64,000 bases of DNA from Pomacea canaliculata. Taxonomy: Eukaryota; Mollusca; Gastropoda; Architaenioglossa; Ampullariidae. The DNA is taken from positions 23,283,319 to 23,347,318 of the forward strand of contig NC_037591.1 in the NCBI RefSeq assembly GCF_003073045.1. Reading direction: 5' to 3'. Under the pieces are notes generated by a model. That model was not told the DNA's origin. It saw only the letters and a list, made by a program, of their open reading frames with translations, and ran no database searches. This document shows positions 1-64,000 of this stretch, piece by piece. Numbering within the stretch: the first letter of the stretch is position 1; the number at the start of each line of letters is the position of its first letter. The position numbers and the translations under genes were made by a program.

Positions 1-290
1 ATGATGGTGTCTTCAGTGAGTTTTGGTCTGTAGTTGGTGGTGTTTGTCTGCAATGTGCGCTTTGTACCTGTAGTAGATGCATTTTCCTGTCCTGCTTGTT
101 TTACATAAACATCTTTTTTATTCATATTTTTTTCTATCCATGTTTCTATCTCTATGTGTCTTTCTGCTTCTTATACAAAGTACTCAGCTACTCAAATGAT
201 GATGTTTGATGTATGGCAGTTTTCTTTGAAATTCAATGTTTACTATTTCTACAAGTAATTTATTCTCGCATTTATCCTGTGATTGTCCAG
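1..290 (+). other. Intron of the receptor gene (window edge)
   Basis: T-rich sequence ending in the acceptor ttgtccag at 283-290. I see no coding signal. Upstream exons of the receptor, including its signal peptide, must lie before the window. Confidence 0.6.
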
Positions 291-833
291 CGGTGTGCAA
301 TCCTCCATGTCTGAATGGCGGGACGTGTGTCAGCCCTGGCTTGTGTCGGTGTCCATACCAGTAACGGTCCTCGGTGTGACCAAAGTAAGTGATAGTGACA
401 CAGCAAGTCGTCCGTAAACATTAGTCAGATGTCTTCTGATCTTTCTCTGAGAATGTGATTCTAATTAATTATTGTTCTTCTCTTCTTTTGTATGCTGATG
501 GCGCGAGTCTTATAAGGTTTGAAGAGAGCACGCGGGTGCTAAATACGATACAGAAAGAATGTGTGCAGCTACTCGGGTGGACGATTTGTTGTGTCGTCTT
601 TCATTTTACCAAGACTTATTCTGCCCTTCCTGAAACATTTTTTGATACGTGATATTAAGTATACCTGTAACGAATTAATTAATTAATTAATTTATTTATT
701 TGTTGTTGTTTTTCAGGCGTATGTTCCCACGAGAGTCCTTGTTATCCGGGTACGTGTATTCCACCAAACGGCTGTAACTGCGACACTGGCTTTACAAACC
801 CAACATCATTATTAACGGACCGCTGTCTCAAAA
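291..833 (+). CDS. EGF-like exons of the receptor gene
   Basis: Two neighbouring exons, each starting and ending in phase 1, the usual layout of shuffled EGF modules. The first (291-384) reads [20 protein letters not shown], a standard EGF cysteine pattern, then meets an in-frame TAA after PYQ. One frame over, GPRCDQ continues to the donor, so a single extra base near 370 fits. The second (717-833) is open and Cys-rich ([14 protein letters not shown] and on). A third Cys-rich piece, CAGEKCVCN, lies directly upstream of and in frame with the exon at 1172, so that exon may begin earlier than I placed it. Confidence 0.8.
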
Positions 834-3800
834 GTAAGCATTACTGGTATAATTTTAATTAAATTATTGTCTGATGATATAGACCTCTGCTTTCGTCATC
901 ATTGTACTCGTCGTAGTCATACTTTCATCGCTGTGGTGCAGACATTTTAATTTCTTTCATAGCCGTTGATGATGTTGTATGTGAAGTGTCGGCATGCACA
1001 AAACATTATGAAGAGAATTAATAAAGATGAATCGTATCTACTATCGTTCTCTCTGTTTATCGTCGTAAACATTCTCGTGAGATTAGTCCACAAGACCTGA
1101 CACCTGCAGACGGAGACCTTTGAGGTGTGCAGGTGAGAAGTGTGTCTGTAACAGAAAAGTTCTTGTTGCAGTTCAAGATGTCAAGGTCGCTGACCTCCAG
1201 ATCTTCCAGATGCAAGTGCGTATGTCTTACTGGCCGCGCAACATGACCCCGCCCATGGAGAAGTATGCCATCTTGGCGGATTCCACAAATTTAAATGGCG
1301 CCATAGACTTCCTGTGGTCAAACCGCAGGTAAACATTCACACATGTGTCAGAAAAACATTTTTTAATAAGAGACAATGCACTGTTAGAAGTTTCACGTTT
1401 CAATAGGTCTTTAGTGTTGATAGTAAACATGACAATAGCAACATCTTGGTGTTTCTTCAGATGGACAGACGATTGTATGTCTTGTGTCGTTTTCTCTTTT
1501 AATACAACTTACGAATACAAATAGCTTTTTTGTTAGGATTAATATCCCAGAGAGATGCAGGGGCATTAGAAATAAAGTATTTTGATTGATTCAAAAAGCT
1601 AAATTTGTTGAATCTGTTAAAAGTAACATCTAGCAACCTAGTCTTAGAAGTCAAACACTGGTCTATTTTTATTTCTCTGCTTGATATATAAGATGTAGAC
1701 TTTGCTCATTTGTTAGGGTTATTTTTGTGTAACAAAACAAAATTAATTTAAGACTTTATTTTTGAAATGTCTTCGACAGAAACTTCAACAATTTGCAGGC
1801 GACATGTTCCAGCCAGTTCTCTCTGTCTGTCAACTACCCACCCCCCTACGTGAACAATGTCACCTTTGGCATCGTCAGCGCCAACGTGGTTGTCCTGCTC
1901 ACAAAGCTTCCTTCTGGATGTAAGCTGTGTCCTGGACTTGTCTTTGGGTTTTTGTTTTCTCTGAGTACAGTTTTACACTGACAATCACTGATATCATTAG
2001 GACTCTTAAATGAGACTTCGTAGGTGGAGGCCGAGAACTTTCTCGCCATGACTGTCGCACTCCGTGTTGACCATGTCCTCGTCTGTGTTCTGTGAATTTG
2101 CAGCTGGCGGCAGCTTCATCTCTCTGAATGTGACGATACCATGTGACCGCCAGGTGACCAGCACGGCGCCGGAGACTCAGCTGTTCATGTGTAACATCAC
2201 CAATCCCAACTTCGATCGCGTCATCGAACACGGAGACACGTACGTCACTTCCTGTGCACGCTCGTGCCTTCCTTTCTTCCTTTTTGGTGTCTCGTTTCGA
2301 GTTGTACAGAAAGCTATGCTGACAGTTGACTCCAGGTTGACAGAAAACAACTCTGTAATCAGTTAGTTATCAAAACAGGTTGCGAACTTTAGTTTGTATT
2401 TCTCGTCAAAGGAGTACTCTTTACACTCCTACATACAAGAAAGTGACACCCCACCTTCATCTTCTCACCTTCATCCTCTCTTCTTCATCCTCTCAACTTC
2501 ATCATCTCATCTTCATCCTCTCACCTTTATCCTCTCGCCTTCATCCATCCTCTCTCTCTGTGTGTTACCACAGCATGCAGGTGACATACAAAACCTCCGG
2601 TGGCGGGTTTCGCAGGCTCGTGAACCTCAACACAAATACTGTTTTGCCCGCCCAGACCTTCTATTCTGTGGAATCTAGTCGATCCGTGGAATTTCGCTTC
2701 GACTACCAGCCCCCTACCCACTGCGGTGAGACCAGCAGCTGCACCAATGGAGAGAACATGCTGACCGTGTCAGAGGTCACCAGGGTAAGTTTACTGCTCT
2801 AGACAATAGAAAAAGTTGTCTTACCCAATACCTGTATATTATTTTCTTAAACTGACCTGTGTAGTACTTTTTTTAACCTCACAGTAATACCCTCACCTTA
2901 CCCCTACCTTGTGTTTCCTTTCTTAAACTTAAACACACTCTGTTCAGATATAATCAGTTTTCAACCAACTTATGCATCTCCATTGTGTAAGCTTTTTTTT
3001 TTTACTTTATTCGTGAGTTACTCTGTTCCATCACTTTATCTGTACCTGATACCCACAGACAAATCCGGTTAAAATCGTCTGGAACGGGTGGCAGGACAGT
3101 GATTCCAAAATGTTCCGCTACTCGATGGAGGTGTTCAAGATGACCAAAACATCGGACGGCAAGCTTGAGATCAGGAATGACAAAGCTCTCGACCCTCTCA
3201 TCAACAGAGAGGTATTTCAGTTTCTGTTTGCCAGTTTCCAGTAAAGTGAACAGCTTCATTTTCCCAGTCACCAAGTGATGTGAACACTTTAAATTTGTCT
3301 CCAGTTGATGCGTGTTGTCGTTAGGTGATATGAACAACGCTTGTTCGGATATCATATGATGTAAATATGTTTGTCTCCCCTTGATGTGAACACCTTGCAC
3401 CTGTCGCCAGGTGATGCACGCGGCCCTGGGCCCTCAAGAGTACACGCTGCCGGGCCCGGGGATGTACTCGGTCATCCTGGAGGCGGCGGACCTGGGCAAC
3501 AACACCAAGTACGTCCGGCGTCTCTGTCTCTTTGACCCCGACTCTCAGATCACCGTGGACTCGCAACAACGACTGTACGTGCAGGCAGCCAACCAACAGA
3601 CCAACTACACGTACATCAACAACGCCTCGGCCCCTCTCGTGGTCACGTGGCCAGATACTTCCGCAATGCTCTTCACGAAGATGAAGCTCTCCTGGGTAGG
3701 CTTCCTTCTCTTTTGTGTCTACTCACTACTACAACAACTACTTTTAGTTCTCTAACTTACAACAGCTGTCACACTTGAAACTGAAAGCTGTTTGGGTGTT

Positions 3801-6800
3801 TTCTATCTCTAACGTTAGATATTTGAAATAAATTCCTAAAAAATAAACAAAGTTGTCTTTTTGTGTAGGCGCTGTCCTGCCATACCCTGTACAACTGGAA
3901 GACGGTCTCAAAAATATTCCCACTAGCACTACAAGAGAGGACCACGAAGGGCGCAGAACTGTGGACAGCATTGGAAACGAAAGGGGCATAAGTAATTCTG
4001 ACTTGATTTTCGTGCATACTGGTTTATGTCATGTTTGTGTTGCCGTAAAGTCATGTTTTACTTACAGAAATCCCGTAAGTCCAGTTGGATTTCTATAATT
4101 GTCCATCTGTCTCGTACTTACTCTGATTATTTTGTCGTGTTTGTGCTCTCTCTATATTCCACGTTTTCAAATACTTTTTAAATAAGTGTTGCTAATGCTT
4201 TGCAGAAAACTTAATCCTTGGATAACTGCTCCGACATTCCGAACAGCGGGGACAATGCTGACGTCACATATTTCTGCGTTCTCTCTCTTTTTCAGTAAAT
4301 TTCAAAGTTTCTTATAATAAAGATCACGAAGGAGGCAAAATCCAGCCAGCCAACCCACCTTCATGGAATGATATAGGTCTCAGTACTACCTACACCATTT
4401 CTGACAAACTCAGTGAAGGGGACACGCTCACCGTGTGGGTCAAGGCCACTGATTACGTCAACAACGAGCTTGTGCAGCGCATTCACGTGACCCTAGACTC
4501 CACACCGCCCCAGCTACAGACTGCGAATACAGGCTTCCGCATGAACGAAATAGTTCCTGGAATCCCCTTCAGTTCCAAGTGAGAAGGATCGGGCTTTTCT
4601 TGACGCTGACTGAAAAATAGATGATGATGATGATGATGATGATGGATGGATGGCTTGATTGATTGATTGATTGATTGATGGATGGATAATGATGATGATA
4701 ATGATGATTATTATTGACTGTTTAGGTTCGAGATCAAGGTGAACGACGACGAGTCAGGAATCTGGTACACTCAGTGGACCTTCAAGTTGTCCAACGGCAG
4801 CATCCTCTACCAGCAGCGGCAGGAGGGTCGACAAGTAAGCCGCGAGGTACGGTAGCAGCAGTCATCCACATCTCAGACAAAACCCTCCTTTAGTCTCCAC
4901 ACCCACCTCCTGGCTAAGTTAGGAAACATGTCTGACATTTCTCCCAGTTAGCTCATTACATAGGAAAACATAAGACCTTTGGTACTCTCTACTCTTCTCC
5001 ATATTAGGAAAACATTTCTCTCGGGTAATTTACCTAAATAAAAGATAGAACATTTCTTGTAAGAAATTTACCAAAGCCGGTGAACATCATACTAGTCTTT
5101 CAGATAATTTATGAAATTATAAAACATCAAAACAAAGTACAGTGTTCCCTCGCTACTTCGCGGTTCATCTCTCGCGGATTCACTACTTCGCGGTTTTTTT
5201 TGAGTGAAGTATCGATCGATACTTCCGCGCTGGGAATTATCATTCTACAAAATACCATAGATATTTCAACAGGAAAAAGACGAAAAATGTAGCTATATTT
5301 GTATTTCTATTAAAATAGCATGGTTATTTTGTAGATAGATAGAAAGAAAGAAATAATTGTGTGACAGAAATCCATTGCTATATGCGTAAGCGACGAGCCA
5401 TGATTGTTATCTCCCATCTCGCAGCCAGTTCGCATCAGTTTTTTTTGGTTTCTCTGAGTACAGTTATAATTTTTTTACACTAATTTGTTATTGTACTGCA
5501 TTAATACCATGATTAATATATTACTTTACACTAACATGATATTGTTTTACATGTATATATTATTATTGCATGTATGTCCCTACTTCGCGGAAATTCGTTT
5601 ATCGCGGCTGATCATAGCACCTATCCCCCGCGATAAACGAGGGAACACTGTACACTGTTTCTCTATTCTTTTCCGATTTTTACAAATCATAAATGCATTG
5701 CTTACAAAGATTCGTTAATATTTTGTGAGGTATTAATAAAACATTGGGAATGATGAAGAGTGTGGCCTGTCAGTCACGTGCTGGGTGTGGAACATTTGCA
5801 GGAATGCACAGACGGTAGTACCTGTCGCTGTAGTCCAGACGGCGCTTGCTTCCCGTACGATCAGTCCTTCGCTCTCAGCAACTGCCGCATGATGGTCAGA
5901 AAAGACAACCTGCAGACCGAACGAATATACGCCACTGCTGACATCACCAACAGGGCAGGCCTCGTCACCACGTGGAACTGGACGGTGAGTGAGTGAGTGA
6001 GTGAGTGAGTGAGTGAGTGAGTGAGTGAGTGAGTGAGTGAGTGAGTGAGTGAGTGAGTGAGTGAGTGAGTGAGTGAGTGAGTGAGTGAGTGAGTGAGTGA
6101 GTGAGTGAGTGAGTGAGTGAGTGAGTGTTTAATGATGAAAGCAAATGGAGGAGAATGCGATTAGAAAGACAAGAACAATGGTATGGCAGTACACTTTTAC
6201 GAACGAGAAACCCTATGTATATACATATATATTTTCTTCTTTTTTTTCTTTACAGAAAACTGATCTCACTCAGCTGAACGGGACTAAAGAGTGTATGTAT
6301 TGTAGCATAAGCAATATATAGTGTGTGTGTGTGTGCGTTCTAGGGTCTCCAGCAACGAGGATCTTATTTTCATGTTAACTTTAGAAAGGATTTTACCGAC
6401 ATTAAGTGGTATTTACCAAAAAAAGGTGTTTTTAACTCTCTCACAGACTACCCACCTCAAAACGTGAGAGTGTCTCAGGTGACTGCCGACAGCGCCACCA
6501 TCACCTGGACCTTCCCGCCATCTTGTTTCGAGCGCACTGACGTGTGGGTCAGCGTGGTGCTGGACGGCCGCGAGACCAAAACACCGGTCCACCCGGACGC
6601 CACCTCCTACACCCTGGGTGGGCTGTCGGCTGGCTCGCAGTACAGGGTTGTCATGGTAACCAGATACGAGGGGGATCAGACAAGCGACAGTGAGAGCGTC
6701 ATCTTCACCACAGGTCTCGGCCTTCTCTTTTAGCCTTTGTACACTGGCAGGCTTAGTCAGTTTGTGATACTTTTATTTTGTTTCTGGGAAGTTTAACTGA

Positions 6801-9800
6801 GAGTGAATTTTCATTTTACTCCTCTAACATTGTAATTCGTGTCCCTTTGTCAAATTTATTTCGTTTCTCTCTCTTTCACACACATTTTTTTCGTAATGCC
6901 TGGACGTTTAAAAGCTCAAGTAAGATTATCTTTAGCTGAAAAAGAGTGTGGTTAGCAACATTTTACCTTCCAAGCTGATAAAAGACTAATTGTTCATTTC
7001 GTTGTTTTATTTATTGCTCTTCACGACGATGTGGGATCTGTGTCATCTACGTTCGGGTTCTAGAAGACAACGGTAAGTGAGTACACCAACATCCACATTG
7101 TAAAAATTACTGCTCCTACTGCTTTACACACCCAAGCACATGAACAGTGTTACAAGCATACAGCACACACGCTGTAAATAGGTAATAGACTATAAACTGA
7201 TATATTGAATATGTAAACTAATTTGTGCAAACTACTGTGTCTAAGGTACAATCTGTGTATTTGGTTGTCTGCTTCTTGGCTGTTTGCAAAACATGTTTCA
7301 CTCACATTTAGGAAATGCCAATGATTTATTCCCACATTTAAATTGTTTAAAAATATAAAATGCGGATGTTTGAGCGCATTCTTTCTAGCCTGTGATTTAA
7401 AAATGTAAAATTTTCAATTTAAACGATATTTCTTTATACGTGCAGGGATCTCAGGGGGAGCCATAGCTGGTATAGATCATAGGTGAGCATAAATAATTTT
7501 ACAACTTGTTCAGTAAGATCATTGTCCTGGCGCAGGTCTACCAAGAAATTATATTTGTAAGGATATTGCAAATATGTATTGCTTGTATACACATGCATTG
7601 CTTTATAGATTCCTTTATTTAGTAACATGGTTTCATGCCTTTATCTTTTAAAAACCAGTCTCTGTCTCGCTCATTACTGCTAGAAACAACATTGACTCAT
7701 TTAGTGGGCAACATTTACAAAATGTCCGCTCACGGTATCTATATCACGTGACTTTGCGGTGAGAACAGTGGATAACTGTAGTTGTTGCTGTTGTTGGCAG
7801 GCCTGCTCATCCTGGCGGCGCTGGTCATCTTCATCGTGCTCTTCGTGCTGTGGCGCAAGGGCAAGATCATGCAGCAGGGCCGCCCCAACGACCACATGCA
7901 GACGGTATCCAGGGCCTTCAGCAACATTCGAAAGAAGACCTTCAGGGCCGGACATGCAGGAGGATTCTCAGTAAACATTTTAATTCTTGCCCTGTGCTGT
8001 CATTCACTCATTTAATTTCTTTCTTTCTCTTTGTCTTTTCGTTAGTGTGCTCTTGTTTGCAATCGACTCACTCTTTTCATTTTATTGTTTGATCGGTCGA
8101 TTAATTGATTGACTGAGCAAGTATGCCAATCATTATTTTACCGTTTTTGAATTTAGAGAAGCTATCAGTATACAGTCTGAAGGTAAATTAAAATTAATAT
8201 TTAATAGCCCTTAATTAGTATTAACATGCCAGTTGACCTTACGCAGTCTCTTGATGTCGGTAGGTGTTTGTTGCATTGATGCTTTATTCTTTTATTTCCG
8301 TTATTCTAATCTGTTGCTTTATTCCTTTCCATTTCCGTTTATTGCAGAACAGTGCATACAGGGCGGATGAAGACGAGATTTATCTGTACGGCTCCATGAC
8401 CTTTGGCACGCGTCAGAACTGGCAGTTACAGAGCGACTCTCTCACCTTACTAGACCACCTGATGGAGGGCAAGTTCGCCAACATCTTCAAAGCCAGTCTC
8501 CGTGCCGCCAACTCTAACAAAACAACTGTTGTGGCTAAGTTACTTAAGAGTGAGTTTTCTTCTCAATCGTCACTTCTGCAACATTTCCTCCCTTTTTCGT
8601 TTTCTCGCTCGATCACCATTTCCTCCTTCACCATCTTCCGCAAACATACACGAACAAACAAGCTCTCTCTCTCACCCTCTCTCTCTCTCACAATATATAT
8701 ATATGCACACACACCTTCATGCAGCACGCACGAGCGAGAGTGTACTATTCGACTCCCCTGTCTTCCCAACTTCCCAGATGTTCCTGCAACCATCATTGCA
8801 CCCATCCTGTAATCCAGCATTTTACAAATTCTTTTAGATAGTAGAAGTCAGTCAACATGGATGACTGCCTAAAGTATTTGACTTTGATATGATATTGTTG
8901 GATCTTCACTAAACCCAGTTTTGATTTGTGATGATGGCATCCTTACATGTAGTTGTAATTTTCAGATGGCTTCTCTAAGGACGATGCCCTGAAGATGGTG
9001 GCCAAGATAAACTTCTTTGCGACACAGGTGGACAGCCACGACAATGTCATTCACTTCTTAGGCGCCGTCCTCGAGAACTCTGCATGTAAACAAGAGTTCA
9101 ATAACTTATTATAGGTCTTGTAAAAAGGATAAATATGTTTAGGTCTTAAGAAAAGGATAACTATTTTGCTTTTAGAGCGAATGCGTGTAGACATGTTCAT
9201 TTCTCTCAGTTGCCATAGTTTTACACAGCCTTTGTTTTGCGTTTTCTTTATCTACAGGGGGTCCAGTCATGGTTTTAGAATACTGCGAGGGGGAACCACT
9301 GGATAAGTGGCTGACCTCCTACAAGGGTAAACGAGTTGACGAACAGGTCATGGACAAACTGTACCAGTTCAGCATCGGGATAGCCAAGGGCATGGAGTAT
9401 CTAGCGTCCAAAAAGGTAAAGGGAGAGGACGGGCAAGAAAGAGAGATAATAAGACTCCAGGGAGAACCGCAAGAAACGAAAATATAGAAAAACGAAAAAA
9501 AGGCTAGAAAAGTAACATGCACAGAAGCACATAAGCAAAGAAATAAGGAAACAAGAAAAAGAAAAAAAAACGAAAAAGAATATTATTTTGTCTTTTAATT
9601 TCTTTTAATTGAAATTTACTCTCACTGCATACTTGCTGTTACTTAACAAGGTTTAAGAACTAGCAGCTGGAGAATATTTCAGTAGTCGTGCGACAGAGTT
9701 CTGCCAGAATGTATGGGTGAGCTGAGTCACAGGGTCACACCAGCTCTAGTGCATCCAGCAAGTTTCACATGAGGCCCTCGTTGCATGTAGCTCTAGTGTA

Positions 9801-11234
9801 AGGGTCATAGTTCAAACCTGATTGTCTCGTTGTCCTCGTGGATTTCGTTCAGATTGTCCACCGGCGACTGGCGGCGAGGAACATTCTGTTGACCTTTATT
9901 CACGATGTCAGGGTGGCCGGCTTCGGACCGCAGCACAAAGATGGTGACCAGGATGCCGAAGCCCAGGTGAGTGAAGTACTTAATAATCAGATACACTGCA
10001 AACCTTTAGACAGATGGCGCTCTCCGCTTTCGCTGTGGAAGAAGTCAAATAAAGCGTGAATGAGAGAGTTAGTCTTGTCTCCACAGTCTGTGATCAAAGA
10101 GAGAGTGTTTGTAATACTAACTTTTAATAAGTGTTTCGCTATCCAGGTTCTTGTTGTGGGAATGTTTGTGGACTAATGATGACCCTTTGGTTGACTAGCA
10201 AACACGAGTTCCTGCCAAGTGGGCCGCACCAGAAGTCTTGGCCAACAATATTCCGACAGAGAAAAGCGATGTCTGGTCCTTCGGTGTAGTTCTTTGGGAG
10301 ATCTTCAGCATGGGCAAGTCCTTTCGTTCTTTAATTAATTAATTTAGTTTGCATAAACATGTTAACAGATAAACTTTCTGTCTAAGAGTTGCTCAGTTTG
10401 CCAGCATTTATTTATTGAGTGTGGATTGATTTAAAACTCAGATCATTTCAGCATTTTGTCATAATGCATCACGAGCCCTTCTACTAGTACATTGTGAGTC
10501 TTTCTTCTAATACATCATGAACCTTTCTTCTAATACATCATGAACATTTCTTCTAATACATCATGAACCTTTCTTCTAATACATCATGAACCTTTCTTCT
10601 TCCAGGTGATACGCCATATCGGGAGATAAGGTCTCAGGAAATTGGATCGCGGTTAGAGGGAGGCTACCGTATGAACAAGCCTGAGTACTCTGACGATGAG
10701 TAAGTGAATGGTTTGTCTTTTCCTACTGGCATAAACGGGATGTTTGAGTTCGAAGCTCGTCATTGAAACGTATTAAAAAAATTTAAAAATATTATACCTT
10801 TTTAAAATAGCAGCTGTGTTACTTGTGTTTTACTTTAGTCATTCAGCAGGCTGTCGGACGGAGACAGTAAGTAGCTAGCATCAAAGACCTTGTCATGCTG
10901 TCGACCTCCCAACCAAACGCAAACTGACATCCTTCCACCCCAACACACTCACTCATCTACTCATTTATCTCATAATCTTCTCTTCTTTACCGACTGTCGT
11001 CAATTTATCACGAGGACATCATTCTCGTGTTTTTAGTTTTACCTGTAAACATAGACATTATCTGTGGATTGCAGGCACTACAAGCTCATGAAGCAGTGCT
11101 GGGAATACAAACCCAACCGGCGACCAGCTTTCAAGGAAATTCGTGGGCGACTTTGCCAGAATTTCTCGCCCATCCGCAACAGCAGCGACTTCTACTACGA
11201 CACCAACGAGCTGAATGGACGTCCACAACCGTAG
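291..11234 (+). CDS. Receptor tyrosine pseudokinase with EGF-like and FN3 ectodomain (3' part of gene, 24 exons)
   Basis: Exons I support: 291-384, 717-833, 1172-1328, 1780-1919, 2104-2239, 2574-2784, 3059-3211, 3411-3695, 3869-3991, 4296-4578, 4726-4834, 5802-5984, 6256-6292, 6447-6713, 7064-7072, 7446-7482, 7801-7970, 8348-8549, 8966-9085, 9258-9415, 9853-9966, 10199-10313, 10606-10699, 11075-11234 (TAG). The 5' end lies outside the window. In order: two Cys-rich EGF-like exons, a long ectodomain of unassigned beta-type modules, an FN3 domain (exon 6447-6713), one TM helix ([17 protein letters not shown]) and a kinase domain from 8348 on. APE, DVWSFG and NRRPAF are kept. The HRD loop reads HRRLAARN and the DFG position reads GFG, so phosphotransfer is not expected; a scaffold or ligand-sensing role is inference. 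Oddities: single-base frame breaks near 370 and 7476, a phase gap between the exons ending 3695 and starting 3869, a GC-AG intron, and a donor inside a GTGA microsatellite. The family beyond RTK-like is not recognised. Confidence 0.86.
2450..2560 (+). repeat. Pyrimidine-rich minisatellite before an acceptor
   Basis: Degenerate tandem copies of about 14 bp (cttcatcctctcac-like) lie directly upstream of the acceptor at 2571-2573. They probably act as, or extend, the polypyrimidine tract of exon 2574-2784. Confidence 0.75.
4619..4719 (+). repeat. ATG/GATG/GATT simple-repeat block
   Basis: Runs of ATG, GATG and GATT trinucleotide and tetranucleotide units fill the intron between exons 4296-4578 and 4726-4834 and stop just before the acceptor at 4725. 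Confidence 0.85.
5140..5650. mobile_element. Pogo/Tigger-like MITE in an intron
   Basis: The element begins CAGTGTTCCCTCG and ends with its exact inverse, CGAGGGAACACTG, flanked on both sides by TA, as expected for Tc1/mariner/pogo TA target duplication. Subterminal repeats of ctacttcgcgg and atcgcgg occur at both ends. These tips match the general form of Tigger/pogo-class termini (from memory). About 511 bp with no transposase reading frame, so non-autonomous. Confidence 0.8.
5985..6126 (+). repeat. (GTGA)n microsatellite, about 35.5 copies, starting at a splice donor
   Basis: Uninterrupted GTGA units begin at the first intronic base after exon 5802-5984 (the exon ends TGGACG). Every unit reads as GTGAGT, a consensus 5' splice site. 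If the donor slipped into the repeat, the reading GTG AGT GAG TGA gives Val-Ser-Glu-stop. Confidence 0.95.
6447..6713 (+). CDS. Fibronectin type III domain exon
   Basis: A single phase 1-1 exon codes for about 89 residues. It opens [20 protein letters not shown], has the core Trp of strand [21 protein letters not shown] for the strand E/F tyrosine corner, and ends VIFTTG. These are the hallmarks of an FN3 domain. It is the membrane-proximal ectodomain, joined through a 9-nt micro-exon (EDN) and a short Gly-rich exon to the TM segment. Confidence 0.9.
7064..7072 (+). CDS. 9-nt micro-exon (Glu-Asp-Asn) of the receptor
   Basis: AAGACAACG is flanked by an AG acceptor (ctag) and a strong gtaagt donor. 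It is phase 1 on both sides, so it reads TTG-EDN-G-ISGG between the FN3 exon and the juxtamembrane exon at 7446. The acceptor has a weak pyrimidine tract. Skipping it would keep the frame. Confidence 0.55.
8348..11234 (+). CDS. Pseudokinase domain exons of the receptor
   Basis: Seven exons encode the cytoplasmic kinase fold. The glycine loop is degenerate ([10 protein letters not shown] keeps one glycine). A lysine is kept in VVAKLLK. The hinge and helix D read [15 protein letters not shown]. The catalytic loop is [10 protein letters not shown]: Asp of HRD is Arg (codon CGA), while the loop Asn is kept. The Mg-binding motif is VAGFGP (GGC codon, Asp lost). The activation-segment end is [11 protein letters not shown], followed by [18 protein letters not shown] and [15 protein letters not shown] to HRR needs at least two base changes, so a single read error cannot explain it. 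The tail after the domain is short and includes [11 protein letters not shown], with a Tyr pair that could be phosphorylated by a partner (inference). Confidence 0.9.
10501..10605 (+). repeat. 23-bp minisatellite forming an intron 3' end
   Basis: About 4.3 copies of tttcttctaatacatcatgaacc, with more decayed copies just upstream, run straight into the acceptor tccag at 10601-10605. The pyrimidine tract of exon 10606-10699 is thus the last partial repeat unit. The same intron has a GC donor at 10314. Confidence 0.85.
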
Positions 11235-12183
11235 ACATCAACTACTTCGCCATCTTCTTCTCTCCAGTCAGCAGGTCCTTGAGTAGAGTCTGTACTGCAG
11301 TAACACGCTGCACCCGACCATTCACATTCGTGGGGTTCATCGGACCAAATTCGTCTGAAGGGAAAAGATTATAGACAGGTGCTCGTTGTCTAAACTCCGA
11401 TTAGTGGGATAAAGAACTGTTTGAGCACAGATCGAGGTTATGAGAGAACTGTTAAGTTAGACGAATGTTCATTACCAGAGATTGAAAAAAAAACCAAACT
11501 ATTTGACTATTGCTTGGCAGCTCCTTCTCTTTTTTTTTCTTTCTCTCTCTCTCTCTGTATGTATGTGTTCGAAGCCTTGGCATTCCGTAGCGTCTCCATT
11601 ATATATATATACCATTCTCATTTCGCCTAAACTTTCTTGACATCTTTTTTATAAGTGTCTGCTCGATGTTGGCAATATCAGTATTTTTAACAAGATGTCA
11701 AAACACTGTCATGTGAGATTTCTTCATGAACTTGACAGCTTGGTAACCTTGACATAAGTGAAGCTCGTCAACGTGTCTATCATCAAAGTCAGCATCTTTA
11801 TCTTGTTTTGATGAGGAGCAACTATTGTGCCCACTGTCTCTACAACCATAAACATAATCAAGACTTTTAATGCAGATGCGTGAAGTATTCTAATGCAATA
11901 ATAATTTTAATATGTATTTGATACACAGATAATGTGCCACGTCAGTTTTAATGCCTTGAAGAATATTTTAATTTGTGTAATGCTTACGGCTGTAACATTT
12001 CACTTCAGAAAACTGTGATTATTGTGGAGTATTAGATGAATATGCTTTGTAGATATCCTTAATGGGTTTTCGAAATGATTTCCTTCTCATTGTGGGAGAT
12101 TAATCGAAAACGTTTTTTTCCCCTTAATAGGTGTTCTAAATAAATTTAATTTTTTAATTTGAATACCGGTAAGGTGTTTTATT

Positions 12184-12229
<46 letters not shown>

Positions 12230-12748
12230 GTATGATAACACAACAGAAAGCATCAGAATGCCGATAAATGTTGTTGGTCTGTTGTGTGGCCACAGTGAAG
12301 TACAACTAACTTCCCTAGACATGCTGACGCCTCAATGTTCATAGGGTTTTAGTGTAAGCTTTTGTTTTGGACAAAATGACCGAGGGGACAAAGAATGGTT
12401 AAAAGGCTGTTCGCGCATGCGTAGAAGAGGTCAGTCGCCCAAACCGGTTTGGGTTTAGCAACATACCCGGGACGACCCACTGATCTTAGACGACTGGACA
12501 GACTGCGAAGTGTGACAGAACTTGCAGGAGCCACCACAGAGCTTTCTTACTGTTCTCCATGGCTTCTAGACAAGCATGGAGCATCAACAGATTGCCACAT
12601 ACCTCCTCAGAGCAGTTCGATACAACAAAGTCTACCACGCTGGCAGGTGATGGAAAACAGAACATTCTGAAGTTATGAGACAGCATCACGTGACGAGTTA
12701 TAATATTATGGCGAGTCGGCTTCAGACAGAGCCATCCAGGGTCTAGGT
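11235..12748 (+). other. 3' UTR and downstream flank of the receptor gene
   Basis: AT-rich, with no exon I can support. It holds the candidate poly(A) signal at 12139 and a (GT)n run at about 12184-12224. A CpG-bearing block at 12340-12670 includes the NRF1-like core CGCATGCG near 12414. Short open frames here lack splice or family support. Confidence 0.5.
12139..12144 (+). promoter_or_regulatory. Candidate poly(A) signal of the receptor gene
   Basis: AATAAA about 0.9 kb after the TAG at 11232-11234, in AT-rich sequence. It is the first canonical hexamer I noticed downstream. Other sites remain possible. Confidence 0.45.
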
Positions 12749-12916
12749 CAGCGGTTCTCAACCTTTTACTTGTGACGCCCCCTGATGAACAAAGGTACGT
12801 CCGCGCGCCCCCCTTAGCCACACAATGTAAGCTAATTTCACTAATACCGGTATAAGAAACTTTAAAAAAATGACCACCTTCGCGCCCCCCTTGTAAGCAC
12901 AGGTTGAGAACCGCTG
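12749..12916. mobile_element. SPIN-like hAT MITE (168 bp)
   Basis: It begins CAGCGGTTCTCAACCT and ends with the exact inverse, giving 16-bp perfect terminal inverted repeats. The flanks are GTCTAGGT (12741-12748) and GTCTAAGT (12917-12924), an 8-bp target duplication with one mismatch, typical of hAT elements. CGCGCCCCCCTT-type blocks near both ends resemble the subterminal parts of SPIN elements as I remember them. No transposase frame, so non-autonomous. Confidence 0.88.
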
Positions 12917-12924
12917 GTCTAAGT

Positions 12925-13945
12925 TTTTTGTTTCAAATCAGTCCAACGAACCCAGGAACCCACAGCAACCTAACGAGCGCACGTGCACACACACACACAT
13001 ACACACTAGCAATCACGCAACACATCCGAAGTGAGGAGAATGGACACACTGACCAGGACGTGTACAGCTGTTTTAACTTATTTTTAATACAGAAACCAGC
13101 TTCCTAATCCTCGTGAATCAAAGTTCGTTCTCGACTTCAAATGATGTGAGGTGGCAATGTGATGTCCCGTGGTCTTCATGCTTGTGCTTTGAGTTCCAGC
13201 GTAAAAAAGAGGAGTTCATAACATTTAGTTGTAGTTGTAGTTGTAGTCTGCCTGCTGGGCGTTGACGGGATTTCTTGATTCTTCATTTTCAAGAAAGTGC
13301 TTTTTGCTTGTCCTGGAAACAAAGTTTTATATATATAGAAACCATTTATTTTCACAGCTTAAATTTTGCATTGTTGATATTGCTTTATGCATTTTTGCAT
13401 TTATTTGTTACCTCCCATAAAAAAACCTCAGCATCTTACATTTGGTACACTTAAAAAATCCTGTTAACGGTGGATGACCATGTAGGCACATGTCACTTTA
13501 TCATTTTTTGTTTAGTAAAGCAGTAGCAGCAATGACAACTGTAAAAAAATCAAGAAATGCGCCATCTCATGATCTGTTTCATGTATAGCTCTTTGGACGT
13601 GTCACAAACATTAACAAACTTACCTTTGTGACCCCACCTGAAAAAGAAGAGATCCCACCTTTTATTGATGCAAGTGTTGACAAGTGAACATCTATCTAGG
13701 CCTTTCCCATGTAGCAGCTGGATTTGTCAGCCATGGTTTCTATTAGGGAAATTAACTCCTCCAACCAGATTCCCACTTTCTCTTTATATCTATGTATATT
13801 TTGCCTGTCTATCTGTCCATATTTTAACCTGAATGTCCGTTGTTCGCCTGTTTAGTGTCCAGCTGATTTGATGCTTTATAATTATCACATGAAATCTTAA
13901 TTATCATATAAAAATTTTTAGAAATCAGCTGTTACTTTGTATGCG
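12925..13945. other. Intergenic DNA between convergent genes
   Basis: AT-rich, with a short CA repeat near 12988 and scattered short open frames. I see no gene. The receptor gene and the Met/Gly gene converge here. Confidence 0.5.
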
Positions 13946-13951
13946 TTTATT
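13946..13951 (-). promoter_or_regulatory. Candidate poly(A) signal of the Met/Gly gene
   Basis: TTTATT on the plus strand, that is AATAAA on the minus strand, about 100 bp past the stop at 14047. Confidence 0.5.
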
Positions 13952-14046
13952 TGTTACTTTAAATGATTCTTGGGCCACCTGCGAATGTTATATAAATATA
14001 TTGTAATACAATTTATAAATTAATGTGGCAAGCCACCTTTTTTGTT

Positions 14047-14809
14047 TCATCCGAAGGCTGGCATGCCTGTCATACCAGGCATACCTCCCATACCGGGCAT
14101 ACCTCCCATACCGGGCATGCCTCCCATACCAGGCATGGTTCCCATACCGGACATGCCTCCCATTCCAGGCATGCCTCCCATACCGGGCATGCCTCCCATA
14201 CCGGGCATGCCTCCCATTCCACCCATGCCTCCCATGCCTCCCATGCCGTATCCCATGGGGTAGAAATCAGGAGGGTCAAGCATGGAGTTGATCATCCCCA
14301 TCATGGGCAGCATGTTACTCATCATGGACATAGGGTTCGGCTGCTGTTGCTGCTGCTGGGCTGGTTCGCTGTCTGCATCTTAGCCATGATCTGTGCCAGC
14401 TGCGCGAGGCTTTGCGGCGTGAAGGGAGACTTTGCCGCGCCGCTCGACCCAGCCGCTGCGGCGTCCGCTGCCGGCACAGCAGGAGCGCTGGCGTTGCCTC
14501 CTGCAGGAGTGTTGTTGGAGGGGTTGAGTGGGAGCTGGGCGGCGCTGGCCAGAGCGTTGATGAAAGAGTTGGTGGGGGCCGGCTGGGACGCCGCCTGGTT
14601 CGCGCCGCCAAACGCCTGGAAAATGGCGTCCATGCTCGGAACCGCGGGCGCGCCGCCTGCCGCGCCGCTGGCACCTACAGCGTTCAGTGGGTTGCCGCCT
14701 ACCGGCTTGGGCATGGTCCCGAAACCACCCAGCATGCTGCCTGTGCCCGGCATCATCCCGCCTGGCACCATCATACGCCTTAGCATCTCGAAAGGAGTCA
14801 TGTTGCCCT
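14047..14809 (-). CDS. Terminal exon: Ala/Pro-rich region, Gln run and GM-rich repeats
   Basis: The acceptor tttttgcag joins G|AG to read [15 protein letters not shown] low-complexity Gly/Met/Pro/Ala/Asn region follows to MQTANQP. At this point the frame closes at 14322, but the next frame over reads a Gln run, then [16 protein letters not shown] and tandem GGMPGM-type units to TGA at 14047. Both halves share the Met-rich character of exon 2, so I read a one-base loss at about 14358-14361 (CAGCC then CAG). If the shift is real, the protein ends 90-odd residues early. Confidence 0.75.
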
Positions 14810-17800
14810 CTGCAAAAAGAGTTCGGCATTGAGCAACCCCAACACTGAATCACCTGCCACGTGCAAAATCTCCATCGGAAAACTGAGCTAACAACTAAAG
14901 TGCAAAGTAATGTTGCCCTGTATTAGTCTTTAATGCTGAAGACGTGTATTTGTCCTTCTATTGTTTACCTAGTGTGGACGATAAATTGCAACAAAACTTG
15001 CATAGTCTTTGCCTCAATGTCCCACTAGCCCGTGTAACACTATCCACAACTCATGCACTGATATGTTATTGGACTTATTTTATTTGTTGTTGACGTTATA
15101 GTAGATCTGCTCTTATGTTGTTGTTGTTGCTTTTAGCCCTGGTGAAAGTTTGTCAAGAGTTTGGTGACATTTCCGTCAACCGTTGAAACCGTTAGTATAA
15201 TGATATCTAATTGTTGATGTTGTGCAGCCTGACTTAACTAAGACATTTTCTCTGTTCATAGTTTGAAACTTACCACCACAGTATGGGTTGTGACAGGGAT
15301 CTGAAAATTAGCAAACAGAAAAATATACAGAATATCCGTCTTTACTATTTATAGTTTTCAGACTTTTTTTTCAATTCATATGATGGCAACAACAACAGAG
15401 CTGAACAAGTCAGAACGTTACAGCATGAACATTGAAACATATGACAGTAGTGTAAGTGTTCCAGACACCTATTTTCAAACATAAAACATTAGATGTCTAG
15501 TGCCGATTGGAAGTACGATACCATTTAGATACTTCACTGGATGTATGCTGCCCACCAAGCACAAACGACAGTGACCTTTACATAGATATACAGTATAGTA
15601 TATGGCCGAGGTAAACATTCAGTGCGTCCATCGTCTGTAGCACAGTTTAACAGTCATTGACTGTCCTCTCTTCGGAGACACAATACGACAGGTTGACTTA
15701 CTTATTATTCCTGGAGTCTCCATAGCTGTGTCGAAGTAATCTCCGATGACATCTGTAGGATAAGGACACATTGTTACTGATGCCATTATGGCAATAATGC
15801 TACATGGCTGAAATGTAATGACATTCGTACAGAGTGATCCTGATAAAAAAAAAGGCCTCGTGTTTGTCTGTTGGAACAGGCATGTATTTATGTGTTTATA
15901 CATGTATGTGTACAGGTATTCTATCGTTTGCTCTCTCTCGCTCTCTCACTCACACACACACACCTATATACATCTGCACATCCACACACGCTAACACACG
16001 CAGTATATATGAAACACGTACTTGGAGCTCCTGCCGCAGATCTTCCATCTAAAAAAAAAGAGAGAGAAAATGTGTCCTTATTTTCGAATTACATAAAAAC
16101 AAACTTTTCTTCTACAGAAATAGGGAGACTAATTAAAAAGTGTACAATATGAAATAAAGAAACTTTACAACAGAAAGAGAGAAAAAGATCATTTAAAGTC
16201 ATACACTAGAACTAAGATGAAAGAATGATTAAGAATAAAACAAAACTTCAAAGACAAAAAAAAAAAAAGAAGGAATTAAAAAAAATAAATGATTAGATGA
16301 CTGATACTTAAAAAATATATATAATCACGCCTACGTTGTCAATGTCACAAGCTTCGTTTTGTCAACATTTCGACTTACTACTGTTCATGATAATGTTTGT
16401 AAATTTGTCCCAGAAGTGGAAGGAGGTTACATTGCATTTACTTAGAATTCTGGATGCTTTCGATAATAAAGCAAAAAAACCCACTAAACCATAAAAACAA
16501 AGCAACAAAAAGTAGCAAATTAAAACTCCAAGACCACAATGTCTTTCCAGTGCTTACTTCCGGTGGCGAAATTGAATAAGCCTGCAACAAACACAAAAAC
16601 ATTCTTTTTAGAAGATAATGAGTAACGAGTTGGGAGCAATCTCTCTCTCTCACAAACACATGCACAGAGACATATTTTCGAATACGTTTTAAATCAAGAT
16701 TAACAACCATGGATGATCTCGAGCTGTATCTATAACAAAAGTGGTAGATGAAAAATACAAAGCAATAAAAATAAAGTTGTACTCACATTGCCACTGGCGA
16801 TTGGCTCCTGCTCCAACGGCACCGGGAGCTGTTGTACAGGAAAACAAAACAACAATCAGCAATGTCTTCACTCTGGCAGGTGACTGATAGAGCATAATAT
16901 TCCGCAAGTCTGACTGAAAAATGAGAATTTACTCTGCAAGTCTATCTCTTTATCTGCCATAAAAATCTTAAATTATTCTACGTCTCTCTTTCTTCTGTTC
17001 TTCTTTCCTTTCTCCGTTTCTTTTTCTTTCTCTGCTCTGTAACCCTGTGCGAAAATGTTCTTAAGATCTCCATATATCCTTGCATTCTTTAGCAAAAGGT
17101 CGTAGTCTATGCAGATAATATACTGCAGTGTACAAACTATATACATAAAGGAAACCATAAATGTTTTATTGTATAAAAAAGCAAGAAACCATATACATTG
17201 CTGTGGTACTTACATGAAACCATAAACTGAGTTGCAGTACGCATGGCATCAGCTGAAAAAGACGAAAATAAAGGGCTGATGGAAGAATACAGTGAGCATT
17301 AACTATAGACACACTTGGAAGGATGTTGTATAGTTACAACTTGCCTAGTATATATAAGTGTGCAGTCTAAAAGATGAATAATTTATCTTTAGTTAACATT
17401 AAACATTAAACTACCTAAAATTGAAAGAAAATGAAGAATACTTACACAGTCCATCTGTTCCTCTTGTTTTCACATCTGTAATGAGACACGAACTCAAAAT
17501 TTCAAATTTAGTTGCAACGCCAACGGTCTGACCATAACCATTAAATTATTGTGGAACAAAACTCATTTGAAAGACTCTATAGATTGTCTCTTGTGCCATC
17601 TATCGTTATTATTTTCAGAACAGTAATCATTATCACTACAGTCCTCGATATCATCCACAACAAAAATCTCTTTTCGCTCTCTTGTATCTAAGTGTCAAAC
17701 TGTAAGATGAAAAAAGAATGAAACAACTCCCCTCTCCCATATTTGTAATTAGGAGACACGCCTTCCCATATAAAATTGTTTGTACTTACACGCCTCGTAG

Positions 17801-20800
17801 CAGATTTCTGAAAAGAAAAAAAAATTAAGCATATGAGATGCATGACGATATCCTTTTACATACTGTGATGTAGGAATGAAATGTAATAAATGGCTAGGAA
17901 GCAATTCTATTAAATTGGGGATTTAGGTAAACTCCGGATTGTTTGTATGGAACCCACGGAAAGGAGCATCATTTACACGTCTAACTCTCAAGGATGCCAC
18001 TGCATTTTGACTAGAGGCAATTCATGACGAACGCGATGACTATGCAGATGACAGTATAATGTTGTATTGACAGCAGTATGTAGTCATTATGCTTGCACTC
18101 ACGTTCCAAGTTTTTCCCGGCAAACTGCAATGCTGAAACAGATGAAGATTTCTAATCAGTCTCAAAAGATTTAAGGGCTTCTGTTAAAACAAAAACAGTA
18201 ACAAATAATAAAACGAATGATAAAATAATACTAAAAGTATAAAAAAAACTTAAAACCACAAATTTCTGTTGATAATGTTCTGAGAACCTTTAACATCTTT
18301 CATTAGCTTGTAATTATACCAGCTTACTTATTTAGTTCCGGTTTTGTTTTCTCAAAGCGTCTTGCAAGCATTTCACTTTTTACCGTGACCAAAAAGATTC
18401 AGTTTGCGAATTTGTGGGCTGGGTGGTAAAAGCACAAAGTTCTTTTGTTCATACCTTACCCTAAATCGCTTAATTAAGTTCTGTTATAGTTACCTGTGCC
18501 GTCAGGCATGAGAAAGGACGCCATTGCACCCATCATGCCTCCCCCTCTGAAAGGCGAACTCATCATTTGATTGACCGGATTTGTCATCCTTGCTCCCCAG
18601 GGTACTGCCATGGAGACCGCCACAAGGCAGCCTGAAAGAGAAAGGACAATTGAAACCTATACACTATAGTGGCAAAGTCAAGCAAAAATGCTAAATTACT
18701 TCTAAAACGCTTCTGTGGCGATCGCATCTTTAAAGCTTCTTCTTAACAGGACAGTGATGGGTGCACAAATGTTGTTAATATTGGACCAATTGAAAATAGT
18801 CGTTAGACACCTGGTGTGAGGTGCCCTTCATTAAAAAAAAAATCATGTGCACAACGGTCGTGAATCATCAGGAAGCCGCCATGACCATCTAACGTAAATG
18901 CTTTCATGACCCTTGAGTTTCACAAGTTATGTTTCGAATAACTCTTTTCTTTTTTTTATGGGAGTCATCACATGAGACGTCCCTAAGGCTACATTAAGAT
19001 TTTGTGTTTTTCTTTTTAAAACTTACAGTTTTACGTGTCTGCCATAAATATCTCTGCAGTTGTTATATAGTCTTTGTCCATTGTCTTCTAGGTTCCTTAA
19101 TTATCAGCCAGAAATATTACTAATAAGCTGACTGCTCCGACATCCAAAGCACAGGGGATATAAATCTGACAGTTAGTGTGTTTCTCTGTCTTTTCATTTT
19201 TATGTCATTAACTCTTCCCCCCCCCCCTCTCTCTCTCTAGCTGTGGATGTTTCACTCTCTTCGCATTTTTCAATCGTTTCCTTCTTGCTGCTGTCTATTT
19301 TTCTGTTTATCTCTCTTTTTTCTTTTTTGTTTTACCCCCAAGATTTCTTCACATAGAAATTAAAAGCAGCAGAACAACAACAAAACACAATGAGTGATTT
19401 GGTTGCACAACTGTGTGGAAATGCATGCATATTAGGAATGCAATAATTACAAATAATTGTAATTCTTGGACGATAAATGCTACCCTCATAATAAATGCAA
19501 TATAATTTTGCCGTATGATTCCTGTTGCACGCTTTTAAGCACAGAATTCTTACAATACAATTAATGTCGCAAAATTCTTGGCCTTTTTTCTTCATAATTC
19601 CTACAACACAAATCTTGACGCCGCATAATTTTTATTACAATTATTTATAGATAAATATTTTATAATTTTACAATTTTATATAGTTTCTGCAATATAACTT
19701 TTTGTCGTAATTTCTCCTGTTTATGACTGCTGTCTCGTGTTGCAGTCACGAACACTTTAATGTGTCTGTTGGGACTGATAATGACTCATCTGCGCATGCT
19801 CGGACAGTCGAGCCTGTCGTCTCGTGCGTGGTTTATCTCTGTCGTCTTGTGACGAGTGGTGTCGGCCTGTCGTGACAATACATCATGGCCGTGACACTAA
19901 GACACTAGAGCCTTGTATCAGACACACGTAAGGATTTGCATTTGGAAGTCAGATGCACATGAAGACAACACGCACAAGCGGTAAAATAAAATTACAAGCA
20001 AAAGGTCTAAATATAGCTTTGAAGGGTGGCTGGGTTGGGCTGGTCTGATAGGGATGGACAGCGCTTAGAAGATGATAAACAACACCATAAACAACAAAAG
20101 TGCTCGATTTTTGTCACTAGACAAGTCAATGTTTTTCAGCTTATTGGATTTGTTGTTTTAACTTCATGTTATTACTTGGCTCCATACAATTTTGTTTTGG
20201 GAGTTTCACCATGTTTTCAGCCTTCCTCACAAAATAATTGTTGTCCATATTTCTGTCTGTTTTTCTACTTGCCTGCCTGTCTGAAATGCAAACGCCACAT
20301 AACAAGGAAATGAGGTTTATCTAAGGAAAAAAAATCAGGGTTTGATTTTCTAAAAACTAGTCTGGCAGGATTATTTTTTACTGTCTGCAAGCGGTTTGTT
20401 TTGGGAGCCTTACAAGTACTGCTTTGCAAGAGTCATCAAAAGGACGGTAGTGTGAAAGAGAAAAGTCTCTATGAAGCAGCAGAGATAAATGACGAAGAAT
20501 ATAGGAAAATGTCCTGGGTTTCAGGAAGGTTTCACGACAGAGTTGACATGAGAGTAGGAAAATGGTCAAGGTACACTCTCATGTATTTGACGCAGATTTT
20601 CACCTATGTCTGATGAGTGTTAGCTCTTAGTCCATCGAACCCAAAATATGACGCAGAACCCACAGACAGTAGTTCAGTTCTACAGGCGTTCAGGTTTAGC
20701 TTATTTCTGGTCATCCACGTGAGAACGTAAGAAATAATGTGTGAACATCAGTCACAGGAGCAGAAGTAGGGTTTGTGTAAGGAGGGAGGGGGACCTGGTG

Positions 20801-22898
20801 TCTTACATCGAGCCACCAGCTGAGGCTATATCACGGCAAAACAGCCAGCTCTGTAAATAGACCCACATGCCCAAAGAGATTAGCGTGTCGGAGACGAGAT
20901 CTGAACCCAGGCCAGCGAATTGTCATTGTATTGGTGATCCGGACAGGAACATAGAAGTGTTTATGAAGGGAGATTTTGGATAACACAGTGTCATCAGCAT
21001 ACTGACGACAATAACAGCTGAGAACACGAATAAAATCGGACAGCGGTTGAACATACATCATAGGTCCCGGCAGACAGCCCTGAGGTACACCGCAAACACG
21101 CAGGCGGGGAGATCAAACAACACCATACAGGAACAAAAGGACTTCATCTGACATGCGTCAGTTCGTGATGTGACTAATGGTTTTTTTTCTGTTCTTTTCT
21201 TACTTGTTGTCACAAACCTGCTGAGATGTATTTTTTAAAATGTTTTTTTTTAATTAGTAAAAGTAATTGTTCGGGTGAGGTGGTAAAGACAGCTATCACT
21301 GGGGCTGTTAGTGTCAACAGCCTGAGGCGTGCCGCGCCATACAGGAATGGCCGGCCGGTCTTTGTGTTAATTAAGTTCTGTTGATAGGTTGTTTGGTGGT
21401 TACTTTGAACAAAGGAAAGAGGGTGATAGTGTGTTGGATGTGTGTGGTTTGATTGGGGTTTTTCCTTGACGGGAGCGGAAGAAGAGAGTCTTCTTGGTGT
21501 TGTCAGTGTGTCCGGAGCGGACGGCTATTGCTTTGTAACAGTCTTGACGGACTTGGTGTTTGTAACCTGTGTGTACAAGTCCTGACCAGACTTGGATTGT
21601 GTGTATAAGTCCTGAACCGACTTGAAGTACCAGACTTGTTTGTGTTTGTTAACATTGAACCTGTTGAAGTTTTCTTGTAAGTTTTCTTGTGGATTACTTC
21701 TGGATTTACCTTTTGGAGTTACCTTTGGATTTACTGTTGAGGTTTACTTTGGATTTTCTTTTGGATATAACTACAAGACGAAGTGGAAACTTTGTGACTT
21801 TTTCACGTGGATATATAGTACATGTTAGAAGTGAAAACATTGTGCCGTTTCAGTGGAGACTTTGAGAGAAACTGGACGAGAGGATTGAATACTTTTGAAA
21901 CTGTTGGAAAGAAACGTGTGTACGAATTGTGGGTTGGAAAATTAGGAATCGTTTTGTATTGTGTTTATTTATTTTTTTGTTTTCTTCTTTTATTTTGATT
22001 TTTAAATTATATTATATTTCTAAAGTTTAAACTGTTGTCTGTGTTTTGATTTTATTAATTGTCTCGTCTGAAAGGCGCTGTAGAGTGCAGGTGACACTTG
22101 TCCTATCGCGTATAGGTGATTCTAAGTCGCACCTTGTGAGACACTAGGCCAGTGGTTCTTAACAGGGGTTCTATCGAACCCTAAGGGTTCGGTGAGTCGG
22201 TCTCAGGGGTTCGGCGGAGCCTCCGCCAAGGAGGTCAAAACACACCCGAGTGACCTTAAAATTAGAATTCTGTCAATAACAACAAAAATAAAAAATAAAA
22301 TAATAATAATAAATAAAAAAAAGAAGAAAAGAACGCGAAATCATGGCGGACGTAACATGATGAAATGTGTTTAACACATTCTGCATTATCGTATCGAAAT
22401 CCACCTACCACCCAAACGCAGGAACTTCTATATCTGTGTCAGCTATTCCAAGATACCAATCACCACATTATTGAGAAAATTATTTCACTATAACAGTCAA
22501 TATAAAATATAATGCTTAGTTAAACACTTCAAGTAAACAACCAAGAGATTAAAAATGAGATTCATTTTAGAAAACGAAAATAAGCAAAATGTGCATTTAT
22601 ATATTTTTCAAAGTTAGTAGACGTATGGCCTAGATGGATGATGACAACAAAAAACATACTTAAGAAGAAAATACAAAAATATTTTGAAATGTCTAGTACG
22701 TGTGTGAAAAAAATATGTTTAAGTTACTTGGCATTGAGTTTAGGAGTTTAGTAATCAAAAAAAGACAAACTCTAAAGAAAAAAAAAAAGTAGTCCACAAG
22801 TATATATTTTCATGTGATTTTCAAAGTGAGTAGTCATTCAAAGTTTTAAGATATTTGAAAGTATAACACTTACTTGCTGCTGTCAACAACCTCAGCAT
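14047..22898 (-). CDS. Secreted Met/Gly-rich protein with serial micro-exons (13 exons)
   Basis: Coding exons in minus-strand order: 22874-22898, 18494-18631, 18103-18132, 17790-17807, 17446-17475, 17214-17252, 16787-16828, 16558-16581, 16379-16456, 16022-16048, 15702-15752, 15274-15300, 14047-14809. Every junction is phase 1. Exons 3-12 are 30, 18, 30, 39, 42, 24, 78, 27, 51 and 27 nt, all multiples of three. Exons 1 and 2 join to read [20 protein letters not shown], a clear signal peptide. Next come a Met-rich stretch ([20 protein letters not shown]), small modules with a few Cys ([15 protein letters not shown]), an Ala/Pro/Asn-rich region and a terminal MGGMPG repeat. The last exon needs one added base near 14358; the total is then 431 codons, an exact multiple of three. 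I do not recognise the family. A structural extracellular role (shell matrix, mucus, egg or adhesive) is inference. Confidence 0.8.
14060..14250 (-). repeat. In-frame coding minisatellite (GGMPGM units)
   Basis: About ten tandem 15-18 bp units (plus strand: cctcccataccgggcatg and variants) encode Gly-Gly-Met-Pro-Gly-Met. Long open frames on the plus strand here (His-Thr-Ser-His-rich and similar) are antisense readings of this repeat. Confidence 0.85.
20831..21095 (-). mobile_element. Non-LTR retrotransposon reverse-transcriptase fragment (YADD core)
   Basis: The minus-strand reading has [11 protein letters not shown], about 26 residues, then [10 protein letters not shown]. This matches the GVPQGS...YADD palm blocks of CR1/Jockey-type LINE reverse transcriptases. 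It runs open for about 85 residues and then loses similarity, so it is a 5' and 3' truncated relic. It lies in the first intron of the Met/Gly gene, on the same strand. Confidence 0.8.
21300..22140. repeat. T/G-rich repeat-like block, possibly a solo LTR
   Basis: Contains about two copies of a 30-bp motif (tgtgtgtacaagtcctgaccagacttgg-like) and several ttttggatttac-like units. It resembles LTR sequence in style and ends gtgagaca, but I find no convincing target duplication or primer-binding site. Tentative. Confidence 0.25.
22150..22260 (+). mobile_element. hAT-like repeat end (5' part)
   Basis: Starts CAGTGGTTCTTAAC and continues ggggttctatcgaaccctaa and ggttcggcggagcc. This resembles a repeat family I remember from many animal genomes, with hAT-style CAG tips. 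The inverse terminus is not found nearby, so the element is truncated or decayed. Confidence 0.5.
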
Positions 22899-24769
22899 TT
22901 TTCTGTGAAACAACTTTTCTCTCCACAAGGTGTAGTCTCCTGGATAAAAATTAGTAAAGCTTTAGGAAAGTGGAGAGTCGGTCGGTTCGTTTCTTGTGCG
23001 TTTCCCTTGAGATGTAGTCGTTCCTGCTCCCACTGCAGTTTTCAAAGTCCCACTGCTTTTTGTTTCACTCGGGTTGAAGTTCTTCCCGGCCTGCTGCTGC
23101 CCGAAATGTCTAGAAAATTAAACTTGATGGTGACCTTTGCTGTTTCTCAACGTTCTGGCAATTAGATTGTAATTTTTAAAAACTTCCTCAGTGCCTAAAT
23201 TACTTTTATTGAAGTTGCGATGTTTTAATTTTTTTTTTAAAAACTGGAACGCTTCAGAACAGGGAAGCTTGCATTACCTAGCTCGTATGATTTGCTCTTA
23301 CCTGGAAGGAAATCTTTTATGTCTGAAGCTAAGATTGGTTGCCAGGCTGTCACGTGACCGCCGTCTTGCGGGAGGGCGAAAGCTAAGGAAAGTATGCTTC
23401 ACGAACATAGGACCCTTCTCCTCACCGTTTGGTAGATCTTAAAGAACATCCCGACAGTTTGTAAGAGTGGTTGGTGGGAGGAGCACGAGAAGATTGATGA
23501 CGGCGTTATCTACAGGTCGCGTGCGTGACCCTCATTTACCTGAAATAAACACCATGAAGGAGAGTAAGAGGAAGCTCTTGCTGATAGCCAACCATTAATC
23601 TGCATTTCTTTATTTTAGAAAGCTACAGCTGGCGTAAAAGTGTGGGATAGAAATGGAAGTATTTGGGGGAACAAGAAAAGAATGACAAGCAGAAAGGTGG
23701 GGAAGATTTATGATGATGGTCAGAAATGGGATGAAAATATCTGGTGTACTACATCACTGATGTTTCCTGTTTTTTGTCGACAGTGTGACTCAGCAGTCGA
23801 TCAGAAATCTTGATCATTATCATCAATCGACAAATAAATGAAAATATTATCATTAGAAATAATTTTTATCCAAAATTCGTTACAGAGCAATCATTCCTAG
23901 CAACAAATGAATGGTGGCAAATGAAGTCTTTTAATATTGATCTGCAATATCAATCACTTGTCTCCACTTCTGCCTCCTGTCCTCATCGTTTTCATTTTGT
24001 CAGTAACTCGCTTTCTTTCTCCACACTCTCACTCTCTGAACCTGAAGAAGCAAAGAAGACACCAGTTGACAGTTCGCGTTGTCCCACTTTTTCCGCTAAT
24101 CTGTGAATAAATAAGACGTGTTGTTTACTACCGTCACCCTTTGCGTTGGGTAATGTCCTAGCTTCCAGGAATGTATACCAGTCAGTTGTTTATCTCCAAC
24201 TTTAAAGCCACCGACCTAAAAAGAAAAAGAAACAAAGTGTAAAAAACAAAAGTGTTGACAAAAACAAATTAACAATTACCATCAATCACCGCGGATACCA
24301 GTGACTTCCACAACACCTTGATTACGAAAACGGAAAAACAAAGGTCAAAGAGTAAGAAAACTGCGAATTTCTTCGCATAGTAAATACGCAGATAATTTTT
24401 ACAGCTTCTAATTTGTGTGCATTTAACAAATGTGTTTTACAGTGCTGTGCCACGAATGTCTACAACGTACTGTTAGCAGACTCATCGGGATAAACTGCAT
24501 TTGGAATATCTATAATTGTCCCTACAAGTTTCCCTTCGTTCAGTCAGAATGTCTAAAGTATAAAATGTCTAAAGTTTAAAAGTCTCTGCACTTGTCATTG
24601 TTTCATACTGAGGGACATTCGAAAGACTAGAGAGAGAACTCTGTGTGTGTGTCGTGGGAATCGATGTCAACGAACTCAAGAGGATGCCCAGTGAACTTAC
24701 CTGGTGAGTTACGTGGTAAAGGTCACCTAGCATGACCACACCTGATGTCTCGTGTCACTTCAAAGACCC

Positions 24770-24807
24770 TGACGTCATAGAAAGGGAATACTTATTGGAT
24801 GACGTCA
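24770..24807. promoter_or_regulatory. Paired perfect CRE/ATF sites with an inverted CCAAT box
   Basis: TGACGTCA occurs at 24770-24777 and again at 24800-24807, exactly 30 bp apart, with ATTGG (inverted CCAAT) directly before the second. CRE plus CCAAT is a common animal promoter arrangement. It lies 1.9 kb upstream of the Met/Gly ATG. Its target is unknown. Confidence 0.45.
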
Positions 24808-25654
24808 CGCATCCAACGTTCGTTGTAAGAAGAAGGTGCAGGCAGGTCGGTGATGTCACTGGCGGTGTAGGTGGCGGTAGGCCACTCCATCATGTCGTGG
24901 GGGATGGAAGACTCCAAACGTCCGCCGTGTGCTGGAATCGGTCGTCTGCACTGACAGCGTCTCTAGTTTCAGTTGAGTTCAAAGGACGAGGGAGAAAAGG
25001 AGAATGTCTATCCGTAAACTATACATAAGATATAACAACGGGAACTTAAAAAAAAAAAAAAAAAAAAAGCACGCTTGCGCACATACCAAGGCTTTATGTG
25101 GAGTTGAAACAGAAATACATAATGAACAGTTTTATTTATAAAAATAAACTAAAATTTTAATGTAACGTCATCAGAAATAGAATATAACAATTAGAAAAAT
25201 AGATATATTGTCATTGAAAATAAGCAAATAAATAGCATATGAATATATTTTAGTGTCACTAATAATAAGTAGAATATAAGAAACATAATACGTTATTTAA
25301 AATAATATCCATGTGTAAAATTTGTGTGCCTATCATTTTATATATATGTGTGTGTGTGTGAAGTGATCGTTTGCTGAAAAAGACTATAAAATAAAGAATT
25401 TAAAAAGAATGTGTATTACTTTATAAATTATATATACAAATGTATATTACAGTCAAAAGGCAGGAGAGGAACCCCTACATTATATACGTATTGCCTATAT
25501 GCATTACAGGAAGCATATCAGACCTTGTCTTCAGACACTATATCAGTTGGTTATAGCGCACGCAACAAAGGGACATCTCACTTCAACAAGCATTTGTAAC
25601 CTATGAATGCCGATGAAAGCTAATATCAGCTCATTGATTCCGATAACAATTCTG

Positions 25655-25656
25655 AG

Positions 25657-25693
<37 letters not shown>
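25655..25693 (+). repeat. (TTG)n microsatellite
   Basis: About 13 uninterrupted TTG units. The Leu-run open frame across it is a repeat artefact. Confidence 0.95.
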
Positions 25694-25696
<3 letters not shown>

Positions 25697-28300
25697 AAAT
25701 TGAGAAAATACTTCCAGACCTGAGACGCACGTTTTCAAACACTGACACTCTCGTCTCTACTCAGACAGAAATTTTAAAAAAGCCCTGTTTTATTCTGATT
25801 ACTGGATATACCCAACAAGCTTTCGATCTCTGGAAGATTGTATCTTGCGAATGTTTTTTTTTTAAAAAGAGCCCTTAAGGGAAATGTTACAAAACTATTG
25901 CAACATTACAATGAGCTGCAATCAATCAGACCAGCAAATCTAGCAATAACTGGGGGGTGGGGTGGGATAGGAGGTGGAAGAGAACCATTCGTATTGAAGA
26001 AATTGTAATGTCTCCCTCTTGTGGGGAGAAACAAGACTGCTGATGATGCGGAGTATATTAATTGCAAGATGGGTACGAAGGGGTTAATCTGACTCGCTAA
26101 TGCATGCCTCTGTGTCATTAACCCTATCAGGTTTGGTAAAAATGTCTTCATTTAAATGCAAATAAAATGTGACAAGGCCGTGTAACGTGAAGTGAAGTGT
26201 GACGGCGACATTTTCTACTTCATTTCCTGGCATTAAACTTCATACTCGGAATACATATTTCACTATAAATGTTACATGTCTCTTTTAAGTGCCTGAAGAC
26301 GAGGCTAAAATGTTTTTTTTTTTTAAATGTAGATTTTTAGGTTTGGGGTTTAGAAAGGTAACAAATCTAACGAAAATTACGAAAGAAATTACAATTCCTA
26401 TGTGTACATGTTGGGGAAAAATGTACCCAAACGACGCAAGTACGGTCAGAAAAATAAATCAAGGATGCACTACAACACACCTGAAAACGAGTTCCACTGG
26501 TTGGTGTCTCTTGTTCAAATCATGTCACTTCCTTTAACCTTTGCCCTATGCAGCAGCCAGGAACACGGCGTGCGTGATTCTTGGTTTTAGTTCAGACCGA
26601 AGGTTTGATGTGACATGATGCGTAACAGGCTATTCTTACCGTTCTTCGTTGCATTACAGTTGTAAACCAAATTTTAGGAACATTTCTTAGCCTATTAGTC
26701 GATTGAAGAAATGACTAGTGAATTGGACACATTGGGACAGCAACGACCAGGCTACCAATGCTTTCAGAATACAGATTCTACGTCTGAACTTTGCATGTGT
26801 ACGCGTGCTTGCACGCGGCGAGCGTGCGTGCGTGTGTTTATAGTACAGTTTACTTGTTTTTAACTTCACGAAAATAGTGAGTGACAATATTTCAAACAAA
26901 GGATGTCTTCCCCCACACCCTTTCCCCCTTTTTCGCTGCTGTAGCAGCCAGTGACAGGTGACCCGTATGACAAACTGCGCAGGGGTCCAAGTGCACCCTC
27001 GTGGAGGAAAACATCCGACAAGGGAAGCACGAAGCGCTGGAGCGCTTCCGGTTCAGAAGTGACGTGCGCGAAGTAATGTCATTATTTCACAAACTACACT
27101 TGGTATGACAGCAGTGATAGGCATCTTCTGTCTCAAATTCAGGTAAAGTCAAATATGAGAAAAGATAAAACTGTGTGACTTGAAACCGTCCTCATGACTC
27201 AGTGTTTGCTCTTTCTCTCTCGACAGAGTAGAGAGAGAGAAGTTAAAAAAAGGTCTCAGCAAGAGAAATTACCTGTTGTTGATTTCTGGTCAGTTGTTGA
27301 TGTCAAGGTGCGAGCAAAACAGAATCTTAAACCGCTTGAAACGAGCAAAGACAAGACAGAAAAAAGGGAGAGAGATAAGAGATTCAAGGTTTGGGTGAGA
27401 GTAAATTTCTGTTTCAGAGATTTCGATGTTCACGTGTGCATACCCCTGGGGAGCTGTAGTCCGTGGCGGGTGTTACGCCTCAGTCTGGCTTCACCATGCG
27501 GAACTCCTTTTGCCCGCAGTTTACACTGCAGATGTCACGGCGTCGTCAACTGGTTTGTCATCCACACCGTCGTCTTCACTACGCTCACTCCTGGGCTGCG
27601 CTTCATAACCCTGCCGCAGTGACAGTGACAGTTTTTTTTTTTGTGTTTTATCGCATGTCAAGCTTTCGTCAACTTCAGCGCACAGAGGGAGAGAGTGGAG
27701 CAGAACATCCTTCACCACCACATGACAGCTACCACAAACCCAAGCCAGTGGCACTCTTCAGAGAAGGAGACAGATTTTACCAGCGCAATAAAGATATTTT
27801 TTAAGGGGAAAAAGTATAGCAAAAGAAAACAAAAACAATAAAAATATAAATAATGTTATGCAGTATGAAAGGTGTGCATGAAGAATGTGATGCTGACATC
27901 TTTATGGCTTAAAGTTTTTGCATGCAAAGGAAATTCAGTCACGGAGAAGTTTTATTTGCTATGCCACAGAAATGCCAGTCTTTTGGGTGGACCTCTCGAG
28001 TGAGTGAGAGAGAGCATGCGTAAGCATCAAGTAAGTTAGAGGAAGGGCAATCCAGAACGACGAAATGTAGATTATAAAGATAACTTTCCTTCTTACATTT
28101 TACCAAAAGAATTATAGTAACAATAAATTGATAAATATTGAGAGATATTGTTATAGTTTATTTTTTATTGTGAATTTTACTACATGTAATATAATAATAT
28201 ACACACACGTATTAATATTTAAATAATTATATGCTTATGTTTGTGTATAAAAATGATAAGCTTTCTTGAGTGTGTTCTTATATATTTGACAGTCATTTTT

Positions 28301-28362
28301 GAGCACAGGGACCCCTTAAAAATCTGAAGAAGGGACCCCAAAGAATTTAGCCTTAGCAGAAG
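28301..28362 (+). mobile_element. Partial copy of the 175-bp element at 50574
   Basis: Nearly identical to the right half of the element at 50574-50748, lacking an 8-bp block in the middle and the terminal ccctg. It is either a truncated copy or a diverged relative. Confidence 0.65.
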
Positions 28363-28989
28363 ATCCTTGACTGTGGAATCTAGTACCTCGATTGTTCACC
28401 ACCGATGCAGTGTGTCTGACTATTATTTAGCATCTTCTTGGGAAACTTGATTTGGTGTGCCTATCTGTAGAAATGTGAGCAATGTCTTATTTCGCTTCTT
28501 ATTGTGAACAGTCGGTTTATGCCTACAACGGTTCGACTTTTGGACTCGTTCCAATGGGTTTATTTCTGTCACTCCCACTTTCTTTATTTCTGTAAAGACA
28601 CTTTAAGCAAATCGTTGGAAAATTACCCGTCAGCATTAAAATTATTATTATTATTATTGTCAAATTAAGAAATACTTTAGTTAGTCAGCGACTGTTCACT
28701 GTGAACCCTGTCCTGATTTCATTGGTCTGTTAATTGTATGACCAGACGTTTCGGGTGGCGAAGTGAGCGTGTCTGTTATGTGTGAACACGTGGATGCATG
28801 GGGTTGGTGCACCGTCCGTCGAAAAAAGTGATTTCTTAATACCGGACATTTGATGGAGCGCTTGCCAGAAAGTCGGGTTGGGAGCGTCGTGAGCAAGACA
28901 CGAGGTCAGCGGGACTGTTTTGAAGGACCTTCGTCTGGTCATTTATTGGGTTCATTATATCTAACGAAAATAATGACCGCAACCAAGTC

Positions 28990-29843
28990 ATGTCTTCAGG
29001 GGAGGTAAATGCTTCTTAAAAACGAATATTATGTACATGCGAGTTATTTCCCTTGGATTGCCGCCAATGCACTCAATGACTAAATGCCTGTCTTGAGCGA
29101 TGGAATAGCAGGTCCTGCACAGGACGACGTCCACTTCCTTACGTTCAGCAACCGCAGCATCGACCTCCTTTGTACCCATGAAGGACAGTCTTTGACAGCT
29201 TTTGTTGCAAGTAGGAGATCCTGCTGGTGTCCTACCTGTGTGGCGATCGAACTTCGTACGAAGTCACTGGTTTTATATTCCTTGTATGAAATTCTCAGCA
29301 GCCTCCTTGGGCATTTCTTCTCAAATGCATGGATTCTCCTCTCGGTATTGACAAACTGAGTCCGTAAAGCAGGTACAACGAGGGATACGTACAGTTTATA
29401 CTTCAGAGTAAATTTGATGTTGTGATTGCGCCAGACCCTATAATCCAGCCTAGCCATTACCGGTGTTGTTGTCGCGATCCTGGTGCGGATATCTGTCGCG
29501 GAGCTGCGCCGTCTTTGAAGAGGGTGGCTCCCAAATTCTTAATAAAGCTGCTTACCTTTTCAAGCCGTACTCCGTTCATGTAGATCTCTGCTTTGCCCTT
29601 TGCCAAATGACTAACATTACTCTTGTCAGTGTTTGTCTCTATTCTAGATGTATATGCGTTCAAACTGTCAGTCTGGTACATAGGGTCTTGCACTTTCTCT
29701 GCTGGTGCCGTCTGCTTATCATGATTTTTCTCCGGGTTTTCTCCCTTCGCCCGCGTATTTTCCAAGACTGCTGTGATCACGATTAGGCAGTGGGACCATT
29801 TTGACATGTTGATGGTAGGGACGTGCACGGGAGATAATGACAT
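28990..29843 (-). mobile_element. LINE 3' ORF fragment, copy A
   Basis: Minus-strand readings hold LGATLFKDGAA, then MARLDYRVWRNHNIKFTLKY, YVSLVVPAL, TERRIHAFEKKCPRRLLRIS and YKEYKTSDFVRS. This is the thumb and C-terminal part of RTE/CR1-like LINE reverse transcriptases. The reading is split between frames, so the copy is dead. It is related to the copy at 32770-33660. Confidence 0.8.
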
Positions 29844-30249
29844 TTCACCCCTACATCACCCTACGAAAACGTTGCCCCGCGACGCAAAAAAAAAAAAAAA
29901 AAAAATAAATAAAATAAAAAAAAAAAAAAATGGAAGCGAAAAATAATGAAGACTACCTATCGTAGTTTCTCAAGTTAACGTGAATTTGAAATATATATAT
30001 ACCTAAAAAAGATTTCCTATTATGTAAAATCCTCAGAAATAGAAAATAAATATCTATCGAGTAATATTACAGAATATATTGATACGCATGCGATAGCCCT
30101 TTCGCACGCACACAGAGATACACATTATCACGCTCGCACATTCACTCTTCGGTAACTGTAAACACAACAATAATGTGTAAGGTTGCGAAACCGTCTTTTG
30201 TGCCAGGTTATGAGCTGTTTTGCTCGCATGCCTCTGTCAACTGTCGTGT

Positions 30250-30382
30250 TCGCCACACTGTTTACTGGTTGCTGTGGTGAAGGCCAGAAGCAGACGTACA
30301 GTTCACGCGCCCTGAGTCTGCTAGTCGCGGATTTCACATTCAGCTGATTCACCGCCGACATAAAATATAACCGTTTCTTGTG
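30250..30382 (+). promoter_or_regulatory. Possible promoter and non-coding first exon of the coiled-coil gene
   Basis: A CpG-bearing stretch ends in a consensus donor (tgtg|gtaagt at 30383). The coding exon at 30968 has a strong acceptor (ccctttttccag) only 4 nt before its ATG, so at least one upstream non-coding exon is needed. This is the best candidate I see. Confidence 0.35.
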
Positions 30383-30971
30383 GTAAGTGCTATATCTTAT
30401 CAGATCTCTGGTGGTATATATATATTATCTAACAGTCTGAGATAGTATAGATGTTCGTGCTATAGGTCAAATATGTGAGAGTATTGATTTGATCGCGGGC
30501 GCTTTATATAATTATTGATTTTGCGTAAAATAGATTTTAAAAACTAGATAGGCAGTAACCTGTAGAATCGTTTACCATAGAAGAGAAACAACGATGAACT
30601 GTGAAAAATCATCGTTTGTAGACAGTCGTGGGGTCAGACAGCTGTACGTAATTATTAACGCGTTTTACCGTTGAGCAAATTGTTATAGATTTTATAGCTA
30701 TCCGCTTGCTCAAAGATTATGACTTTTATTTAACTAGAGTCCACTAATATTCGCTCTGTGAGAAGTGATCGATCTTCCTAGGAAGCCTCTAAAAAGTTTG
30801 ACGGGATAAACCTTAATACCCAGATTTTACCTCTGTTTACCTCTACACACCTTCTGGTTATGTGTAGAGAATTTTCTTGGAGTCAACAGCTTCTTTGTGA
30901 GGGTAGCACCACAGGCATCTTTTACTTTGTCTGGTGATAAACACATTATGTCACACCCTTTTTCCAGAATC

Positions 30972-33900
30972 ATGGGCTTTTCAATGTCAAAGTCTGAAAA
31001 GCCCAAGACAAATCTTGCTCTTCATTCACACCATGTACAACCTGTGGGTATTTCTTCCAATCAGGTGAATATAAGCTGATTATTAGTACATAACATTGTT
31101 AACTTGACAGGATGTGCCGATTTTACAGGGATTTTATGTTAATGGCCAAACAGACAAAGGATACATATATTTCCAAATATAAGGTTACATAGATGTGTTA
31201 CATTTCTATCAAGCAGATAGGGATAACTAATGCTTTGATGTACATATAATTGCTCTAGCCAGCTGTAAATATACTGCTGAGCCATTTCTGAAAAAGACTA
31301 ACTTTTGAAAGATTCCAGGGGACTGAATATGCAGTTCATGGACTGATAATTTATATTTGTCATCTTTGTGTTTTGACCATTATTTAAAATCAGTTATCTC
31401 CAGCTGAATTGTGAATATCTAATAGTCAAAATAATATTTTAAGAATAATAAGAATAAATGTAAAACCATGCAGTCACTGGATCTTTCTCAGGATTGCTGC
31501 TCTGTTTTTCTGCAGTCTATTGGTTTCATATATATTTTCTTAGCCACAACAGCAACAGCCTCATCAACAACAACAGCATCACCAAAACCAGCAACTTCAA
31601 CAACAGCAGCAACAAGCACAACAACAGCAGAAACCATCTGTGCCAAAACAGGAAAAAGAGGTTTGTGTTTGTGTGTATTTGAGAGTGTACAAAGGCATAT
31701 GAGTGCATGTATAGGTATATAAATACGTATCCAACTGCTAATAAGTGTGTGTAAATATTATCTTGTACTTGTAAATTTAGAAGTTATAGCCAGAAAAAGA
31801 TACTATTTTAATATTTTCTGATTCAGCTGACACCAGAGGAAGCAAAAGCACTGACTCAGCGTTACTTGGATGTTGCCAAGAAAATCCATGAGTATGAGAA
31901 GCGTAACATTCCTAAAACCCTTTCTTTGAAAAAAGAGCATCTTGCCAGTCTTATGCAAGCTACCAAGGAGTCAGAAGAGAACTACAAAAAAGCTACAGCT
32001 AAAGTGTAAGAATATTAATGTCATTACCTGGAAAAATACACATTAAATAGATTGCAGTATGGGTAAATTTATCTTAGATAAGAACTGTAACACTTTCCTT
32101 TTCAATGATGTAAGACTGCATGTTTTATGTTTTGCTATGATACACCATCTTGTAATTAACATTTTTTTCATCACTTTTGTAGCTGAGCAGACTTGCAAAG
32201 TTATAATTCTGCAGTGGGATTAATAAAGTTAATCATATGTTATTTATTATAAATGCCTATTGCAGAGTGAGTCTAGAAATGATCACGAAATAAGGTGAAG
32301 ATCTTATTGTCAGTTCTTTTTATTTCTCAAGGGCCCAGGAAAAAGCAGATGTAGATAAACTTCAAACTCCATCTGTACGTGCATTCTTCAAGGACCAAGA
32401 GTCTTTTGATGAGAAGATGTCCAAGGAGCAGGTAAGTCTTAAAGTTTTGACAATTAAAAAAAAAAACCTTGACCCATGCCCAAAATGTCATTGATTCTCA
32501 AGTCTTGCAAGCTGTGATATGCACCATGTAATGTAAACAGAAAACCGTTTGTCAACAAGTATACTTACAGAGTAAGAAAGAAGTAAAGAAAATCACATTT
32601 TACGAACATATCCATTTTATCGTATGTTTGTTCATGTATGTTTGTTTGCTTGGTGTTTCCGGCACATGCAAGCAAGGTTTTTGTGTACACAAAATCATAT
32701 ACAGTGTTAAGAAAAGTGTACTCTTGTCAGTCAGTCATTCCTTGACTGACACCTGTTGTTGGGGGGAACACATGGATAGATGCGGCAGGTCCTGCACTTT
32801 TCACTATTTTGGGCGATAGCAAGCAGGTCCTGTACAGGACGACCAATCCAGTCTTTAATATTCATAAGCCAGTTCTTCCTCTGGCCACCACGGCATCAAC
32901 TACTATTCCAGATGCCTTGAAGGATAGTCTTCTACAGGGTGTTGTGCTGGGTCACATGGCCAAAGAAGACCAGCTTACGTTGCTTGACTGTTGCAAGTAG
33001 AGGTTCCTGGTGTCCTACAAGTGTAGCAGTCTTGTTTCAAAGTCATTGGTTCTGTGTTCTCTGTATGAGATACAGAGCAACTTCTTTAGCCACTTGTTCT
33101 CGAATGCCTGGATTTTCCTTTCTGTTTCAGTGAGCAAAGTCCACATGTCACATCTGTAGAGCAGGATCGGTACTACCATGGATTTGTACAGCATGTACTT
33201 GGTAGTGAACCTTATCTTATGGCATGCTGGAGCCATCCTAAGTTATCCGTTGCCTGCTGTTGCTGTTGCGATCCTAATGTGGATATCTGGTGTGGAACTG
33301 CCATCCTTGAGAGGGTGGCTTCCAAATACTTGAAGATGCTTACCTCTTCGAGCTGTACCCCCCGTTCATATAATCTCTGCATTGCTGCTGCCATTGATAA
33401 CAACTTTGTGCTTTTCAGTGCTGGTCTCCTTTCCATAAGTGTTTGAACTGTCAGTCTGTTGGTGAGGCCTTTGCAGTTCTTTGTTAGTGCCTGCTAACAG
33501 TTCTCTGTCATCTGCAATGATACATGACAAGTGTAGGTTGCAGATTGGTCTTCCATCAATGGAAATGGAAGTGTGATAGTCGTGGAGGGTTTTGAGCATG
33601 ATGTTCTCTAAGAAGATATTCAAAAAGCACCAGTGATAGGGTATGTCCTTGGCATATGCCTACTGTGGTGTGAGAGTAAGCTCATACTTGGTTATTCAGC
33701 AGTACTACAGAGATCAAGGTCTGTTCTGGACAGGAAGAATACCTGGAAGCTGTCAGTGAACAAGAGGTGGCCAAAAAGCAATTGGACATGGTAACAGCAC
33801 AAAAAAAGCCTTTGGAAGAAGAGGTGGCTACACTAAGCAAAGAGATGGAGGCACTCATGAAAATGCATGATGACCTGGACATTATTTTAGGTCTGTAGCC

Positions 33901-36900
33901 AGTTTGGTAGATGACTTTTTATACAAATATTTTAGTAACATCTAGATCTTCTGTTTCTCCCTGCCATTTCTTACCTGTCTCACTTCACTCATTGTTTCTC
34001 TCTATGTTTGTATGTGTGCATGCATTCATCATTACCCATACATAAATACTGCAAAATGAAAAAAAATAATGCATTTCACCAGGATTTGTTAAGCATATTT
34101 ATTTGGTGATGATGTGGACTTGTCAGCAAATTTCAAGATAGATTGATGCTGTTCATTGATATTTTCCAGAGAGAACTTTTCAATGGTCGATATGGCAGTG
34201 AGCTAGAGAACAAGCTTGAGACAGAGTGCGAAGTGCTTCTTGACAAGAATGAAAGGATTATGGCTGCCAAATACAAGTGGACCTATGCACAGATCCTTCT
34301 TCAGCATGCTGTCCGACAGCTATGGTTTGCCTGCTGCCGATGGATAGAACTGAGCAGAGTTCCACCACAGTATGCATGTTTGTGTGTGTGTCTGAATGAG
34401 CAAACCAATGACTATATTGTTTTAATCTATATCATAATGGTGGATGTATAGATTTCATTATATACAGACATATCGCAACATATATATTTATAAATCATTT
34501 ACACAGCAACTGTAAGGTCTTAAAAATAATTAGTACAGTAGTAAATAATAGTACACAGTGATCACCACAGGCATTCCAAGTACCCGTATCCTAGTCGGGG
34601 TTGGTTATAAATTATCATCCATAGGATTCCACATATATGTATATATTAGATTATCATCCATAGGAATGAGTATTTATTCAATTTCTCTTAGTGCATTGAT
34701 TTTTTTCTTTCCCACATTATTCTTTATAGGAAAACATTACTTGATTATCCCTGCAACTATTTCACAATTAAAACATTGTATATGGTAGGTTCATGTAAAT
34801 ATCACAATATCCTTTATTTGAATGGCAACCCTTTCATTTCTATGTACACAAGACTTGTTTTTCTGCAGACATCTCCAGCAGAAGTACTACATGGCCACTG
34901 AGGTCAGAAACAATCTCATTGCAGCATCCTCCAACATTGTGAATGCCAAGCGCTACTTAAACAACATCAGATTCCCATACTGTGAGCCAGGGGAAATCGC
35001 AACATTACAACGAGCGTGCAACAATGTCTATGTTGACATGAGGACACCTGACCGACATCAGCATGCATTCCAGTGTTACGATGTCACATTTAAGCGTGCT
35101 GCAGCTTTGCTTCAGTGGTTTGACAGTGTATGTAGAAAAAGCTTATTCTCTCTCGCATACCCATATCCTACTAAATGATGACCTGGAATGTGCCCTTTCA
35201 TATGCATATAAAAATTAATATGAAGGACCACTTATATTCACCCAATCATTTGTATGCCGATATATACAGCTATAATATAGCCATTCTCTAACTCATTACT
35301 GCACAAACACACTCCCTCTGTGTCTTTTTTGTGTGTGGATGGTTATATACTTTTTATCTGGTGTGTTAATACCTACATGATTCAGACTGTCTGCTACTTG
35401 TGTAAATCATTAGCCACCTTTCATCCTGAGAAAGAGCATCTGTTTACAGTAGCTACCAATATTAGTAGCCTGACTAATCTGGTTGTTTTAGAAAACAAGT
35501 TTATACATGCAGGATATCTGCATGATGATCTTCCCTAGTGAAAGGACAGTAACATACATCCCAGGTTTCAAAAAGAAAACACTACCTGTTCCTTCATTTT
35601 CCTTCAGGTTATAAAAAATCATATTGATAAAGATCTAGTCACAGTAAAGACAGAACTGCAGCTCAAAGAAAAGGCCCTGCGCTCTGAACGGATACGATTG
35701 ATGAAAGAGAAAATTGGTCCTGAGGCAGCAAGTCTTGTGATTCATGAGCATGGTAAGTCATCTGACATTTTTGGCAAATTTATACATGAAAAAAAAATCT
35801 GATGTGCATTAGTCCCTTCACTTAATTGACTGTCATTTTAGTTTTTTTCATGATACTCACCCTCGCTTGTATCCATAGAAGTGAACTCATCTTTTCCAAA
35901 TCTGTTCTGTGTTTAAGATCATGGTATTATATTGAGAATATTTATTCCTAGATTTTGATGCCAGTGATGTAAAGCTAGATCCTGAAAAGGTTGCTGTGAG
36001 CAAGCCAGACAAACCTGAAGGTTCTGGAGAAGTAAGTCATTATACCTTCATTGTTCTTGATGATTTACAATGCAGTCAAATACACATGGTCCCCCCATAA
36101 AACTTGTTTACTTAACAGATGAGTAAGAAACTTTAAATTCAGAAGAGTTAATCCAGTATTTAAACCACTTTTTTTTTCCAGTTTCAACTGTTTAAATAAG
36201 AGAAAAGTTTTGGAATATTTTTTAAAATATATGTTGGGAAAACAATATGGGCCTGCATTGACTATCTTTATAGGGGGTGGTGTGTGTGTGCATGCATGCA
36301 TATCAATGTTATTATGTGTGTATGCATGCACTTGTGTATACATGTAAAATACATAATTAAAAGATGTAAATAATGCTTGCATGTAATGTATATAGAGCTT
36401 TTTCTTGAAACATTAAACTCATAAAAGTAGATTTTATTTTTTTTTAGGGATGTTTTTAACTTGATATTAAATTTACTTACATCTTTTAAATAATTTCTTT
36501 ACATGGATTATTTTTTAAATTCAGTTACCAGTTCTATGACTTTTTCAAACCTTTTGCTTCAGCCATTCAATGGGAAAATCACTCATGTGCTTTTAATGAT
36601 TAAAGAGACTATTTAACAAACGCCAGGCTTGTACAATGACTTACAAAGCTTACTCTAGTCTTGTCTTCCTTGTAGGTTGCTTGATCTAATTCTACTCTAA
36701 TGAAACTAGATTAACAGGCTCATAAATAGGTTAACATTTTCTTTTTAGATATTGTGTTTTTGAGAAGGAAAAGCAACCTCTTTTGGATCCCCCAAGGTTG
36801 TGTGTTCATAACAAAAGCTGTAAAATGAGTTTTTCTATCCTAAACAAGATAGCATTTTAGAATGTACTGTATGTTAAAGTCAGTAACTGTTGACATTCAT

Positions 36901-37794
36901 TCATGACCTTTCCAGGCACCTGAGTTTGATGACAAGGGACCACCTGCTTCCACTCCACTGCCTGCCAATGAGTTGGCTCCCCCTCCTTCTGCAGAAGAAC
37001 TCTTTGGTTAGTGATCATTTCAAAGTCATTTAAATTTTCATTTCACGTTATGGCCTAAATTTTATCATACATTTTCTTGCTAACCATTGCATTTTCGAAC
37101 AGCATCTTGGTGAGTAAAATATCTTTCTATGCACAGATCTGGGACAAAGTGAAAATATTCCAATTTAAGCCATATTTTGATCATTGCAAAGGCAGCAGCA
37201 GCACTGTAGTGTTGATTCCTTTGTGTTTTATGATCTCTCCTATAGTACTTCAAAATTTCTTTTTTTTTGTTGAAAAGGTTAGTTAAGAAAACATTGGCAT
37301 TTATTCATGGTGTTACATTTGTAAACATGAATTTTTCTGAAAGGGATTAAATCAATATACCTTTCAAGAAAACATTAGACATATGCTTGTGTAAAATATT
37401 TTTATGTTGGACTCTAAATGGCTGCTTGGAATATCCATGTTTATGGCATGTGGAAAGAGTGTCACATGGAAATACTTTGCTTTGAGTTTGTGATTTTTTT
37501 TTAGCCCTTAAATAGCCCGCTGTAAAAGTTGTCTGAACAATCTGAAGCAGCAAAATGGTTTGACATTAACAATCACTTTGAATTGTCTTTATATATTAAT
37601 AGAATCAAGAATCATAGTAATGATGCATATGCTGGGCTGCAGGTAAGATACAGCAGCTAAAAGAACAGCACAAGAAGGAAATGGAAGAGTTTGATGAAGT
37701 CCAGGAAACCAACAAAACCCGCATGGAGCAAGGCCTGCAAGAAAAAATAAGAGCTCGCAAAAACCGTCGCATGGCTGCCATGATAGAGCAATAA
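30972..37794 (+). CDS. Uncharacterised 522-residue coiled-coil protein with polyQ/H tract (11 exons)
   Basis: Exons: 30972-31064, 31544-31660, 31827-32005, 32332-32431, 33734-33890, 34174-34369, 34869-35127, 35608-35752, 35952-36031, 36916-37006, 37643-37794 (TAA). They sum to 1569 nt, exactly 523 codons. All phases agree. The start MGFSMSKSEKPK follows a strong acceptor. Residues about 32-60 are Gln/His-rich. About 72-230 is largely charged coiled coil (RYLDVAKKIHEYEKRN; EEYLEAVSEQEVAKKQ). A conserved-looking helical middle (LFNGRYGSELENKLETE, FPYCEPGEIATLQRACNNVY) is followed by a second helix, a Pro-rich linker and a basic Arg/Lys-rich C-terminus (IRARKNRRMAAMIEQ). No signal peptide or TM, so cytosolic or nuclear. 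I do not recognise the family. Intron 4 holds a decayed LINE in antisense. Confidence 0.85.
31544..31660 (+). CDS. Gln/His-repeat exon of the coiled-coil gene
   Basis: A 39-codon exon, phase 0 on both sides, opening PQQQQPHQQQQHHQNQQ and ending KPSVPKQEKE. Codons mix CAA and CAG, which slows repeat expansion. The Thr/Ser-rich frame that also spans it is a shadow. Confidence 0.85.
32770..33660 (-). mobile_element. LINE 3' ORF fragment, copy B (in intron, antisense)
   Basis: Minus-strand frames read VQLEEVSIFKYLEATLS, ISTLGSQQQQQATD, KIRFTTKYMLYKSMVVPILL, TERKIQAFENKWLKKLLCIS and YREHRTNDFE. This is the same C-terminal RT region as copy A at 28990-29843, split by frameshifts. It lies in intron 4 of the coiled-coil gene on the opposite strand. 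Confidence 0.8.
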
Positions 37795-40700
37795 AATAAT
37801 CAGAACAATAGAATATTTGATATTCTTTGAGGATTCAATCTGTAAGCTGCAGTAACTCGCCTAAAGGACTATGCAAGTGAAAGTTATTATTATTATTGCC
37901 TTTTTATAAAAATTTGCCCAGGTTGTATAGAGTTATTGATGATAATTCCGTCAGCAAACTACTGTTTATGGTCTGTTATTGTAGGAACACTCATGACTAT
38001 CAAAACATGACACATTTTTTTAATTGATGTGTTTTGTTAATTGTATGAATGATATTCTTATGCTTGAAAGAGTGGTGTGAAAATATTACTTTGCTAAAAA
38101 TTAGTCCATAAGATTATTATAAACCACCAGTCTTTTTACATGACAAAGATCTTAGGTTCATGAAGTTCATGGCCTTATCCAGTTTTAGCAATATATGTGC
38201 CTTTATATCTGTAGTGTTTTTCTGAATACAGAGGTTGAATAACAACTTTTAAAGATTCTGTTCACCAAGATACCTCCTGATCTTAACAAGGTGATGTAAT
38301 GAGATAAACAAACTTGTAGCAGCATGGCTTGTAGAAATACTTTTTGATTATTTTCAAATTGTATAACTCTTTCGTTCTGTGTATATAATGTAAATCTGTA
38401 TGGGATAACATGCATAATATTTATGTATCTGCATTAGTCTCTGAGCTTTAGAGAAGTCCTGTATAATAATTATACCCAGTCTGTTAAAGAGATCTTTTTT
38501 TCTTTGTAATATGAAACTGCAAGATCACTTTTGAGTCTGAATCATTGGCTATGCCAGATAAAATTTCTAATCCCTCAGGATGACATGGCATAGATTACCA
38601 TGTGCAAAATTATTTTCAGTTTCATTATGATTTCCAGAATCTGAAAACTGTTCTGCTCATCAGATAGAAGAGAGTAGTTCTCATATTGTGTGTCAAGATC
38701 TCCTTTCCGGTGATGTCAATGGCTGTATACAGCTATAGCCTTCAGTAACATCAGTAGTTGGAATTTAGCCCAATCAGTGTGCTTATTCTTAAAAATACTT
38801 TAGAACAAGTTAATGACAACGATATGATCTGCTCACAAGGAACTTAAATTTCCAGACCTACTTGGATTAGCCATTAAGATAAACTTTTTTGTACATTTGT
38901 GAAAAGTCAAATTTACACATTTTTCATGACCAAATGCTGAAAATATTATCCAAAGCTTATTTCTTGAAAATGTTCCTAATTATGACATTACACAATTTAG
39001 TGTGGTTCATACTCTGGAATATAGAAAGTAATCATATGAAGCAGTTTTTTTTTACATGTTTGTACTATTATTCTACGTTTTTATGATATATTTAAAACTT
39101 TTAAGAAGTGAGACTACAAATGTAATTGTTTACACAGTATTAGCAAAACTGGGTTCTCATTAACTGTGCTTTGGAAGAAATCTTTTTTTGTTTGTTTGTT
39201 TTTGCAACATATTTTGTATTTAGCCTGTCTCTCAGATCCCTTGCTATCCCTGTTGAGATGTACCTACCTACAGATCTTCATATTAATTTCATTCATCCAG
39301 GCAAGCACAACACACAAGTTACTGGCACTTTTACTTCTCACAGGTGATCATCAGTGTTATATACAAGCAAAAATATGGACAATGTATAGATGCACAACTA
39401 GTTAAAAGTACTCGATATGAGAAATAAACATGTACATGTATCATGTACTTTAATATTACACAAACATACCAAGTTGTATCCACACTGCAGGTAAAAAAAA
39501 ATAAATTAAAAATTAAAATTCTGGTGAAACCATGAATATTTTGCTTTTAGTGAACTGTAAAAATTCAACTTTTTTTCTAAATACAATCCAGGTTGGCATT
39601 TGTTTCCCTACTTGTCAGCACTGTTACATGATATTTCTGACTTCTAATGTGGACACAGTGCAATGCAAATAGTGGAAAGGAAAATAGTTTTTAAAAAGGC
39701 AGCTAAATTGGTGAACAGTTTAGAGATACTGCACTGTATATAAAACCAATTTTTGGACTTACAGCGACTTTGGTATATATAAATTTTTTTTTTAAATGTA
39801 TCAATGACTTAAAATAGTACCTGCTCTGTCAGGCTGGAAATTGCACAGAGTTGGGAATGGGATCCTGTAACTGCAGAACACAGTTTAAAAATTATTTGGT
39901 AACATGTCCTTTGGTAATGTTCATAATAGAGATACCTGTCTCTTTCTCTGAAAACATTTGTTGGTGCATATATTTATGGAGTGAAACTATGATTCACACA
40001 CAAAGCCAGAAAACAAGAGAAACCTGTTTTGTTATTTGTTCCTATTGGCACAAGGTGAGATTGGACAGGATGTAATCATCCCAGTGCTATTTTCAATTGA
40101 TGAAAGCTTAGTGCCTTAGAACCTGGGAAGCAGACTGGAAGTAGATCTTTGTGACAAATTTGGTACAAAAAAAAAAAAAAAAAAAAAAAAAAATTGTTTA
40201 CTATTTTTTTTTTTTACGGATTGTTTAAAACTTCCATAAAATCTACTGAAAATGCTTATGACTTAAAAAAAAAAGTAACCAAGCCCTATAACAGCCTTCA
40301 AATATATATGAAAAAGAAATGTTTGCAAATTAGCTACAAAACCATGGTGTTGCCATATACAAGAATAAAACAAGATATAGTCCAAAATGTATAGGTGGGG
40401 TGAGAAATAAGAGGAATTAATTTTTGTCAAAAATATTTTCAAGTGCTGTTTGACAACCCAATTCAGTTCACTAAGTTTACCCTTAACTTCCGATAACCCC
40501 TGATCTCACTTCCCAGAGATTGCTTGATTGCTATTACATTTAGTGTTTTTTTTTAACTTTTATGTATGCAAAGTATTCTTCATACTGATATTCATCATGT
40601 TTGCAAAATGTTGTCCATGGTGACAGCAGTCAAGTAGGGAGATGACAGCATTTTATTTTTGTTTTTGCTGGGGGCAAGAGAAGATTATTTCTACCCCTCT

Positions 40701-42165
40701 CTACCTATTTTTGAGGCCTTCTAAATGTTATAATATATAAAATTTGTTTGGTGGGAAGAACTATCCATAGCACAAACTTTAAAATACACAACTCCTTTCC
40801 TTTTCATGCAATTGACAGTGTACTATCACAAACTTGTATTACTGGACTGCTAGCAGACGATTTTTTCAAGTTAACTACTAAAATGAGCCAGGAGTGTACA
40901 AAGCTTCTGGTTTAGTCACATTCATTATTTTGGCTCGCCGAGACTAGCAGCAGAGAGTTTCGCAAGAGGCTATGCGTTGGTCTTGGCAGACAGACAGCAA
41001 TACACCAATACACATCCGTGGTATGAACAGACGCTTCCTTCTTACATCAGTGGGAGACAACCCACCAAAAATGAATGTCTATGTCTCAAGTAATATAACC
41101 TCTGAAGCTTCAGAAATACTTTCTCTCCCCTGGCTACAGAGTTCTGTAATATGACAACACTGTCATCATGGTTTCAACAAATTAAATAATAATAATGTTT
41201 CATCTCTGCTTCTCTCACCCACTTAAGTTACGAAAAATGTAACAAGCCAAAGTGCTGATGTGTCATGCTCGTGCCAATGACTTAGCAAGTAAAGCTCATC
41301 TTCAGGTTTCATTTTTTTTTCAAATCATTACCAATGTAGTGGTGTTATTTAAAGGTAATATGTTTTGCATAATCCATTACAGCACCTGGAGTTGTGACTA
41401 TTTAAATGCACAGAATGAATAGATGAGGCAAAATTTAGTTTTGAAATGACTTTAAATGTTAACCAACCATGTATTTAAAAAAAGTGATTAGTATCTTAAA
41501 ACTACTATACATGAATTCAAGCCTGCTAATTGCTCATTTACATGTACCCACACATGCACATACATACACACACATATGAACACACTATCTCTAGGAAAAT
41601 AAAGCTCTAGAGAACAAAATTAAAATACCGTATGATCTAATGCACTGGTGCACTGCTGGCACCTACTTGCACTGTTGTTTGTGAATTACCCTGTCCCAGA
41701 CCCCCATCACAGCAGACTCAAGCCACACAGCAGCTTTACCTTTCATCACACCACAATGATGTCACTTCAGTAATAATTCTGAGACTGAAGTTTGCAAAGG
41801 ACAAACAATTTCTATCTTGCTTTCCTGCGATAACTGACTAGTAAATCAAATTCTTCCCTCACTCCTCCTTTTAAGCATTTATACAAATTAAAAAAATGCT
41901 AATTAAAATTATTGGCTTCTCACAATTTATGTTTAAAAATGTAGGAGACCATACCTACAGAAGCTGAAACGTTATCATCATTTCTTTTTCCAAACATGGA
42001 AAACTTCTCAAAATATGTCATAACCGACTGAGTCCAGCCTTTAGTGAGGTGAATTGTATGATTTGGTATGAAGGAACTAAATAATAAAACAGTGCAAGAA
42101 TGCAAAATGTGATCAAGCCACAGAGAGAAACCACATTGTACAAGATAGGTGAAAATGACAAGGGG
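37795..42165. other. Convergent 3' UTR / intergenic interval
   Basis: The 3' ends of the plus-strand coiled-coil gene and the minus-strand DPP gene face each other. It is AT-rich, with AATAAA on the plus strand at 39423 and on the minus strand at 40652-40657 as candidate poly(A) signals, and an A run at about 40166-40193. I see no coding exon. Confidence 0.5.
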
Positions 42166-53458
<11,293 letters not shown>

Positions 53459-55425
53459 TTATTTTGGTAGATGACAGTGAAGGTAAAGCCCCAGCGTGGA
53501 ACTAGTGTGGAGTTAGTGATATCACTTGTGAGACTCTGACAAATATTGTCAAGTAAATATCTTTCTGTGATTCCACATTACTCTTTCTTAACTTGCTTCA
53601 TTCTGAGGTTTACTGAGTTTAATGTTGCTTCTGGTACTGTTGTCAGAACTACTCTGGAACCATACCTGAAAACATAAAATGAGCATAAAAATTGATAGTT
53701 GACAGCTGACAAACTATAAAACACTGGGTTTAGATTCACGTAAAAAAAAATCTTTTGACGCTTATGGAAGACGTAATTGCCATACTAATGAAGGATACAG
53801 AATCTAGACACATTAATAAGACTCATATAACACTTTACAATCTCATTTTTCATGGATAAACAAACAAAAAACCGATAAAAAATGAAACCGTTAACAGACA
53901 TCTTCCACACTTTTTTCTTTTTATATAAAATATAATATTGCTTTGTTAAAAGTTATGTATCGTACTCACAAAGTTTCTGATCTTACTATTGTGCGAAACG
54001 ATTATACTTGCATTTCTAAAACGCTGTGATGTGGTCATGATAACAATCTTTTGTTACTTATGTCTTATGTTTATAGTATTGAATATATGTCAAACACAAC
54101 CGACCTAGTGGAAGAAAAGTTTCTAGTAGTACAGAAACCTACCGTTCTGCTCAGTTCGATCACACTATTACAATGTATAGCAAAGGCAGATTTTTACAGA
54201 GTTGGATAATTTAAAGACTGCCGGTGAAAAGTTAGACCAACGTGTATAACTGAGTTTTTAAAAAGAGAGTTCTTCGTTGCTTCGACTTGAAAAACATAAT
54301 GAAAAGGTACATTTTTTCCTAGTCATACAGAACACACTTATGACCTAAAGGTACAGTATCTTTGTGGAACTCTTTTACATCTGACGATAATGGAAACCAA
54401 ATTTAGTCTTCAACTGTATTCCAATAAGATTTGCAATAAATTATATTTATCTGTAAACATTGCTGCATTTAGTTTAGCGTTTAGCACATTTTTAAAAGTT
54501 TGATAAAATTCACTTTTTGATATGTGTGCACTGTTTACTCACACTGGTAACTTTTAAATTTTAGAAATGCCACATATATCCTTTTAACAGTACAGTGACG
54601 AAGAAAAGTGAAAGGAGAGCTCATGCGCTAAACATAAACTAAGCACCATCCTAGTTGAATAGGTTTTTGAAAATATTACAGCATATTAAATCATACAAAT
54701 TTTTTTTTTGGAAATAAGATAGTTTATATAAAATTATCGATTTTAAAACGAAGACTGCGGTTGACAGTGTCACATGAAAAAGGAGTCGGTGGACAGAGTG
54801 CATGGTGTGAGGGGTGAGGAAGACAGTGCTGTACATTCACGGGATGATGCCCGAAAGCGAGTGTCAGGGATGGATAAACTGATACAGGCGATAAACCCTT
54901 GTCTTTCTTTAAATCTCTCGCTTTCAAGGTGAATCTCTTTCTCTCTCACACGCAGGTCAAAGCAGGAATCCTATACGACGTCTATATCAACATTTTTGAT
55001 CTCTTGCAGGGGGTTTCCACCCTTAAAATGACAAAATGAACATGTATCACATGTTATTTGTCACAAATATTTAATCCCTATCAATTCATACATCAATATC
55101 TGTATCTTTGTGTGTATATATTGTAGTCCAAAAAGCGGATTAGTCCGGCTACATATGACCAAATATTCAGTAACGGCACTGATCAGTTTCTTTTTTGAGC
55201 CACAAGAAGACCCAGGTCACGATGTATCTACATACATATCCTAATTTCTATTTCTTGTGATTTTAATGCCTTTGTTTTGTAATAATATAGTGTTTCAGTT
55301 TCTTCTACATAGATTGAGGGGTAGATATAGAAAAGAAAAACTTTTGCTTATTCTGTTATCCTCATAAAGATTTATCACATATATTTACACCGTATTTTGT
55401 TTATTTCAGACCTTTGTGAAAGAAA
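53459..55425. other. Divergent promoter region between DPP and METTL25-like genes
   Basis: The ATGs of the minus-strand DPP gene and the plus-strand METTL25-like gene lie about 1.97 kb apart. An acceptor on the minus strand near 53667 (ttttcag|gtatgg) suggests a DPP 5' non-coding exon upstream. The METTL25-like first coding exon follows an acceptor at about 55409 (tttatttcag), so it too has an upstream non-coding exon. I see no TATA box or coding sequence I can support. Confidence 0.5.
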
Positions 55426-58400
55426 ATGGCAGAGAGACATTCTGTAGACTTTCATGAAATATTCACATTCCTCTCAGACCATAGCTGGATACATCAAGTG
55501 CAGCTTACACAATATTTTGTGGAGAAGATCTGGACTAATATTCCAGAAGAGGTGAGTGAAATGGGAATATCTCAATATCACATACTGTAAAACAGGCTAT
55601 TAATCCTAATTTCCCTGTAACTTTTGTTTGATATGTCGTAGACAAAATAAACTGCAATGTGGCAAATTGTGTGATAAAGTGGCCTCATTATTAAAACATG
55701 GATGCCTCTAAAATACTTTGAAGCTTGAAATCAATTATGAAAGAAACATGCTATTCAAATATATTCAACACATGTTTGCATCTGCTTCTGCTATATACTT
55801 ATCTGATGCAGTTATCTTTCTTTGATAGAAGTCTTTATGGCTGCATTAAAGCATCATACTCAGCCATATTAGATCTTATTTGACAGTTAATTCTGCCGCA
55901 AAGTTCATGTATGCAGTTGTATTGAACAGGTCATACTATTGCTAACTCTCTTTTTGTTATATTTTGCACAAACCATCTTGACAGAGCCCATTCAATGCTG
56001 CTGTTTGCTTTTTATAAACATAAGACTGATGGAAACTGGTGACTTCAACCCAATACCACATTGACCCAGCCATATCTACCTCCACCAGAGACAGATTGAC
56101 ACTTGCCAAGACCAAATTGATCCACGTAAAACCAAATTTTCCCAAAGCCAAAAGTCCAAAACTCATATCAATCATCTTTAATACAAGAAGCTGGTCATGC
56201 CAAATAAAGCTGACAACCATGCATTGTTTGAGCACTATCCATAAGCAAGGCAACACATTTTGTACTGAGATTTCTGTAATGGATCAATTCAGCTTTCACT
56301 GTTGGTTTTATGTGGGTTGATTTGGTTATGGTAGGGGTCAATATGACTCTGGATGAAGGTCAATGTCTCTGGGTCAAAGTGATCAGTGACAAGACAGTTC
56401 ATGATGTGCCACTTCTTTTCTAACATTAACAAATGCTATGATGTGTTAGTGTTGTCTTTATGGTCTTGTTCCTGTGTTGGTCCTGTGCCAGTTGAATAGG
56501 CTCCTTTACTCAGCATATCCTGATCGCTTTTCTTTTTAACATATAGGACTTGAAAATTTTGAGCATCACACATTTTTTTTAATTCGGATCCCACTCTTTG
56601 GAATTTGTTGCTTCTCACCCTATAATACAACATGTACAGCACAACATTTGTCCCAGAGATCAGTGATGAAGCAGCTCACATCAGTAAACAAAAACCACAG
56701 CACATGGTCAACAACACCTTTACACATTCATAACTGCCACATGTAGATCATAGTCAATAGTCCCTCATATAATTACTCTTCACATACACACGCCATCACA
56801 GTTTATTCTATGGCTTCATTTTATTTTAACATAAGAAGTATTTGAGTCAGATTTAAAACAAAAAACAACTTTTCATAGATTTTACCCTGCTTGAGATCCC
56901 CTTTTCACCCTACCCCCATTTCTGCTATGCGCTGGAGAGTGAGGGTGTGCTGACATGTAGGCATACACCAGAACTTGTTTAGACATTTAAGATAATGTAA
57001 GCCTGTTCATTTTTGTTTGTTGGGCGTAGTATTGATGAGCATAATATTCATTCACGTTCTGTAGTTTTAGAGTTATTTGGTTACATGTTACATAATATAC
57101 TCATTTAAAGTGTTTCTTATATCTCCCATAAACAATGTTTTTCAGTGGAACAAGGTTTTGTCATCACTTTCAGCAGAGCAGCTGAGTAAACTTCCTTTTG
57201 AAGTAGGTGGGCAGTGTACTTCAGACATAAAGCTCCATTTCCAAAATCCTCCAAGAGAATCTCTTGCATCATTCTTACAGAAATCTGTGCAGCTTAGTTG
57301 TGAGCGTCAGCAGGCCAGACACTTGTTGTCTCCAACACCAATTGATAGAGAACTGTCAAGGGGAATGGCTTCAAAAAAGGTTCATGAGGTAGAATGGATG
57401 GCCTCCCTTGTACACCGGGTGACATCAGAGTCAGGCTGTGATACTGTGGTGGATGTTGGCTCAGGTCTGGTAAGTACACTGTAAATTTTAAGTTCCTGAA
57501 TTTATGTAATTAAGCTTATAGATATTTGACTGTGATTGACTGGGGTTCTCAAGGGTCAAGGATGTCATATGCAAGTTCTTGAACAGAGGCATTGGATGCG
57601 ATATCATTGAACAGAAGGGTGGTTTACATTCTTATCTTAATTTGTGTATATTGTTATGTTTTACATCTCTGTTCATCTGCTGCTTTTAATAAATTTTACA
57701 TGGTTGTCAGCAGCTTAAGAGCACGATATAACATTAAATAATATTGCATGTCCTATTGTTAAAAACTTGTTAAGACATATACCAACATGAATTACAATTA
57801 GGTATTTGTCTCTGTGACTGTGGGTATCTTGCTAATGTGTGTATGTTTTTAAAGTATCTAGTACATACATTGATTCTTTGAATATTCTTTGAGTATCACA
57901 TACTGTATGGATGTTTTGAGTTTGAGAATATGTAAAGAACAATTGGTAATGTTTCTTTTGTTGAGCAGGGATATCTAGGACAAGTGCTACACAAAGTCTA
58001 TGGGTTGCCTGTCATTGGTGTAGAAGGGAATGCTGGACATAATGAAAGTGCTGCATCAAGAGCCTGCAAGCAAGGTACATTCACTGTTTTCACCATAAAA
58101 TTACATGTTTTTCTACAATAAATTATGAGTAAACCTATGTTGTAATACTCATAAAAATATTGGATAAAGAGTTAATTTGTATGCATATTCTAATTTGGTG
58201 TTCTAAATATAGATCTTATTTATTTGGTTACATAGATTTTGTATTCCTGATCTTTAAAATATATTGGTATATTGTTATTGTTTTATGATTTGATTGCTAT
58301 ACTTACAAATGAAGAAGAAATTTACAAATTGCAGGTATGGAATGTTCTGGTTTGAAAACCATTACTTTAGAAATCTGTGATGGTGAAGACAACTTAAAGA

Positions 58401-61400
58401 ACTGTGTTGCTGTCATTAATGAAGCAGTGCTATCTTTGTCACCATGCCAACATACTTCTAGAAATGTTGAGGGCTCAAATGCAGCCACTAACCAGATGAA
58501 ATATAATACTGAAGAAAATATTACTAATGACACAGAAAAGACTGGAAATAAGGAGAGACATTGTGGTTTGGAAATCAGTGAAACTACTAGATCTGCAAAA
58601 GGCCAATGTGAAACAAAGTCTCCTTGGACAGAATGTGGGTGCCATGTTTATGATGGAGAAAAAGTGATAGACAAACTTACTGACTCTGATCATGCTGAAC
58701 CAGAAGCTTTTGGTGAAGAGAAAGCTGTTTCTGAGTGTCTGCACGATCCTGAGAGTGCATATATTACAATAACTGATACCATGAGAAGTGAAAGTCCTTT
58801 GAACTGTCTGCATTGCAGAAATACATCAGGAGGAAATACAGATCGGTTGTCACATTCACAGAACAGTAGTACTTGTAAAGATCAAAATGCAAAGTGCCAT
58901 TTAAATTCACAACAAGGGTGGACTACTAGAAATAAACATTTTAATGAAAGCAGATGTACATTGACAAGCATACCTTGTATGAAGACAAACATTGAAAAGG
59001 GGGGCAGAAAAGTGTGTTTAATAGGATTGCACTGCTGCGGTGATCTCTCCCCTGTCATGCTGAAACTTTTTCTCTATGCTGAGTTCATTGGTGCCATCAT
59101 TCTTGTCAGCTGCTGCTACCACAAGATGTGTAAGATTTCTGGTAAGGTGTTTGACTTTGATGATGTTATGTTCAAAAGTATTAGACATGGTTAAATTGGC
59201 TCGAATGCAAGTTTTCAAGTGGATGGCGACTGGCATTTTATATTTACCTACTTACATTGTGAGCACTGAGACAAGTCAAATTTGTGATATCACACAGCCT
59301 TATAACATATTCTCAACTCTTTGGCTAAAGCTTTGGTGATGAAATTATATTTATCCTTCGGGATGATGTTTTAGTTATTATCGATTTCTGTACATCTTAA
59401 TATTTGAAGGCTAGATGTTTTTTCAGATTTGGGTAATTAGCGTCTTGAATAAACTCCATTACAAAAAATAACTTGGCACTCAGGTGTGTGTTTGACTCTC
59501 TAAAGCTTGGAATTTTGTGCTTAACAGGCAAGATAGTATTTTTTTTCACCATGCATGTTCAACTTAATGTAGTTTTATTGACATGACTTGCAATTCATGA
59601 TTTTCGTATATCATTTTCATGAAGCCATATATCTAATTAGTGAAGAATTTTAATTTCTTGACTTAAGGGTGGAGAAATTTACTTTGTTTGACAGGGTCTG
59701 ATCAGTTCTGTAACTTCCCTTTGAGTGAGTCAGCGATACAGGCTTATAGTTTAGCCCAAAAAAAGCATTCTACTTTATCATCTCCTTTCTTGTCAACTGG
59801 GAGTTTGAGACTGGCAGCTCAAGAAACAAGGTTAGTTACAGACTCCATTTCTATCTTCAACACAAGATGTTTAATTTTTAGCATACAAGAATAATTTTTG
59901 TGCAAAGCAAATATAGTCAAACATGGTCAAAAAATCACTTTCTTTTACATCCATTTATCTGTTATGCTACTTATTTCCTCATATTGTTAGACCTATATTT
60001 TATATCTGTTTTCTTCAGTATTACACATTTACTGCACATTTACAAATAAAGTAATCACACTTGCCAACATACAGAAGTGGTCAAGTGTTCCAACAGTAAG
60101 ATTGTGGTTGTCGGTCAAGATGTGGACCTACAAATAACATGAAACACTATGCTATAAGTATTAATGCTATATATACACATGTTAAACCAAAACTACATGT
60201 GTGTATTCATACAGATAATCCATTTATTAAAATAAAAGAACATTTTTCAGGACACGCTGGGAAGCTCAACGCGAGGCTGATCATGACAATCATGCTCGGA
60301 ACCTGGCATACAGGGCTCTACTGGAAGTGTTTCTGAGTAAACAAGATTATGTGATGCATCATTTGTTCACTTTAGTTCTAGGATTTTTTTTTCTTGGCAA
60401 TGCAACCTGCAACAGATGCAAGTTAAGATTCTGTTTTTAGGTATGTTGAAGAATGTACACATATTGTGTGAGTGTAGTATAGGCATGATAAACCATGTAT
60501 TGTGTGAGTGTAGGGGAATTTAAGTTTTTCCCTTAAATAGTGAATGCTTATTTTTGGATATACATGAAAAAAATCAATGAAGAAGTTAAGGCTATTGCTA
60601 TTTTGCAGTAGGTGATTTCGAGGGCTTAAGTAAATCTGAATATGTTGCCTAATAGAGAACCAGCAAAGATTGAGGGCAGACAGGAGAAGAATCAGGAAGC
60701 TAAACTACAGTAACTTTGACAGCTTCATCAACTCTTATATAACCACACTGCCAATTAGTGATGAAGGTAAATGAACTCTTATTTTTGTGTCTAGACTTCT
60801 TTGCAGGGGTGTTACTCATCTTTGCATCACAAAGAACTACAAATGCATTCTATATGTACCTCACCATTATTTAGCATTTGTGTGCTGTGCTGTATACTTC
60901 CCTGAGACATAGCATTTGAACAGAATACTCCCAATCTTCCTTTTAAGGTAGAAATGAGAGATTTTCAGTAGTGAAGTCAGTTCATGTACAAAATTCAGCT
61001 TTTGAGCCTGAGCAAGTGATAATATGCAAACAAACTCTTACCTTGTGCAAGTGTCAGCTGTTGGATGAAGAATCTTTGATGAATGTGAAATGAGTTGAAA
61101 ACTCTGTCAGGCAAGGTGTATGCTGAATAGAATAGACAAAACATTAAGTGGTGGAAAAAAAAGAGATTGTATGTTGGCTTCTCAGAGAAACTGGGTGTTG
61201 ATTGAAAAATAGTAGAGAATAAACATGTCTGTACTGATTTGCCAGTTTGATGATCATGAGGTTTTCGTGTACTTGTGGAACAGAAGAGAAGACAATTGTC
61301 AGGAGGGAAATGGAGAGGCTGCATTCACAGCTACAGCCCTACTTTAGATCAATTGAGCCTTTCACAGTAAGACGTCTTCTGACATTTTTAAAGACTAAGT

Positions 61401-62489
61401 GCTAGTGATCCGTCCCAGATAACTGAATAAATAGATACATGACTACTGGTGGGAAGATTAACCCAGCAGTTTGATGAATAACTGCTGTTTTCTATGCTAG
61501 TTTTTTTTTTTTCTTTAATAGAAGCAACTATAACATGCTTGCATTACACCTCCAACCATCTTAAAATATGGTGAACATTTTCAGAATTATGTGTACTACA
61601 GATTAATGCTTATTCTACTGCCACATTATATGTTATGGATAACTAACAAATTTTATTGAAAGTAGGTAAGATTTGGGGAAAGCAGATTTTGAGATAGCCG
61701 AGTTACTAGAGCAGCGGCATCCAAAACTGAAGGTGTGCACATGAGACAGTTTGATACTCATGTAGCATAGCATACTTCCCTCAGTTGACCTAGCTGTGGA
61801 ATGGGAACCTGACTGAAGGCTTGGGGACTAAAGCAGTGAGGCTCTGCCCTTTTAAAAATTGGACCCTTATAAAATAAAAGCGAGATTTCTAAGAAACATA
61901 AGGTCCCCCTTCTATTTTTAATTTTCTTTTTCCCCTGACTGGGAAAATACCATTTATTATTCACAATCCCACGACTAATCTTGCAAAGACTGTTATCGTC
62001 TTGAACCCAGAGATCCAGCTTAGCAAGCAAATCTAGCATTATATCGGTCATATTGCCTATACATTCTAAGCAAGATTTTTCGTTGACCATAAAAAAAAAT
62101 TAATCATTCCTTTGTTATCAAGATGTAACACAAATCATGAAAGCACTTTGCAGTAAATCATTAAGTATTCATGATGCTTATTTTCAACAGGTGAGATTTT
62201 TTTTAGCTATCTATTGTAGTTGTGGGAAGGAGAAGGCACATATATTTTATATTTTTGCATGTGTATTTTTTGTACATGCTTGTTTTATTAATCTTGATTC
62301 ATGCACAGAATTGATATTTTATGGCATTTCAAGTGTCTGCAGGTTATTCTTCAGCCTGTTCTGGAATCACTGGTGGTTTGGGACAGACAACAGTGGCTTG
62401 TAGAAAAAGGCCATCATCCAAGTATAATAGCCATCTTTGATGAAGATGTCTCACCTCGAAATCTTGCAACTGTGTGTATTAAAGAATGA
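55426..62489 (+). CDS. METTL25: METTL25-type methyltransferase-like protein (complete, 9 exons)
   Basis: Exons: 55426-55551, 57146-57469, 57969-58074, 58335-59141, 59695-59830, 60251-60336, 60680-60766, 62123-62190, 62343-62489 (TGA). The sum is 1887 nt, 628 residues plus stop. Human METTL25 is about 600. Seen: N-terminal helical region (LTQYFVEKIWTNIPEE), MASKKVHEVEWMASLV, SAM-binding motif I VVDVGSGLGYLG (split over exons 2/3), VIGVEGNAGHNESA, LIGLHCCGDLSPVML, ILVSCCYHKM, FPLSESA, NLAYRALLEVFL and the family C-terminus LESLVVWDRQQWLVE...SPRNLATV. The family is a class-I methyltransferase fold related to RRNAD1/METTL25B; its substrate is not well established. The oddity is a long Ser/Cys/acidic insertion in exon 4. 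Exon 7 (60680) has a weak acceptor and is the least certain. Confidence 0.9.
58335..59141 (+). CDS. METTL25: Large exon 4 of the METTL25-like gene, with two in-phase donors
   Basis: A 269-codon exon. It starts GMECSGLKTITLEICDGED, then has about 190 residues of low-conservation Ser/Thr/Asn/Cys/Glu-rich sequence, then the core block CLIGLHCCGDL and SCCYHKM. Two donors in the same phase 1 lie 12 nt apart: T|gtaaga at 59130 and G|gtaagg at 59142. Use of the first would drop CKIS. Confidence 0.8.
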
Positions 62490-63242
62490 GTATTCTGAAG
62501 CTAAACAGCAGTGTTTGTTTTTATTAGGATTTTGTCCTATTTGTGTTCCCCCTAAAAGGTCACTCAAAACTTCTAATGAGATGTTCAGATTAATTTTTCT
62601 CTCCTTCACCTTGACAGGATCTTGTTCCTTTTGTCATATTTGTTTATATGTTTTGGTGTAAGTTTCTGTTTATATTCATGTTTTGCCTTTTCTTTTCTGT
62701 CTACTTGGCGGGGAGGGGTGTTCTATAAAAATCTATTATCATGATGACTTTAGAAAGGACTTGACTGCTCAAGCATATTGTCACAGATCGGCTTTACATA
62801 TGTAAATGGACCGGCAAAGTAGTACTCTTGTCTTCAGCATGTGAATTCATGGTTTATCATTTATCCGTCAGTCCTACCCAAGCTAGAATGCTTTAGTCAT
62901 TGGTGGATATGAATATGAGAAATTGTGCAAAATCAACAATAGTTTCAACACTATTTTAGTAAATAGTGAAAAAAGAAAACCTCAAATATTTTCACTTGTT
63001 ATTGATTTTTTATTTTTATTATGTAACTGAAGAATGTGCATCCATCAGGCATCTTAACATCAACAGTTAAGTTCATATATCATGATCACATATTCTCAAA
63101 AGCTGCAGAATGCTTAATATAAACAGCCTTTAGTTCAAATATTTGTTTTTCGTCCAACAAGTATATGATCATGGTTTATAGAATTATTCAGTTCAGACTG
63201 ACATCACAGAAACCTTGGACTTTGCTATGTGAAAGGTCTTTC
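62490..63242. other. Convergent 3' flank
   Basis: 3' UTR of the METTL25-like gene facing the 3' end of the minus-strand gene at the window edge. AT-rich. No coding signal or repeat that I recognise. Confidence 0.5.
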
Positions 63243-63920
63243 CTACAATCTCTTCTTGAAGCAGTTATTTTCTGGATGTAGCATACACTCAACACATACC
63301 TGAAAAAAAAAAAAAGACATGAAATGGTTTATAACTACTGTCACATCGCAGAGATTCCAAGTGCAAACAAAGATGTCATTTTTCCACACATATTAAGTTG
63401 CCCCTACATCAAGTGTGCTGATACATAGTATTTTGTGGAGCATACACAGGTGCCAGTTGCTTTATTATACTATCATAAATATTATGATGTGTCTATTTCA
63501 AGCCACTGCAATTTATGCTACTTTTTAAAATTCTGTTTTTCCCTTTACTGCATGTAAAATGTAATTCACACAAGGTGGGGTTTTTGCAACTTTATTTCAT
63601 ATAAACATAAAAGATTCAGAGATTGAAGTCAAAAGACCTTTTATGAGTTATACATGGACATTTGCAGCATTGTTGGTGAATGAAGACAAAATTGCTGGAC
63701 TGGATTTATAATAGTGATCGCAATTATGCTGTCAAAGTCATGGTTATGAAAGCAGAGAAACCCACAAACCCTCTGCATTCTTGGAATCATGGCAAAAAGA
63801 AATTACTCTGAAAAAGACCAGTTTTTATGTTTTTGTATAGTAAAACATACCGTGCACTGTTCAGAACATTTGATTTGTAATATCAGCATCTCAGTGACTT
63901 TCTCCTTTCTTACCAGCCAC
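63243..63920 (-). CDS. Last two exons of an unrecognised minus-strand gene (partial)
   Basis: Exon 63851-63920 (acceptor ttatttccag, donor gtatgt) and exon 63243-63299 (acceptor after an A-rich run, stop TAG) join in phase 0. They read WLVRKEKVTEMLILQIKC, SEQCTV and CVECMLHPENNCFKKRL. The spacing of four to five Cys could bind a metal, but this is speculative. The 5' part lies beyond 64000. Family not recognised. Confidence 0.55.
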
Positions 63921-64000
63921 CTGGAAATAAAAAACAAACATTTATTTGCAACATAATATCTGCTGGTATTCCATAGAATGCGCACTTTTCTTAATTCCAA

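Follow-up and report, generated by a model that had tools for sequence, protein, structure and literature searches.

The minus-strand chain from position 22898 to about 14050 of the window (the whole 64-kb stretch of DNA that was analysed) is a real gene of Pomacea canaliculata with an uncommon exon design. It consists of 12 coding exons that belong to one gene, and its spliced translation was identical, over 312 of 312 residues, to the GenBank entry C0Q70_03384 (hypothetical protein, 312 aa). The original prediction that a gene lies here was confirmed by this identity and by a chain length far beyond chance. It had also expected ordinary gene finders to miss most of the gene, and this was not the case: because the translation of the chain equals C0Q70_03384, every exon of the chain is present in the public annotation. 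The gene is thus already annotated as a hypothetical protein, and it is apparently unstudied; a literature search for C0Q70_03384 by name gave no mention, and the 20 titles listed in a search for “micro-exon gene” together with mollusc named no mollusc micro-exon gene.

According to the annotation procedure as described in the genome paper, EVidenceModeler combined ab initio, homology, and RNA-seq data into the gene models, each model had to have UniProt, InterProScan, or RNA-seq support to pass the filter, and 97.5% of the annotated genes had transcriptome support (PMC6129957). Because the protein has no domain above the cut-off and no relative was found, we infer that RNA-seq is the likeliest reason why C0Q70_03384 passed this filter. 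The model was made on the same genome, so it is not wholly independent evidence.

To analyse the chain quantitatively, splice sites were scored with simple acceptor and donor matrices that reflect what is generally known of splice sites in animals, and we searched for the longest run of open phase-1 exons of 15–150 nt each with lengths in multiples of three. With a combined splice score of at least 14, the longest chain within 15201–18699 on the minus strand had 10 exons, while 200 dinucleotide shuffles of 15201–18699 gave a maximum of 5 and the opposite strand gave 0. When the cut-off was relaxed to 13, the chain had 11 exons against a shuffle maximum of 6. For a natural control, 36 pieces of 10 kb were searched at cut-off 14 on both strands and in three phases, which meant 216 tests. 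Thirty of these pieces came from contig C2 (ten flanking the window and twenty spaced over the first half of the contig), and six came from the window, minus its last 4 kb. At the locus the longest chain was 11 in phase 1 and 8 in either of the other phases, and the best value in the 35 other pieces was 4. Since the control covered 0.36 Mb of a genome of 440 Mb, it marks the pattern as uncommon but gives no count of genes of this kind. A chance origin of the chain was ruled out by the 200 shuffles and the 35 other genome pieces.

Exon–intron architecture and the terminal exon

The features of the locus are listed in Table 1. As had been predicted, there are ten consecutive internal exons with lengths in multiples of three and all in phase 1; in the splice chain, 10 of 10 open at the second codon position and close after the first (phase 1-1). 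The predicted sizes, 18–78 nt with nine exons of at most 51 nt, were correct for the nine exons of 18–51 nt, but the largest internal exon is 138 nt and not 78 nt. All 11 introns are GT-AG, and the ten introns besides intron 1 span 193–509 nt. None of the 11 junctions of the full-length chain created a stop. Combined splice scores were 15.4–22.8 in nine of the internal exons and 13.2 in exon 5, and the GC content of exons 2–11 was 51% compared with 34.5% in their introns. The N-terminus is hydrophobic (by the Kyte-Doolittle scale only) and is read as a predicted signal peptide divided between exons 1 and 2, which corrects the earlier claim of one signal-peptide exon 4.2 kb upstream.

Table 1 Features of the micro-exon locus (positions in the window)
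Feature	Positions	Strand	Description
Exon 1, coding part	22874..22898	minus	25 nt, ATG at 22898, ends in phase 1; residues 1–9 of C0Q70_03384, first half of predicted signal peptide
Intron 1	18632..22873	minus	4242 nt, GT-AG
Exon 2	18494..18631	minus	138 nt, largest internal exon; rest of predicted signal peptide, plus a stretch with Met/Gly; splice scores 13.8 and 8.9
Exon 3	18103..18132	minus	30 nt
Exon 4	17790..17807	minus	18 nt; QICYEA module, Cys67
Exon 5	17446..17475	minus	30 nt; combined splice score 13.2, lowest of ten
Exon 6	17214..17252	minus	39 nt
Exon 7	16787..16828	minus	42 nt
Exon 8	16558..16581	minus	24 nt; exon 7/8 junction splits Cys108
Exon 9	16022..16048	minus	27 nt
Exon 10	15702..15752	minus	51 nt
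Exon 11	15274..15300	minus	27 nt; NPCHNPYCG module, Cys144 and Cys149
Exon 12, coding part of annotated model	14322..14809	minus	488 nt including stop; Ala/Gly/Pro/Met low-complexity tail; residues 151–312 of C0Q70_03384
Met/Gly repeat, second frame (frame B)	14047..14379	minus	110 aa, 27% Met, 31% Gly, 18-nt tandem unit; outside annotated protein
AATAAA, candidate poly(A) signal	13946..13951	minus	about 100 nt past frame-B stop

Intron 1 contains a reverse-transcriptase-like fragment at 20831–21112 on the minus strand (RVT_1 at 22.1 bits, where the Pfam cut-off is 29.6). The stretch at about 22150–22260, also inside intron 1, looks by eye like the end of a hAT-type transposon. A recent burst of hAT-Charlie elements is described in the genome paper (PMC6129957).

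The annotated stop ends at 14322, and the stop of frame B is at 14047. An apparent frame break near 14350–14380 (14322–14400), beside a CAG-rich stretch, separates the annotated tail from the Met/Gly repeat, and it may be an assembly error, a polymorphism, or decay. Frame B was also considered for the terminal exon in its entirety, and a stop just before the repeat part rules this out. The original prediction ran over 14047–22898, from the start codon to the frame-B stop, which means that its model crossed the frame break. Its description of the protein as Met/Gly-rich is true of the repeat, but the repeat sits in another frame than the annotated protein. Comparison of the nine repeat copies gave 9 of 16 differences at the third codon position (p = 0.05), or 6 of 11 (p = 0.12) when the last copy, which is degenerate, was left out. 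These third-position differences and the nearby poly(A) signal weakly suggest that the repeat is coding, now or formerly.

Protein features and relatives

The mature annotated protein contains 16.3% Ala, 12.9% Gly, 9.5% Pro, and 7.1% Met. The micro-exon region (about residues 55–151) has four cysteines, Cys67, Cys108, Cys144, and Cys149. The single-sequence structure model had a mean pLDDT of 41.4 and a pTM of 0.24, too weak to judge the folding of the cysteine region, and low-confidence helices were predicted at residues 54–73, 78–93, 95–115, and 123–136, crossing exon borders. No Pfam family scored above its cut-off (highest score 11.5 bits, cut-off 23), consistent with the earlier remark that no domain could be recognised, and no solved structure was matched by sequence at E ≤ 10.

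In a search of 5.8 billion proteins with the full-length sequence, the protein itself was the sole hit among the best 7999 candidates scored, and with residues 40–175 it was again the sole hit, among 150 candidates. These protein searches depend on shared five-residue words, and apple snails and other caenogastropods may be sparsely represented in the database. The search with the Met/Gly tail gave 268 matches at E ≤ 1 among the best 8000 scored. In the 120 of the 268 that were listed, the matches apart from the query gene were mostly low-complexity stretches of proteins that are unrelated by Pfam label (for example p23, DnaJ, and GroEL), and when these 120 were compared with the core, the protein itself was recovered and otherwise a single chance match (E 5.7).

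Paralogues were not found within the 64-kb window, and 100 kb of flanks gave one chance-level match (E 0.15) with an internal stop. The six-frame search of the whole genome gave 4 matches, and all of them were the gene’s own exons (2, 7, 10, and 12). At the sensitivity of the whole-genome search the gene is single-copy; a diverged copy could escape because single micro-exons are too short to find. Elsewhere in the window, pieces of fibronectin type III and tyrosine/serine kinase domains lie at 6344–6733 and 9191–9487 on the plus strand and perhaps belong to one receptor kinase gene to the left of the micro-exon gene. The N-terminal domain of dipeptidyl peptidase 8/9 was found at 52955–53458 on the minus strand and a Methyltransf_32 domain at 58313–59194 on the plus strand; these two neighbours are conserved and are useful synteny anchors for locating the gene in other snails.

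Comparison with known micro-exon and matrix systems

Like the schistosome micro-exon genes (MEGs), the snail gene has a predicted signal peptide followed by a run of tiny exons that are mostly multiples of three, no relative turned up for it in the protein searches, as MEGs have none outside their lineage, and its product is of low complexity, as MEG products, often low-complexity or disordered, are described to be (PMC10526429, PMC5825161). By one published definition, about 80% of the coding region of a MEG is in short symmetric exons of 6–36 bp (PMC5825161), whereas the snail gene has 288 of 939 coding nt (31%) in exons of at most 51 nt, a share that falls to 156 of 939 (17%) when the limit is set at 36 nt. 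Another description gives short exons of 6–81 bp, 10 to 20 per gene (PMC10526429), and the snail gene has such a run, nine consecutive exons of 18–51 nt in one phase, just under the quoted 10–20. The conserved hydrophobic/aromatic motif that is described after the MEG signal peptide (PMC10526429) is absent from the snail protein by eye. MEGs form a family of many genes (35 in S. mansoni), but only one copy of the snail gene was found; the snail gene also differs in its 488-nt coding terminal exon, and its host is a snail and not a flatworm. The label schistosome-MEG-like is justified as an analogy between gene designs, but the low micro-exon share and the single copy of the snail gene do not allow membership.

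Aphid bicycle genes are described as having many micro-exons, internal exons nearly all starting at codon position 2, a signal peptide, and fast evolution (PMC9168663), and the ten of ten snail internal exons with this start (intron phase 1) resemble them. However, bicycle genes form large families with CYC motifs, while the snail gene is single-copy, with four core cysteines and no clear CYC pair by eye. The bicycle gene-structure classifier, used with its printed coefficients (PMC9168663), gave 0.63 against a cut-off of 0.72, a value to be read with the classifier being aphid-trained and the snail outside its intended species range. In intron phase the snail gene is nearer to the aphid bicycle genes than to MEGs, and by the features tested it is a member of neither; the snail, MEG, and bicycle designs could be convergent. 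Tropoelastin, an extracellular matrix product, is also encoded by many small multiple-of-three exons in one common intron phase, with cassette-like alternative splicing, and it is likened here to the snail gene by the design of these exons alone.

With respect to matrix proteins of molluscs, GMP_LOTGI of Lottia is reported as an abundant shell matrix protein with 20% Gly and 18% Met (PMC4094399), Met-rich insoluble scaffold proteins are described from the shell of Pinctada fucata, one of them needed for nacre (PMC7591529), and lineage-restricted low-complexity proteins are described as typical and dominant in mollusc shell secretomes (PMC4897951). Like the predicted snail product, GMP_LOTGI and the Pinctada proteins NU-5 and LMP are extracellular and carry low-complexity regions rich in Met or in both Gly and Met, but the likeness is by composition alone and is strongest in the out-of-frame snail repeat. 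A shell proteome of P. canaliculata was reportedly published by Liu et al. in 2023 (2023b).

Possible function and significance

Our tentative explanation, to which we give somewhat less than even confidence, is that this single-copy, lineage-restricted gene encodes a secreted extracellular matrix or scaffold protein of the shell, egg capsule, or mucus, and that its micro-exons are mostly constitutive; the function is proposed from composition alone. The predicted signal peptide would send the protein out of the cell, the nine-micro-exon region with its four cysteines would form a small, perhaps disulphide-linked part, and the Ala/Gly/Pro/Met tail would aggregate or cross-link into an insoluble matrix in one of these materials, in the way proposed for the Met-rich shell proteins of molluscs. 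The micro-exons would mostly be included, and their uniform phase may permit some skipping without loss of frame. The Gly/Met-rich composition, as in abundant mollusc shell matrix proteins, points to such a matrix protein, and low complexity together with the lack of a relative in the searches suggests it as well, these being features that are not specific to shell proteins. On the other side, the Met/Gly repeat, which is the part most like a shell protein, does not keep the reading frame in the assembly and lies outside the annotated protein, and composition alone is a poor guide, as the tail search mostly led to unrelated low-complexity stretches.

Mostly constitutive use has to be weighed against extensive skipping of the micro-exons, which would yield many secreted variants with a differing cysteine core and a shared tail, under selection for variability (defence, parasite, or mate interaction). 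Because most exons have well-formed splice sites, there is mild support for constitutive use. The trinucleotide TGC upstream of the acceptor is a mark of regulated neural microexons, and no excess of it was found upstream of the acceptors of the gene (4 of 11 introns compared with 4.1 expected), which also argues against extensive skipping. MEGs are reported to generate protein variants by exon skipping (PMC5825161), and in the snail gene the ten symmetric internal exons in one phase leave 62 of the 66 possible exon junctions and 964 of the 1024 exon subsets without a junction stop. By this freedom of the reading frame, protein variants through exon skipping are possible. The original prediction had held that any subset could be skipped in frame; this is true of the 964 subsets, but four of the 66 junctions, those that join exon 4, 5, 6, or 7 directly to exon 12, make an in-frame stop. 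A fast-evolving gene would be expected to have no relative in the searches, as was found, but the public model is one full-length form, only one gene copy was found, and the exons are not alike as interchangeable repeats. If the cysteine region is one folded unit, free skipping would be harmful, and if it is disordered, skipping would be cheap. We regard extensive skipping as unlikely, and it is quite unlikely that the snail independently evolved a micro-exon gene in which a single-copy locus gives many secreted variants via skipping combinations of nine phase-1 micro-exons, bringing the MEG strategy beyond flatworms and aphids.

A secreted but non-structural protein, such as an egg perivitelline-fluid, mucus, or antimicrobial factor in which the cysteine micro-exon region is active and the tail is a spacer, is possible but doubtful. 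The signal-peptide-like start, the four core cysteines, and the weakly predicted helices would suit it, and among the components of the calcified egg capsules of P. canaliculata, a proteomics study lists a set of proteins in which no known domain occurs (PMC13394694). However, the helices are of low confidence, the protein has neither a Pfam domain nor a solved-structure match, and nothing ties it to eggs or immunity. It is very improbable that the chain is an annotation artefact, that is, chance open stretches between splice-like sites which were joined both by the original reader and by an ab initio predictor and have no translated product. The missing relatives in the searches with the full protein and with residues 40–175 could be taken in this sense, as could the frame break in the terminal exon, which resembles that of a decaying gene, and the match to C0Q70_03384 is not independent of the genome sequence; but the chain is much longer than in the shuffles and in the 35 other genome pieces, all 11 junctions are stop-free, and exons 2–11 have a higher GC content than their introns.

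Because P. canaliculata is an important invasive pest that is also used in experiments, transcripts and proteomes are checkable, and an independent variant-making micro-exon gene in a mollusc would be testable with data of kinds that already exist. Should the micro-exons be joined in varying combinations, the snail, schistosomes, and aphids would share a route to secreted variety from one gene, which would suggest that this design arises repeatedly in secreted, fast-evolving proteins. If the micro-exons are constitutive, the locus would still be a clean case for studying the origin and the splicing recognition of a run of micro-exons in the same phase.
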